Made by a program: the position numbers and the translations under genes. This document shows, one piece after another, positions 1 through 53,702 of a stretch of DNA of 53,702 bases (its first letter is position 1; each line of letters begins with the position of its first letter). The notes beneath the pieces are model-generated. The model did not search any database. It was not told the origin of the DNA and saw only the letters and a list, made by a program, of their open reading frames with translations. The DNA lies in contig CANHTA010000004.1 in NCBI GenBank assembly GCA_947463135.1, positions 1 to 53,702 on the forward strand, given 5' to 3'. The DNA is from Gemmatimonadota bacterium (lineage in GTDB: Bacteria > Gemmatimonadota > Gemmatimonadetes > Gemmatimonadales > Gemmatimonadaceae).

Positions 1-32
1 AACCGGTGGGTTCCGCAAATCGTTTGGCGACA

Positions 33-38
33 TAGAAT
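33..38 (+). promoter_or_regulatory. Candidate -10 element, leaderless start
   Basis: TAGAAT lies 6 nt before the ATG at 45, so transcription would begin at or next to the start codon. No clear -35 is visible. It is one of six similarly placed TANNNT hexamers in this window. Inferred from position only. Confidence 0.4.
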
Positions 39-44
39 CCCAAG

Positions 45-974
45 ATGCTGCCGTATCATTCCGCTGAACAGGTCCACGAGGCGCTGGCGTGGCCGGTGTT
101 AGTGCCCGCGTTGCAACGCGCGTTTGCCGCCGGTGCCACCGTGCCGCAGCGTCATGCACATGCGCTGAGCGAGCGGGACTCGCTACTGCTCATGCCAGCA
201 TGGAGCGACGATGCGCTTGGTGTGAAAGTGGTGACGGTCATGCCCGATTCGATGGCCGCTCGCACCGTGCAGGCGCTGTACCTCCTGCTGGACCGACATA
301 CCGGTGCGCCACGGGCCGTGCTTGACGGGGAAGCGCTCACCGTGCGCCGCACGGCGGCGACGTCGGTGCTGGCGACCAGCTATCTGGCGCGCGATAACGC
401 GAGCGACCTGTTGGTGATCGGTACTGGCACACTGGCGCCGTACATGGTGCGGGCATACTGCGCCATGCGCCCGGCGATCACACGCGTGCGCCTCTGGGGA
501 CGTACGCCGGCGCGCGCGGCAGCGCTGGCCAACGCGCTGGCGAGTGAAGGACTGCCGGTGGAGGCGTGCGCCGGCGATCTCGACGCATTGCACCACGCAC
601 TCGCCGCATCGCACATCGTGTGTGCGGCCACCACGTCACGCACGCCGGTGGTGCATGGCGCATGGCTCTCCCCTGGCACTCATGTCGACTTGGTGGGTGG
701 ATTTACCCCCGCCATGCGCGAGGCGGATGACGACACGATGTGCGCCAGTCGCATTGTGGTGGACAGCTACAGCGGGGCGCTGCACGAGGCGGGCGATGTG
801 ATAGATCCGCTGGCACGTGGCGTCATCCCGCGTGGTCAGGTGGTCGCCGAGCTTCGCGAGCTGGTGACGGGTACCGTGGCGGGGCGCACCGACCGGGAGC
901 AGATCACGCTGTTCAAGTCGGTTGGGCTGGCGCTCGAAGACTTGGCGGCCGCGACGCTGGTGTGCGGTGCGTAG
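45..974 (+). CDS. Ornithine cyclodeaminase / mu-crystallin family protein
   Basis: 309 aa, the usual length for this family of NAD(P)-dependent enzymes (ornithine cyclodeaminase, alanine dehydrogenase, ketimine reductase). The N-terminal part carries the substrate-domain features, including an RRTAATS stretch near residue 105. A Rossmann segment follows with the dinucleotide loop GTGTLA near residue 126 and a WGRTPARA strand. No signal peptide is seen, so it should be cytoplasmic. The ATG at 45 follows a TAGAAT hexamer by 6 nt. A D-aminoacylase-like gene begins 37 bp downstream on the same strand, so a role in amino-acid or imino-acid catabolism is plausible. The exact substrate cannot be read from sequence, because the family interconverts ornithine, alanine, lysine-derived imines and others. 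Confidence 0.87.
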   Translation: MLPYHSAEQVHEALAWPVLVPALQRAFAAGATVPQRHAHALSERDSLLLMPAWSDDALGVKVVTVMPDSMAARTVQALYLLLDRHTGAPRAVLDGEALTVRRTAATSVLATSYLARDNASDLLVIGTGTLAPYMVRAYCAMRPAITRVRLWGRTPARAAALANALASEGLPVEACAGDLDALHHALAASHIVCAATTSRTPVVHGAWLSPGTHVDLVGGFTPAMREADDDTMCASRIVVDSYSGALHEAGDVIDPLARGVIPRGQVVAELRELVTGTVAGRTDREQITLFKSVGLALEDLAAATLVCGA

Positions 975-1011
975 CCGTGCCGGTGGAGCCTTTCACACAC
1001 ACACTCCCATC

Positions 1012-2595
1012 ATGACTTTCCTCTCAGCTGTCCGTCGCGCTGGCGTGCTCGGCCTGTTCATGGCCGCATGGCCGCACGGTGCTGCATTGCAAGCGCAAGG
1101 CGCGGTGGATGTACTCATCACCGGCGCCATGGTCTACGACGGCACCGGCGCTCCGGGGCGCATCACCAACGTCGGTATTCGCGGCGACCGCATTGCCTTC
1201 GTGGGTGCGATCCCGAGCGGCACCACCGCCACGCGTCGTATCGATGCCACCGGGTTGATCGTGTCGCCGGGGTTCATCGATCCGCACACCCATGCGTACG
1301 AAGGGCTGCCGCGGCTGAACGCCGAGCGACGGTTGAGTGCGTCGTCACTCATGCAGGGCATCACGACCGTCACGATCGGCCCTGATGGTCGCGGACCATT
1401 CGATGTAAAGCGTGTGCTCGACGAATCCGAGAAGCTGGGGCTTGGCACCAACGCGTATGCCACGGTGGGCTTCGGGACCGTGCGCGCCCACGTGATGGGT
1501 GCATCGTCGGCGCCCGCTACGAAAGCGCAGATCGATTCCATGCGCGCGCTCATCACCAAGGCCATGCAGGAAGGCGCGCTCGGCGTGGGCTCAGGCTTGT
1601 TCTACGCGCCGCAAAGCTACGCCAGTACCGACGAAGCGATTGCCGTGATCTCGGCCGCCAAGCCGTTTGGCGGGGTGTACGACACGCATCAGCGCGACGA
1701 GTCGAGCTACACTATTGGGTTGCTGGCGTCGGTGCGCGAAACCATTCGCATCGGCTGCGAATCGGGGCTCACGGCGAATGTGGGACACATCAAGACGCTG
1801 GGCGTAGATGTATGGGGCAAAGCCGACAGCGTGCTAGGCATCATGCGTGAGGCGCGCGCCAAGGGCTGCGTGGTGACCGCCGATCAGTATCCCTGGACCG
1901 CCAGCGGAACTGGCTTAAGTGCCGCACTGCTTCCGCGATGGGCGCAGGCCGGTGGCAACGATTCGCTCAAACTGCGTATTGCTGACGCCACGTTGCGCGA
2001 GAAGATGCTGGTGGAGATGCGCGACAACCTGCGACGTCGTGGTGGCGACAGCACGCTGTTGCTGACCGGTGGGAGTGCCGCCGCCAGGTCGTATATCGGC
2101 AAAACGCTCAAGCAGGCGGCGGCCGAGCGGAATATGCCGGCGGTGGAGACGGCGCTGGCCATGATCGGCGAGGGGCTCGACATGAGCATGGCGAGCTTCA
2201 ACATGACGGAGGCCGATATTGAGACCTTCATGAAAGACCCCTACGTGATGACCAGCTCTGATGGCTCGGGCGGGCACCCGCGGCTGTACGGCACGTACCC
2301 GCGCAAGATCCGTCGCTATGTGCTTGATAAGCCGGTGATCACGATGGAGCGGATGGTGCGCGCGTCGTCGGGGCAGGTGGCCGAGACCTATCGCATTCCC
2401 GATCGCGGGGTGTTGCGGGCTGGTGCCTTCGCCGATGTGATCGTGTTCGATCCTGCAACCATTCGGGACGAAGCGACCTATGTGGAACCGACGCGATTGT
2501 CGAGCGGAATGGTGTGGGTGTTCGTGAACGGACAGGCGGCGGTGCAGGAGCGACGGATGGCGAATGTGTTCGCGGGGCGTGCGCTGCGGCGCTGA
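1012..2595 (+). CDS. Exported D-aminoacylase-like amidohydrolase
   Basis: 527 aa from the ATG at 1012. This start is preferred over an in-frame upstream start at 922, because it gives a clean signal peptide (Arg-containing n-region, hydrophobic core, Ala-rich cleavage region ending AALQAQG). The body is an N-acyl-D-amino-acid deacylase / amidohydrolase: the metal-binding HxH in FIDPHTHAYE, a second-shell THQRDES segment, GHIKTLG, and the late SSDGSGGHPRLYGTYPRK segment carrying the conserved Asp. Family members hydrolyse N-acyl-D-amino acids or related amides with zinc. The signal peptide places it in the periplasm or outside. It sits between an ornithine-cyclodeaminase-like gene and a SusC/SusD pair, suggesting processing of modified or D-amino-acid compounds. 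The substrate is inferred. Confidence 0.88.
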   Translation: MTFLSAVRRAGVLGLFMAAWPHGAALQAQGAVDVLITGAMVYDGTGAPGRITNVGIRGDRIAFVGAIPSGTTATRRIDATGLIVSPGFIDPHTHAYEGLPRLNAERRLSASSLMQGITTVTIGPDGRGPFDVKRVLDESEKLGLGTNAYATVGFGTVRAHVMGASSAPATKAQIDSMRALITKAMQEGALGVGSGLFYAPQSYASTDEAIAVISAAKPFGGVYDTHQRDESSYTIGLLASVRETIRIGCESGLTANVGHIKTLGVDVWGKADSVLGIMREARAKGCVVTADQYPWTASGTGLSAALLPRWAQAGGNDSLKLRIADATLREKMLVEMRDNLRRRGGDSTLLLTGGSAAARSYIGKTLKQAAAERNMPAVETALAMIGEGLDMSMASFNMTEADIETFMKDPYVMTSSDGSGGHPRLYGTYPRKIRRYVLDKPVITMERMVRASSGQVAETYRIPDRGVLRAGAFADVIVFDPATIRDEATYVEPTRLSSGMVWVFVNGQAAVQERRMANVFAGRALRR

Positions 2596-2650
2596 GGCGT
2601 ATCGGGCCGCGTTCCTGGTCAACCCGTAGCGAGTGGTGATGCATGAGTGC

Positions 2651-2656
2651 TAGTAT
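2651..2656 (+). promoter_or_regulatory. Candidate extended -10 promoter for susC
   Basis: TAGTAT preceded by TGC, an extended -10 arrangement. Transcription would start near 2663, giving a leader of about 57 nt that ends in GGAGAG just before the ATG at 2720. This supports the downstream start for the receptor. No convincing -35 is seen. Confidence 0.4.
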
Positions 2657-2719
2657 CTCCTCAGCCCCATGCATACAGTCCGTTCTGCCTCGTTCCACAC
2701 GCTTCGTTCGGAGAGAAAG

Positions 2720-5700
2720 ATGGTCCCTCGCTTCGCCGCGCCCTTTGTGCTTGCGGCCTCACTCGTGCTTAGCGGTGTCGGCACCGCTGGTCTTCACGCG
2801 CAGAACGCGCCCCCCGGTCGGGTTGTGGGTGTGGTGTCCGACTCTGCTTCCGGGCAGCCGCTTCAAGCCGTTCAATTGATCCTCTCACGGGGAACGGTGC
2901 GCCTTGAGGCTCGCACGAACCCGGAGGGACGCTTCACCTTTCCTGCCGTTCCGGCTGGTACGTACGGCCTCGAAGCGATTCGGCTTGGCTATCGCCGGGT
3001 CGTACGCACGGGCATCGCGGTTGCGGCGGGCGCTACCATTACCTATGACGTAAAAATGACCGCCGCTGCCTTGAATCTGCAGGCGATGGTGACAACCGGT
3101 GTGGTTGATCCGGCGTCCGGTACGCGCGTGCCGTTTTCCGTCGGTCGCGTGAGTGCTGAAGATGCGCCAGTGCCCGCCACCAACGCGCTGGAGACCATTC
3201 AGGGCAAGATCGCTGGCGTGAGCGTGATCCCCACCGGGCAGGCCGGCAGCGGCACGAACATTCAGTTGCGCACGCCAACATCGATCAGCAAGGGCAACTC
3301 ACCCCTTGTGGTGGTGGACGGCGTTATTCAGTCGGCCTCGTTCGATGCGGCCAGCGCCGATCTGCAGAGTATGGACATTGAGAGTGTGGAAGTGGTGAAG
3401 GGTGCGGCGGCGGCCTCGTTGTACGGCTCACGTGCGTCGGCCGGCGTGATTCAGATCCGTACGCGCCGCGGCACCGGTCTCGCTGAAGGGACCACCAAAT
3501 TCACCCTCCGCACCGAGTACGGTAACAATGAACTGGCCCGCAAGGTGAACTGGGCGCAGCAGCACTCATTTCTGTCGAACGAGCAGGGCGAGTTTCTGAA
3601 TGCGGCGGGACAGGTGGTTCCCCGTGAGCAGCGCGTTCCCGACCCCATTTACGCGCGCTTTCAGGACAATCCCTTTAAGGCAGGCACCTTCTACGACCAG
3701 GTGGATCGCTTCTTCAATCCGGGTGATTTCACGCGGAACTCGATGAACATTGCCCAGAATGGCGGCAAGACCAACTGGTTGTTTTCCTATGTGAACCAGC
3801 GGGAAGACGGTGTCGTGCTCAATAGCGGCCGCTATGATCAGAATGACTTCCGTCTCAACCTGGATCATCGTCCGCGCAGCGATCTGAGCATCGGCGTGAG
3901 CGCGTACCATAGCCGTTCAACGCGGCTCAATCTGTACGACGACACCTTTTTCGACCTCATCAATCAGGCGCCCGACGTGAACTTGCGTCAGCCCGATCCG
4001 GACGGCACGCCCTTCATCTTCCAGCCCGACTTCGAAGGCCGTGAGGAAAACCCGCTGTACGTGCTCTCCACGGAACGGCGCAACCGGAACCGTGCCCGCA
4101 CGCAGGGAGCCCTGGAGGCGCGCTATACCCCGCGCTCGTGGCTCACGGTGGACGGCAATGTGTCGTATGACCGGTCCGATCGCTCAACCGATTTCTTCCT
4201 CGATCAGGGTGTGAAAACAGAAGGGTTCGGCAATGGCGGACCGGGTGAGATCTCGCGCTTTAACGGCATCACCGATGCGCTCAATGCATCGCTCTCGGCC
4301 AACCTGCTCAAGCGCGTTGGCAGCTTTACCTTGCGCAGCACGGTGCGGGGACTGATCGAGCGCGAAACCAACGATCTGGTGAACGCGAGCGGACAGATCT
4401 TCTCGACGCCCGGGGTGAACAGCCTGAACAACGCCACGGTTCGCTTTGTGAATTCCACAAGCGAGACGATCCGTACCAATTCATTTTTTGTGAGCGGCGC
4501 GGCCGATTACAAAGGCAAGCTCATTGTGGACGGGCTCGCCCGCATGGACGGCAGCTCGCTGTTTGGTCCGGAAGAGCAGGAGAACTGGTACTACCGCGGT
4601 TCTGCGGCGTATCGTCTCTCTGAAGAGGGTTGGTTCCCGCTGAAGAATATCTTCAACGAGTTCAAGCTCCGCGCCTCGCAGGGTACGGCTGGTGGTCGTC
4701 CTGACTTCAATGACCAGTACGAAACCTTCAACTTCATTGAAGGCGGTGGTCTGGTGAAGCAGAACCTCGGCAACAAGTTCCTGAAGCCGGAATACTCGAA
4801 GGAAACGGAAGTCGGTATTGATGCCATCGTGAAGAACCGGTATTCGGTACAGCTCTCGTATGCGCGACAGACTACGACGGACCAGCTGCTGCTGATCCCG
4901 TTGGCCGGCTACTTCGGGTACGCCAATCAGTGGCAGAATGCCGGTACCGTCACGGGCAACACGTACGAGGCCACGCTCGAGGCGCAGATCGTGCGGAAGC
5001 CCAACTTCACGTGGCGTGCGGGCCTCGTGGCCGATCGGTCACGCAACCGGATCACCGAGTTCAACCGTCCGTGTTTCACCACGGGCACCGTGGGCTTCCG
5101 GTGCGCAGGGGAGACGCTCGGCAACATGTACGGTTTCCGCTTCATTGGCGATGCCTCTGAACTGCCGGCCGACGCACAGGCGCGCGCGGGCGAGTTTGCC
5201 CGCAACGACGAAGGGCTGCTCGTATACGTCGGGGCCGGCAACACGTACACCGAAGGCGAAACGAAACGCCTCTGGGGTTCGCCGGCGGTGACGATCGGCA
5301 GCCAGTCGTATCAGTGGGGCATGCCGGTGCGTGCTACCGATTCAACGGGTAACGCGGCCGTTACCCGGATCGGCGACGGTAACCCGGACTTCCGCTTTGG
5401 TGTGTCGAACACGATTGGATGGCGCGGTATTCAGCTGTTCATGCTCTGGGATGCTCAGGTGGGCGGTGATGTGTACAACCAGACCAACCAGCGTATGTAC
5501 CAGTACCAGCGCAGTCGCGATGTCGACCAAGCGGGCAAGGCGCAGGAACTCAAGAAGCCCATTGAGTACTACGTGGCCCTGTACTCAGCCAACGATCCGA
5601 CCAGCTATTTCGTGGAGGATGCGAGCTTTGTGAAGCTGCGTGAGCTCTCGCTCAAGTACCGCCTGCCCAGCAGCTTCGCGCGCGCGTTGGCGCGGCTGGG

Positions 5701-5860
5701 TGCCGAACAGGCCTCGGTGTCGTTGATTGGCCGGAATCTGGTGACGCTCACCAGCTACAAGGGGTACGACCCCGAAGTCGGCAGTGTGCTCAGCCGCCTC
5801 GACAGCTTCTCGTATCCGCGCTATCGCACGCTTACGGGCAGCTTCGAAATCACCTTTTAA
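2720..5860 (+). CDS. SusC/RagA-family TonB-dependent outer-membrane receptor
   Basis: 1046 aa from the ATG at 2720, which has GGAGAG 4 nt upstream and yields a standard signal peptide ending GLHAQ. A start at 2669 would add 17 residues before it. After cleavage comes a carboxypeptidase-regulatory-like beta domain (GVVSDSASGQPLQAV ... FPAVPAGTYGLEA). The TonB plug follows (ALETIQGKIAGVSV, SPLVVVDGVI, VEVVKGAAAASLYGSRASAG), then a long beta-barrel ending in an aromatic residue (EITF). The plug motifs and length are those of SusC-type receptors, which import oligomers with a SusD lipoprotein. The partner gene begins 17 bp downstream. No glycosidase is nearby, so a peptide or amide substrate is at least as likely as a glycan. 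Confidence 0.93.
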   Translation: MVPRFAAPFVLAASLVLSGVGTAGLHAQNAPPGRVVGVVSDSASGQPLQAVQLILSRGTVRLEARTNPEGRFTFPAVPAGTYGLEAIRLGYRRVVRTGIAVAAGATITYDVKMTAAALNLQAMVTTGVVDPASGTRVPFSVGRVSAEDAPVPATNALETIQGKIAGVSVIPTGQAGSGTNIQLRTPTSISKGNSPLVVVDGVIQSASFDAASADLQSMDIESVEVVKGAAAASLYGSRASAGVIQIRTRRGTGLAEGTTKFTLRTEYGNNELARKVNWAQQHSFLSNEQGEFLNAAGQVVPREQRVPDPIYARFQDNPFKAGTFYDQVDRFFNPGDFTRNSMNIAQNGGKTNWLFSYVNQREDGVVLNSGRYDQNDFRLNLDHRPRSDLSIGVSAYHSRSTRLNLYDDTFFDLINQAPDVNLRQPDPDGTPFIFQPDFEGREENPLYVLSTERRNRNRARTQGALEARYTPRSWLTVDGNVSYDRSDRSTDFFLDQGVKTEGFGNGGPGEISRFNGITDALNASLSANLLKRVGSFTLRSTVRGLIERETNDLVNASGQIFSTPGVNSLNNATVRFVNSTSETIRTNSFFVSGAADYKGKLIVDGLARMDGSSLFGPEEQENWYYRGSAAYRLSEEGWFPLKNIFNEFKLRASQGTAGGRPDFNDQYETFNFIEGGGLVKQNLGNKFLKPEYSKETEVGIDAIVKNRYSVQLSYARQTTTDQLLLIPLAGYFGYANQWQNAGTVTGNTYEATLEAQIVRKPNFTWRAGLVADRSRNRITEFNRPCFTTGTVGFRCAGETLGNMYGFRFIGDASELPADAQARAGEFARNDEGLLVYVGAGNTYTEGETKRLWGSPAVTIGSQSYQWGMPVRATDSTGNAAVTRIGDGNPDFRFGVSNTIGWRGIQLFMLWDAQVGGDVYNQTNQRMYQYQRSRDVDQAGKAQELKKPIEYYVALYSANDPTSYFVEDASFVKLRELSLKYRLPSSFARALARLGAEQASVSLIGRNLVTLTSYKGYDPEVGSVLSRLDSFSYPRYRTLTGSFEITF

Positions 5861-5877
5861 CCGGCGAGCCTCAACAC

Positions 5878-7485
5878 ATGCAATCGACTCTCAAGAAGTT
5901 CGCGCTGCCGGTTGGCCTCGCCCTTATCGCAGCGTCCTGTCAGGACCTGAATGTGGTGAACCCCAACCGGCCCGATGCCGAGCGCGCCACGGCGCAGCCG
6001 GTGACCACGGAATCGTTCGTGGCTACCTCCTTCCGTACATGGTGGCCCGTGGCCGGCCACGACGACTATCCGTCGTGGGCCTACAGCACCATGGCACGGG
6101 AAATGACCTCCGGCTTTGCCGACTTCGGACAGCTCGAGCTGTCCAGCGAGCCGCGTCAGGCGTGGAACAACAGTCCGGTGAACGCGCGCCGGCAGGTGAA
6201 TGAGCAGCCGTGGTATCAGCTGTATCGCACCATCTCCGCGGCAAACGATGTGGTAGGCGCCATCGATCGTGGTCTCGTGATCGAGAATGCCGCCCGGACC
6301 GCGCGCGCCAAGGCTATGGGCAAGTTCATGCAGGGAATTTCGTACGGCTATCTCGGCTTGTATTTCGACAAGGCCGCGCTGGTGGACGAAACAACGAAGC
6401 TGGATACGCTCACGGGTGTGGCGCCATCGTTCAGCGACTACAAGGCCGTTACGGCCTTCGGCATTGCGCAGTTGGACGCGGCCATCACGACGGCGAATGC
6501 GCAGCCGACGATGACGTTCCCCGTGGACAACTTTGTGTATCAGGCACTTACGAAGGACCAGTTCGTCCGGCTTGCCAACTCCTTTGCGGCGCGGTTGCTG
6601 GTGTACTCGGCGCGCACGCGTGAAGAGCGGGCAGCGGTGAATTGGACTCAGGTGCTGCAACGTGTTGATGCGGGCATTCAGGTGGACTTCGCCCCAACCG
6701 CCCAGCCCGACATTTTCTTTGATGACTGGAAGCGCCTGCTGGCGCGTCTTCGTACGGCGGGACGTCCGTCAGACTTTGGCCGTCCCAGCTATTGGCTGGT
6801 GGGTCCCTCCGATTCGACGAACGGATGGCGGACGTGGGTGGCAACGCCGAATGACTCGCGGATGCCTTTCCAGTTGCGTACCAAAGACCGTCGCATTCAG
6901 GGACCGACCGGACCCGCCTCGGTGGGGAAGTACATGGGCTACAACCTGAACAACATCTTTCAGGCGGCGCGTGGGACGTATCGCTTCTCGCACTACTTCT
7001 ACCGGCGCAACGGCGTGGATCTTACGTACCAGACGGGTCCGCAGATTGCGATGACGGTGACCGAGATGGATCTGTTGAAGGCCGAAGCGCTCATTCGCCT
7101 GGGCCGTGCGCCGGAAGCGGTGCCACTCATCAACCGGTCGCGCATCGCCAACGGCGAACTGCCGCCGGTAACGGTGGATGGTCCGCCGAACGAAGCGGGT
7201 TGTGTGCCGCGTAAGGAGAATGGTGACTGCGGCAGCTTGTGGGACGCGTTGCGCTACGAGAAGAACATCGAAGGCGCCGGCGTCACTGGTGTGGTGGCGT
7301 TCTTCGATGCGCGCGGCTGGCGCACGCTTCCGGAGGGCACGCCGGTACACTTCCCGATTCCAGGCCGCGAGCTGCAGACGTTGCGCCTCCCGCTGTACAC
7401 GTTCGGTGGCCCTGGTGGACAGGGTAGTGCACCGGCGCGTGATCCGGAGCGTTGCCCGGTGGCGTTGGCGCGGTGTGCACCGTAA
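5878..7485 (+). CDS. SusD/RagB-family surface lipoprotein
   Basis: 535 aa. The N-terminus is a lipoprotein signal (basic start, hydrophobic stretch, LIAASC lipobox with the Cys at about residue 21), so the mature protein is lipid-anchored, probably at the outer-membrane surface. The body has the helix-rich TPR-like pattern of the family, including an EMDLLKAEALIRLGR segment that matches the conserved late helix. It starts 17 bp after the SusC-type receptor and is surely co-transcribed with it; such pairs form a lidded importer. The C-terminal part is somewhat divergent (Pro/Gly-rich end), but no frameshift is visible. Ligand unknown. Confidence 0.88.
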   Translation: MQSTLKKFALPVGLALIAASCQDLNVVNPNRPDAERATAQPVTTESFVATSFRTWWPVAGHDDYPSWAYSTMAREMTSGFADFGQLELSSEPRQAWNNSPVNARRQVNEQPWYQLYRTISAANDVVGAIDRGLVIENAARTARAKAMGKFMQGISYGYLGLYFDKAALVDETTKLDTLTGVAPSFSDYKAVTAFGIAQLDAAITTANAQPTMTFPVDNFVYQALTKDQFVRLANSFAARLLVYSARTREERAAVNWTQVLQRVDAGIQVDFAPTAQPDIFFDDWKRLLARLRTAGRPSDFGRPSYWLVGPSDSTNGWRTWVATPNDSRMPFQLRTKDRRIQGPTGPASVGKYMGYNLNNIFQAARGTYRFSHYFYRRNGVDLTYQTGPQIAMTVTEMDLLKAEALIRLGRAPEAVPLINRSRIANGELPPVTVDGPPNEAGCVPRKENGDCGSLWDALRYEKNIEGAGVTGVVAFFDARGWRTLPEGTPVHFPIPGRELQTLRLPLYTFGGPGGQGSAPARDPERCPVALARCAP

Positions 7486-7502
7486 GAACGCGGTAACCAC
7501 GT

Positions 7503-7530
7503 CGTACGGCCGCCGCACGGTGGCCGTACG
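7503..7530. terminator. Hairpin downstream of susD gene
   Basis: Perfect 9-bp inverted repeat (CGTACGGCC / GGCCGTACG) with a 10-nt loop, starting 18 bp after the SusD stop codon. There is no T tract, so it may aid termination or protect a 3' end rather than act as a classical intrinsic terminator. Confidence 0.45.
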
Positions 7531-7563
7531 AATGATGGGGTAGCAAGGACCGCAAGAACGACA

Positions 7564-7609
7564 AGGGCGCAGGGGAGGGAGAGCGATTGCTCTCCGTCTC
7601 CTGCGCCCT
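7564..7609. terminator. Strong hairpin between convergent susD and tkt genes
   Basis: Two 21-nt arms (7564-7584 and 7589-7609) pair with one G-T wobble and one mismatch around the 4-nt loop GATT. It lies between the convergent SusD and transketolase genes, 31 bp from the tkt stop, and fits a bidirectional terminator. T-rich tails are weak on both strands. Confidence 0.6.
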
Positions 7610-7639
7610 CGCCGTTGTGACGGGGAGTCTGCTTGGTAG

Positions 7640-9664
7640 CTACGCGCCCAACAGCTCCGTCACCGTGGCCGCCACGTTGTCAGCGGAAATGCCGTACTTC
7701 TCATACAGCGTGGGCGCCGGCGCACTGGCACCGAAGGTAGAGATACCCACGATGGCACCCGTGTCACCCACCCACTGGTACCACGACATCGGGTGCGCCG
7801 CTTCCACCGCCACGCGCGGCACGCCGGCGGGGAGAATGCTGGCGCGATACGACGCGTCCTGTTTGGCGAACAGCTCGAGGCTGGGGCAGCTCACCACGCG
7901 CGCGTTCACACCAGTGGCGGCCAGCTTTTCACGCGCGGCCAGCGCAATCTCCACTTCCGAGCCGCTGGCCATCAGCACCACGTTCGGCACGCCATTCGTA
8001 TCCGCCACCACATACGCCCCATGCGGCACACCGGCCCGTGCCCGTGCCGGTTCGCTGAAGTACGACAGCTTCTGACGCGTGAGCACGATGGCTGATGGTC
8101 CCGTGCGATGCGCGATCGCCACGCGCCATGCTTCGCTCACTTCGTCGGCATCGGCCGGACGCAGTACTAACAAATTCGGAATGCAGCGCAGCGCCGTGAG
8201 ATGCTCGATAGGCTGGTGCGTGGGGCCGTCCTCGCCGAGTCCGATGGAATCGTGCGTGAACACATAGATCGCCTGCACGCCCATGAGGGCGGCCAAGCGA
8301 ATGGCCGGACGCATGTAGTCGCTGAACACCAGGAACGTGCCGCCGTACGGGATGATGCCGCCGTGCAGTCCCATGCCATTCATGATCGCGCCCATCGCAT
8401 GTTCGCGAATGCCGAAATGGAAGTTGCGACCGGCGGCGGCCGTGGGGGCGTAGTACGTGGCGCCCTTCACATTCGTAAGGTTGGAGCCCGTGAGGTCGGC
8501 GCTACCACCCACCAGCTCCGGCGCGGCCGACGCAATGGCGTTAATGACCGCACCACTCGCCGCACGACTGGCCACGTTGCCGCTCTTGGCATCGAACACC
8601 GGGAACGCGCTGTCGAGCGCGGCCGTGACCGTGCCGGCGTTACGACGCAGCAACTCGGCGGCGAGCTCGGGATGCGCCGCCTCGTACGCGGCCCACTTGG
8701 TCTTCCACTCGGCGTGCGACGCGGCACGCGTGGCCACGCGCTCCGTCCAATGCGCGCGCGCGGCATCGGGTACGAAGAACGGTTCCGTGCTGGGCCAGCC
8801 GTAGGCCGTTTTAGTGAGCGCAATCTCGGCCGCTCCCAACGGTTCACCGTGTGCCTTGGCGGTGTCCTGCTTGTTGGGCGACCCGAAGCCGATGTGCGTC
8901 TTCGTGATGATCATCGTGGGCCGCTGCGTGTCGGCCTTCGCTTCAGCGATGGCGGCGTCAATCGCGCCGAGATCGTTCACGTCGTTCACATGCAACACCT
9001 GCCAGCCGTACGCCGCGAAGCGCTGCTCCGCGTTGTCGCTGCACGAGAGATCGGTGCTGCCGTCGATGGTGATGCCGTTGTCATCGAAGAAGCCGATGAG
9101 CTTGCCCAACTTGAAGTGACCGGCGTAGCTGGCCGCTTCGTGCGAGATGCCTTCCATGAGGCAGCCGTCGCCCGCTACGAAGTAGGTGTAGTGATCAACG
9201 ATGTCATGACCGGGGCGATTGAAGGTGGCCGCGAGATGCGACTCGGCCACCGCGAACCCCACGGCGTTGGCGACGCCCTGACCGAGCGGGCCAGTGGTCG
9301 TTTCCACACCCGGTGTGTGATGCACTTCGGGGTGCCCCGGCGTTTTGCTCTGCCATTGACGGAAGCGCGTGATCTCGGCCAGCGGCAGGTCGTAGCCCGC
9401 CATGTGCAGCGTGCCGTATACCAGCATGGAGGCATGGCCCACCGACAGCACGAAGCGGTCGCGGTCGGCCCACAGCGGCGCCGACGGGTCGTGACGGAGG
9501 TGACGCGTGTACAGTGCGTACGCCAACGGGGCGAGCGCCATGGGGGTGCCGGGATGTCCCGACTCGGCGGCTTGCACCGCATCCATGGCGAGGGTGCGGA
9601 TCGTGTCGATCGCGAGACGCTCGGTCTCGGTGACGGTAGCAGCAGGTACAGCGGACACGGACAT
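7640..9664 (-). CDS. tkt: Transketolase
   Basis: 674 aa, full length. It transfers two-carbon ketol units between sugar phosphates in the pentose phosphate or Calvin-type pathways, using thiamine diphosphate and Mg. Visible signatures are the N-terminal [15 protein letters not shown] block, the [12 protein letters not shown] segment, and the cofactor-binding [13 protein letters not shown] motif near residue 165 with its following DDN. The pyrimidine domain contains [14 protein letters not shown] and [14 protein letters not shown], and a C-terminal transketolase domain follows. It is monocistronic and cytoplasmic. A TAGATT hexamer on the minus strand at 9722-9727 would give a leader of about 50 nt, and GGAG is close to the ATG. 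Confidence 0.97.
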
Positions 9665-9770
9665 CGCTCCGGAATTTCGGTCAGGTGGGGTGCTCCAGTG
9701 GAGTGGGCACCACAGCCTTGAAATCTAACGGATTTCGCAGCCCGAGATTGACCGAAACCCGCCCGTTGGG

Positions 9771-10313
9771 TTAGCGCGGCAGATAGCGCTCTTGGGTGAG
9801 CGTGAGGTGGTGCGCGAAGTGCCCGGCTATCATCCAGGCCAAGGCGCGTGCAGAGATTGGATGTCCGCTGGCGACACCAACTTGGCTCCACGCCTGCTCG
9901 TCGAGTGATGCCACCAACGAGAGCGTCGCGGCCCGTACACTGTGCAGTTCGGTCAAAATGTCGTGTAGTGGTCGGCGGGCCGCTCTGCTCTCCGGCACCC
10001 AGGCATCTTGGTCAAATCCGGGTAATGGGGTGACGTCACCTCGGGCGATTCGCAGCAGACGGTAGGCAAACACCCGCTCCGTATCGGCGACGTGCACCAA
10101 TGACTCGCCCAACGTCCATTTGTCCGGGGCGTAGGCGAACGCCACCAGGGCGGGATCAACGGCGCCGAGCAGCTCCATGAGTGCCACGGGCTGCGAGGCC
10201 AAGAGTTCCGCTACCTGCTCCGTGCCAGCGGCGGCGAGGGCGTGCGCGGTGGCCTCGATGTACGTGGCGGCGTAGGGTGCGTGCTCGGCGGGCAACGGGC
10301 GCGTGATCATCAT
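9771..10313 (-). CDS. DinB / YfiT-like four-helix metal-binding protein
   Basis: 180 aa from the ATG at 10313, chosen because it overlaps the TGA of the upstream AlaX-type gene as ATGA. The open frame runs further upstream, but that part lies inside the AlaX gene. The pattern is that of the DinB-like superfamily: three spaced His positions (ESLVHVADTERVFAYR near the middle, HPISARALAWMIAGHFAHH near the end) would bind one metal ion between four helices. Some members are thiol-dependent transferases and many have no known reaction. It is translationally coupled to the AlaX-type gene. Confidence 0.8.
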   Translation of the reverse strand: MMITRPLPAEHAPYAATYIEATAHALAAAGTEQVAELLASQPVALMELLGAVDPALVAFAYAPDKWTLGESLVHVADTERVFAYRLLRIARGDVTPLPGFDQDAWVPESRAARRPLHDILTELHSVRAATLSLVASLDEQAWSQVGVASGHPISARALAWMIAGHFAHHLTLTQERYLPR

Positions 10314-11506
10314 TGCGGGAAGTCTTGAGTGGTAGCGGAAAAGCCAAGGGCGTGAACGAGTACGGACAGTTGCGACGGATCGGGGACGCTGCCTTGGGCG
10401 ATACGGGGTGAGCCCCCGCCCCGCCCGCCGACGGCGTGGAGTGCCGCACGCAACTGCTGCCCGGCATCGATTCCGCTGTCGTGGGCGGCCGCCAACAATA
10501 CCCCGCCCGTGGAGACGCTGGTGATTAACAGGGCGCACTGGCCGAGCGCCAGCAGCTGCTGCGCAAGCGGCTCGTCTTCCTTCACTGCGCCGGAGGTCGA
10601 CCGCACGATGCGTCGTATGCCATGGGGGTCGGGGAGACAGGCCGTCCACATCGCGATGGCCTGCAGACGTGCCAGCTCATCGGCCAGCCGCTTCCGCTCA
10701 CGTTCCCCGTTGGCGAGCCGTTGCTGCTGGAGCTCCACCAGCGCCGGCACGTCGTGCGGAGCGGCGGAGAGCGCGCGGGCCGTGGTGGTGAGCAGCTCGG
10801 CGTCGAGTCGCGCGCGCCGTACGGCACGGTGGCCACACACAAACTCGATGCGGGTGTTGCCTTTGGTGCGTTCAGCCCGACGCAGCAGCATCACCCCGAT
10901 TTCCCCGGTCGCGCTGACGTGCGTTCCACCGCAGGCGCTGCGGTCAATTCCTTCAATGGTCACAATCCGGAGCTCGCCATCACGGTCACTGGCTTTGCGG
11001 AGCCCGGTGGCGTCGCTGGCGTGCTCAAATGATATCGAGACGCGCCGGTTCTCTACGATGATGGCGTTGGCGCGGTGCTCGATGGCGGCCAGTGTACCGG
11101 GATCAACGTCATCGCATACCACATCGACGGTATTGGTTTCTTCACCGAAGTGGACGCTGACCGTGGGCCAACCGAATTCGTCGGCAAGCAGCGCAGAGAG
11201 CAGGTGCTGTCCTGTGTGTTGCTGCATGTGATCGAAGCGCCGCGCGCGGTCGATGCGTCCGCTCACCGGTGCACCAACCGGGAGGGTGATGGGCTCGGCG
11301 AGGCGGTGCACGACGTGTACGTCCTCGTCAATCACGTCCACCACGGCAACGTCACCTATAAATCCCAGGTCGTGCGGTTGCCCGCCGGAGGTGGGATAAA
11401 AGGCGGACTGGTTCAGCACCACCCCGTGGCCGTCGTGGGTAATTGCCACGACCACGGCGGAGAAGTGATCGAGTTGGGCATCGGTGTAATACAGGCGGTC
11501 GGTCAT
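10310..11506 (-). CDS. AlaX-type alanyl-tRNA editing hydrolase with DHHA1 tail
   Basis: 398 aa. This is a free-standing relative of the alanyl-tRNA synthetase editing domain, which hydrolyses mischarged Ser- or Gly-tRNA(Ala). The zinc-site motifs are present: HTGQH (HxxxH) in RFDHMQQHTGQHLLSALL near residue 95, and CGGTH near residue 190. The N-terminal FYPTSGGQPHD block matches the editing-domain glycine motif. A coiled segment rich in Arg/Glu/Leu follows, then a C-terminal DHHA1-like domain ending in a glycine-rich GGRGGGSP loop. The length fits the long AlaX forms. It is divergent from the S41-like lipoprotein gene and overlaps the DinB-like gene by 4 bp. Confidence 0.9.
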   Translation of the reverse strand: MTDRLYYTDAQLDHFSAVVVAITHDGHGVVLNQSAFYPTSGGQPHDLGFIGDVAVVDVIDEDVHVVHRLAEPITLPVGAPVSGRIDRARRFDHMQQHTGQHLLSALLADEFGWPTVSVHFGEETNTVDVVCDDVDPGTLAAIEHRANAIIVENRRVSISFEHASDATGLRKASDRDGELRIVTIEGIDRSACGGTHVSATGEIGVMLLRRAERTKGNTRIEFVCGHRAVRRARLDAELLTTTARALSAAPHDVPALVELQQQRLANGERERKRLADELARLQAIAMWTACLPDPHGIRRIVRSTSGAVKEDEPLAQQLLALGQCALLITSVSTGGVLLAAAHDSGIDAGQQLRAALHAVGGRGGGSPRIAQGSVPDPSQLSVLVHALGFSATTQDFPQ

Positions 11507-11560
11507 GCGGGCAGAGGTCCGTATGGAAGAACGGTGTGCAACATGGCACGGTCCGGATGG

Positions 11561-11566
11561 TATCTT
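11561..11566 (+). promoter_or_regulatory. Candidate extended -10 element, near-leaderless start
   Basis: TATCTT preceded by TGG (extended -10), 7 nt before the ATG at 11574. It supports that start over the in-frame codon at 11505 and implies almost no 5' leader. Confidence 0.45.
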
Positions 11567-11573
11567 GCGGAAT

Positions 11574-14075
11574 ATGCTGACTCCGCCAACTCCCCGGATG
11601 TTCTGGCGTGTCGCCGCGCGCGCGCTACTGGCCGTGCTTGCCGTGACGGGTACCGGCTGCAGCAGCCGCTTCTTTCAGCTGACCCCCGGCGCCGAACGCG
11701 GAGAGCGGGTGTCACGCGTGGGCGTCCCCTCGCAAACGCCTGCCGCTGGGCCGGTGGCGCTCCCGGCGCCGGGAACCCCGGCGCTGGTGGATACCATCCT
11801 GCCCGAACCGGACCCTGCGCCGTCGGATTCCGCCGGGGTGGCGCGGTTGCGCACGCTCATACAGCTGTGGCACCTCGTGTCCCTGTATCACCCCGCTGTG
11901 ATTGAACGCGGCGCTCCGTGGGATTCGGCCTTTGTCCGCGCGGCCACCATGGTCCGTACGGCGTCGGATCCGACGCAGTTGGCGTCCGTGTATCGTCGGT
12001 TGCTGTTCGTGCTGCAGGATCCGCTCACGCGCGTGGAGTTGGACGCGGCAACACGGCCCACCGGTGTGGCGTCCGAGTATCGGTTGAGTAGCGAGCGTAC
12101 CCGTGACAGTGTGCTGCTGGTGCGCCTCCCACTTGGGGCCGACCAGCGCGCACTCTGGACGGACAGTGCCGCGGCCGCTGTACAGCAGCAGTTGGCCAGC
12201 GCGCCCTCCCGTGTCATCCTCGATTTGCGTGGATCGGGCGTTGTCGCCGTGGCGGAGGCCGATGCCATGGCCGCGCTGGTTGATCGATTCGCCAACGCTG
12301 CCGCAGTTGCCACGCTGTTGAGTCACACGGTCACGTCAGGCAGTGCGGTGCGCACCCGCCGTGTCGGAGGCGCGCGCTCTCGCGATGGACAGTGGCACCC
12401 CGACGACGCCTGGATGGTGCGTAGTGACCCGTCGCTCTTTCCCCGTGCGTCATCCCCCAAGCAGGTGATGGTGCTGGCCAACGGTGCCACGCTGTTTCCG
12501 CGCGCGGTGCTGGCACTGGTGGCGAATCACCGGGCAACGTTACTGGCGGAAGAGGGGGTGGAGGAAACGCCGCTGGTGCCGAGTGTGGTGCTGCCGATTG
12601 CTGAGGGCGTGAGGGTACGCATTCGCACCGGTGAGTTGGTCCACGCGAACGGCGCGGTTGGACTGACGGCGGATACGGTGCTGCCACGCGCCGCGCCGCC
12701 CTTGGATACGGCGCCGGTGTTACACACCGCCCTCTCGTTGCTACGCACCAACCGCACGGTCCGCGCCACGCAGACGCCAACGCCGCGGGCCCCGGCGCTG
12801 CTGCCGCGCTACTACGATGCCGATCCGTATCCCTTTATGGGTGCCAGACTGCTGGCGGCGGCGCGGTTGTGGAGCGCGATTCGGGTGCGCCATGTGCATC
12901 GTGATTTCTACGATGAAGATATGGATGCCCTCATGGAGCGTACCATTCCGCAGCTTGAGGCCGCGCGGAGTGCGTCGGAGTACGCGGCGGCGCTGCTGCC
13001 GTTGGTGTCAGCGCTCAATGACGCACCATCGTCGTTACGGGGAGCATCGGCGGATACGGTGCGCGGCATGGCCGCCACGCCATTCCGTGTGCGGTACGTG
13101 GAGCATCGCGCCGTGATTACCGAGGTGGTGCGGGACTCGCTGAGTAGCGCCCTTGGGATTGAGATTGGCATGGAGGTCACGGCGGCGGATGGCTTTCCGA
13201 TGCCAGCGTGGATTCAGGACCATCGGTTGGCGGTGTCGGCCCCCAATGAGTGGACGCGCCTGGCTGCGCTCATGCCACTGGTGTCGCGCGGGCCCAGCGG
13301 CGGCGCGCTCTTCCGGTTGCGCGATCTGGCGAATCGCGAGCGTCAGCTGAACATTCCGCGCCGAGCCGACTATCTGGTAACGAGCGTGATGAGCGAACGC
13401 CCCAACAGCAGCGCGGTGCGCATGCTCCCCGGCGACATCGCGTACTTCGATGTGGAACGCATCCCGCCCGATTCCATGGCTCCTATGCTGGCGCGTTCGC
13501 GCGGTGCCCGTGCGTGGATGGTGGATCTACGCGGCACCCTGCATGGCGATCGCGCCGACGCGCTTCTTGCGGCTGTTAGGTCGGTGCCGGAGGCTGTGGT
13601 GGCGCGAGAGGTTCGACGCTATGAACGCGAGCCCTGCACGCCACTCACCATTCGTGAAGCGCGCGTGCAGTGCGCGATCACCCGCGAAACCGGTGCCCGG
13701 GTGAGTCGCGGTGATACAGCAGGTCACTACACTGGCTACGTGGTGGCGCTGATTGATGAGCGCACGGCCGGCCAGATGGAACGGCTGGCGATGGCCCTTG
13801 ATGCGGTCACCCGCGTCACGTTTATCGGTACCTCGAGTGCGGGCGCACCGGGCGAGGTGATGGAGATGGCCTTGCCGGGATCGCTCACGGTGGCGCTGCC
13901 TGTTGTTGAGCTGCGCCGATCGGATGACGGGCAGCTGCAGCGCGTGGGGATCACGCCCAGTGTGGAGGTGCCGCTGACGGTGCGCGGTGTGCGCAGCGGC
14001 TTCGACGACGTGATTGAACGGGCACAGCAGTGGGTGGTGCAGCAGCTGGAACCGCCCGCCCGTCGTCGCCGATAA
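11574..14075 (+). CDS. Lipoprotein with two degenerate S41-protease-like halves
   Basis: 833 aa from the ATG at 11574. A lipobox (VTGTGC) ends a hydrophobic signal, so it should be membrane-anchored. Two consecutive copies of an S41-type architecture are visible. Each begins with a helical segment (LIQLWHLVSLYHPAV near residue 95; AARLWSAIRVRHVHRDFYDED near residue 430) and ends with a strand-rich core. The second copy has a PDZ-like part (SSALGIEIGMEVTAADG) and a GTSSAGAPGEV loop as in S41 peptidases. The position of the family's catalytic Ser reads DERTAGQMERL, without Ser, and the first half has ANGATLFPRAV. It may be a non-catalytic scaffold or binding protein. hrpB starts 13 bp downstream. 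Confidence 0.7.
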   Translation: MLTPPTPRMFWRVAARALLAVLAVTGTGCSSRFFQLTPGAERGERVSRVGVPSQTPAAGPVALPAPGTPALVDTILPEPDPAPSDSAGVARLRTLIQLWHLVSLYHPAVIERGAPWDSAFVRAATMVRTASDPTQLASVYRRLLFVLQDPLTRVELDAATRPTGVASEYRLSSERTRDSVLLVRLPLGADQRALWTDSAAAAVQQQLASAPSRVILDLRGSGVVAVAEADAMAALVDRFANAAAVATLLSHTVTSGSAVRTRRVGGARSRDGQWHPDDAWMVRSDPSLFPRASSPKQVMVLANGATLFPRAVLALVANHRATLLAEEGVEETPLVPSVVLPIAEGVRVRIRTGELVHANGAVGLTADTVLPRAAPPLDTAPVLHTALSLLRTNRTVRATQTPTPRAPALLPRYYDADPYPFMGARLLAAARLWSAIRVRHVHRDFYDEDMDALMERTIPQLEAARSASEYAAALLPLVSALNDAPSSLRGASADTVRGMAATPFRVRYVEHRAVITEVVRDSLSSALGIEIGMEVTAADGFPMPAWIQDHRLAVSAPNEWTRLAALMPLVSRGPSGGALFRLRDLANRERQLNIPRRADYLVTSVMSERPNSSAVRMLPGDIAYFDVERIPPDSMAPMLARSRGARAWMVDLRGTLHGDRADALLAAVRSVPEAVVAREVRRYEREPCTPLTIREARVQCAITRETGARVSRGDTAGHYTGYVVALIDERTAGQMERLAMALDAVTRVTFIGTSSAGAPGEVMEMALPGSLTVALPVVELRRSDDGQLQRVGITPSVEVPLTVRGVRSGFDDVIERAQQWVVQQLEPPARRRR

Positions 14076-14088
14076 TTGGTGCGCTAAC

Positions 14089-16647
14089 GTGACGGCGCGC
14101 GCGGCAACTGCGCTCCCCATTGATGAGATCGTGCCGTCGCTGCGCGCCGCGCTGGACGCGCGCACGGTGGCGGTACTCGAGGCGCCGCCGGGTGCCGGCA
14201 AAACCACGCGCGTGCCACTCGCGCTTGTGGATGAACCGTGGCTGGCGGGCGCCAAGCTGGTGATGCTGGAACCGCGCCGGCTCGCGGCCCGCGCGGCGGC
14301 GTCGTACATGGCGTCGATGTTGGGTGAGGAGGTGGGGCAGACGGTGGGCTACCGCGTGCGCGGCGAGACGCGCATTTCGAAGCGCACACGCATTGAGGTG
14401 GTTACTGAAGGTGTGCTGGCGCGCATGCTGAGCGCCGATGCCGCGCTCGAGGGCATCGGGCTTGTGATCTTCGACGAATTTCACGAGCGGTCGCTGCACG
14501 CCGACCTTGGCTTGGCGCTGGTGCTGGAAACGCAGCGTCATCTGCGCGACGAGCTACGCGTGCTGGTGATGTCGGCTACGCTCGATGGTGTCGCGGTGGC
14601 CGCGCTGCTGGCCGATGAGCGCGGGCCGGCGCCGGTGCTGCGCAGCGAGGGGCGCATGTTCCCTATCGACACCAACTACCGTGCACCGCGTCGCGACGAG
14701 CGCATGGAGGCGACCACCGCGCGCGTGGTTCGTGAAGCACTCGACGCCACCGAGGGCGATGTGCTGGTATTTCTGCCCGGCGCCGGTGAACAGCGGCGCG
14801 TGGCCGAGCGTCTCACGGGCGACACCATGACCGGCGTGCGGGTGCACACGTTGCACGGCAGCATGCCGCTGGCCGAGCAGGATGCCGCGCTGGCGCCGGC
14901 GCGGCCGGGGACGCGCAAAGTGGTGCTGAGCACGAGTGTGGCCGAAACGAGTCTCACCGTCGCCGGCGTGCGCGTGGTGGTGGACTGTGGATTGTCGCGT
15001 GTGCCGCGCTACGATGCATCGGCGGGTCTCACGCGATTGCACACGGTGCGGGTGAGCCGCGCGTCGGCCGATCAGCGTCGTGGTCGCGCGGGGCGCACGG
15101 CGCCGGGTGTGAGCTACCGGTTGTGGGATCAGCACGAGGATCATGCGTTGCTGCCCAGCACGCGCCCGGTAATTGTGGACGCGGATTTGTCGTCGTTGGC
15201 GCTGGAGCTGGCCGACGCCGGCATCAGTGATCCGACCACGCTGCGTTGGCTCGACGTACCACGGGCGGGGCCGTTCGCGCAGGCGCGCGGGCTGTTAGCG
15301 CAGCTTGGTGCACTCGATGCAGCCGGGCGCATTACGCCGCACGGACGTCGCATGGCGGCGTTGCCGCTGCAGCCGCGATTGGCGCACTTGGCGATCACGG
15401 CCGCTGAACGTGGCGCCTTGCCGCTTGGTGCGGCGATCGCGGCGTTGCTGGAGGAGCGCGACATCGTGCGCTACGATGGTCTGCCGCCGCAGTCGGACCT
15501 GCGGCTGCGTACGGAGCTGTTGCGGCGCGATGGTGCGATGGGCGCCGCGGGGGTGGCGGTGGATCGCGATGGTGTGCGTCGCGTGCGTCAAACAGCCGAT
15601 GATCTGGCGCGCCGCACCGCCGGCGGGGGATTGGGTGGTGCGCCGTCGCGCGCCTCGTGGGACGATGCCGATACGGGGTCGCTGCTGGCGTTGGCGTATC
15701 CCGATCGGGTAGCGCAACGTCGCAGCGGCGCCGAGCCGCGGTATTTGTTACGCAATGGCAGCGGGGCGGTGCTGGCGAAGCACGATGCGCTGCACGATGC
15801 GCCGTATCTGGCGATTGCGGATCTGGAGGGCACGTCACCCGAATCGCGCATCGTGCGGGCGGCGCCGATCACGCTCGAGGAGCTGCGCGAGGATTTCGGT
15901 GAGCAGTTCGAGCGGGTGCAGCTGGTGGAGTGGGATGAACGCACCAAGGCCATCCGCGCGCGCAAGCGTACGATGCTGGGTGCGATGGTGATTGAGGATG
16001 TGGTGTGGACCGACGCCGATCCGGCGGTGGTGCTGCAGGCGGTTGTCGGTGCCATCCGCGCACAGCTGGCCCGCAGCGGTATCGAGGCGTTGCCGTTCTC
16101 ACCGTCGGCGTCGCGACTGCGCGAGCGGATGGCGTTTGTGCACGCGCACGACGCGAGCTGGCCTGATGTGTCGGTGGCCGCCTTGTCGGCGTCGCTCGAG
16201 GAATGGGCGGGACCGTATCTCGACGGCGTGCGTACTTGGGGGCAGCTGGCATCGGTGGATTGGCACGACGCACTGCAGTCGCTGATGCCGTGGGCGCAGC
16301 GGTCGGCGTTGGAACGACTGGCGCCTACGCATTTGGAAGTGCCGAGTGGATCGCGGATTGCGCTGGACTACAGTGAGCCAACGGCGCCGGTGTTGGCGGT
16401 GAAGCTGCAGGAAGTGTTCGGGTGGACGAGCACGCCGATGCTGATGGACGGCCGGGTGTCGCTCACGCTGCAGCTGCTGTCGCCCGCACAGCGGCCGGTG
16501 CAGGTGACGCGCGATCTCGCGGGGTTCTGGCGCAGCTCGTACTTCGAGGTGCGGAAGGAATTGCGAGGGCGGTACCCACGGCACCCGTGGCCGGAGGATC
16601 CGCTCACGGCGGAGGCGACGCGACGGGCGAAGCCGCGGGGGACGTGA
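14089..16647 (+). CDS. hrpB: ATP-dependent helicase HrpB
   Basis: 852 aa from a GTG at 14089, just after the upstream stop. In-frame codons before it lie inside the preceding gene. It is a DEAH-family helicase with Walker A PPGAGKTT (residues 33-40), Walker B IFDEFHERS, motif III VMSATLDG, motif V STSVAETSLTVAGV and motif VI QRRGRAGRTAPG. The helicase-associated and HrpB-specific C-terminal regions follow, ending near HPWPEDPLTAEATRRAKPRG, a typical HrpB tail. Length matches the family. HrpB proteins are cytoplasmic RNA-type helicases of poorly defined role. The stop codon is followed almost at once by the 153-bp tandem array. Confidence 0.95.
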   Translation: MTARAATALPIDEIVPSLRAALDARTVAVLEAPPGAGKTTRVPLALVDEPWLAGAKLVMLEPRRLAARAAASYMASMLGEEVGQTVGYRVRGETRISKRTRIEVVTEGVLARMLSADAALEGIGLVIFDEFHERSLHADLGLALVLETQRHLRDELRVLVMSATLDGVAVAALLADERGPAPVLRSEGRMFPIDTNYRAPRRDERMEATTARVVREALDATEGDVLVFLPGAGEQRRVAERLTGDTMTGVRVHTLHGSMPLAEQDAALAPARPGTRKVVLSTSVAETSLTVAGVRVVVDCGLSRVPRYDASAGLTRLHTVRVSRASADQRRGRAGRTAPGVSYRLWDQHEDHALLPSTRPVIVDADLSSLALELADAGISDPTTLRWLDVPRAGPFAQARGLLAQLGALDAAGRITPHGRRMAALPLQPRLAHLAITAAERGALPLGAAIAALLEERDIVRYDGLPPQSDLRLRTELLRRDGAMGAAGVAVDRDGVRRVRQTADDLARRTAGGGLGGAPSRASWDDADTGSLLALAYPDRVAQRRSGAEPRYLLRNGSGAVLAKHDALHDAPYLAIADLEGTSPESRIVRAAPITLEELREDFGEQFERVQLVEWDERTKAIRARKRTMLGAMVIEDVVWTDADPAVVLQAVVGAIRAQLARSGIEALPFSPSASRLRERMAFVHAHDASWPDVSVAALSASLEEWAGPYLDGVRTWGQLASVDWHDALQSLMPWAQRSALERLAPTHLEVPSGSRIALDYSEPTAPVLAVKLQEVFGWTSTPMLMDGRVSLTLQLLSPAQRPVQVTRDLAGFWRSSYFEVRKELRGRYPRHPWPEDPLTAEATRRAKPRGT

Positions 16648-16654
16648 ACAACGA

Positions 16655-17260
16655 ACAGCTTTGCCGCGAATTCGCGCGGATGTTCGCGGATGAACAGCAA
16701 CAATTGAATTGGACGTTGCGTGCACGGAGCCGTCGTCGTGACACGGGTGATCCGTGTAGTGATTCGCGCTGATCCGCGGTCACGCGGTTGTTTCAAGATT
16801 TCCACAAACCGCTTGACCACGAATTGGCACGAATGCCCGCGGATGAACAGCAACAAGTTTATTGGTCGTGGCGTGCACGGAGCCGTCGTTGTGCCACGGG
16901 TGATCCGTGTAGTTGTCTGCGTAGATCCGCGGTCATGCGGTTGTTTCAAGATTTACACAAACCGCTTCACCGCGGATCAGCACGAATGTTCGCGGATGAA
17001 CAGCAACAATTAAATTGGTCGTCGCGTGTACGGAGCCGTCGTTGTGCCACGGGTGATCCGTGTAGTTGTCTGTGTAGATCCGCGGTCATGCGGTTGTTTC
17101 AAGATTTCCGCAAACCGCTTCACCGCGGATCAGCACGAATGTTCGCGGATGAACAGCAACAATTGAATTGGTCGTCGCGTGTACGGAGCCGTCGTCGTTC
17201 CACGAATAATCCGTGTAGTAATTCGCGCTAATTCGCGGTTACGCGGTTTGGCGATCGCAG
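16655..17260. repeat. Tandem array of 153-bp units with hairpin arms
   Basis: The core GCGGATGAACAGCAACAA recurs at 16686, 16839, 16992 and 17145, exactly 153 bp apart. There are three full units, a 5' partial (right arm only) and a 3' partial that stops after the left arm. Units 2 and 3 differ at about 8 of 153 positions; outer units 1 and 4 share a variant (ATTCGCGCT) absent from the inner ones. Each inner unit has an inverted repeat, GATCCGCGGT...GCGGTT against AACCGC...ACCGCGGATC, around a loop of about 18 nt, plus a small CACGG/CCGTG hairpin. The DNA is visibly less GC-rich than its surroundings. The frame stays open only because 153 is divisible by 3; no protein function is claimed. This repeat fills the 709-bp gap between hrpB and the GxxExxY gene. 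Confidence 0.9.
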
Positions 17261-17356
17261 CCTAATCGGCGTTCGAATGAGAGTGGTGGCAACGTATCGG
17301 TGGGTACGTCCGCCAATGACCGTGACAGCTTGTGTCCACCCGAACCAGGAGCAAGC

Positions 17357-17827
17357 ATGAGCGAGGCCGATGCTGAACAGAAGCGGCTACTGCACCAGGA
17401 ACTCAGCAGCCAGATCATCAGTGCGTTCTACCAAGTGTACAACACCATGGTCCGCGGACTACTCGAAGGGTGCTATCAGAACGCCCTCTACGTCGAGCTG
17501 CAGGAGCGCGGCATCCCAGTCGAGCGCGAAGTGCCATTCGGCGTCCGCTACAAAGAGCATATCGTCGGTCAGTATCGCGTGGACCTGCTCGTCGATCGCA
17601 AAGTGATCGTTGAATGCAAGACCGCCCACACCTTACACTCGCAGCATGAAGCCCAGATGCTGCACTACCTCAAAGCTACGAACACCGAGCTTGGCCTGCT
17701 GATGTACTTCGGGTCAAAGCCCCTGTTCCGGCGGTTTGTGCACACCAGCGGATCGGCGGCTTCCTTGGCCAGTGGTGAAACGGAAGCCGCCGAGGCGGAA
17801 GACGCTACGCCAACGCCCCCGGAATGA
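17357..17827 (+). CDS. GxxExxY-family protein, PD-(D/E)XK nuclease-like
   Basis: 156 aa from the ATG at 17357, which has AGGAG 5 nt upstream; an in-frame start at 17300 lacks this. The family-naming motif is GLLEGCY (G34, E37, Y40). It continues with QNALYVELQERGIPVEREVP, then YRVDLLVDRKVIVECKT, where D76, E86 and K88 form a D-x9-ExK pattern typical of the PD-(D/E)XK nuclease fold, and HEAQMLHYLKAT and GLLMYFGSKP follow. The catalytic-type residues are seen; the nuclease reaction is inferred, since the family lacks a well-known function. An extra C-terminal tail rich in Ala/Glu/Thr (about 25 residues) is unusual. It directly follows the tandem array and overlaps the convergent aminotransferase gene by 23 bp. 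Confidence 0.88.
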   Translation: MSEADAEQKRLLHQELSSQIISAFYQVYNTMVRGLLEGCYQNALYVELQERGIPVEREVPFGVRYKEHIVGQYRVDLLVDRKVIVECKTAHTLHSQHEAQMLHYLKATNTELGLLMYFGSKPLFRRFVHTSGSAASLASGETEAAEAEDATPTPPE

Positions 17828-18977
17828 GCCGCACAAATTCCTTCATCTCGTCTGGTGTCCCGATGCTGATGCGGCACCAGTCGGTGTACGGCTGAAAGGC
17901 GCGGCCCACGCGGAAGCCGCCGGCCAGGAAATGCTTCTGCAGCTGCTCAACCGGCCGACCCGCGTGGAAGAACACGAAGTTCGTCTGCGACGGCGCCACG
18001 CGGCGGCCGGCTTTGGTGAGCGCGGCGGTGAGCATCGCGCGTCCCTCGCGGTTCTTGGCCTTCACAAACTCCTGATACTCCGTGTCCTGCACGGAGGCCA
18101 GCGCGGCACGCATCCCGAACGTGTTCGGGTTGCCCGTGGAGAACTTCGCCATCTTCTTGATCACATCGGGATGCGCGATGGCGAAACCGATGCGCAGGCC
18201 GGCGAGGGCATGAATCTTGGACGCGGTGCGGGACACGATGATGTTGTGGCCGGCCGTGACCAGGTCCGTCATCGACCGATAGCTCGGGTCGTCAACGAAA
18301 TCGTGATAGGCTTCGTCCACCACCACGAGACAGCGTTTGGCGGTGCTGATGACAAAGTCCCGCATGGCAGACTGCTGATCAAGCACGGCCGTGGGGTTAT
18401 TCGGGTTGCACACAAACACGAGCTTCGTGTTCGCTCCGATCTTCGCGTCCATCGCGGCGAAATCGTGATGCAGCGTGTCGGTGAGTGGCACCTTGTGCAC
18501 CGTCATCCCCATGGACGCGGTGTAATCCGGGAGCTGCTCGAAGGTGGGCCACGGCAGCACCATCTCGCCCCCCTGCATCCCCGTGGCCAGCGCGGCCAGC
18601 GAGAGCACTTCACTGGAGCCTTGGGTGACCAACACCTGCTCGGGCCTCACGCCCACGTGCGTGGCGTAGGCCCCGGTGAGCTCCCGCATGGCGGGCGGAT
18701 CGTAGTGCGGATGCTCTCCCCACGCGTTCATGATCGCGTCTTTGGCCTTGGGGGACATCCCGAACGGATTCTCGTTAAAACACAACCGGATGGGACCGGC
18801 GGCTCGGCGCTGGGTGGTGATATCGCGCGCGAGTTGTGCCAGCACCTCGCTATACGACGCGCCACCCAACACCCGCGCGGCATCGAGGGCGGGGAGCAGT
18901 CCGGGGAGCGCCACCGTGGCGCCCACGCCGATACCGCTGTTGATCAACCATTGACGTCGGGACACGCTGTCAGACAT
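17805..18977 (-). CDS. Tat-exported HisC-like PLP aminotransferase
   Basis: 390 aa from the ATG at 18977, giving a twin-arginine signal (SRRQWLINSG followed by an Ala/Gly/Leu stretch). The mature part is a class I/II, histidinol-phosphate-aminotransferase-like enzyme: CFNENPFGMSPKA, the CNPNNPTAV segment that contacts PLP, VVDEAYHDFVDD, and SRTASKIHALAGLRIGF with the Schiff-base Lys. Tat transport fits an enzyme exported folded with its cofactor. No other his gene is near, so a role in histidine synthesis is unlikely; a periplasmic amino-acid transaminase is a better guess. Its 3' end overlaps the GxxExxY gene, and it is divergent from the membrane-protein gene at 19073. Confidence 0.88.
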   Translation of the reverse strand: MSDSVSRRQWLINSGIGVGATVALPGLLPALDAARVLGGASYSEVLAQLARDITTQRRAAGPIRLCFNENPFGMSPKAKDAIMNAWGEHPHYDPPAMRELTGAYATHVGVRPEQVLVTQGSSEVLSLAALATGMQGGEMVLPWPTFEQLPDYTASMGMTVHKVPLTDTLHHDFAAMDAKIGANTKLVFVCNPNNPTAVLDQQSAMRDFVISTAKRCLVVVDEAYHDFVDDPSYRSMTDLVTAGHNIIVSRTASKIHALAGLRIGFAIAHPDVIKKMAKFSTGNPNTFGMRAALASVQDTEYQEFVKAKNREGRAMLTAALTKAGRRVAPSQTNFVFFHAGRPVEQLQKHFLAGGFRVGRAFQPYTDWCRISIGTPDEMKEFVRLIPGALA

Positions 18978-19060
18978 GGGAGGCTCGGCGGGAGCGGGAG
19001 AGTGGGGGCGGCGTACCGTGGTGCATGGCGTGCTGGGTACGAGTACCATACGGTCTTCGC

Positions 19061-19066
19061 TATCTT
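19061..19066 (+). promoter_or_regulatory. Candidate -10 element, leaderless start
   Basis: TATCTT lies 6 nt before the ATG at 19073. The placement supports that start codon rather than the in-frame one at 19025 and suggests a leaderless transcript. Confidence 0.4.
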
Positions 19067-19072
19067 TCCGCG

Positions 19073-20071
19073 ATGTCTGCTGCCCGATGGCTGGTTACGG
19101 TTGTCTCGTTTGCCGCCATGGTGGGGGTATCGGCGTGGGTGGTGGCCTCGCACTGGCCGGCTGGGGGGATGCCCTGGTTGGCGTGGCCGGTGCATGCGGC
19201 GGCGCTGGCCACGGTCACGGCCGAGATCGTGACGCGCGCGCTCAAAATCCAGGCGTCGGCGCGGGCCTGTGGGATTCCGCTGCGCTTCGGGACCGCGGCG
19301 CGTGTGTGCCTGGCCGGTGACTTTGCGGCCGCCATTACGCCGGCCCGGTCGGGGGCGGAGCCCTCGCGCTTTCTGGTGTTAGCGGAGAGTGGAACCGGCG
19401 CAGCGGGGCGCGTCTTAGTCCTGTTTCTCGAGCTCTTTCTCGAGATGTGGTCGTTGGTGCTGGTGTGTACGGTGCTGGCGCTGTTATTCGCGGGGCGCGG
19501 CGCGTCGGTGGCGGGGCTCCTTGGTCTGGTGGGCGGCTATAGCGGCTTTGTGCTGGGCGTCGGTGCCGTGGCGCTGGTGCTCTCCAAGCGCAATGCCCAT
19601 GGACCGCCACCGCGGTGGGCGCAGCGCGTGGGGTTGTCGGCGGGTCGATGGCGTGTAGTGCAGCGGACGCTGCGAGCGCTGCGCGGGTCGGTACAGTCGC
19701 TGCGCCGCGCCGATCCGGGGTTGATGCTGCTGGCCTTCACGGGCTCGGTGCTGCATGTGCTGTGTAAGGTGGCCACGCTTCCGATTCTGGTGTTTCTGGG
19801 CGATCCCTCGTTCCCGCTCACCATGGACGCGCTGGCGCCGCTCGTGTTGTGGCCCCTGGCGTTGTTTTACGGGGGCGTGGTGGTGCCCGCCCCCGGGGGC
19901 GGCGGTTTTATCGAAGGAGCGTTCGCGCTCACGCTGGGTCCGGCCATCCCGGCGGGGATCTTTGCCGCCGCGCTGCTCTGGTGGCGGTTTTACACGTTTT
20001 ATCTCTATCTCCTCGTTGGCGGGGTAGCGGCGGGCGATGCGGCCCTACGTGCCCTGCGGCGTCCCACCTGA
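19073..20071 (+). CDS. LPG-synthase-TM / UPF0104 family integral membrane protein
   Basis: 332 aa from the ATG at 19073. It is highly hydrophobic with about eight predicted membrane segments. Two signatures match the lysylphosphatidylglycerol-synthase membrane-domain family: AAITPARSGAEPSRFLVL near residue 85 and the PAPGGGGFIEGAF loop near residue 270. Stand-alone members without the C-terminal aminoacyl-transfer domain are thought to be lipid flippases or lipid-modification partners; the substrate is unknown here. It is followed after 4 bp by an EamA transporter gene, so the two are co-transcribed. Confidence 0.82.
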   Translation: MSAARWLVTVVSFAAMVGVSAWVVASHWPAGGMPWLAWPVHAAALATVTAEIVTRALKIQASARACGIPLRFGTAARVCLAGDFAAAITPARSGAEPSRFLVLAESGTGAAGRVLVLFLELFLEMWSLVLVCTVLALLFAGRGASVAGLLGLVGGYSGFVLGVGAVALVLSKRNAHGPPPRWAQRVGLSAGRWRVVQRTLRALRGSVQSLRRADPGLMLLAFTGSVLHVLCKVATLPILVFLGDPSFPLTMDALAPLVLWPLALFYGGVVVPAPGGGGFIEGAFALTLGPAIPAGIFAAALLWWRFYTFYLYLLVGGVAAGDAALRALRRPT

Positions 20072-20075
20072 CGCG

Positions 20076-21065
20076 ATGTCCACTTCCACCGGCGCACGCC
20101 CCCTCACCGCTCCTGCTCCCGCGGCCCCGCCTGCGGGGCATGCGGCTCCCGACATGGTCAGCCGATGGCGGCTGATGGCGGGGTTTCTGGTGATCTACAT
20201 CGTGTGGGGATCGACGTATCTGGCCATTCACTGGGGGGTGGAAACGATTCCCCCGTTCGGGATGGGCGCGATCCGTTTTCTGTCAGCTGGCACGTTGTTG
20301 TATGTATGGTGCCGCTTTCGTGGCGCTAAAAAGCCAACATTTGCGCAATGGAAAGCCTCGGCCGTGGTTGGCGCGCTCCTGCTCTTCATCGGCAACGGGG
20401 CCGTCTCCTGGGCCAGCCAACGCGTCTCCTCTGGGCTGAGCTCCGTGCTCGTGGCCACCGTCCCGCTCTGGCTGGTGCTGTGCGAACGCTGGCAGGGGAA
20501 GCGCCCCGATCTGCTCAAGGTCATCGGCGTCCTCATTGGCCTCGTCGGGGTGGTGCTGCTGGTCATGCCCACCGGAACGGCCGCCGCCACCGTGGACCCG
20601 CTTGGCGCGGTGGTCCTGGCCATGGGCTCCCTCTCCTGGACCATTGGCTCGCTCTACTCGCGCACCGCCAGACAGTCCCCCACGCCGGCGCTCGCGATTG
20701 CCATGCAAATGCTGGTGGGCGGCGCGCTGCTACTCCTGCTCTCGCTCGCCTTAGGCGAGTGGACCGCCGACCTCCACGTGAGCGCCCGCTCGGTGGCGTC
20801 GTTGCTGTATCTAATTGTGTTCGGCTCGCTGATCGGCTTCAGCACCTACATGTGGCTGCTGCGCGTGGCGAGCCCCACCGCCGTGGGCACGTATGCCTAC
20901 GTGAACCCCGCGGTGGCCGTGCTCCTTGGCGTGCTCATGGCGGGTGAACGGCTCCCGGCGCGCGCGGCGGTCGCCATGACCGTCATCCTCGGCGGCGTGG
21001 CGATGGTCAGCCTCGCCGGGGGTGGGGCCAAACGCATGGTGTCGGCGGTTCGCCGTACGCGGTAA
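20076..21065 (+). CDS. EamA / DMT-superfamily transporter
   Basis: 329 aa from the ATG at 20076, 4 bp after the previous stop. A Pro/Ala-rich cytoplasmic N-terminus of about 25 residues precedes ten predicted membrane helices arranged as two EamA repeats. Visible family marks are IVWGSTYLAIHWGVETIPPF in the first repeat and GSLIGFSTYMWLLRVASP followed by YAYVNPAVAVLLGVLMAGE in the second. Members export metabolites, amino acids or drugs across the inner membrane. The substrate cannot be told from sequence. Confidence 0.93.
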   Translation: MSTSTGARPLTAPAPAAPPAGHAAPDMVSRWRLMAGFLVIYIVWGSTYLAIHWGVETIPPFGMGAIRFLSAGTLLYVWCRFRGAKKPTFAQWKASAVVGALLLFIGNGAVSWASQRVSSGLSSVLVATVPLWLVLCERWQGKRPDLLKVIGVLIGLVGVVLLVMPTGTAAATVDPLGAVVLAMGSLSWTIGSLYSRTARQSPTPALAIAMQMLVGGALLLLLSLALGEWTADLHVSARSVASLLYLIVFGSLIGFSTYMWLLRVASPTAVGTYAYVNPAVAVLLGVLMAGERLPARAAVAMTVILGGVAMVSLAGGGAKRMVSAVRRTR

Positions 21066-21080
21066 ACCGCAGCCGGTGAA

Positions 21081-21094
21081 TCCCCACGTGGGGA
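21081..21094. promoter_or_regulatory. Perfect 14-bp palindrome
   Basis: TCCCCACGTGGGGA is fully self-complementary. It lies 15 bp after the EamA stop and 18 bp before a TAACCT hexamer (21112-21117) upstream of the small membrane-protein gene. It could be an operator or the base of a termination hairpin. Confidence 0.35.
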
Positions 21095-21134
21095 CGTCGC
21101 GTACAACACGCTAACCTCATTTCCGGAGTGGCCT

Positions 21135-21497
21135 GTGCGCACCCACATCAAAATCGTTGGCATTGTCAACCTCATGTACAGTGCGCTCGGCGTACTCGGC
21201 GCCGCAGGTGTGCTGTTCGGCGGCATTCTCGGCTCGCTGGCCACCTTCAACCCAATCGTGCTGCTGCTGGGCACGGTCACCAGCGTGCTCGTCGCCGCCG
21301 TGATGGGCGCCGTGAGTCTCTTCGGGTTGCTGGCCGGCTTCGCCCTGCTCAACCATCAGCAGTGGGCGCGGTACGTCATCTTGGTGGTGTCGGCGTTCCG
21401 TCTCTTCCGGTGGCCGTGGGGCACCGCGTTTGGTGGCTACTCGATATGGGTGCTCACGCACCAGGACACCCGTCGGCTCTTCGAGCTCAGGTCGTAA
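21135..21497 (+). CDS. Small hypothetical membrane protein
   Basis: 120 aa from a GTG at 21135 with GGAG about 8 nt upstream. Three or four hydrophobic segments cover most of the length (residues 8-33, 40-70, 80-105), and the end is short and charged (HQDTRRLFELRS). No family is recognised with confidence; small proteins of this look are common near transporters. It follows the EamA gene by 69 bp and has its own possible -10 (TAACCT), so it may be transcribed separately. Confidence 0.7.
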   Translation: MRTHIKIVGIVNLMYSALGVLGAAGVLFGGILGSLATFNPIVLLLGTVTSVLVAAVMGAVSLFGLLAGFALLNHQQWARYVILVVSAFRLFRWPWGTAFGGYSIWVLTHQDTRRLFELRS

Positions 21498-21588
21498 CGC
21501 CCCCAACAGGCGCGTTGCCGCGCGTTGCGTCGCGGCCTTCGGGGCACGGTTCCGCACCACCGTGCTGGCGTGCGCCGCGGCCAAGCGG

Positions 21589-21594
21589 TAGCGT
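21589..21594 (+). promoter_or_regulatory. Candidate -10 element, leaderless start
   Basis: TAGCGT lies 6 nt before the ATG at 21601. It is a weaker hexamer than the others, but is placed identically. Confidence 0.3.
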
Positions 21595-21600
21595 GCGGGT

Positions 21601-23730
21601 ATGACTGTCGCCACACCCGTCAGGTCAGACGACCGCACGCCGCCCCGCGTGCTGCCCCCGCACTTGTCACCTGCGCAGCGGACCGCGCTGGCCACCTTTG
21701 CCCCGTGCGTGCTGCACGGGGCGCCGCCAAGCACGGAGTCGCTCGCTGACCTCGTGGCGCGGTGCGATGCGCGGCTGGAGCGACTGCCTGCGCACCGTCG
21801 CGCCCAATTGGGGATGGCGCTTACCGTGCTCAACGCGCGATTGGCGGTGCTTCTGGGGCTGGGTACGCTGTCTCGTTTTGCAACGCTCCCTGCCGATCTG
21901 CAGGCGCGCTGTTTCGCGCGCTGGTTGAGCTCGCCTTTGGCGCCACTGCGCTCCGCCTCGCATTCGGTGCGCCGGTTGGTTTTGGCCGTGCATTATGCCC
22001 GCCCTGAAGTGGCGCAGGCCATTGGATACGCCGGACCTATGCACCAGCGCGTGCCGCGTGTGCCCTGGGAGGGGCCGCTTCCCGGCGAGCCGCGGGACGA
22101 TGAACCGGTGGCCCGCGGCCTGCTGGCGTTGCCCACCCGGTTGGCCCCCACGCCGGTGCCGCGCGGTGTGGTGACGGCCACGGCGCTGCACGCCGATGTG
22201 CAGCGTACTGCCGATGTGGTGGTGATTGGTACCGGAGCCGGTGGCGCCGTGACCGCCGCCCGATTGGCTGAAGCGGGCTTCGATGTGGTGATGCTGGAGT
22301 CGGGCGCCTACCGATCGGGCGCTGATTTTGATGAGCGTGAAGCCGAACTCACCGAACAGCTGTACGCCGATGGGGCCCTGCGCACCACCGATGACGCGTC
22401 GGTGGCGTTGGTGCAGGGCGACACGGTTGGTGGCTCCACCACCGTGAATTGGATGATCATGCTCCGCACCCCCGACTTTGTGTTGGAGCAATGGGCGGCC
22501 GAGCATGGAGTGTACGGCATGCTGCCGCAGGACATGCGGGCGGTGTTCGAGCGCGTGGAGCGGGAGGTGCATGCGACGGCGGTGCCGGAGGATGCCCATT
22601 CGGCGAACAACCGTATTCTGCTGGACGGTGCGCGTGCGCTGGGGTGGAAGGTTTCAACCGCCAACATCAATGCGGCCCGCTGCGTGCGCTGCGGCTTTTG
22701 CGGCGTGGGCTGTCGGCATGACGCCAAGCAGTCCACGCTGGTGACGTTCGTACCGCGTGCACTGGCCGCGGGTGCCACGCTGTATGCCGATGCGTTCGTT
22801 AACCGGATCGAGGTGCGCGAGCGCGACACCGGCTCGGGGACGCCGCCGCTCAAGCGTGTGCATGCGACGGTGCGCGACGCGCACTCGGGGCGGGCGGCGC
22901 GCACGCTCACCATTGACGCGCCCATCGTGGTGGTGGCCGGCGGCGCGATCGGCACTCCGGCATTGCTGCAACGTTCGGGACTCGGTGGCGGTGGCGTAGG
23001 ACATTGGCTGCGTCTCCATCCCACCACGGCCGTGTGGGGTCGCTACGACCGGGAGATCGTCACGAGCACCGGCATTCCGCTCACCACCATGTGTGACGAA
23101 CATCTTCGTTGGCGCGGCACCGACTACGGCTTCTGGATTGAAACACCGCCCATGCACCCCTCCTTTACGGCGGCGGCCATGCCCGGGTTCGGTGCACCGC
23201 ACAGTGCCTTGATGTCGTCGTTCAATCAGCTGGGTGTGCTCATTGGCCTCACGCGCGACGGGGCCGAGCGCACGCGGTCAAGCGGACGGGTGCGGGTGAA
23301 TCGCCGTGGTGAGACGTCCATTACGTACGCGCTCACGCCGGAGGATCAACGGCGGGTGCGCGCGTCCTTGTCGGCCACGGCGCAGCTCCATTTCGCCGCC
23401 GGTGCGCGTGAGGTTGGGACGATGCACACGCGGCCCCTTGTGGTGCGATCGGCGGCGGAGGTGGGGCGGTTGGAAGAGGGAGCGGTCGGTCCGAACCACA
23501 TCGGGCTCTTCTCGGCCCACGTGAACGGCACCTGTCGCATGGGGACCAACCCGGCTACGTCGGGGGCCACGCCTGACGGTGAGCGGCACGGCGTGCGCGG
23601 GCTGTACATTTCCGATGGCTCGTTGCTCCCCACGGCGCTTGGTGTGAACCCACAGGAAACGATCATGTCGATCGCGACCGTGCTCGCCGAGCGCATGGTG
23701 GCGCGACATGCGGCCATGACCCGCCGTTAG
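21601..23730 (+). CDS. GMC-family oxidoreductase with N-terminal helical domain and Cys cluster
   Basis: 709 aa. Residues about 20-130 form a helical domain resembling the gluconate-dehydrogenase small-subunit/alcohol-oxidase N-terminal region. The FAD-binding GMC core begins near residue 203 (VVVIGTGAGGAVTAARLAEAGF, a GxGxxG fingerprint), with GDTVGGSTTVNWMIMLRTP near 280. The C-terminal GMC domain ends in GLYISDGSLLPTALGVNPQET, and HVNGTCRMG supplies active-site residues. A cysteine cluster, CVRCGFCGVGC near residue 360, is the kind found in long-chain-alcohol oxidase and choline-dehydrogenase-like members. The start lies 6 nt after a TAGCGT hexamer. Likely an alcohol or sugar oxidoreductase; substrate unknown. 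Confidence 0.88.
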   Translation: MTVATPVRSDDRTPPRVLPPHLSPAQRTALATFAPCVLHGAPPSTESLADLVARCDARLERLPAHRRAQLGMALTVLNARLAVLLGLGTLSRFATLPADLQARCFARWLSSPLAPLRSASHSVRRLVLAVHYARPEVAQAIGYAGPMHQRVPRVPWEGPLPGEPRDDEPVARGLLALPTRLAPTPVPRGVVTATALHADVQRTADVVVIGTGAGGAVTAARLAEAGFDVVMLESGAYRSGADFDEREAELTEQLYADGALRTTDDASVALVQGDTVGGSTTVNWMIMLRTPDFVLEQWAAEHGVYGMLPQDMRAVFERVEREVHATAVPEDAHSANNRILLDGARALGWKVSTANINAARCVRCGFCGVGCRHDAKQSTLVTFVPRALAAGATLYADAFVNRIEVRERDTGSGTPPLKRVHATVRDAHSGRAARTLTIDAPIVVVAGGAIGTPALLQRSGLGGGGVGHWLRLHPTTAVWGRYDREIVTSTGIPLTTMCDEHLRWRGTDYGFWIETPPMHPSFTAAAMPGFGAPHSALMSSFNQLGVLIGLTRDGAERTRSSGRVRVNRRGETSITYALTPEDQRRVRASLSATAQLHFAAGAREVGTMHTRPLVVRSAAEVGRLEEGAVGPNHIGLFSAHVNGTCRMGTNPATSGATPDGERHGVRGLYISDGSLLPTALGVNPQETIMSIATVLAERMVARHAAMTRR

Positions 23731-23795
23731 CCCGCCAATCTGCGCTCTGTTCGCTGCGTCCTTGCCGTGCCTGTCCTTCGACCATCAACACCCGT

Positions 23796-24404
23796 ATGAG
23801 TAAAGGAGAGAAGAAACGTCGTCGTGCGCTTGATGCGTACGCCACACTGCAGCGTGCCGCCTCAATGGCTGCGGTGCACGTTGAGCAGGCGGTGCATCCC
23901 TTCGGGCTGTCGGCGTCGCAGTTTGGCGTGCTGGAAACGCTGGAGACGCGTGGGCCCGCGCATCAGCAGGAGCTGGCTGTGGCGCTGGGACGCAGTAAAG
24001 CGCAGATGACGGCGATTATCGATGCCCTTGAGGCTCGCGGTGCCGTGCGCCGTGAGCGGCATGCTACCGACCGACGGTTCATCACGGTGTTTCTCACCGA
24101 TGCGGGGCGTGAGCTGTTGGTTCAGACGGCGCCGGCACGCAGTGATGCGATTGTTGACATCATGCGCGAACTGAGCGGCGACCAGCGCGTGCGCTTGGCA
24201 CGGCTCTGTCGGCGCCTGCTGCGTGTGCTGGATCCGGATCAGTCCAAAGAACCGGACGATGACACGGCTGATGACGTGCATGATGACACGGCCGATGACG
24301 CGCCGGATGACACGTTGGATGACCGTCCGGACGAACCGGACGCCCGTTCCCACAACGCGCCGGACACGCCGGCGGTTGCGACACCACTTTCTTCTCTCTC
24401 GTAA
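23796..24404 (+). CDS. MarR-family regulator with Asp-rich repeat tail
   Basis: 202 aa. Residues about 10-150 are a winged-helix MarR domain: LSASQFGVLETLETRG, the recognition-helix region QQELAVALGRSKAQMTAIIDALEARG, and the wing ERHATDRRFITVFLTDAG. Unusually, a tail of about 50 residues follows, containing three tandem 8-residue repeats (DDTADDVH, DDTADDAP, DDTLDDRP; DNA 24258-24329). The tail is strongly acidic, and normal MarR proteins end near residue 150. The aminotransferase gene begins 3 bp after its stop, so the regulator probably controls that operon. The inducer is unknown. Confidence 0.9.
   Translation: MSKGEKKRRRALDAYATLQRAASMAAVHVEQAVHPFGLSASQFGVLETLETRGPAHQQELAVALGRSKAQMTAIIDALEARGAVRRERHATDRRFITVFLTDAGRELLVQTAPARSDAIVDIMRELSGDQRVRLARLCRRLLRVLDPDQSKEPDDDTADDVHDDTADDAPDDTLDDRPDEPDARSHNAPDTPAVATPLSSLS
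24258..24329 (+). repeat. Three 24-bp in-frame repeats in MarR tail
   Basis: Units at 24258-24281, 24282-24305 and 24306-24329 each begin GATGACACG and encode DDT-x-DD-xx. They are in frame with the MarR gene and have the look of a slippage-prone minisatellite. Confidence 0.85.
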
Positions 24405-24407
24405 TCG

Positions 24408-25574
24408 ATGGCCGGACGCCACTTTCTCCAGATCCCCGGACCCACTCCGGTTCCCGACCGATTACAGCGCGCGATGCACCGGGCGATGGAGGATCATCGC
24501 TCGTCGGCCTTTCCGGCGCTCACGCGATCGATTCTCTCGCGACTCCCGCAGGTGGTCCACCAAACCGACGGTGAGGCGTTTGTCTTTCCGGCCACCGGCA
24601 GCGCGATGTGGGAAGCCGCGCTGGTGAACACGGTGAATCCCGGTGCGCGGTTGTTGGCGGTGCGTTTTGGACAGTTCTCGCACTTGTTCATCCACACGGC
24701 GCGTGCGCTGGGCTATCAGGTGGATGTGATTGAAGAGCCGTGGGGGGAAGTTGCGGATCCTGCGCGCATTGAAGCCGCGCTGGCGGCCGATACGGCCCAT
24801 GAGATTCAGGGTGTGCTGTTAGTGCACAACGAAACCGCCACCGGCGTAACGAGCAACGTGGCGGCCGTGCGGGCCGCGATCAATCGGGCGCACCATCCGG
24901 CACTGCTGTTTGTTGATGGGGTGAGTTCGATTGCCAGCTTGGACTTCCAGTTTGATACGTGGGGCGTGGACTGTGCCATTACCGGCACACAAAAGGGGTT
25001 CATGCTTCCGGCGGGACTTGGCATTCTGTACATGAGCACCAAGGCGCTGGCGCGTGTGGATGCGTGCACCATGCCGCGCGCGTACTTCGACCTGCGACCC
25101 ATGCGCACCAACAACGCGCAAGGGTACTTTCCCAGCACACCCGCGTTGTCGTTGTTGTACGGTCTCGATGAAGCGCTCACGATGCTGCTTGAGGAAGGCA
25201 TGGAGGCTGTGGCCGCGCGTCATCGTTTTCTGGCCAACGGCGTGCGGGCCGCGGTGGCGGCGTGGGGGCTCTCGCCATGCGCCAAGCGTGTGGAGATTGC
25301 GTCTGATTCGCTCACGGCCGTGATGGTGCCCGAGGGGCACGATGCACGGCAGGTCATTGAGCTGGCCTTCACCCGCTACGACGTGTCGTTGGGGTCGGGA
25401 CTCAGCGAAGTGGCGGGGAAGCTGTTTCGTATTGGTCACCTGGGCGACACCAACAGCCTCACGCTCGCCGGCGCACTGTCGGGTGTGGAGATGGCGTTGT
25501 GCGACGCAGGGATTCCGGTCACGCTTGGCAGCGGTGTCGGTGCCGCGCTGTCGCAGTGGCGTGTGACGGCATGA
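24408..25574 (+). CDS. Serine/alanine-glyoxylate-type aminotransferase
   Basis: 388 aa, class V PLP aminotransferase of the alanine-glyoxylate / serine-glyoxylate / serine-pyruvate group. Visible marks are FLQIPGPTPVPDRLQ at the N-terminus, FPATGSAMWEAALVN, VHNETATGVTSNV, LFVDGVSSIASLDF and ITGTQKGFMLPAGLG, which carries the PLP-binding Lys, then RTNNAQGYFPSTPA. Members move the amino group of serine or alanine to glyoxylate. The neighbouring hydroxyacid dehydrogenase overlaps its stop (ATGA), which favours serine as donor: serine to hydroxypyruvate, then to glycerate. It is downstream of the MarR gene by 3 bp. Confidence 0.92.
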   Translation: MAGRHFLQIPGPTPVPDRLQRAMHRAMEDHRSSAFPALTRSILSRLPQVVHQTDGEAFVFPATGSAMWEAALVNTVNPGARLLAVRFGQFSHLFIHTARALGYQVDVIEEPWGEVADPARIEAALAADTAHEIQGVLLVHNETATGVTSNVAAVRAAINRAHHPALLFVDGVSSIASLDFQFDTWGVDCAITGTQKGFMLPAGLGILYMSTKALARVDACTMPRAYFDLRPMRTNNAQGYFPSTPALSLLYGLDEALTMLLEEGMEAVAARHRFLANGVRAAVAAWGLSPCAKRVEIASDSLTAVMVPEGHDARQVIELAFTRYDVSLGSGLSEVAGKLFRIGHLGDTNSLTLAGALSGVEMALCDAGIPVTLGSGVGAALSQWRVTA

Positions 25575-26569
25575 CACCACCATTCGGGGACACGAAAAAC
25601 ATTCGGGTGGTTGTCACGCGGAAAATGCCGGCCGCCGTTGAGGCGGAGATTGCGGCCCGCTACGATGCCCTGTTTAACAAAACCGACGTGGCGTTGGCTC
25701 CCACGCAATTACAGCAGGTGCTGCAGCAGGCGGACATCGTGATGACCACCGTGACTGACCGGTGGAGCGAAGAGATTCTGAGCAGCCCCGGCATCCGTGC
25801 GAAGATGCTGTGCAATGTGGGGGTGGGGGTGAATCACATTCACGTGGCTGCGGCGAAGCGTGCCGGTCTGACCATCAGCAACACCCCGGATGTGGTGACC
25901 GATGACACCGCCGATATTGCAATTGCACTGATGCTGATGACGATGCGTCGTTTGGGCGAGGGCGAGCGTCATGTGCGCACGGGAGCGTGGGGCGGATTGC
26001 GTCCGACGTTTATGTTGGGTCGCACGTTGCGCGGAAAGACGCTGGGCATTGTGGGCTACGGCCGGATCGGTCGCGCGGTGGCGCGCCAAGCGGCGGCGGC
26101 CTTTGATATGAAGATCGTCTACTATGCGCCGCGTGATCCGCGCATTGATGACCCCGCCACGGCGGGACCGGCAGGTGCCGAACGGATGGACTCGCTGGAG
26201 GCGCTCTTGGCGCGTGCCGATGTGGTGTCGTTGCACTGCCCGGCCACGCCGGAAACACGACATCTCATGAATGCACGGACATTGGCGTTGATGCCGGAGC
26301 ATGCGTATCTCGTGAACACGGCGCGCGGTGATGTGGTGGACGAAGCGGCGCTGGCATCCGTGCTGAAAGCGCGGGCCATTGCAGGGGCGGGGCTTGATGT
26401 GTACGAGTTTGAGCCCAGCGTAACGGCTGAACTCAAGGAGCTGGAGAACGTGGTGTTGTTGCCACACCTTGGCAGCGCCACGGTGGAAACCCGCACCAAC
26501 ATGGGGATGCGTGCGTTGTCCAATCTCGACCAGTTCGTCCAAACCGGTACTGTGACCGACCTCGTCTAG
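25571..26569 (+). CDS. D-2-hydroxyacid dehydrogenase (hydroxypyruvate/glyoxylate reductase type)
   Basis: 332 aa from the ATG at 25571, overlapping the aminotransferase stop by 4 bp; an in-frame start at 25499 would lie within that gene. Family marks are LCNVGVGVNHIHVAAAKRAG, the NAD-binding GIVGYGRIGRAVARQAAAF-type segment near residue 157, the catalytic Arg in SLHCPATPETRHLMNA, NTARGDVVDEAAL, the Glu in DVYEFEPSV, and the catalytic His in LLPHLGSAT. It reduces hydroxypyruvate or glyoxylate with NAD(P)H in family members of this type, which fits its position after a serine-glyoxylate-type aminotransferase. Confidence 0.92.
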   Translation: MTPPFGDTKNIRVVVTRKMPAAVEAEIAARYDALFNKTDVALAPTQLQQVLQQADIVMTTVTDRWSEEILSSPGIRAKMLCNVGVGVNHIHVAAAKRAGLTISNTPDVVTDDTADIAIALMLMTMRRLGEGERHVRTGAWGGLRPTFMLGRTLRGKTLGIVGYGRIGRAVARQAAAAFDMKIVYYAPRDPRIDDPATAGPAGAERMDSLEALLARADVVSLHCPATPETRHLMNARTLALMPEHAYLVNTARGDVVDEAALASVLKARAIAGAGLDVYEFEPSVTAELKELENVVLLPHLGSATVETRTNMGMRALSNLDQFVQTGTVTDLV

Positions 26570-26629
26570 CCGGCGGTGGGAGTGCGCGCGCCGTTGTTTT
26601 CAAGCCGTGCCCCGCGCTCCCCCGCTGCT

Positions 26630-26635
26630 TAGCTT
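26630..26635 (+). promoter_or_regulatory. Candidate -10 element, leaderless start
   Basis: TAGCTT lies 6 nt before the ATG at 26642, separating the esterase transcription unit from the dehydrogenase gene that ends 72 bp upstream. Confidence 0.4.
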
Positions 26636-26641
26636 CCACAC

Positions 26642-27517
26642 ATGGTCCATGCTGGGCTTTCCGACGAATTGCATCCCACACCCCCGGTGCCACGGGCGGT
26701 GGGGGGGCTGCTGCATTTCACGGAGATCCGGTCGCGTTTTCTGCCGCATCCGCACGATGTCATCGTCTGTCTGCCCCCCGACTACGCGCTGCATCCCGAC
26801 CGCCGGTATCCGGTGCTGTATCTGCACGACGGGCAGAACGTGTTCGATGAGCTGGCGATGTCCCCATTTGGGGTGCAGTGGGGCATTGATACCACGGCGC
26901 GCGCGCTCATGCATGCGCAGGTGATTGAGCCGATGATCATCGTGGCCATCGGGAATGCCGGGCGCGACCGGATTGACGAGTACACGCCTACGCGCGATAA
27001 CGCGCACGACGCCGGCGGGCTGGCTGATCGCTACGGACAGATGCTGGTGTACGAGCTGAAGCCGTGGGTGGATCACAATTGGCGCACGCGTCGCAGTGCG
27101 CGCGACACCGGACTCGCCGGCAGTTCGCTGGGTGGTCTGTTGACGCTGCATCTGGGGCTCACGCATTCGGCGGTGTTCGGCAAGATCGGCCTGCTGTCGC
27201 CGAGCGTGTGGTGGGACGACCGATGGATCGTGCGTCAATTGGTGGCCAACAACGGGATGCGGCCGACGCTGAAAATCTGGCTGGATGTGGGCACCGGTGA
27301 GACGCGCATGTTGAAGGGCACCCGCCTGTTGTACCGGATGTTGTTGCGGAAAGGATGGCAACCCGGCCATGACCTGCTGTACATCGAAGCGGATGGTGCT
27401 CTGCACGATGAGCGGGCGTGGGGCGAGCGCTCCGGATTATTCCTGCGGTTTCTCTTTCCCGCCATGACGTCATCGCGTGACGCCTTGGCGAGCTCGATGT
27501 CCTCGGGGATGTCATGA
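26642..27517 (+). CDS. Enterochelin-esterase-like / esterase D family hydrolase
   Basis: 291 aa, alpha/beta hydrolase of the putative-esterase (Fes/esterase D) type. The nucleophile elbow is GSSLGGLL near residue 160. YPVLYLHDGQNVFDE is the characteristic early strand and oxyanion region, and VAIGNAGRDRIDEYTP is also typical. The acid is probably in LDVGTGE and the base in ALHDERAW, whose His is the usual last triad member. No signal peptide is seen, so it should be cytoplasmic. The DUF2461 gene overlaps its stop by 4 bp. The natural ester is unknown. Confidence 0.87.
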   Translation: MVHAGLSDELHPTPPVPRAVGGLLHFTEIRSRFLPHPHDVIVCLPPDYALHPDRRYPVLYLHDGQNVFDELAMSPFGVQWGIDTTARALMHAQVIEPMIIVAIGNAGRDRIDEYTPTRDNAHDAGGLADRYGQMLVYELKPWVDHNWRTRRSARDTGLAGSSLGGLLTLHLGLTHSAVFGKIGLLSPSVWWDDRWIVRQLVANNGMRPTLKIWLDVGTGETRMLKGTRLLYRMLLRKGWQPGHDLLYIEADGALHDERAWGERSGLFLRFLFPAMTSSRDALASSMSSGMS

Positions 27518-28248
27518 GCGCCAGTGCCGGCGATGCGACCACCGCCTTCACGCCCCGTGCGTTCACCTTCCTGCGCGGTATTGCGAAGAACAATCGCAAG
27601 GAGTGGTTTGAGGCGCATCGCACCGACTTCGAGCAGGAGATCAAGCGGCCGCTGGCCTGCCTGGTGGAAGAGGTGGATGTCCACCTCGCCACGATTGCCC
27701 CGGAGATTGTGGGGTCACCCAAAAAGTCGGTGTTTCGTATTCACCGGGACGTGCGCTTTTCGAACGACAAGTCGCCGTACAAGACGCACGCGGCCTGTTG
27801 GTTTTTCCATCGTGACGCGGGGCGTGGGGTGGGTACCGAGGCGGCGCATGGCGGCGCGGGCTTCTATTTCCACCTGGAGCCGGGTAAGTCGTTCTGCGGT
27901 GGCGGCATCTGGATGCCACCGCGGTCGGCGGTGCACAAGATCCGTCAGGCGCTCACGGATGATCTGGACGGGTTCGAAGCGATCGTGAAGGGGCGCGCCT
28001 TCCGTCGCCGTTTCGGTGATCTGGATACGGATGGCATGCTCACCCGGCTGCCTCGTGGCTTCGCCGCCGATCATCCGGCGGAAGCGTGGTTGCGGTATCA
28101 GTCATTCACGGCGTTCGCCGAGCTGGCGCCGGACGAGGTGACGAGTGTCACGCTGCCGAAGACACTGGCCACGCACTTCAAGGCGATGACGCCGTTTGTG
28201 CGGTGGCTGAATCGGGCGTTGGGGCTAGGGGAGGCGTCTCGCCGCTAG
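27514..28248 (+). CDS. DUF2461 family protein
   Basis: 244 aa. It matches the DUF2461 (TIGR02453) pattern: FTFLRGIAKNNRKEWFEAHR at the start, FRIHRDVRFSNDKSPYKTH in the middle, and GFYFHLEPGKSFCGGGIWMP after it. These are the most conserved blocks of a family with no assigned reaction. The start overlaps the esterase stop as ATGA, indicating coupled translation. Cytoplasmic; no membrane or signal segment. Confidence 0.92.
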   Translation: MSASAGDATTAFTPRAFTFLRGIAKNNRKEWFEAHRTDFEQEIKRPLACLVEEVDVHLATIAPEIVGSPKKSVFRIHRDVRFSNDKSPYKTHAACWFFHRDAGRGVGTEAAHGGAGFYFHLEPGKSFCGGGIWMPPRSAVHKIRQALTDDLDGFEAIVKGRAFRRRFGDLDTDGMLTRLPRGFAADHPAEAWLRYQSFTAFAELAPDEVTSVTLPKTLATHFKAMTPFVRWLNRALGLGEASRR

Positions 28249-28257
28249 GTTGTTCCC

Positions 28258-28404
28258 TGCCAACGGCTTTACTGCCAACGGCTTTACTGCCAACAGCTTA
28301 GGAGGCGGGGAGTTGGGTATCAGGGAGGAGGAAGCAGCGACGACGCGCGGTGTCCCTGCCTCCTCCTTCCTGACACCCTCCCCCCTGCCTCCTAAGCTGT
28401 TGGC
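28258..28404. repeat. Triple 15-bp repeat leading into a 48-bp-arm inverted repeat
   Basis: TGCCAACGGCTTTAC occurs at 28258 and 28273, and a third, slightly changed copy starts at 28288. The third copy opens the left arm (28289-28336), which pairs with the right arm (28357-28404): the outer 18 bp are perfect and the inner 30 match at 23 positions, some others being G-T. The loop is 20 nt. The left arm's inner part is almost pure purine. It fills the gap between the DUF2461 gene and the next membrane-protein gene, and could act as a terminator or be a non-autonomous palindromic repeat. Confidence 0.85.
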
Positions 28405-28464
28405 CGTTCAGCCGCCTCTGCGGCGGGTACCATCTACCCCCGCCCCCGGTGAGATTCCCTGTTC

Positions 28465-29283
28465 ATGTCGAAATCGCTCAAACTCACCCTGGATATCCTG
28501 ATCGGTGCGGTCGCACCGGTCGTCATCCTGAAGTACGGCACCGGTACGTTCGGCACGCTGAATGCGTACCTGTTGGCGGCGTTGGCCCCGGTGCTGTGGG
28601 TGATGCTCGACCTGTTCGTGATTACCCGTCGGTTCAATTTCATCAGCACCTTTGGCGGGGCCTCGGCGGTGATGCGGGGGGCGCTGGCGTTCTGGTATGT
28701 GGACGGCGCGTTGTTCGCCCTGAAGGACAGTGCCAGCTACCTGCTCGTGTTCATGGTGTTTGGTGTGACGGCGATGCTGGGTGCGCCAGTGACGCGCTCG
28801 ATTGCGCTGCAGGGGCTTGGACCGGATACGCCGGAGCGTGAGAAGCAGATGGACCAACTGCTGCGCGAGCCAAGCGTGCTCACCGCCATGCAGCGCGCAG
28901 GCGTCCTGATTGGTGTGACTAACCTGGCTGCCGGTGTCGCCAACTACGTGATCAATTACCGTATGGTGGTGGCACCCTTCAACACGCCAGCGTTTAATGA
29001 TCAGGTTGCCAACGTCAATGCGATTACGCGGTTGGTGTTGGTACTCCCCGACATGCTGGCGGTGTTCTTTGCCTTTTCCATGATGTACAAGGCGATGTAC
29101 GCGCTGCTGCCGGCCGATGCGGGAGCCGATGCCGATGCCGGCGAATTCTGGACGCTACTGGCGCGCCGCGAAGATGCGATGGCGCTGGTGAAGGCGGGTG
29201 AGTCTGGCGGTGCGGCGCTGGACGCCGACGATGTCCAGCACCGCGCCGCCCGTCAGGCGCGCGAAGAGTTCGGATTGAGCTGA
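28465..29283 (+). CDS. VC0807-like integral membrane protein
   Basis: 272 aa. Several hydrophobic segments are visible (residues about 8-30, 35-52, 72-90, 95-110, 145-165, 190-215). The C-terminus is cytoplasmic-looking and charged, with an Ala/Asp run (PADAGADADAGE). The pattern, with an early Asp, a central LITRRF-like basic turn and a membrane run after DGALFALKDSASYLLVF, resembles the VC0807 family of unknown function, but the match is from memory and moderate. Its 3' end overlaps the convergent Rieske gene by 31 bp. Confidence 0.6.
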   Translation: MSKSLKLTLDILIGAVAPVVILKYGTGTFGTLNAYLLAALAPVLWVMLDLFVITRRFNFISTFGGASAVMRGALAFWYVDGALFALKDSASYLLVFMVFGVTAMLGAPVTRSIALQGLGPDTPEREKQMDQLLREPSVLTAMQRAGVLIGVTNLAAGVANYVINYRMVVAPFNTPAFNDQVANVNAITRLVLVLPDMLAVFFAFSMMYKAMYALLPADAGADADAGEFWTLLARREDAMALVKAGESGGAALDADDVQHRAARQAREEFGLS

Positions 29284-29735
29284 GGGGCAACGCGGCGCAT
29301 CACCTGAAGCACGCCGGTTGACGCATCGTAGTCACCGCGGAGCACGTGAAGCCCGGTTGGGGCCGGTCCTGCCAGACGCTGACCGGTGAAGTCGAACTCA
29401 GAGCCGTGACAGGGACAGATCAGTCGGGGACGGTCGACGATCGACACGCCACACCCCGAATGTGGGCATTCGGCCGACAGCGCTCGAAAGGTGTTGGCGC
29501 CGGTGCGAACGACGATCACGCGCGCGGCCAACAGGACGACGGCGCCATCGGGTGAACGCAGCGCCGGGATGCGCTCAACCCGCACCAGCACCGAGTCGTT
29601 GGACATCAGCACCGCATCGTCGGGCACGGTGTCGATTGCCGGCGGCGTGGCGTCGGTCACGGCGGGAGCACAGGCAATGACCGGTAACAGTGCTGCGGCC
29701 ATGCCGAGCACATCCCGACGCGTGAGTGACGTCAT
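29253..29735 (-). CDS. Tat-exported Rieske 2Fe-2S protein
   Basis: 160 aa from the ATG at 29735; a GTG at 29744 would add three residues. The N-terminus is a twin-arginine signal (LTRRDVLGMAAALLPVIAC), possibly also a lipobox (IAC). The Rieske cluster motifs are both present, CPHSGC and CPCHGSEFD, each giving one Cys and one His ligand. No cytochrome b gene is adjacent, so it is probably not a bc-complex subunit; arsenite-oxidase-like small subunits and stand-alone Rieske proteins look like this. A 29-bp dyad lies just upstream. Confidence 0.9.
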   Translation of the reverse strand: MTSLTRRDVLGMAAALLPVIACAPAVTDATPPAIDTVPDDAVLMSNDSVLVRVERIPALRSPDGAVVLLAARVIVVRTGANTFRALSAECPHSGCGVSIVDRPRLICPCHGSEFDFTGQRLAGPAPTGLHVLRGDYDASTGVLQVMRRVAPQLNPNSSRA

Positions 29736-29763
29736 AATGACCACGAATGAAGAAGCGGAGTGT

Positions 29764-29792
29764 GCGCGTTGGGCGATATCGCCGTAACGCGC
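29764..29792. promoter_or_regulatory. 29-bp extended palindrome upstream of Rieske gene
   Basis: The perfect core GGCGATATCGCC (29772-29783) is flanked by GCGCGTT and AACGCGC, themselves complementary. It lies 29-57 bp upstream of the Rieske start, where an operator would sit. The rest of the 245-bp gap to the PhoX-like gene shows nothing firm apart from GAGGA before that gene's start. Confidence 0.5.
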
Positions 29793-29980
29793 TCACGGAA
29801 TGATCGGACCGCCGTGTTCGGACTCCAAGATGCAGGCTGCTCCGCGACCAATCCGTGACGCGCGCGTGACCTCGCTGTCTCGAGTTCTTCGGCGGTCAGT
29901 TCATAACTACGGTGTGCATAGCGATCACGATTCCGATCGTCTCATCTGAAACACATACACTTCCTGAGGACGCTGTCTCC

Positions 29981-31444
29981 ATGCGCTATCCCTCCACGTT
30001 TGCCACGCGTGCACTCGTTGCCTCGTGCAGTCTGCTTGTCGCCGCGTGCGGTGACGACTCCCCAACACAGGGGGAGACGATCGCCCCCGTGGCGCTCAAG
30101 AATCAGTCGGTCACGCCGGCCTTGATCAAATCGCTGGTATCGGGTGTTGAAGTATTCAGCTTGATCAGCAGCGATGATGTGCTCGCCGGCTCGCCCTCAT
30201 ATGTGTTTGGCGGGTCGGCCGACGGCGCCGGCTTCATGAAGAACAGCGATGGGTCGTTCACGGCGCTCGTGAATCACGAAGACAACTTCGCCGTCTCGCG
30301 CATCCGCTTCGACAAGGATCTGAAGCCGATTTCCGGCGACTATGTCGTGAATTCCACCGCCGGCCGCTACCGTCTCTGCTCGGCGACGTTGGCTACCGTT
30401 GCTGAACACGGCTTCAGTGCCTTCATCACCGCCGGTGAGAGCAACGAAGAGTCGGAAATTCTCGCGGTGGATCCATCGGGCGCTGCCAATACGCCGAAGT
30501 ACCTGTCGGCCTTTGGGCGTTTCAATACCGAAAACGCGGTGCCGCTGCCGAAGGTCGCCTACCCGAACCGCACGGTCGTCATCATCGGCGACGATGATTC
30601 CGGCGCGGAAGGCGGGCAGGTGGCGATGTACCTCTCGAACACAGTGGGCGATCTCGATAACGGCAGCCTGTACGTGCTCGCGCGCACCGACAACAACACG
30701 CGCGAACGGGACATGGTGATCGGCCAGACGTACCCGGTGCAGTTCCGCCAGATCACGAACCAGAAGACGCTCACCGGCCGCCAGATCAATGAGGCCGGCG
30801 CTACGCTAAACGCTATTCGCTTCTCGCGCGTGGAAGACGTGGACTACCGCAAGGGTTCAGACGCTAACAATCGCGAGATCTACTTTGTGGCGACCGGGCA
30901 GAACAACACGGGCGTAAACGCGGACTATAACCGCACGAAGTATGGACATGCGTACCGCCTGCGCCTCGACGCGAGCAATCCTTTGCTGGGCACCCTCGAG
31001 CTCATCGCCGACGGCGATGACAAGTCGGCCACGAATGCTGCGCGCCTGTTCCAGAACCTTGATAACATCTACGTTGGCCAGAACTACGTGTACCTGCAGG
31101 AAGATGACAACGGCTACGGCGACGAAACGCATGATGCCTACATCTACCAGTACAACATCGCCACGCGCGAGCTCAAGCCGGTAATGGAGTTGGACCATCG
31201 TCGCACGGCCTCCGACGCCGCGCTGTACAACGCCGTTGGTGCCCGTCCGGCCGGAAAGGCCGGTTGGGAGTATGGCGCCATGGTTGACGTGTCCACTCAA
31301 CTCGGTCAGGAGAACACGTTCATGATCTCGCTGCAGCCGCACTCGTGGCGTGCCACGAAGTACCAAGGCGTGGATGGCGGTACACTTCGCCCGAATGAGA
31401 ATCAGGCCAGCATGCTGGTGTTGGTGAAGGGCCTGCCGCGCTGA
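29981..31444 (+). CDS. PhoX-like (DUF839) beta-propeller lipoprotein
   Basis: 487 aa from the ATG at 29981, with GAGGA upstream; an in-frame start at 29912 would hide the signal. The lipobox is LVAAC near residue 22. Motifs resembling the PhoX/DUF839 group are ALVNHEDNF, YRLCSATLA with its Cys, FITAGESNEES, VIIGDDDSGAEGGQVAMYLS, SRVEDVDYRKGS and LDNIYVGQNYVYLQEDDNG. In PhoX such Glu, Asp and Cys residues bind iron and calcium for phosphate-ester hydrolysis. A phosphatase role is therefore possible but unproven; a non-enzymatic propeller is the alternative. A hairpin separates it from the next gene. Confidence 0.6.
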   Translation: MRYPSTFATRALVASCSLLVAACGDDSPTQGETIAPVALKNQSVTPALIKSLVSGVEVFSLISSDDVLAGSPSYVFGGSADGAGFMKNSDGSFTALVNHEDNFAVSRIRFDKDLKPISGDYVVNSTAGRYRLCSATLATVAEHGFSAFITAGESNEESEILAVDPSGAANTPKYLSAFGRFNTENAVPLPKVAYPNRTVVIIGDDDSGAEGGQVAMYLSNTVGDLDNGSLYVLARTDNNTRERDMVIGQTYPVQFRQITNQKTLTGRQINEAGATLNAIRFSRVEDVDYRKGSDANNREIYFVATGQNNTGVNADYNRTKYGHAYRLRLDASNPLLGTLELIADGDDKSATNAARLFQNLDNIYVGQNYVYLQEDDNGYGDETHDAYIYQYNIATRELKPVMELDHRRTASDAALYNAVGARPAGKAGWEYGAMVDVSTQLGQENTFMISLQPHSWRATKYQGVDGGTLRPNENQASMLVLVKGLPR

Positions 31445-31470
31445 CCCCCTCGCGCGGTCTTGATTACCTG

Positions 31471-31499
31471 CCGGCCCGGGGCTCTGCGCTCCGGGCCGG
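31471..31499. terminator. Hairpin after PhoX-like gene
   Basis: Perfect 9-bp arms (CCGGCCCGG / CCGGGCCGG) with an 11-nt loop, 26 bp past the stop and 18 bp before the next ATG. There is no T run, so it may reduce rather than block read-through into the peroxidase gene. Confidence 0.5.
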
Positions 31500-31517
31500 T
31501 GATCATTCACCCAACTT

Positions 31518-33392
31518 ATGAAGATCCGATCGTTTGTGTTTCTGCTGGCTGGTGTGGCAGCGATGGGCGCCTGTGGTGGTACCGATACGGACGCATCCCC
31601 GACGCCTGGCGCCACCACGGTGAGCGACGACCCTCGCGCCATGCAGACCATCGTGGTGTGGCGTGCGCACGTCGACACGCTGGCCTTTCGCATTGCACAG
31701 CTGGACTCGGCCGCCGCTGCGATGCGTACCGATGCCGATGTGCCACGTGTGCGGACAGCGTTCGTGGACGCTCGTCGCGCCTTCAAGCTCGCCGAGTTGG
31801 CGCTGGAGTACTACACGCCGACGACCGCCAAGGAGATGAACGGCCCGGCGTTGCCGGAGGTGGACGACGAAGAAGGCCCCGAAGCGGTCTTTCCACCGAC
31901 GGGATTTCAGGTGATCGAAGAGGCGCTGTATAGCGACGCGCCGGTGAGCGAGCGGGAGGCGATCACCCGGGAGACGGCCACGCTCCGTCCGCTGGTCAAG
32001 CGGGCGCAGACGATGATGGGTGCACAGCACGCGTCTGACGCGCACGTGTGGGACGCGGTGAAACTGGAGCTCGCCCGCATCGCGACGCTCGGTCTCCCCG
32101 GCTTCGATTCTCCGGTGGCGGGGCATTCGCTGGCTGAGGCAGGCGTTGCCCTGGAGAGCATTGTGCGGACGCTCGCCCCATACCACACGGCCGACAGCGG
32201 ATGGTTGCGGGTGGATTCGCTGGTTGCCGATGCCCGCGCGATGGTGACGGCGACGAGCGATCGTGAGACGTTCGATCACTTCGCCTTCCTGTCGCAGCGG
32301 CTCATTCCACTCGGTCAGGCGATGCAGCAGATGCGGCTGGCGATGGCGATTGGACTGCCAACGGAACGTCGGGCGTTTCGCATGGATGCGGCCACGGTAT
32401 TCGACAGCGCAGCCTTTGATGTCATGGGCTTCGCGCCGATCGATGCGAGGCCGGGCACACCCGCGCAGGTCGCGCTTGGGGAACGACTCTTTCACGACAC
32501 GCAGCTCTCCGGTGACGGCACGCGCGCGTGCAGCAGCTGTCACGTGTCTGCGAAGGCGTTCACCGATGGTCTCACCGTCAATCAGGCCAGAGGGGGCGCC
32601 CCGTTGGCGCGGAATACGCCCACGGTGATTAACAGCGGCCTCCAGCTGGGCTCCTTTGCTGACCTCCGCACCACGTATCTCGAAGACCAAGTGACCGATG
32701 TGGTTGAGAATGTGGACGAAATGCATGGTAGTCTCGCTGGCATCGCCTCCCGTCTTTCAACCGACACCGCGATCGTGGCCCGGTTTCGCGCCGCCTTTGC
32801 GAACGCGCCGGCGCGTACGGACTCTCTGGTCACTGCGGCGCAAATCCGGACCGTGCTGGCGGCCTATCAGCGCAGCCTGACGCGGCTGAACTCGCCGGTG
32901 GACCGGGCGCTGCGTGGCGACTTGGCCGCTCTGTCTGACGAGGAGCGCCAGGGCTTCAACGTATTCGTGGGCAAGGGGAAGTGCGCCACCTGCCACTTCA
33001 TTCCCCTCACCAACGGTACCGTGCCGCCCATGTATCGGAAGGCCGAGGTGGAAGTGCTGGGCACGCCGTCGCGGGCGGTGACCGCCCGTGCCACGATCGA
33101 CCCGGATGTTGGTCGCTTTCGGCTCACGCGGGCCGCGCCGCACCGGTACGCGTTCAAGACGCCCTCGCTGCGCAACGTGGCCCTGACGGCCCCGTACATG
33201 CACAATGGAGTGTATCGTACGCTTGAGGCTGTCGTGGATTTCTACAACCGCGGTGGCGGGGCCGGCATCGGTATTGCGCTCGACAACCAAACGCTGCCTC
33301 CCGACCCCCTGCGTCTCACCGCGCCAGAGCAGCGCGCCCTGGTGTCGTTCATGAAGGCGCTCACCGATACGACCGGCACACAGCGCCGGTAG
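31518..33392 (+). CDS. Imelysin-like / di-haem cytochrome c peroxidase fusion lipoprotein
   Basis: 624 aa. A lipobox (AAMGAC) at residue 19 makes it membrane-anchored. Residues about 30-280 are helical and imelysin-like (FVDARRAFKLAELALEYY, FQVIEEALY). Residues about 310-615 are a MauG/CcpA-type peroxidase with two haem c sites: CSSCH near residue 338 and CATCH near residue 492. KTPSLRNVALTAPYMHNGVY is the hallmark late block, containing a distal Met. Family members reduce peroxide or oxidise proteins in the periplasm. The imelysin part suggests a link to iron or haem uptake. It follows a PhoX-like lipoprotein gene. Confidence 0.85.
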   Translation: MKIRSFVFLLAGVAAMGACGGTDTDASPTPGATTVSDDPRAMQTIVVWRAHVDTLAFRIAQLDSAAAAMRTDADVPRVRTAFVDARRAFKLAELALEYYTPTTAKEMNGPALPEVDDEEGPEAVFPPTGFQVIEEALYSDAPVSEREAITRETATLRPLVKRAQTMMGAQHASDAHVWDAVKLELARIATLGLPGFDSPVAGHSLAEAGVALESIVRTLAPYHTADSGWLRVDSLVADARAMVTATSDRETFDHFAFLSQRLIPLGQAMQQMRLAMAIGLPTERRAFRMDAATVFDSAAFDVMGFAPIDARPGTPAQVALGERLFHDTQLSGDGTRACSSCHVSAKAFTDGLTVNQARGGAPLARNTPTVINSGLQLGSFADLRTTYLEDQVTDVVENVDEMHGSLAGIASRLSTDTAIVARFRAAFANAPARTDSLVTAAQIRTVLAAYQRSLTRLNSPVDRALRGDLAALSDEERQGFNVFVGKGKCATCHFIPLTNGTVPPMYRKAEVEVLGTPSRAVTARATIDPDVGRFRLTRAAPHRYAFKTPSLRNVALTAPYMHNGVYRTLEAVVDFYNRGGGAGIGIALDNQTLPPDPLRLTAPEQRALVSFMKALTDTTGTQRR

Positions 33393-33530
33393 CCTAACCG
33401 GGGCAACGACACTGGCGCCCAGCCCGCCGGGAACCCAGACTCCATAGTCGGCATTTTCACGCCGGGTTTTGTATGGCTACGCTGATCGTCCGTGACGCGG
33501 CGTCGGCGCGTTCGCGCGCCGTTCCTGCAC

Positions 33531-33560
33531 CCAACAGTCGTCCCTGGGGACGACTGTTGG
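33531..33560. promoter_or_regulatory. Perfect 13-bp stem hairpin between peroxidase and S9 peptidase genes
   Basis: CCAACAGTCGTCC pairs exactly with GGACGACTGTTGG across the 4-nt loop CTGG. It lies 138 bp after the peroxidase stop and 113 bp before the GTG of the next gene. It may terminate the peroxidase transcript or bind a regulator. Nothing else is evident in this 280-bp gap. Confidence 0.55.
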
Positions 33561-33672
33561 CGCATGCCATGGTATCGTCACCGCGAGCGCACCGGGCAGT
33601 ACCGTATTGACGCGGCGGTAACTCGTTGGCACACACTTGTTGTCGATTTCCCCTTTCCCTTGCGAGAAACGC

Positions 33673-36126
33673 GTGACACTCTCTGCTCGTTCGCCGCGTC
33701 GCCTGACGCGATTGGTGGTGTGTGTGGTGCTGGCGCCTACCGTGTTCTCACGCGCCGCGCAGGCGCAGTACCGGCAGCCACCCCAGCCGATCGCGCAGAT
33801 TCTCGACCAGCCGGCTACGCCGCTGGTACAGCTGAGTCCCGATCGACAGCAGTTGCTGCTGCTGGAGCGTCCCGCGCTGCCGCCGATCAGTGACGTTGCG
33901 GCCTTCGAGTATCGTCTGGCCGGGTTGCGCTTCGATCCGAAAACCAGCGGACCCACGCGCGGTCAGAGCTATACCGGCCTGTCGCTGCAGTCGGTGAATG
34001 GCGACCCGGCGCGCCGGATTCAGGCACCGATTCCGGCCGGCGCCAGCATTGAAAACGTGTCGTGGTCGGCCGACGGCCAGAAGATTGCTTTCACGGTCAC
34101 GAGCGATGACGCGATCACATTGTGGATCGCCGATGTCGCCACGGCGCAGGCGAAGCCGCTCACGTCGCAGCGCCTGACGGCGATTCTGGGTACTCCCTGT
34201 GTGTGGGTGTCCACCGCGTCACTGGCGTGCACGTTTGTGCCGGCCGCTCGCGGTACGGCGCCGGCGATGACTACCGCGCCGGACGGACCCATCGTGCAGG
34301 AAGCGCTCACCGGTCGCAGCGACCGCGCCGCCACCTATCAGGATCTGCTCAAGAGTCCGTTTGACGAAGCGATCTTCGCGCACTACGGCACAAGTCAGCT
34401 CGCGCTCGTCTCGCTTGACGGGTCGGTGAAGACGTTGGGTGCGCCGGATATGCGCACCGATGTGAGCGCGTCGCCCGATGGCCGCTATCTGCTGGTGAGC
34501 ACGTTGTCGCGTCCGTTCTCGTATACGGTGCCGCTGAACTACTTCCCGACGCGCACGGAAGTGTGGTCGATGGACGGCGTGGTGGTGAAGTCGGTGGTGA
34601 GCCGGCCGCTCATTGAGCGCGTGCCGTGGGGCGGCAACGGCGCACTGGCCGGCATTCGCAACGTGCAGTGGCGTCGTGATGTGGCGGCCACGCTGGCGTG
34701 GGTGGAAGCCCTCGACGGCGGCGATAGCGATTCGAAGGCCGATAAGCGTGACCGCATTGCCCTGCTTGATGCGCCGTTCACCGGCACCCCGAAAACGTTG
34801 CTGGAAACCAGCTGGCGCGCCGGCGCGATTACCTGGGGTTCGGCGGGGCTCGCCATTGCACGCGAGAACGAAGGGAAGACCCGCAAGACGCGCGCATGGA
34901 TCATTGATCCGTCGGGTGCCAAGGCACCGCGGCTGTTGTGGGAACGCTCAAGCGAGGATCGCTACGCCGATCCGGGCGACTTCCTCACGGCGCGCGATGC
35001 CCGCGGCCAGACGGTGCTGCTGACCACGCCCGACGGCAAAATGGCATTCCTGACCGGGCTGGGCGCCGGCCCCGAAGGCGATCGTCCGTTTGTGGATCGG
35101 TTCGAGCTCGCCACCGCGAGCAAGACGCGGTTGTTCCAGAGTGCAGCGCCGTACTACGAACAGCCCATCGGCATGCTCGATGCCAATGGCACGGTGGCCC
35201 TGACGCGCCGCGAGTCGAAGACCGACGCGCCCAACTATTTCGTGCGCGATTTCGTGCGCCGCATCGCTCCGCGCGAGCTCACGCAGTTCACGGATCCGGC
35301 GCCGGTGTTTGCCGGTGTCACCAGCCAGCTCATTACGTACACGCGTCCCGATGGCGTGAAGCTGTCGGCCACGATCTATCTGCCGGCCGGCTACGATAAG
35401 GCAAAGGATGGTCCGCTCCCCTTCTTCCTGTGGGCGTATCCGCTGGAGTTCCGCTCGCGTGAAGCGGCCTCGCAGGTGGTGGGTTCACCGTACCGCTTCG
35501 TACGGCCAAGCGGTGCGTCGCACCTGTTCATGCTCACGCAGGGCTACGGCGTGATGGACAACCCCACCATGCCCATCGTAGGCGTGGACGGCAAGGAACC
35601 GAACGACACGTACGTGGAGCAGCTCACCGCGAGCGCCAAGGCGGCGGTGGACACCATCGTGGCGATGGGTGTGGCCGATCGCGACCGCATTGGCGTGGGC
35701 GGACACTCGTACGGCGCGTTCATGACGGCCAACCTGCTGGCGCACACGCGGCTCTTCCGCGCCGGCGTGGCGGAAAGCGGTGCCTACAACCGTACGCTCA
35801 CGCCATTCGGCTTCCAAGGCGAAGAGCGCACCTACTGGGATGCCCCCGACCTGTACGGCGCGATGTCCCCGTTTACGTACGCCCACAAAATCAAGGATCC
35901 GATCCTGCTGGTGCACGGCATGGCCGACAACAACACGGGCACGTATCCGATTCAGAGCGAGCGCATGTATCAGGCGCTCAAGGGCAACGGCGCAACCACG
36001 CGCTACGTGCAGTTGCCCGGTGAGTCGCACGGCTACCGCGCGCGTGAAAGTGTCGGGCACGCGCTGGCCGAAATGACCGCGTGGCTTGATCAGTACGTGA
36101 AGCCGAAAAAGCGTACCACGATGTGA
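33673..36126 (+). CDS. Exported S9-family (glutamyl-endopeptidase-like) serine peptidase
   Basis: 817 aa from a GTG at 33673, which gives the best signal peptide (Arg-rich start, hydrophobic core, cut after SRAAQA). A TTG at 33637 would add 12 residues. The N-terminal part is a beta-propeller-like region, the C-terminal an alpha/beta hydrolase domain. The triad is clear: S679 in GGHSYGAF, D752 in HGMADNNTG and H786 in ESHGYRAR. The block from MPIVGVDGKEPNDTYVEQL onward resembles the glutamyl endopeptidase branch of prolyl oligopeptidases. It cleaves peptides outside the cytoplasm. The SnoaL-like gene overlaps its stop by 4 bp (GTGA). Confidence 0.92.
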   Translation: MTLSARSPRRLTRLVVCVVLAPTVFSRAAQAQYRQPPQPIAQILDQPATPLVQLSPDRQQLLLLERPALPPISDVAAFEYRLAGLRFDPKTSGPTRGQSYTGLSLQSVNGDPARRIQAPIPAGASIENVSWSADGQKIAFTVTSDDAITLWIADVATAQAKPLTSQRLTAILGTPCVWVSTASLACTFVPAARGTAPAMTTAPDGPIVQEALTGRSDRAATYQDLLKSPFDEAIFAHYGTSQLALVSLDGSVKTLGAPDMRTDVSASPDGRYLLVSTLSRPFSYTVPLNYFPTRTEVWSMDGVVVKSVVSRPLIERVPWGGNGALAGIRNVQWRRDVAATLAWVEALDGGDSDSKADKRDRIALLDAPFTGTPKTLLETSWRAGAITWGSAGLAIARENEGKTRKTRAWIIDPSGAKAPRLLWERSSEDRYADPGDFLTARDARGQTVLLTTPDGKMAFLTGLGAGPEGDRPFVDRFELATASKTRLFQSAAPYYEQPIGMLDANGTVALTRRESKTDAPNYFVRDFVRRIAPRELTQFTDPAPVFAGVTSQLITYTRPDGVKLSATIYLPAGYDKAKDGPLPFFLWAYPLEFRSREAASQVVGSPYRFVRPSGASHLFMLTQGYGVMDNPTMPIVGVDGKEPNDTYVEQLTASAKAAVDTIVAMGVADRDRIGVGGHSYGAFMTANLLAHTRLFRAGVAESGAYNRTLTPFGFQGEERTYWDAPDLYGAMSPFTYAHKIKDPILLVHGMADNNTGTYPIQSERMYQALKGNGATTRYVQLPGESHGYRARESVGHALAEMTAWLDQYVKPKKRTTM

Positions 36127-36515
36127 CCGAGGCGACATCGATAGTGAGTGCGCTGATTCGCACGCTGCGCGCGCAGTCCAATCAGGCGATTGCGGCGCAT
36201 GACGCCGACCGCACGGTGTCGTTTATGGCACCGGATGTCGTGGTCGGCGTGGCCGGTGGCCCTACGCTGAAGGGGCGCGACGCATCGCGCGCGGCGTTTG
36301 CCCAACAGTTTGCCGATCGGGCGTTCGTTACCTACGAGCGCACGATCGAGCAGGTCACGCTCCCCGACCCCATGCGCGCCACCGAGCGTGGACGCTGGGT
36401 AGGCCGGTGGCGCCTGAAGACGGGGCTGCACGAGCAGCAGGGCAGCTACGTAGCCGAGTGGCGTTTCAGCGAAATGGGCTGGCTGATTTACTCGGAGACG
36501 TTTGTCGAGGCGTGA
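36123..36515 (+). CDS. SnoaL-like / DUF4440 NTF2-fold protein
   Basis: 130 aa from a GTG at 36123 that overlaps the S9 peptidase stop. The length and pattern fit the NTF2-like fold: an early helix NQAIAAHDADRTVSFMAPDVVV, the middle LKGRDASRAAFAQQFAD, and late strands with RWVGRWRLKTG and GSYVAEWRF. Members are small ligand-binding proteins or isomerases. Reaction unknown. Its stop codon directly abuts the stop of the convergent M20 gene, with no base between. Confidence 0.82.
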   Translation: MTEATSIVSALIRTLRAQSNQAIAAHDADRTVSFMAPDVVVGVAGGPTLKGRDASRAAFAQQFADRAFVTYERTIEQVTLPDPMRATERGRWVGRWRLKTGLHEQQGSYVAEWRFSEMGWLIYSETFVEA

Positions 36516-37859
36516 CTATTGCTTCATGGCCGGCTTCGCGCTGGCCATCCCGCCGCTTTTGAGATAATCCACCGCCAGATTGGCCATAGCGCGTACGCCC
36601 GTGGGCAGCGCGGCCTCATCAGCGAAGAACAGCGGCGAGTGATTGGCCGCCTGGGACTTCTGGTCCATGCCCTTCGGGGCAACGCCGAGGAAGTAGAAGA
36701 GCCCCGGGATGTCTTTGGTGAAGGCTGGGAAGTCTTCGGAACCGGTGACCGGATTGACGGTCCGGAAGCCACCGTCGCCGGCCGTGCGCTGCAAGGTGGG
36801 CGTCATCTTTTCGAGCAACGAGGCATCGTTCTGCGTGATGAGCCCGCCAATGGATAGCTGCACGCGCGCCGTCGCACCGGCGGAGTGCGCGATGTCTTCC
36901 ACGGTGCGCTTGACGCGCGTGTGAATCTCCTGGCGCATGTCGGCGTCAAAGGTGCGAATCGTGCCGATCATGACCACGCTGTCGGGAATGATGTTGCCGC
37001 GATTGCCGCCTTGAATCATGCCGATGGTGATGACGGCCGGTGCTGCCGTCACATCAATTTGCCGGCTGGCTACGGTTTGCAACCCCATCACGATCTGGGC
37101 GGCAACGACAATGGGATCCACACCAGACCATGGCGCCGAACCGTGCGTCTGCCGTCCCTTCACCACGATGTCGATCTGATCGGCGGCAGCCATGAAGCCA
37201 CCGGCGCGCGTGCTGAGTGACCCGAGTGCAGAGGGCCACACGTGCAGGCCGAAAATGGCAGAGGGGCGCGGGTTCTGCAGGGCGCCATCGGCGATCATCG
37301 CCTCGGCGCCACCAAGCCCTTCTTCTGCCGGTTGAAAAATGAACTTCACCGTACCGGGAAGGCGTTCCTTCATGCCGGCCAGCACTTCTGCCGTTCCCAT
37401 CATGATGGCCACATGATTGTCATGGCCACAGGCGTGCATCACGCCCACTTCCTGCCCGTTGTACATCGTGCGGACCTTGCTCTTGAAGGGCAGGTCCACG
37501 AGCTCCGTGACCGGCAGTGCGTCCATATCCGCGCGGAGGGCGACCACCGGACCGGGCTTGCCACCGCGCAGCACACCAACGACCCCCGTTTTCCCCACCT
37601 GTGGCGTGACCTCCATGCCCAGCGCACGCAGATGCTTCTCGACCAGCGCGGCCGTACGCACTTCCTGATTGGAGAGCTCGGGATGCTCGTGAATATCACG
37701 CCGCCACGCCACAACTTTGGGCATCACCGCCGTCATGCGCGTTTCAATTTCGGCTGCCAGTGGATCGGTGGCCTTGCCTTGTGCCGCCACCGGTTGGGTG
37801 GCCGTGAACAGCAGGAGCGCGGAGGCCGCGAGGGTAGCAGAACGGGTACGGTGCGTCAT
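36516..37859 (-). CDS. Exported M20 amidohydrolase
   Basis: 447 aa from the ATG at 37859, giving a signal peptide ending QPVAAQG; the open frame upstream has no such signal. It is an M20D-type aminoacylase/hippurate hydrolase: RRDIHEHPELSNQE, ALRADMDALPVTE, HACGHDNHVAIMMGTAEVL with metal-binding His residues, IFQPAEEGLGGAE with the catalytic Glu pair, FGLHVWPS, and a late metal-binding block GSEDFPAF. It hydrolyses N-acyl amino acids or related amides, here in the periplasm. It follows the aldo/keto reductase-RidA gene by 25 bp. Confidence 0.93.
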   Translation of the reverse strand: MTHRTRSATLAASALLLFTATQPVAAQGKATDPLAAEIETRMTAVMPKVVAWRRDIHEHPELSNQEVRTAALVEKHLRALGMEVTPQVGKTGVVGVLRGGKPGPVVALRADMDALPVTELVDLPFKSKVRTMYNGQEVGVMHACGHDNHVAIMMGTAEVLAGMKERLPGTVKFIFQPAEEGLGGAEAMIADGALQNPRPSAIFGLHVWPSALGSLSTRAGGFMAAADQIDIVVKGRQTHGSAPWSGVDPIVVAAQIVMGLQTVASRQIDVTAAPAVITIGMIQGGNRGNIIPDSVVMIGTIRTFDADMRQEIHTRVKRTVEDIAHSAGATARVQLSIGGLITQNDASLLEKMTPTLQRTAGDGGFRTVNPVTGSEDFPAFTKDIPGLFYFLGVAPKGMDQKSQAANHSPLFFADEAALPTGVRAMANLAVDYLKSGGMASAKPAMKQ

Positions 37860-37884
37860 CGCAGAAGGTGAACGGTGAAAGGGT

Positions 37885-39345
37885 TCAGGAGCCGGACACG
37901 ATGGCGTCCGCTTCGATTTCAACCAGGTACTCTGCACCAACCAGTCTCGCCTCAACCAAGGTGTTGGCGGGCAGGATGTGTCCGAACCGTTCACCATGCG
38001 CGCGGGCGACGGGCTCCCAATGATCCACATGGGACACGAACACGCGCGTGCGGATCACATCTTCCAGGGTACCACCCAGCGAGTGGATGGCGCCGGCGAT
38101 TTTATCGATGGCGAAATGCGTCTGGGCCGCCGCATCGGTGCCGCCGATGACACGGTCGCCATGGGTGGCGGTGGTGCCGGATACACTGATGGTTTGTCCC
38201 TTACGCACGGCACGGCTGTAACCCGCCATCGGTTCCCACACCGTGCCGCTCAGAGCGAGCGTGCGTCCGTTGGTACCCGGGCGCGTGATAAATGGCGCGG
38301 GGAACTCCGAAACGTGATGACTGAGGTCGCCGCTTGCGGTGAGAAACGGAGCCCGGCGATACTCGTCGCCGCAGTCGCCGGGAATGGCGGTGAGTGCCGA
38401 TTGGGCGCTGGCAATCGCACCACAATCATCGGCGTCCAGCGTGAAGGCAAAAATCCGCGCGGTGTCTGTGGCGTGGGCCGACTGTCCAAGACGCGCCCCG
38501 ATGATCACACCGGCCACTCCCGGCTGATCAAGCACCCAGCGACTGGCAACGGCTGCGATTGACACGCCATGCTTTTCAGCGATGCGGTGCACGGCGCGCA
38601 GCAACCCCTGAAACGGCTCCCAGCCACCGGCCGCCCGAATGAACCGGCCGTACTTCATCTGCGACCACGTGCTTAAGGCGCCCCAGTCGGGCTCTGCCAC
38701 GCCAAGCCATCGCTCGCTGAGAAATCCACCCAGTAACGTGCCATAGCAGAGCAGTCCCACTCCGTGCGCCTGCGCGTACGGGGCGAGGGTGTTGGTGAAG
38801 CGCCTATCAAGCAGCGATCCACTCACTTGATTGCTGGCAATGCGAATCCCGCTCGCCACGGCCACGCGCAGGTGCGCGGTATCCACGTTGGTGAGCCCGA
38901 TCGCACCAATCCGTCCTGCGTCGCGTTCAGCTTCCAGATACCACAGGGCATCGAGCCACCGCGGGTCGGCGAAGGTCCACGCGTGGAATTGCAGGAGATC
39001 AAGGCGGTCGGTGCGCAGCCGCGTGCAGGCGCGATCTACGGCCGCGCGCACGTCATGCGCACTCACAGGACCCGGCACCGGCACCCATTTGGTGAGACAC
39101 TCAACGGCGGTGCCCGGGTGCAGTTGCTGTCGATAGAGCCCGGCCACGTCTTCGGCTGATCCGTAGTGATCGGCCATGTCGAAGGTGCTGAAGCCGTGCT
39201 CCACGTACTGGTGCATCGCCTGTGCGGCGGCGGCCTGATCGAAGCTCCGGCCGTCGCGTTCCATATCGGCCAACTGCCAGAGGCCGGTTAACACACGCGA
39301 GATCTCAACACCGGGGGCAAGCGTACAACGGGGAATCGTGGTCAT
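37885..39345 (-). CDS. Aldo/keto reductase fused to RidA-like domain
   Basis: 486 aa from the ATG at 39345; upstream in-frame residues look like noncoding translation. Residues about 1-340 are an aldo/keto reductase: the catalytic Asp and Tyr in FDMADHYGSAED, Lys in CLTKWVP, His in LQFHAW, and a late NAD(P)-binding block VAGVIIGARLGQ. Residues about 355-486 are RidA/YjgF-like: ISVSGTTATHGD, QTHFAIDKIAGAIHSLGGTLEDVIRTRVFV and VEARLVGAEYLVEIEADAI. The family's enamine-binding Arg appears replaced (PANTLVE), as in Arg-less RidA groups. Likely cytoplasmic, acting on a carbonyl or imine intermediate. A permease gene lies 32 bp upstream. Confidence 0.87.
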   Translation of the reverse strand: MTTIPRCTLAPGVEISRVLTGLWQLADMERDGRSFDQAAAAQAMHQYVEHGFSTFDMADHYGSAEDVAGLYRQQLHPGTAVECLTKWVPVPGPVSAHDVRAAVDRACTRLRTDRLDLLQFHAWTFADPRWLDALWYLEAERDAGRIGAIGLTNVDTAHLRVAVASGIRIASNQVSGSLLDRRFTNTLAPYAQAHGVGLLCYGTLLGGFLSERWLGVAEPDWGALSTWSQMKYGRFIRAAGGWEPFQGLLRAVHRIAEKHGVSIAAVASRWVLDQPGVAGVIIGARLGQSAHATDTARIFAFTLDADDCGAIASAQSALTAIPGDCGDEYRRAPFLTASGDLSHHVSEFPAPFITRPGTNGRTLALSGTVWEPMAGYSRAVRKGQTISVSGTTATHGDRVIGGTDAAAQTHFAIDKIAGAIHSLGGTLEDVIRTRVFVSHVDHWEPVARAHGERFGHILPANTLVEARLVGAEYLVEIEADAIVSGS

Positions 39346-39377
39346 CGGCGGGTGCGGTGGCGGGATCAACGCGGTGA

Positions 39378-40871
39378 TTACTCGGGGGGGAGCACGGAGG
39401 TGATCGCACGCAGATCCCCCCCGCGGCGGGCGAGGGCACGTGTTTCGCGCCAGTAGACGGTACTGCCGATGACCATCACCACGAACCACACCGGCGTCGA
39501 GCGCGCATACCATACCGAGACGTCAGCATGGAGATCACGCCAGGTATGCACGGCCAGCAGGATGGAGAGTAGCACCACCGCGCTGCTCGCCACCACAATT
39601 TGCAGCGGGCGCGATGGCAGCACCCGCATCGCGCGTGCGAGCGAGGGATTGTGTGCCGGCAGTCTGAGTACAGACAGCGCCATGATGATGAAGTTCACCA
39701 GCATGGCGGTAACCAGAATATCGACACCCAAAAAGAAATCGCCGGCGAAGTGTCCGCCGAAGATGCCGATGGTGGCAAGGAGTGCCGATACGAAGAGGGC
39801 GACGTGCGGTGAGCCATAGCGTGGGTGCACCCTGGCAAGCGCCTGCGGAAACACACCGTCCTCGGCCCACGCAAAACACAACCGCGACACCCCCAACAGC
39901 ATGCCCGGCAAATCGTTAATCAGCGAGACCGCCGCGCCAGACACCATGATGATGGCCACCAGGGGTGACGCCAGTGGCGAGAGCAGCCCGGGGGCGGTGA
40001 CGTCGCGCACCTGACTTTCCGCCGCGACATGCCACCATGGGACGGTGTGGTATACGGCCGCAGTAAAGAGAAAGTAAAACGCACCGACCACGGCAATGGT
40101 GAGCCCGATGGCAAGCGGAATAGAGCGTGACGGATTTTTGGCTTCGCCCCCGGCTTGGGCAATGGCATCAAAGCCGATGAAGCTTGAAAAGAGAATGGCG
40201 GCGGCGGGTGGGACCACGGTCCAAAACGCCGCCGGCGCGGGTTCCGGCGGAAGGGCGCGCTGCTGCGCCGCTAACAGCGCTACGTATTCCTCGACGGAGT
40301 GGGAAAACCCCGTTACAATCACCAGACCGCCGCAGACAAACATTACGAGCATGAGTGGCATGAGGGTGTTCGCCACGGCGCGCACTCCACGCAGGTTGAC
40401 GAACACGAAGGTCCACAGCAGCAGCAACGCCAGTCCCAACCGCAGGGGGCGCTGCTCAAGCATCGTGGCCACCGTGGTCCACTGCGCAGCGGCGGCAATG
40501 TCACGCAGAAATGGCGGGATGACATACGACACCACGCCGATGGCGATACACAGCCCGAACCACTGCGAGAAGCTGGCGAGGAATCCGGCGTAGGGACTGA
40601 TGGCGCGACTCGCATACACGTAGGAGCCACCGGCGCGTGGCATCGCGCTGCCGAGCATGGCGTAGCAGAGCGCGGCGAGGACGGCGGGGATGGCAGCCAG
40701 CGCATAGGCCACGAGCACCCAACCGCCAACACCGGGTACGGTGCGCTGCAGCGCGAAGGGGACGATGTTGATGCCGGCACCAACCATGGAGCAGATGCCG
40801 GTGGAGGCCAGCGCCACCACACCGAGTTCGCGACGAAGGCCCGTGGGTCGTGAGACGGGGGGCGTACTCAC
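39378..40871 (-). CDS. APC-superfamily amino-acid permease
   Basis: 497 aa from a GTG at 40871 overlapping the methyltransferase stop (GTGA). There are about twelve membrane segments. The consensus first-helix motif appears as ICSMVGAGINIVPFALQ, followed by MLGSAMPRAGGSYVYASRA and FIGFDAIAQAGGEAKNP, all typical of APC cationic/neutral amino-acid transporters. It sits in the inner membrane and probably imports the amino acid or amine acted on by the downstream RidA-fusion and M20 genes. Substrate not determinable. Confidence 0.93.
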   Translation of the reverse strand: MSTPPVSRPTGLRRELGVVALASTGICSMVGAGINIVPFALQRTVPGVGGWVLVAYALAAIPAVLAALCYAMLGSAMPRAGGSYVYASRAISPYAGFLASFSQWFGLCIAIGVVSYVIPPFLRDIAAAAQWTTVATMLEQRPLRLGLALLLLWTFVFVNLRGVRAVANTLMPLMLVMFVCGGLVIVTGFSHSVEEYVALLAAQQRALPPEPAPAAFWTVVPPAAAILFSSFIGFDAIAQAGGEAKNPSRSIPLAIGLTIAVVGAFYFLFTAAVYHTVPWWHVAAESQVRDVTAPGLLSPLASPLVAIIMVSGAAVSLINDLPGMLLGVSRLCFAWAEDGVFPQALARVHPRYGSPHVALFVSALLATIGIFGGHFAGDFFLGVDILVTAMLVNFIIMALSVLRLPAHNPSLARAMRVLPSRPLQIVVASSAVVLLSILLAVHTWRDLHADVSVWYARSTPVWFVVMVIGSTVYWRETRALARRGGDLRAITSVLPPE

Positions 40872-41455
40872 CGTCGCACGATCAGTTCGCGTCCGCCCCG
40901 AAAGGCGCGCACGCCGAGCTCCGTGTCGTTGAGCAGGAGTAATGCGTCGGGTCGTCCGTATTGTCGCATGAGGTCGTGCATGAGAGGGGCATCATGATTC
41001 CACGGGTAGCCGAATACCACGTCGAAATCGTCGAGGGCACGACCGAGCTGCAGATATCCGGAGGGTCCGTTCCCGATGGTGTCGGATTCGTTGCCGCCGG
41101 GGCGTTTGTAGCCGGTGGGGAGGAAGCTACCGGTTACGAACTGGGCGCGTGAGTGGAACCGGGACGCGAGCTCGCGTGCGGTGACGACCAACCCGGCATC
41201 GAGTTCAATCCCGTAGGCGTCGAACCCCATGAGGTCCGCCATGATGGTGATGACGCCGGTCGCGGAGCCCCATTCCAGAAAGCGTGCCCCCGGGGCACGG
41301 TGCGCGAGCATGGCAGTACGGACGGCGTCATAGTCGGCGGGGACAAAGGCATGGAAATCACGGTCACGCTCGTTTCGCTCAAAGCGTTCCCACAAACTCC
41401 ATCCCGCGGCACAGAGCGCATCGAGCTGCGCGTGCAGCGCTGAATCGTCAACCAC
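40868..41455 (-). CDS. SAM-dependent methyltransferase-like protein
   Basis: 195 aa from a GTG at 41455. The SAM-binding motif I reads FLEWGSATGVITIMADLMG, followed by the acidic motif II end AYGIELDAGLV and VTARELASRF, as in class I methyltransferases. Motif IV-like YPWNHD replaces the usual acidic strand. The chemistry is probably methyl transfer, but an inactive SAM-binding role cannot be excluded. Its stop overlaps the permease start. Confidence 0.75.
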   Translation of the reverse strand: MVDDSALHAQLDALCAAGWSLWERFERNERDRDFHAFVPADYDAVRTAMLAHRAPGARFLEWGSATGVITIMADLMGFDAYGIELDAGLVVTARELASRFHSRAQFVTGSFLPTGYKRPGGNESDTIGNGPSGYLQLGRALDDFDVVFGYPWNHDAPLMHDLMRQYGRPDALLLLNDTELGVRAFRGGRELIVRR

Positions 41456-41473
41456 GTGCAGGGCGGTGGCCCG

Positions 41474-41698
41474 TCAGTCCAGCTGTGCGCGCGTGTCGCG
41501 GACCACCGCGTGGGTCTGCACCGTCTTCATAATGCGGGCCATGTCCGCCTCGTAGCGGTCGCGCTCCTCCGCTGTCCAGAGCTGCACACTGGCTGCGGCC
41601 CGGATGGAGGCGAGCATCTCGTCTACCAATTCACGCAACCGTGGATTGTGACGGCGCTCCGGCACATCACGATGGGAACTCGTTTCGGCGTTGCTCAT
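41474..41698 (-). CDS. Small hypothetical protein
   Basis: 74 aa from the ATG at 41698, ending 18 bp before the methyltransferase start, so they are likely co-transcribed. It is soluble, charged and helical, with an early HRDVPERRHNPRLRELVDEML helix and a later TAEERDRYEADMARIMKTVQ helix. No family recognised. The open frame extends upstream to 41773, but that part has a composition unlike a start region. Confidence 0.6.
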   Translation of the reverse strand: MSNAETSSHRDVPERRHNPRLRELVDEMLASIRAAASVQLWTAEERDRYEADMARIMKTVQTHAVVRDTRAQLD

Positions 41699-41794
41699 GG
41701 GGGATAAAGTTGCGCCAAAACCGTCCCGGACGGAACCCGCACCATGGCAAAACCGCGGCGTTCCCCGGTGCACGGGCTCTCCCCCACGCGGCCT

Positions 41795-41929
41795 TCAGTC
41801 GTGCAGCACCCGAACGGCCGGCGTTTCGAGGTCGTCGTACTGGCCACTGCGTGCGCTCCACACAAAGGCCAGGACGGCACCGCCAACCATCAACAGGGCT
41901 AACGGTAACACGATATACAGCACGATCAT
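41795..41929 (-). CDS. ccoS: cbb3 oxidase assembly protein CcoS
   Basis: 44 aa from the ATG at 41929, overlapping the CcoI stop as ATGA. A single membrane helix (IVLYIVLPLALLMVGGAVLA) is followed by FVWSARSGQYDDLETPAVR, the CcoS signature. CcoS is needed for inserting cofactors into cbb3 cytochrome oxidase. It is the last gene of the operon. Confidence 0.92.
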   Translation of the reverse strand: MIVLYIVLPLALLMVGGAVLAFVWSARSGQYDDLETPAVRVLHD

Positions 41930-44397
41930 GCGGCACGCTCCGCGGCGGTGGTGCGGGGAAAGGTGGTGCTGTACCACGACCCGAGCACCACGGTGACCGA
42001 GCTGGTTGGCATCAGGATGGCCGCGATGAGGGGGGTGAGCAGGCCGAACACCGCGAGACTGGCACCCACCAGGTTATAGCCGATGGACAGGGCAATGTTG
42101 CGTTGGATGACGCGCACGGTGCGGTGCGCCCCCTCCGCGAGTTCGACGAGCGCCCCGAGTCCCGGGCGGGTGAGAAAGATGTCGGCGGTGGCCAGGCACG
42201 CCTCAGCGCCGCCATGCACGCCAATCCCAACGTGAGCAGCGGCAATGGCGGCGGCGTCGTTGATGCCGTCGCCAACCATCACCACGGTGCGTCCTGACGT
42301 CGCCTTGAGCTGTTCCACCATCGCCAGCTTCGCTTCCGGTGACGCGCCGCCGATGGCGTCGTGCGGCGCAAAGGCCAGCGTACGCCCAACCGACGAAACG
42401 ACGTCCTGCGAGTCACCGCTCAGCATCACCGTTCGCCACCCGAGCCCACGTAACCGCTGTATAGCGTCGAGCGCATCCTCGCGTATGCGATCCCCAAGGC
42501 CGGCGATGGCCACCACCACCCCGTCCACGGCGATATGGACCGGCGTGAGGGTGTGATCGAGATGGGCTGCCACCTCGCGCAGCGCGTCATCCCCCATGCT
42601 GGCGGCGGCCCGCACAAAGGCCGGTGATCCAATACGGACCACGTGACCGTGCACTGTACCCTCGAGACCCGCGCCCGCCAGATGGCGTGACGCCGTCACC
42701 GTGGGGGTGGGCAGGTTGGGCCAGGCACGACGGAAGCCATCGGCCAGCGGATGCGACGATCCCGCTTCCAGCGCGAGCACCAACGGCTGGACCCAGTCGG
42801 GACCATGCCACACCGTCAACGCCGTGCGTCCCTCGGTGATGGTGCCGGTTTTATCGAGCACGAGAATGCCCGGTGTTGCGAGCAGTTCCAGCGCATCACC
42901 GCCCTTAATGAGCATGCCGCGACGCGACGCACGCCCCACCGCCACCGTGATGGCGAGCGGCGTGGCCAGCGCCAGCGCACATGGGCAGGTGACAATAAGC
43001 AGGGCGATGGCGTCATCGAGCGCATGCGGCGACGACGCCCGCCACTTCATCAGGAACGTCACCGCCGCCGCCACGAGCACCACGGCGGTAAAGCGCCCCG
43101 CCATCCGATTGGCCAGCTGCACGATGGGCGCCCGACGTGCCGCGCTCTCTTCCACCTGCTTCATGAGCCGTGCGATGCGGCTTGACTCGCCAGCCTGCTC
43201 CACCCGGAGCTCCAATGGCGACTCCACATTCACCGTGCCGGCGTACACCCTTGCTCCCACCGCCACGGATGTGGGACGCGATTCACCAGTAAGCAGCGCG
43301 GCATTCACAGTGGAGTGTCCACTGCTGACTACCCCATCAGCGGGGAACGACTCACCCGCCCGCACGTCAATCAGCATCCCCGGGAGCAGCGCCTCACTCG
43401 GAATTTCGCGCCGCACGCCGTCTTCAATCACCCGTGCGGTTGTGGGCGCAATGGCATGCAATTCCTCGGCCGCATCAACGGCCATGCGTTGGCCACGCTG
43501 TTGCAGAAAGCGTCCAACCAACAGCGCAAAAATGAGGACGGCGAGACCGTCGAAGTAGATGGGTCCCACATCGGTAATGGTATTGATCGCACCACGCACG
43601 AACCCGGCGGCCAGCGCAATAGCGATGGGGAGATCCATGTGCAGCGTGCGTGTGCGCAGCGATGCCCACGCGCCCGTGAAGAACACGCGTCCGGGCCAGA
43701 TGAAGGCGGGGACGGTGACGATGAAACTCACCCAACGGAAAAAGCGCCGGACACTTTCATCCATGGTGTTGAGTTCGCCGGCATACAGCGCGAGTGCGGC
43801 CAGCATCACATTGATGGCAATCGCGCCGGCAATGCCGATGCGCACCAGCATAGCCCGGTCTTCCCGCTTGCGCATGTCGGCGCGCGCTACGCCACGAAAT
43901 GGGTGGGGCGGGTATCCCAACGCATCAAGCGCTTGCGCCACGCGGGAGAGCGGCACCGCCGCCATGTCCCACTCGATAACCGCCAGCGAACGCCGCACAT
44001 CGAGCTCGGCGCGCACCACGCCGGGCACCAGCAACGGCACGCGCTCCACAAGCCACACGCATGAGGCGCAATGCACACGCTCGAGATAGAGCTCCGTGCG
44101 TGAGAGGCCGGTGGCCGCGGTGGTGATGTACAGCTCCGCAAACGTGGCATGATCAAACTCGTCATAGCGGCGCCCCGAACGCTGCACCGGTGCCTCACGT
44201 CGTTCGGCAAACCCGTAGTACGCGTTCAGCCCATGGTGCTGCAGCATACCATAGGCGGTCTCACAGCCACTGCAGCAAAAGTGCGCGTCCGCGGTCTCCT
44301 CGATGAGTCCATCCGGTACCGGAAGGCTACAGTGAGCGCACCGGATCTTTTCACCCACCGCAGCGGTTGGCGTTCCTACGCTGAGTACGGTTGTCAC
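41926..44397 (-). CDS. ccoI: Copper-translocating P-type ATPase CcoI (FixI)
   Basis: 823 aa from a GTG at 44397, overlapping the upstream stop; a longer frame reaching 44892 would lie inside the preceding gene. The N-terminus has CAHC and FCCSGCETAYG metal-binding clusters and an HMA-type CASC near residue 105. The membrane CPC site is in VTCPCALALATP. The phosphorylation site is DKTGTITEG, and the late GDGINDAAAIAAAHVG completes the P-type core. CcoI exports copper into the periplasm for cbb3 oxidase assembly. It lies between the TauE-like gene and ccoS in the cbb3 operon. Confidence 0.95.
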   Translation of the reverse strand: MTTVLSVGTPTAAVGEKIRCAHCSLPVPDGLIEETADAHFCCSGCETAYGMLQHHGLNAYYGFAERREAPVQRSGRRYDEFDHATFAELYITTAATGLSRTELYLERVHCASCVWLVERVPLLVPGVVRAELDVRRSLAVIEWDMAAVPLSRVAQALDALGYPPHPFRGVARADMRKREDRAMLVRIGIAGAIAINVMLAALALYAGELNTMDESVRRFFRWVSFIVTVPAFIWPGRVFFTGAWASLRTRTLHMDLPIAIALAAGFVRGAINTITDVGPIYFDGLAVLIFALLVGRFLQQRGQRMAVDAAEELHAIAPTTARVIEDGVRREIPSEALLPGMLIDVRAGESFPADGVVSSGHSTVNAALLTGESRPTSVAVGARVYAGTVNVESPLELRVEQAGESSRIARLMKQVEESAARRAPIVQLANRMAGRFTAVVLVAAAVTFLMKWRASSPHALDDAIALLIVTCPCALALATPLAITVAVGRASRRGMLIKGGDALELLATPGILVLDKTGTITEGRTALTVWHGPDWVQPLVLALEAGSSHPLADGFRRAWPNLPTPTVTASRHLAGAGLEGTVHGHVVRIGSPAFVRAAASMGDDALREVAAHLDHTLTPVHIAVDGVVVAIAGLGDRIREDALDAIQRLRGLGWRTVMLSGDSQDVVSSVGRTLAFAPHDAIGGASPEAKLAMVEQLKATSGRTVVMVGDGINDAAAIAAAHVGIGVHGGAEACLATADIFLTRPGLGALVELAEGAHRTVRVIQRNIALSIGYNLVGASLAVFGLLTPLIAAILMPTSSVTVVLGSWYSTTFPRTTAAERAA

Positions 44398-45170
44398 GGG
44401 TGTGCCCCTCCATGCGCGTGCGCGTTCGGCGCCGATAACGCCGTCGCGCCGGATGGCGTTGCGCCGGCGTGGTGTGGTGCGAAGCGTCCGGAGATGGTGA
44501 GTAACCCCATGACCAGCACAATGGCGGGGCTGAGCATTGGCAGACGCACGCGGAGCGGCGCAAACAGGCGCTGGGCACCCAGCCCAACGGCAACCAGTGC
44601 GGGGACGGTGCCAAGCCAGAAAGCGGCCATCACGAGCATGCCACCGCGCACGCTGCCGGCACCACCGGCGGTTGCCACAAAGACATACAACCATCCGCAG
44701 GGTAACAGGGTGGTGACCAGTCCGGTGAGCCACGCCCGTATCGCCATCGGCTGTTCCCGCACGGCGTGGAGCAGGTGGCCCATGGCGCGTGTCCACCACT
44801 CCGGTGCGCGCGCGGTGCTGCGATGCCCTGCGTGCGATGTCGCGCGGCGCCAACGCACACCACGTTGGGCCATGATGGTATTTGTCGCCCATGCAACCAT
44901 CAACAGGCCGGCAACCGCGGCGGCTGTGTGCTGCATCCCCGAGCGAACACCAAGCGCCGCAACCCCGGCGCCAACCCCGCCGGCGAGGGCGCCAAGGGTG
45001 AGATACGACGTGAGACGACCCACGTTATACAGCGTATGTGCACGGAGCGCTGATGCCGCTGTGCCATGCGCCGTTCCGGTATAAAAGCAGACGAATGCGC
45101 CGCACATCCCCGCGCAGTGTACGCTGCCCAGGAAACTGGCCAGCAGAATGGCCGATACCGTGGCGGTCAC
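44394..45170 (-). CDS. TauE/SafE-like membrane protein in cbb3 operon
   Basis: 258 aa from a GTG at 45170, overlapping the FixH-type gene (GTGA) and the ccoI start (GTGA). About six membrane helices are visible. Marks of the sulfite-exporter-TauE/SafE subfamily often found with cbb3 genes are LGSVHCAGMCGAFV at the N-terminus and TTLLPCGWLYVFV near residue 160. The Cys, Met and His residues and a His-rich tail (HAHGGAHP) suggest copper handling or thiol chemistry during oxidase maturation. The exact role is not established. Confidence 0.88.
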   Translation of the reverse strand: MTATVSAILLASFLGSVHCAGMCGAFVCFYTGTAHGTAASALRAHTLYNVGRLTSYLTLGALAGGVGAGVAALGVRSGMQHTAAAVAGLLMVAWATNTIMAQRGVRWRRATSHAGHRSTARAPEWWTRAMGHLLHAVREQPMAIRAWLTGLVTTLLPCGWLYVFVATAGGAGSVRGGMLVMAAFWLGTVPALVAVGLGAQRLFAPLRVRLPMLSPAIVLVMGLLTISGRFAPHHAGATPSGATALSAPNAHAHGGAHP

Positions 45171-45679
45171 GGCACACCCTGACCGCCGCCGGAGCCCCGA
45201 TTGGCACGAACCGCAGACAGGCGCGTGCTGGCGGTGAAGTGCGCGTCATTACGCGCGGCCTTCACGCGAATCTCCCATTCCCCGGGTGTTTGAATCGGCA
45301 CGGCCGCGGTGTACACACCCGCTGCCTCTTCCACGAGGCGGGCGGTGCTCAGGTTGTTCGCGCGCGCGTTAAAGAGCACTGTAACCTCAACCGTGGCACC
45401 GGTGAGCGGTACCGACTTCGCATCACGCAGCATCACGCGCAGGCGCGTGGGCAATCCGGGTACGATTGAATCGGCGGCAAGCTGTACGCTCCAGCCAAGC
45501 GCGAGATTGCGCTGGGACTGCGCCATGGTGGAGTCGTAGAACACGGCTTTGCGGTAATAGTCCGGCTCCACGGAAAACGACGGATCGTTGTTGGCAATCC
45601 GCATCATCACGAGATTCCCGGCAACGGTGGCCACGAGTAACCCCGTGATACCGAGGGGCCATCCGAATCCTGCTTTCAT
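45167..45679 (-). CDS. ccoH: FixH/CcoH-family protein
   Basis: 170 aa from the ATG at 45679, overlapping ccoG by 4 bp. One N-terminal membrane helix (WPLGITGLLVATVAGNLVMM) is followed by a NDPSFSVEPDYYRKAV block, the FixH hallmark, and a beta-sandwich-like periplasmic part ending TPGEWEIRVKAARND. CcoH assists assembly of the cbb3 complex. The Gly-rich end is unremarkable. Confidence 0.92.
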   Translation of the reverse strand: MKAGFGWPLGITGLLVATVAGNLVMMRIANNDPSFSVEPDYYRKAVFYDSTMAQSQRNLALGWSVQLAADSIVPGLPTRLRVMLRDAKSVPLTGATVEVTVLFNARANNLSTARLVEEAAGVYTAAVPIQTPGEWEIRVKAARNDAHFTASTRLSAVRANRGSGGGQGVP

Positions 45680-47130
45680 GGCGTCGTATCGGGTGAAGGT
45701 GTGGGCGAGGGACCAAGCAGGCGGTAGGGCACAGATTCCCGATAGCGCGCACCATCGGTAACGCCAATGGTGATCATGCGCTCTCCGTTCACGAATGCGC
45801 GACGCGGCAGCAGCACGAAGATGCTGGTGGTGCGGGTGGCTCCGGCGTCAATGCGCAGGGGGTTCTCCGGTGCAACGATGGTGATCTCATCGGGGCGCAG
45901 TCCTACGGACTCCAATCCGCTGAGCGTGATGGTGTAGGCAACCGGCGTCCCGCGCCGATTGGTGATCTTGATGCGAATCTGATTGGATACCCGTCCCCCG
46001 GCGTCCTCCGTAAACGGCCCGTCGCGTCCGCCGCGCAACACCGTGAGGTCGGCCGATTCCTTGAGGAACAAGGCCGTGATCAGTGCGCCGATGAGGACGG
46101 TGAGGACGGCCGGATACAAGATCGTGCGCATGCGAAGCAGCTGCCGCGGCTTGCCGGCTATGCGATCCTGCGACGCGTAGCGGATGAGCCCTGTCGGCTT
46201 GCCGATTTTCGTCATGATATCATCGCAGGCATCGATGCATTGGGTGCAGTGGACGCACTCCATTTGCAGGCCATTCCGGATATCAATGCCGGTGGGACAG
46301 GTTTGCACGCAGGCGCCACAGTCGATGCAGTCGCCGGCCTCGCCGCTTGGTACCGTGCCGACATGCCCGCGCGGTTCACCGCGGCGGTAATCGTAGGCCA
46401 CGATGACCGACTGGCGGTCAATGAGCGCCGACTGCCAACGCCCATAGGGGCAGACAATCAGGCACGTCTGTTCACGGAAATAGGTGAAGTTGAACCAGAC
46501 GAGTCCTGTAAACAGCACCACGAAAAAGAACGCCCTGGGATGTTCGGCGGGCGGGCTCGCCATCCAGTCGTAGAGTTGCTCGGTGCCAACAAAGAACGCC
46601 AGTAACGTGTGCGACACAAACAACGCCAACGCGAAAAACGTGCAATACTTGGCGAGGCGTCGTGGCGTAAACCACGCGCCTTGCTTATCGAGCTTTCTCG
46701 AGCCGGTGTAGCCGCCATCGAACCAGCGTCCGATGGGGCGGAAGAGGAATTCCAGATAGACCGTTTGCGGACAGGCCCATCCGCACCAGGCGCGGCCGAA
46801 GAGCGCCGTGATGAGAAAAATGCCAATCACGCCGCTGCCCATGACGAGCATGAACAGCAACGTGTCGGTTGGCAGGAAGGTGTACCCCATGAGCGTGAAC
46901 TGGCGGCGCGGCAGGTCCATGAGGAACACGGGCTTGCCGAATAGCCGCAGGTGCGGCGCCGCGAAGAACATGGCCATCAGCAGATAGGCCACCACCTGTC
47001 GCTTGCGCCACCATGCGCCGTGTGAGGGCTTCGGACGAATCCAGCGGCGTGTGCCGTCTTCGTTGAGCGTGGGGAGTACCCGACCTGTCGGCCGTGGCCC
47101 TCCCGGGGATGGCGCTGCGCCGGTACTCAC
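45676..47130 (-). CDS. ccoG: cbb3 accessory ferredoxin-type protein CcoG (FixG/RdxA)
   Basis: 484 aa from a GTG at 47130, overlapping ccoP (GTGA). There are several membrane helices, with GRAWCGWACPQTVYLEFLF (a NapH/FixG CxxxC block) and two 4Fe-4S motifs: CIDCGACVQTCPTGIDI and CVHCTQCIDACD. The C-terminal half is an Ig-like periplasmic domain. CcoG reduces copper during cbb3 assembly in studied species. Full length for the family. Confidence 0.95.
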   Translation of the reverse strand: MSTGAAPSPGGPRPTGRVLPTLNEDGTRRWIRPKPSHGAWWRKRQVVAYLLMAMFFAAPHLRLFGKPVFLMDLPRRQFTLMGYTFLPTDTLLFMLVMGSGVIGIFLITALFGRAWCGWACPQTVYLEFLFRPIGRWFDGGYTGSRKLDKQGAWFTPRRLAKYCTFFALALFVSHTLLAFFVGTEQLYDWMASPPAEHPRAFFFVVLFTGLVWFNFTYFREQTCLIVCPYGRWQSALIDRQSVIVAYDYRRGEPRGHVGTVPSGEAGDCIDCGACVQTCPTGIDIRNGLQMECVHCTQCIDACDDIMTKIGKPTGLIRYASQDRIAGKPRQLLRMRTILYPAVLTVLIGALITALFLKESADLTVLRGGRDGPFTEDAGGRVSNQIRIKITNRRGTPVAYTITLSGLESVGLRPDEITIVAPENPLRIDAGATRTTSIFVLLPRRAFVNGERMITIGVTDGARYRESVPYRLLGPSPTPSPDTTP

Positions 47131-47711
47131 GGCGTAACCGGCGTGCCCTGTGGTGCCTTCGGGTTAGGCGGATTGGATCCCTGCAGTGACGCGACATAGG
47201 CAACGACCTGCTCTAGCTCCTCCGGCTTGAGCAACTTGTTCCACGCCGGCATACCTTTCTCCAGCACACCATTCGCTACCGTGTTATACACGTCGGTGAT
47301 GAGCCCGCCGTGCAGCCAGACGGCATCGGTGAGGTTCGGTCCGATCAGCCCACCGCCATCCATGCGGTGACACGAGGCGCAATAGGCGCTGTACGTCTCT
47401 TGGCCCTCGTGCAGCGCTTCCCGATCGTCCACCATCGCCAACAGGGCGGCGGCAGACCGCTTCCCGCCGCTCGGCGCCGGGTGCGCGGCGGCAAAGGCCT
47501 TCATGTCGTCTTCGTAGTCTTTCTCGCGACCTTTGCCGTTGCCCACCGGCCCGATGTTCATCAGGTAGATGGCCGAAAAGATGATGGTGCCGGCGAAGGT
47601 GAGCAGCCACCAGCGCGGCATCGGATTATCGTACTCCTGAATGCCGTCATACGAATGCTCAATCAATCGATCCTGGCGGCTTGCCCGGTCGTGTTCGTCT
47701 TGTGTGGACAT
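47127..47711 (-). CDS. ccoP: Monohaem CcoP-type cytochrome c subunit of cbb3 oxidase
   Basis: 194 aa. The FixP N-terminal domain is clear (SYDGIQEYDNPMPRWWL and one membrane helix). Only one haem c site, CASCH, is present, with the axial Met in KGMPAWN. Typical proteobacterial CcoP has two haems and about 300 residues, so this is the short monohaem type. Downstream ccoG overlaps its stop. It delivers electrons to CcoO in the periplasm. Confidence 0.93.
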   Translation of the reverse strand: MSTQDEHDRASRQDRLIEHSYDGIQEYDNPMPRWWLLTFAGTIIFSAIYLMNIGPVGNGKGREKDYEDDMKAFAAAHPAPSGGKRSAAALLAMVDDREALHEGQETYSAYCASCHRMDGGGLIGPNLTDAVWLHGGLITDVYNTVANGVLEKGMPAWNKLLKPEELEQVVAYVASLQGSNPPNPKAPQGTPVTP

Positions 47712-47714
47712 CGG

Positions 47715-47909
47715 TCAGCGCTCCGTCTGGCGAGGCGTGATGATCTGGTCATCCTCAAGGGGCAGCCGTGACGCCGCATGCAGCTCGGCTGCGCGCGATG
47801 GCCAGTAGGTATGGATCGCGATGGCGATGAACGCGCCGAGGAACAGCACCAGCGCGACTTCTGCATACTGGGACAGCTCTGCATAGCTCATGATGTCTGA
47901 GAGCTTCAT
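47715..47909 (-). CDS. ccoQ: Small cbb3 oxidase subunit CcoQ
   Basis: 64 aa, sharing one base with the ccoNO stop (TGATG). A single membrane helix (VALVLFLGAFIAIAIHTYW) and a charged tail (LEDDQIITPRQTER) match CcoQ. It stabilises the complex in species where it has been studied. ccoP begins 3 nt after its stop. Confidence 0.9.
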   Translation of the reverse strand: MKLSDIMSYAELSQYAEVALVLFLGAFIAIAIHTYWPSRAAELHAASRLPLEDDQIITPRQTER

Positions 47910-50173
47910 CAGCGCACCTCCGCAAGCCGTGGGTTTGCACGCGTGTCTGCCGTGGCAGCGGCCGCAGCTGTCACCTTGATGTCGCGGCCAAGCCGTTGCA
48001 TGTAGGCCACCATTGCCACGATCTGCTTGTCTTCCAACCCTCGCGGCCCACCTTGCTCCACAATCGATGCCGCGATGGCCTGCGCCTGTGCTCGCGCCAT
48101 GGCTGGTGCGCGATTGACGGCATCACCGTAGGGTACGCCCACCATGGCCATGGCATCGACCCGCGACTGGATCTGCGCAAAGTCCAGGGACCTGGTGAGG
48201 AAGTGTGAATACGCCGGCATGATGGACTTGGCGGTTACCGCCCGCGGATTGTCGAAGTGGCGTACATGCCAGAGGTCGGGATACTTGCCGCCCTCACGCG
48301 CCAGATCGGGTCCGATACGGCGTGAGCCCCAGAGGAAGGGATGCTCATACACCGACTCGCCCGGCTTGGAGTATTCACCAAAGCGTTCGGTTTCGTACCG
48401 GAACGGACGCACCATTTGCGAGTGACAATTGAAGCACCCTTCCGCGATGTACAGATCGCGGCCCGCGAGTTCGAGCGGTGTGTACGGCTTCACCGATGCG
48501 ATCGTGGGGACGTTTGACTTGATGAGGAAGGTTGGCAGAATTTCGAAGAGCGACGCGACGACCACGGCGAGGATGGTGAGCACTGTGAACAGCATGGGCG
48601 CACGCTCCCACGCGCGGTGCCACTGCACCTGATTGAAGCGGGCCCAGAGGCCGCTGGCCGGAATCACCGGGTGTGGTTCGACATAGTGCGGTGCCAGTGG
48701 TGCGGCCTCCACCACAGGGACGGCGTACACCGACGGACGCCGCGCCCACGTCATCAGGATATTCCATCCGAAGATGAACATGCCAACGATGTAGAAGGTG
48801 CCGCCGACCACGCGCATCCAGTACATGGGGAGCAGCTTGACCACGGTTTCTACGAAGTCGGGATACGCGAGACGTCCCGTTTCGTCGAAGGCGCGCCACA
48901 TGAGTCCCTGCGTCACCCCTGCGCTGTAAATCGCCACGACATACAGCACGATACCAACGGAGCCGATCCAGAAGTGCAGCTCCATCGCCTTCTTGCTGTA
49001 GATCTCCGTTTGAAACAGGCGCGGCAGCAGCCAGTAGATCATGCCGAAGGTCATGAAGCCGTTCCAGCCAAGCGCGCCCGTATGGACATGGGCAATGATC
49101 CAATCGGTGTAATGGGCGAGGGCGTTGACGCTCTTGATGGAGAGCATCGGCCCCTCGAACGTGGACATGCCGTAGGCGGTGATCCCCACCACAAAGAACT
49201 TGAGGATTGGATCGGTGGCGACCTTATGCCACGCACCACGGAGCGTCAGCAATCCATTAATCATGCCGCCCCAGGAGGGTGCCCAGAGCATCACGGAAAA
49301 GAGCATGCCAACGGTGCTCGCCCATTCGGGGAGCGCCGTGTAGTGCAAATGGTGCGGCCCCGCCCAGATGTACATGAACACCAGTGACCAGAAGTGCAGA
49401 ATGGACAGCTTGTAGCTGAACACCGGCCCTTCGGCGGCCTTCGGCATGAAGTAGTACATCAGGCCGAGGAAGGGGGTGGTGAGGAAAAACGCGACCGCGT
49501 TGTGTCCGTACCACCACTGCATGAACGCATCCTGCACTCCGGCGTAGATGCTGTAGCTCTTCAAGAACCCCGCCGGCACCGACAGGTTGTTGAAGATGTG
49601 CAGAATCGCCACGGTGACGATGGACGCGATATAGAACCAGAGCGCGACGTAGAGGTGCCGCTCACGGCGCTTCAGGAGCGTGCCGAAGAAGTTGACGGCA
49701 AACACCACCCACACGATGGCGATGGCGATGTCGATGGGCCATTCGAGTTCAGCGTATTCCTTGGCTTGGGTGAAGCCCAGTGGCAGGGTGAGCGCCGCGC
49801 TCACGATGATGGCTTGCCACCCCCAGAAGTGGAATCGACTCATCCCATCAGAGAACATGCGGGCTTTGAGCAGCCGCTGCGTGGAGTAATAGCAGCCGGT
49901 GAAAAAGGCATTGCCCGCAAAGGCGAAGATCACGGCATTGGTGTGCAACGGCCGGAGTCGCCCGAAGGAGAGCCACTCAATGTTGAAATTGAAAACGGGA
50001 TGCGCGAGCTGGAGTGCAATGAGCAAACCCACGAGCATGCCCACTACGCCCCAGATCAGCGTGGCAAACAGGAACTTGCGGACGATGTCATCGTCGTAGG
50101 AAAAGCGGTCGAGCGTCGCAGCCGACGCCCGCGGCGCGGCGGGCGGTGCCGCGACGCTGGGTGCGGAGGTCAT
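47909..50173 (-). CDS. ccoNO: Fused CcoN-CcoO subunit of cbb3 cytochrome oxidase
   Basis: 754 aa. Residues about 25-490 are CcoN, the haem-copper catalytic subunit with about twelve helices: RLRPLHTNAVIFAFAGNAFF with a haem His, WYGHNAVAFFLT, and the copper ligand pair in GPHHLHYTALPEW. Residues about 525-754 are CcoO, with a membrane helix, a single haem c site CFNCH near residue 598, and the MVRPFRYETERFGEYS block. In most bacteria these are two genes; the fusion without a stop is unusual, though known in some phyla. It is the first gene of the operon, which continues ccoQ-P-G-H-(TauE-like)-I-S. The enzyme reduces oxygen at low concentration and pumps protons. Confidence 0.96.
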   Translation of the reverse strand: MTSAPSVAAPPAAPRASAATLDRFSYDDDIVRKFLFATLIWGVVGMLVGLLIALQLAHPVFNFNIEWLSFGRLRPLHTNAVIFAFAGNAFFTGCYYSTQRLLKARMFSDGMSRFHFWGWQAIIVSAALTLPLGFTQAKEYAELEWPIDIAIAIVWVVFAVNFFGTLLKRRERHLYVALWFYIASIVTVAILHIFNNLSVPAGFLKSYSIYAGVQDAFMQWWYGHNAVAFFLTTPFLGLMYYFMPKAAEGPVFSYKLSILHFWSLVFMYIWAGPHHLHYTALPEWASTVGMLFSVMLWAPSWGGMINGLLTLRGAWHKVATDPILKFFVVGITAYGMSTFEGPMLSIKSVNALAHYTDWIIAHVHTGALGWNGFMTFGMIYWLLPRLFQTEIYSKKAMELHFWIGSVGIVLYVVAIYSAGVTQGLMWRAFDETGRLAYPDFVETVVKLLPMYWMRVVGGTFYIVGMFIFGWNILMTWARRPSVYAVPVVEAAPLAPHYVEPHPVIPASGLWARFNQVQWHRAWERAPMLFTVLTILAVVVASLFEILPTFLIKSNVPTIASVKPYTPLELAGRDLYIAEGCFNCHSQMVRPFRYETERFGEYSKPGESVYEHPFLWGSRRIGPDLAREGGKYPDLWHVRHFDNPRAVTAKSIMPAYSHFLTRSLDFAQIQSRVDAMAMVGVPYGDAVNRAPAMARAQAQAIAASIVEQGGPRGLEDKQIVAMVAYMQRLGRDIKVTAAAAATADTRANPRLAEVR

Positions 50174-50234
50174 GGAGTGCCTCTGGCAGTACGTGGAAGG
50201 GCGGTCATCGGCAGAGAGTGTAGACGGCGGTCCG

Positions 50235-50257
50235 TCACACCACCGTCAGGCGTGTGA
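50235..50257. promoter_or_regulatory. Inverted repeat TCACAC-N11-GTGTGA between ccoNO and DUF411 genes
   Basis: Six-base perfect arms around an 11-nt spacer lie in the 152-bp divergent gap, 61-84 bp from the ccoNO start. On the ccoNO strand a TACACT hexamer is nearby. It is a plausible regulator site for one or both directions. It is not the FNR (TTGAT-N4-ATCAA) or CRP arrangement. Confidence 0.35.
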
Positions 50258-50314
50258 TGGATTTCCGTCGGGGATTCCCCGATAGCCGGTGCGGCGAGGC
50301 GCCCCGCATTTCGC

Positions 50315-50320
50315 TATACT
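50315..50320 (+). promoter_or_regulatory. Candidate -10 element, leaderless start
   Basis: TATACT lies 5 nt before the ATG at 50326, the best-scoring hexamer of the six placed this way. It supports that start over the in-frame one at 50254. Confidence 0.5.
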
Positions 50321-50325
50321 GCGAG

Positions 50326-50835
50326 ATGACGCAAAACGGTGAGTTCCTTCGCCCGACCAACCGGCGGGCCTTTCTGATGGCGGCCGCCCGGTGTGGCATG
50401 ACGGCTGCGGCGGCGATGGGTGCGGGCACGGCGTTCGCCCAACCACGCCCGAAGGCGGCCATTCCTCGCGTGATGACGGTGTACAAAGATCCGAACTGCG
50501 GGTGCTGCGCCGAGTGGGTGGCGCACGTGCGGAAGGCGGGGTTTGTGGTCGCCGTGCGCGACACCGGTGATTTGGCCACGGTGAAGGCGTCTTTCGGTGT
50601 GCCTTCGGCGTTGGAATCGTGTCATACCGCCCGGATTGGTGGCTATTCCCTTGAAGGGCACGTGCCGGCCGATGTCATTGACCGGTTGCTCCGCGAGCAG
50701 CCCACGGCGCTTGGCCTCGCGGTGCCGGGGATGCCGATCGGCTCACCGGGGATGGAGCAGGGGGGCCGCAAGGACGCCTACGACATTCTGCTGTTCGACA
50801 AAGCGGGAAAAACACGGGTGTACGCGTCGCGGTGA
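50326..50835 (+). CDS. Exported DUF411 (copper-binding-type) protein
   Basis: 169 aa from the ATG at 50326. A Tat-like signal (TNRRAFLMAAARCG) ends at TAFAQ. The mature part is DUF411: YKDPNCGCCAEWVAHV (metal-type CGCC), SCHTARIGGYSLEGHVPADV and GLAVPGMPIGSPGMEQGG, in the usual order. Family members are associated with copper resistance or handling. It is divergent from the cbb3 oxidase operon, suggesting periplasmic copper supply or protection. The GNAT gene overlaps its stop (GTGA). Confidence 0.9.
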   Translation: MTQNGEFLRPTNRRAFLMAAARCGMTAAAAMGAGTAFAQPRPKAAIPRVMTVYKDPNCGCCAEWVAHVRKAGFVVAVRDTGDLATVKASFGVPSALESCHTARIGGYSLEGHVPADVIDRLLREQPTALGLAVPGMPIGSPGMEQGGRKDAYDILLFDKAGKTRVYASR

Positions 50836-51359
50836 CCGGGCATGCTGACGGGTCGTTGCAGGTGGTGCACGCCGACGAGGGTGACATTGCCGATATCGTT
50901 GCCCTGAATAACCTGTTTGCCCCCGACGGCCTCACGCTGCACCGGAGCGAGGCGTTTGTGGTGGCGCACCTCCAGGACTATCAGGTGGTGCGCGCTGCTA
51001 ACGGGAGCTTGCTGGGGCAGGTGGCGCTCGATGAGTACTCGCCCTCGCTCGTGGAGCTGGTCTCGCTGGCCGTTGCACCCGACGCCCAAGGGCGGGGGCT
51101 TGGACAGCAGCTCATCATGGCAGCGGAACAGTTGGCACGGGAACGAGGGTATCCGGAGCTGTTCGCCATTTCACTGGCGGAGCCGCTGTTTTTGCGCATG
51201 GGCTTTGAGGAATCCACGATTCTGCGCTATCCGGAGAAGATCGCCCGGTATCGCGCCATCTCACGGTCCGAGTTGTCTATCGGGCGCAAATTCTGTTTTG
51301 CCAAGCGGCTTACCGCGACCAACGGGAACAACCGTCCCCGCGCGTTCCACTGGCCCTGA
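50832..51359 (+). CDS. GNAT-family N-acetyltransferase
   Basis: 175 aa from a GTG overlapping the DUF411 stop. GNAT motif A is present as LAVAPDAQGRGLGQQLI (acetyl-CoA-binding Q/R-x-x-G-x-G/A), and FLRMGFEES is a typical motif B end. The region RYPEKIARYRAISRSE resembles the ArgA/acetylglutamate-synthase type, but this identification is tentative. Cytoplasmic. The acceptor is unknown. Confidence 0.85.
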   Translation: MTGHADGSLQVVHADEGDIADIVALNNLFAPDGLTLHRSEAFVVAHLQDYQVVRAANGSLLGQVALDEYSPSLVELVSLAVAPDAQGRGLGQQLIMAAEQLARERGYPELFAISLAEPLFLRMGFEESTILRYPEKIARYRAISRSELSIGRKFCFAKRLTATNGNNRPRAFHWP

Positions 51360-51371
51360 CGACCACCGTGG

Positions 51372-52151
51372 GTGAGCTTTCCCAGCATGCCCCCACAATT
51401 CATCGATCCCTCGGTGCCCAAGCGCATTGATCGCTGGCGTAGCCCCTCGCTCGGCCTCGAGATGCCGATCGTGTCGTATGGATGGCGTGGTCAGCCGGTG
51501 TTGTTGTTTCCCACCGCCGCTGCGGATTTCCTTGAGAATGAGCGCTTCTGGCTGATCAAGGCGGTGGAGCCGCTGTTGACGCAAGGTCGTATCCGCGTGT
51601 TTTCCATTGACAGCATCAACAAGCTGGCGTGGATGGATCGCACCCTTCCCGTGCGGGAGGCGGCGCGACGGCAGGCATTGTACTCGCGCTATATCGAAGA
51701 CGAGGTGGTGCCCTTTATCCGGCATACCTGTGGCGAGGCGCAGGCGCGCCCGATTACGACCGGGGCAAGTTTTGGCTGCTTCCACGCCGCCAACGCCCTG
51801 TTCCGCCGCCCCGATCTGTTTGGCGGATTGATCGGGATGAGCGGGTTCTATGATCTGTCAGATGGGTATTTCCAGGGCTACTCCGACGACCACTGCTACT
51901 TCAACAATCCGATGTGGTATGTGGCAAACCTGCAGGGCCACGCGCTTGAGCTGCTGCAGCATCACACCAAGATCGTGTTGGTGGCGGGTCAGGGGGCGTA
52001 CGAGAAGCCGGAGGCCACGCGCGAGTTTCATGATCTCCTCGACCGTCGGCACATTGGCCATACGTTTGATCTCTGGGGGCACGACGTGAATCACGATTGG
52101 CCGTGGTGGCGCAAGATGCTCCCTCACTATTTGGAGCGACTCGGATGCTGA
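51372..52151 (+). CDS. Alpha/beta hydrolase (putative esterase)
   Basis: 259 aa from a GTG at 51372; the ATG at 51387 is an alternative that would remove five residues. It is a compact alpha/beta hydrolase of the COG4947 type: PVLLFPTAAADFLENERFW, VFSIDSINKLAW, the nucleophile elbow TTGASFGCFHAAN, and a late GHDVNHDWPWW that supplies the His. No signal. The following dipeptidase start overlaps its stop. The ester or amide substrate is unknown. Confidence 0.85.
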   Translation: MSFPSMPPQFIDPSVPKRIDRWRSPSLGLEMPIVSYGWRGQPVLLFPTAAADFLENERFWLIKAVEPLLTQGRIRVFSIDSINKLAWMDRTLPVREAARRQALYSRYIEDEVVPFIRHTCGEAQARPITTGASFGCFHAANALFRRPDLFGGLIGMSGFYDLSDGYFQGYSDDHCYFNNPMWYVANLQGHALELLQHHTKIVLVAGQGAYEKPEATREFHDLLDRRHIGHTFDLWGHDVNHDWPWWRKMLPHYLERLGC

Positions 52152-53470
52152 ACTCTCGTGTGGGATGGTTGGTGCTGCGTGGCGGGTTGGCGATGGTGGT
52201 ACCCGCCTTGGTATCGGCACAGGCGGTAGCACCAAAGCCGGCCGCTGCCGCGGTGCCGGTGAAAAACGCGTCGCTTGATGTGCGCGTGGCATACGTGAAG
52301 AAACTGCTGCGCAATACGCCGCTGGTGGATGGACACAATGATCTGCCATGGGCCATGCGCGAGGCGGCCAAGAATCCCCTGGATGTTGTGGCGTATGATC
52401 TGCGCACCACCACGGCAGGCATGACCGACATTGCCCGGCTGCGCAAAGGCATGGTTGGCGGGCAGTTCTGGTCGGTGTACATCCCGGGCGAGGTGCGCGA
52501 TTCCGGCTACGCGCGCATTCAGCTGGAACAGATCGATATTGCGAAGCGCGTGATTGCGCGTTATCCCGACGTGTTCGTGCCGGCGTTCTCCGCCGCCGAT
52601 GTACGCGCCGCGTATGCACGGGGCCGAATCGGATCGCTGCTGGGCATGGAAGGCGGACACGCCATCGAGAATTCCCTGGGTGCGTTGCGCGCCTATTACG
52701 AACTTGGCGTGCGCTACATGACGCTCACGCACAACGTCACGCTGGATTGGGCCGACGCGGCCAACGATGTCGCGCGGCACAACGGGCTTTCCGCCTTCGG
52801 CCGTGAAGTGGTGCGCGAGATGAACCGGCTTGGGATGATGGTGGACTTGGCGCACACGTCACCGGCTGTGATGAGTCAGGTCCTCACCGTGTCGGAGGCG
52901 CCGGTGATCTGGTCGCATGCGGCGGCCCGCGGTGTCACCAATGTGCCGCGCAACGTGCCCGATTCCATTCTTGCACGACTGCCGAAGAACGGCGGTGTGC
53001 TGATGATGACGTTTGTGCCGGGCTTCGTGTCGCAGACCGTGGCGAGCTATAACGCACAGCTCTCGGCGGTCCGTGATTCGATCACCAAGCGTTTCCCGAA
53101 TGACAACGACGCCCAATTCAAGGCGGCGGCGGCGTGGCGTGAAACGCACCCCACGCCGGCAGCCACCATTGCCGATGTCGCCGATCATCTTGATCACATC
53201 AAGAAGATTGCCGGGGCGGCGCATGTGGGGATCGGCGGGGATTTCGACGGGATTACCGAAACGGTACGGGGGCTCGAGGATGTCTCCACGTATCCCACCC
53301 TGTTCGCCGAGTTGCTGAAGCGCGGATGGACCGATGCCGAGCTCAAGGGGCTCGCTGGTGAAAATGTGCTGCGCGTATTCACGGGTGCCGAGCGGGTGTC
53401 GGCGCGACTGCGCGCGACGCGTCCGGCCTCGACGAAGACCATTCAACAGCTAGACGGACGCCGCCCATGA
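52145..53470 (+). CDS. Exported membrane-dipeptidase-like peptidase, M19 family
   Basis: 441 aa from the ATG at 52145, overlapping the previous stop by 7 bp. The signal peptide ends ALVSAQA. The zinc ligands of the M19 renal-dipeptidase fold are visible: His and Asp in VDGHNDLPW, Glu in GMEGGHAIE, His in VDLAHTSP and His in IWSHAAARG. GIGGDFDGI is the conserved late block. It hydrolyses dipeptides, including those with D-residues in many homologues, which fits the D-amino-acid theme at the other end of the window. The next gene overlaps its stop (ATGA). Confidence 0.94.
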   Translation: MLNSRVGWLVLRGGLAMVVPALVSAQAVAPKPAAAAVPVKNASLDVRVAYVKKLLRNTPLVDGHNDLPWAMREAAKNPLDVVAYDLRTTTAGMTDIARLRKGMVGGQFWSVYIPGEVRDSGYARIQLEQIDIAKRVIARYPDVFVPAFSAADVRAAYARGRIGSLLGMEGGHAIENSLGALRAYYELGVRYMTLTHNVTLDWADAANDVARHNGLSAFGREVVREMNRLGMMVDLAHTSPAVMSQVLTVSEAPVIWSHAAARGVTNVPRNVPDSILARLPKNGGVLMMTFVPGFVSQTVASYNAQLSAVRDSITKRFPNDNDAQFKAAAAWRETHPTPAATIADVADHLDHIKKIAGAAHVGIGGDFDGITETVRGLEDVSTYPTLFAELLKRGWTDAELKGLAGENVLRVFTGAERVSARLRATRPASTKTIQQLDGRRP

Positions 53471-53702
53471 GCCTTGATCGCCGGACCTTTGTGAAACACT
53501 CCGCGTTGCTCGGTGGCGCGGTTGGCCTGGGTCTTCCCGCGGCTGCCCACGCTTTCACGGCCGACGGCGTGCGCCCGTTGGTGTGCCGTCCGGAAACGGG
53601 CGAGGCGCAGCCGAAGCCGCTGCGTATTCTCATTTTGGGCGGCACGGGATTCATCGGGCCGAATCAGGTGGAATACGCGCTGGCGCGGAAGCACAACGTC
53701 AC
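53467..53702 (+). CDS. Tat-exported NAD-dependent epimerase/dehydratase-like protein (partial)
   Basis: The first 78 residues are visible; the gene runs off the window. The start overlaps the M19 stop as ATGA. A twin-arginine signal (LDRRTFVKHSALLGG) ends at AAHAF. After a linker the Rossmann fingerprint ILILGGTGFIGPNQV begins, as in extended SDR epimerases. A Tat signal on an NAD-binding enzyme is consistent with export in folded form. The substrate cannot be told from this part. Confidence 0.85.
   Translation, partial: MSLDRRTFVKHSALLGGAVGLGLPAAAHAFTADGVRPLVCRPETGEAQPKPLRILILGGTGFIGPNQVEYALARKHNV

Follow-up and report, generated by a model that had tools for sequence, protein, structure and literature searches.

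In a contig of a Gemmatimonadaceae bacterium, a tandem array stands beside the gene for a small GxxExxY protein, which raises the question of whether the two belong together or are neighbours by chance. Below, the window means the whole stretch of DNA that was analysed, 53,702 nucleotides long. The features at issue are the following:

14014..16647, plus strand: gene of an HrpB-type helicase (PF08482, HrpB_C), the upstream neighbour; its stop is the left edge of the gap
16664..17219, no strand assigned: tandem array, 3.6 units of 153 bp (TRF, spacing of an 18-mer, inverted matches)
16966..17092, no strand assigned: single hairpin unit with arms ACCGCGGATCAGCACGAAT... and ...GATCCGCGGT (direct reading)
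17357..17827, plus strand: gene of the GxxExxY protein, 156 aa, a predicted PD-(D/E)XK nuclease of the T-word clade (profiles, residues)
17805..19049, minus strand: gene of an aminotransferase (PF00155), the converging downstream neighbour and right edge of the gap

TRF reported one strong array in the window (16664-17219, period 153, 89% matches, indels 0). The first-pass annotation had described four copies of an 18-mer exactly 153 bp apart, and these are indeed present (GCGGATGAACAGCAACAA at 16686, 16839, 16992 and 17145). Its estimate of about 95% identity between inner units was slightly high: in a register starting at 16678, units 2 and 3 are 93% identical, unit 1 matches them at 85-86%, and the fourth stretch, which overruns the array end, at 65-71%. 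It had also placed the array start within about 10 bp of the hrpB stop, which holds for related letters that begin near 16655 but not for the TRF start, 17 bp past 16647, and the array end about 100 bp ahead of the gene, where the distance to the ATG at 17357 is in fact 138 bp. An AGGAG (17347-17351) lies ahead of this ATG, and the last codons of the gene overlap the end of the converging aminotransferase gene.

Each 153-bp unit contains a linker and an imperfect palindrome made of CGCGGAT/CACGAAT words, with about three 7-nt words in each arm. Read directly, arm 1 is CGCGGAT-CAG-CACGAAT-GTT-CGCGGAT and the inverted arm 2 begins CGCGGATCTACACAGACAACTACACGGAT; a genome search placed inverted matches inside the array at 16762-16824 and 16925-16987. 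Single-strand folding of the units is weak (z of -1.9 in the first register, then -1.7 for the unit at 16966..17092, and -1.4, -0.2 and -0.9), and for this reason we regard the window's own palindromes as imperfect; the array is perhaps an ageing, degenerate form of the hairpin structure described below. The repeats form several units on the 5' side of the gene, and no 3' arm was seen there. Rfam gave zero family matches in 15500-19000 at E up to 1. Elsewhere in the window, TRF found two short tandem repeats, one of 12/24 bp at 24258-24323 (GATGACACGCCT-like) and one of 15 bp at 28257-28299 (CTGCCAACGGCTTTA).

The protein is a member of TIGR04256 (E 2.1e-37, 128 bits, against a curated cut-off of 35) and matches PF13366 PDDEXK_3 (E 6.7e-37). 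These were the only profiles that matched it at E 0.001; the HUH Y1 transposase profile (TnpA_REP) was absent. GLLEGCY from residue 34 and D76, E86 and K88 are where the first-pass annotation had seen them, and Q100xxxY104 can be added. The D and E-x-K residues, together with the fold modelled for a same-clade relative (L058, pLDDT 95), indicate that the protein is a member of the PD-(D/E)XK nuclease superfamily. A Foldseek search with this model returned 4ic1 (titled SSO0001) as the best match, followed by AdnAB, lambda exonuclease and Hjc; the nearest folds were mostly DNA nucleases, and tRNA-splicing endonucleases stood low in the same list. A sequence search of the PDB matched 4ic1 alone, weakly (E 0.11), and Cas4 profile matches were weak as well. 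The predicted enzyme shares the fold and the D, E-x-K and QxxxY residues with Cas4 and RecB-family nucleases, from which it differs by a core of about 110 residues that carries the GxxExxY motif. The 80 best of 582 confirmed relatives come from Planctomycetes, Chloroflexi, Cyanobacteria, Acidobacteria, Bacteroidetes, Proteobacteria, Verrucomicrobia, methanogenic archaea and others.

Do such repeats recur beside other GxxExxY genes? Two sets of loci bear on this: a relatives set of 61 loci, made of 60 of about 100 GxxExxY places in 61 related genomes plus the window, and a named-genome set, made of the best 80 of the 582 relatives, which all belong to the canonical clade described below because protein similarity was the sole basis of their choice. 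Inverted self-matches were counted from at least 36 bits. In the named set, an inverted repeat lay within 250 bp on the 5' side in 51/80 loci and on the 3' side in 50/80, against 0-6 per bin farther out and 0/80 inside the gene. In the relatives set, the first 250 bp held inverted self-matches 3' of the gene in 40/61 loci and 5' of it in 20/61, and bins beyond 750 bp did so in 0-4 of 55-60. Clustered words stood at most 300 bp from the gene in 74/80 loci versus 12/161 offset controls, in 25/30 loci of a 30-locus set versus 0/24, and in 31/61 loci of the relatives set versus 1/161.

Some loci argue against reading gene and repeats as one element: an inverted repeat lay within 500 bp in 55/80 loci of the named set and by threshold there was none in 25/80, and 30/61 loci of the relatives set had no word call. 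Within the window's own orthologue group, a nearby inverted repeat passed the threshold at three of seven genes only (the window, L055 and L057), and the T word was called at six of the seven. All together, the proximity of array and gene in the window is not a matter of chance, and the linkage extends widely beyond it.

The usual anatomy is an arm of about three words (CACAGAG CACAGAG CACAGAG), an ORF of about 130 aa and a reverse-complement arm, which reads ACCACAGAGACACAGAGACACAGAG, ORF, CTCTGTGTCTCTGTGTCTCTGTGGT. In the relatives set, 17/47 GxxExxY elements had a terminal tag, AACNG[CA], at both ends. Counting k-mers over 31 loci yielded GC-rich words for the most part. In one genome (L067, G012), tandem CACGGAGGG-type words make up an inverted repeat of 320 bp and 90% identity that flanks the GxxExxY gene.

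The words differ with the protein. Beside genes of the canonical clade (VHR...GPGLLES, YLRL) they end in G (CACAGAG, CACGGAG, CGCGAAG); beside genes of a second clade (VYN or VSN...GxGF, YLxA), to which the window protein belongs, they end in T (CACGGAT, CACAGAT, CGCGAAT), less often in A or C. The word pattern, a clustered CRCNRA plus one base, was devised after the first sets had been viewed and is blind to other shapes (for example at L051, L236, L240 and L241), which entered as no-calls. With it, 173/216 loci were callable (G 122, T 41, A 8, C 2) and 43/216 gave no call; these loci are not independent of one another, and four genes were counted in two sets before near-identical proteins were collapsed into 164 called groups (G 116, T 38, A 8, C 2), of which none was mixed. 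The same behaviour was seen in 45 further Pseudomonadota proteins, two of which also belong to the named set.

The same split holds inside single genomes. A second-clade profile was run against the genomes that carry 50 of the 80 named loci and gave 30 loci; six of these encoded GPG proteins (L247 among them) and were left out, leaving 24 genomes. In all 19 callable pairs (of 24), the word next to the canonical gene ended in G and the one next to the second-clade gene in a different base. On a tree of 169 different proteins, which has few columns and no settled bootstrap, the G/non-G state needs 2 changes against a shuffled mean of 44, and four states need 7. The signal draws its strength from a split that persists across many phyla and inside individual genomes rather than from many switches, and since the switches are few, common descent of gene and arms could give the correlation in cis without any recognition.

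L247 (GPGF, T words) and GxGLLES proteins with G words argue against the P in GPG as the word-setting residue. F or Y after GxG goes with a non-G word in 41/41 callable proteins and other residues with G in 121/128, a count that leaves out four called rows in which the motif pattern failed; the exceptions are six rows of the window's orthologue group and L052. We do not claim a single specificity residue, because many columns divide both clades about equally well.

The first-pass annotation had proposed a repeat/nuclease pair in which the protein acts on the repeats or their transcript, and had named two observations that would speak against it: homologues without repeats, and repeats at many sites unlinked to the gene. 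When the flanks of homologues were scored for palindromes, the linkage was found to recur across phyla, with a word type that tracks the protein clade. The meaningful unit, however, is the imperfect short-word palindrome rather than the 153-bp period; many genes have arms on both sides, and related hairpins are dispersed over many sites unlinked to the gene. Of the two observations named, the second was thus made, and the first was not.

Units of the window type were sought in 30 genomes of the genus with the C106 array of the window's genome as query. Matches to the array part of this query were present in 7/7 genomes with a window-type gene at the hrpB site and in 1/23 without one (G023). 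In that genome, gene and aminotransferase were both not found in the 1.7 kb beside hrpB, which is consistent with a deletion. In G029, a one-contig genome, nine dispersed sites of about 160-530 bp were examined.

Across 299 Pseudomonadota genomes, the three-word G pattern occurred in 25, with the highest count in G233 (79 matches, 2 genes); 20 genomes had the T pattern. Reversed control patterns gave no matches save in G357 (G pattern) and G135 (T pattern), and direct tandem runs rather than hairpins make up part of the T signal (G127, G135) and of the G signal (G357). A GxxExxY gene above cut-off was present in 57 of the 299 genomes, and either word pattern occurred in 23/57 genomes with the gene versus 12/242 without it (Fisher p 7e-11), an association that is partly in cis because some matches flank the gene itself. 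The 12 gene-less genomes argue against the element reading. One of the genomes with no GxxExxY gene detected, G147, holds 12 CACAGAG-type three-word matches. Unlinked T-words were found in 7/16 genomes with a T-clade gene versus 7/41 with other GxxExxY genes (p 0.047), linked matches having been removed by hand (G348, G310); the 16 genomes were assigned roughly, by an A3 score from about 105 upwards, and include G201 and G247, whose loci carry G- and C-type words. The modest tie of unlinked T-words to T-clade genes is suggestive only. At some loci (L260, L266, L285) no more than about 30 bp separate the end of an open frame from the solo element.

Several sites differ in occupancy. Three copies in G233 share about 200 bp at 89-91%, two in G147 share about 250 bp at 84%, and in both cases the flanks are unrelated. 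Since homology extends past the word arms, the unit that moved would be larger than the hairpin. The aligned G233 and G147 copies share ends, and no target-site duplication or exact boundary was recognised in them. In G147 (L355-L357), two copies are elements of about 250 bp with an outer inverted CTGGTTCAA. G014, G026 and G023 lack the C106 array at the corresponding place. As these differences are between species, gain or loss at such sites is inferred. Among 14 gene-less hrpB-aminotransferase gaps, 10 are short spacers and four contain palindromes of other vocabularies (L219, L220, L221 and L222, in G005, G020, G028 and G007), so that the gap resembles a hotspot.

We propose, with a probability of about 0.56, that the GxxExxY gene and the palindromic word repeats form one REPtron-like mobile element whose nuclease would recognise its own repeat. 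This reading rests on the linkage, the bracketing arms, the clade-tracking words and the dispersed solo copies, and further on sites that are occupied in one species but not in a related one and on words enriched in gene-bearing genomes. The small Cas4/RecB-like nuclease would recognise the tandem 7-nt words of the inverted arms, probably as double-stranded or cruciform DNA, and cut or process them; host repair may then copy the element, or gene-free hairpins, into new intergenic sites. If copying is left to host repair, one gene could serve many solo copies in trans, as thought for RAYT/TnpA_REP and REPs. To our knowledge, no lone PD-(D/E)XK nuclease transposes DNA, which argues against the proposal.

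The alternative that survives best, although we consider it unlikely, is passive insertion: either other machinery spreads the hairpins, with the nuclease gene carried along, or palindromes that act as terminators simply accumulate where gene ends converge. The unrelated palindromes in 4/14 gene-less gaps and the words in gene-less genomes would fit this explanation, which however predicts neither words that track the clade across phyla and within genomes nor their enrichment in genomes with the gene.

We give rather little credence to a non-mobile system with a regulatory or chromosome-structuring function, in which a nuclease or cruciform-resolving activity at dispersed hairpins benefits the host. 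The modelled fold resembles the Holliday-junction resolvase Hjc among others, and with one canonical query protein the gene was rare on plasmids (8/72,556 records) and not found in phages (0/50,697); one viral contig carried a relative. Against such a system stand the patchy gene content in Pseudomonadota and the turnover of sites within the genus.

A further possibility comes from a second family in the same genomes, the IVP four-helix-bundle family (TIGR02436/PF05635), known from 23S rRNA intervening sequences. IVP-family genes occur in 52/61 related genomes, one of them in the window's own (L209, which matches PF05635). At 30 loci (L180-L209) of more than 150 matches, inverted repeats flank this unrelated gene 5' in 17/30 and 3' in 24/30, and their words are likewise in tandem and differ from those above, for example GTGTCAGGTGTCAG or GAGAGTTGAGAGTTG; the terminal tag AACNG[CA] stood at both ends of 0/24 IVP elements. 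By analogy, the GxxExxY arms would pair once transcribed, and the ORF-bearing loop would be removed by RNase III or by the protein, as in the rRNA. We consider this improbable: the window element lies outside any rRNA gene, with no Rfam match and protein genes as neighbours, and G.T and A.C mismatches in GxxExxY arms are about balanced (102:116 and 62:69), an absence of G.T excess that gives no support for an RNA-hairpin target. In IVP arms, A.C mismatches exceed G.T (138:57), hinting at selection on RNA of the strand opposite the gene. We read the IVP elements as a parallel kind, distinct from GxxExxY elements. A known 23S rRNA intervening sequence is a terminal inverted repeat around an IVP/S23p ORF (PMC4990558); a short ORF within a terminal inverted repeat is thus common to both, while the ORF there is PF05635, the window protein matches PF13366 only and lies outside rRNA, and GxxExxY arms carry no sign of RNA selection.

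Type III antitoxin repeats are positioned upstream of the toxin, as the array is directly upstream of the nuclease gene. Such antitoxins are multiple RNA repeats (PMC8860590). That the array is transcribed into RNA repeats which neutralise the nuclease encoded just downstream is nevertheless very improbable, given many homologues whose arms stand on both sides or on the 3' side, dispersed solo copies, nearest folds that are mostly those of DNA nucleases, and arms without an excess of G.T over A.C.

The mobile element that we favour has known counterparts. Rpn nucleases also have the PD-(D/E)XK fold, and we know of no such word repeats beside them; Pfam, moreover, gives the window protein PF13366 only. 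Rpn and YhgA-like transposase_31 proteins have been tied to DNA mobility or phage defence (PMC10327210, PMC5350276). The closest likeness is to REPtrons, in which a TnpA_REP/RAYT gene is tied to high-copy palindromic repeats and protein groups co-evolve with their cognate repeats (PMC8266576). Gene and palindromic repeats are found in both, the GxxExxY family having flanking inverted palindromes plus unlinked copies, and the tandem arrangement resembles that in BIMEs (PMC2817692). The differences are that the REPtron enzyme is an HUH tyrosine transposase and the GxxExxY enzyme a predicted PD-(D/E)XK nuclease, that GxxExxY arms consist of about three tandem 7-nt words, often as one large inverted repeat bracketing the ORF, and that GxxExxY elements occur here in archaea as well as bacteria. 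The element would work like a REPtron but cannot be classed as one, since it lacks the HUH transposase that defines REPtrons.

CACAGAGACACAGAG, CTCTGTGTCTCTGTG and CACGGAGACACGGAG were not found in the open-access literature, nor was PDDEXK_3; the GxxExxY family is named there in two papers, just in passing, and nothing in titles and abstract starts was recognised as a GxxExxY/repeat system. More tentatively, there may be a so far unnoticed class of minimal mobile elements across bacteria and archaea in which a Cas4/RecB-like nuclease of about 110 residues is the sole protein, a code links protein clade to a 7-nt word repeated in the inverted arms, and non-autonomous hairpins spread in trans; the IVP family would form a parallel class with its own vocabulary, and rRNA intervening sequences a special case. 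Should the nuclease prove to read the repeat of its own words, the family would gain a substrate and a widespread class of intergenic hairpins would be explained; the elements would then offer a natural set of protein-DNA specificities, directly testable in vitro.
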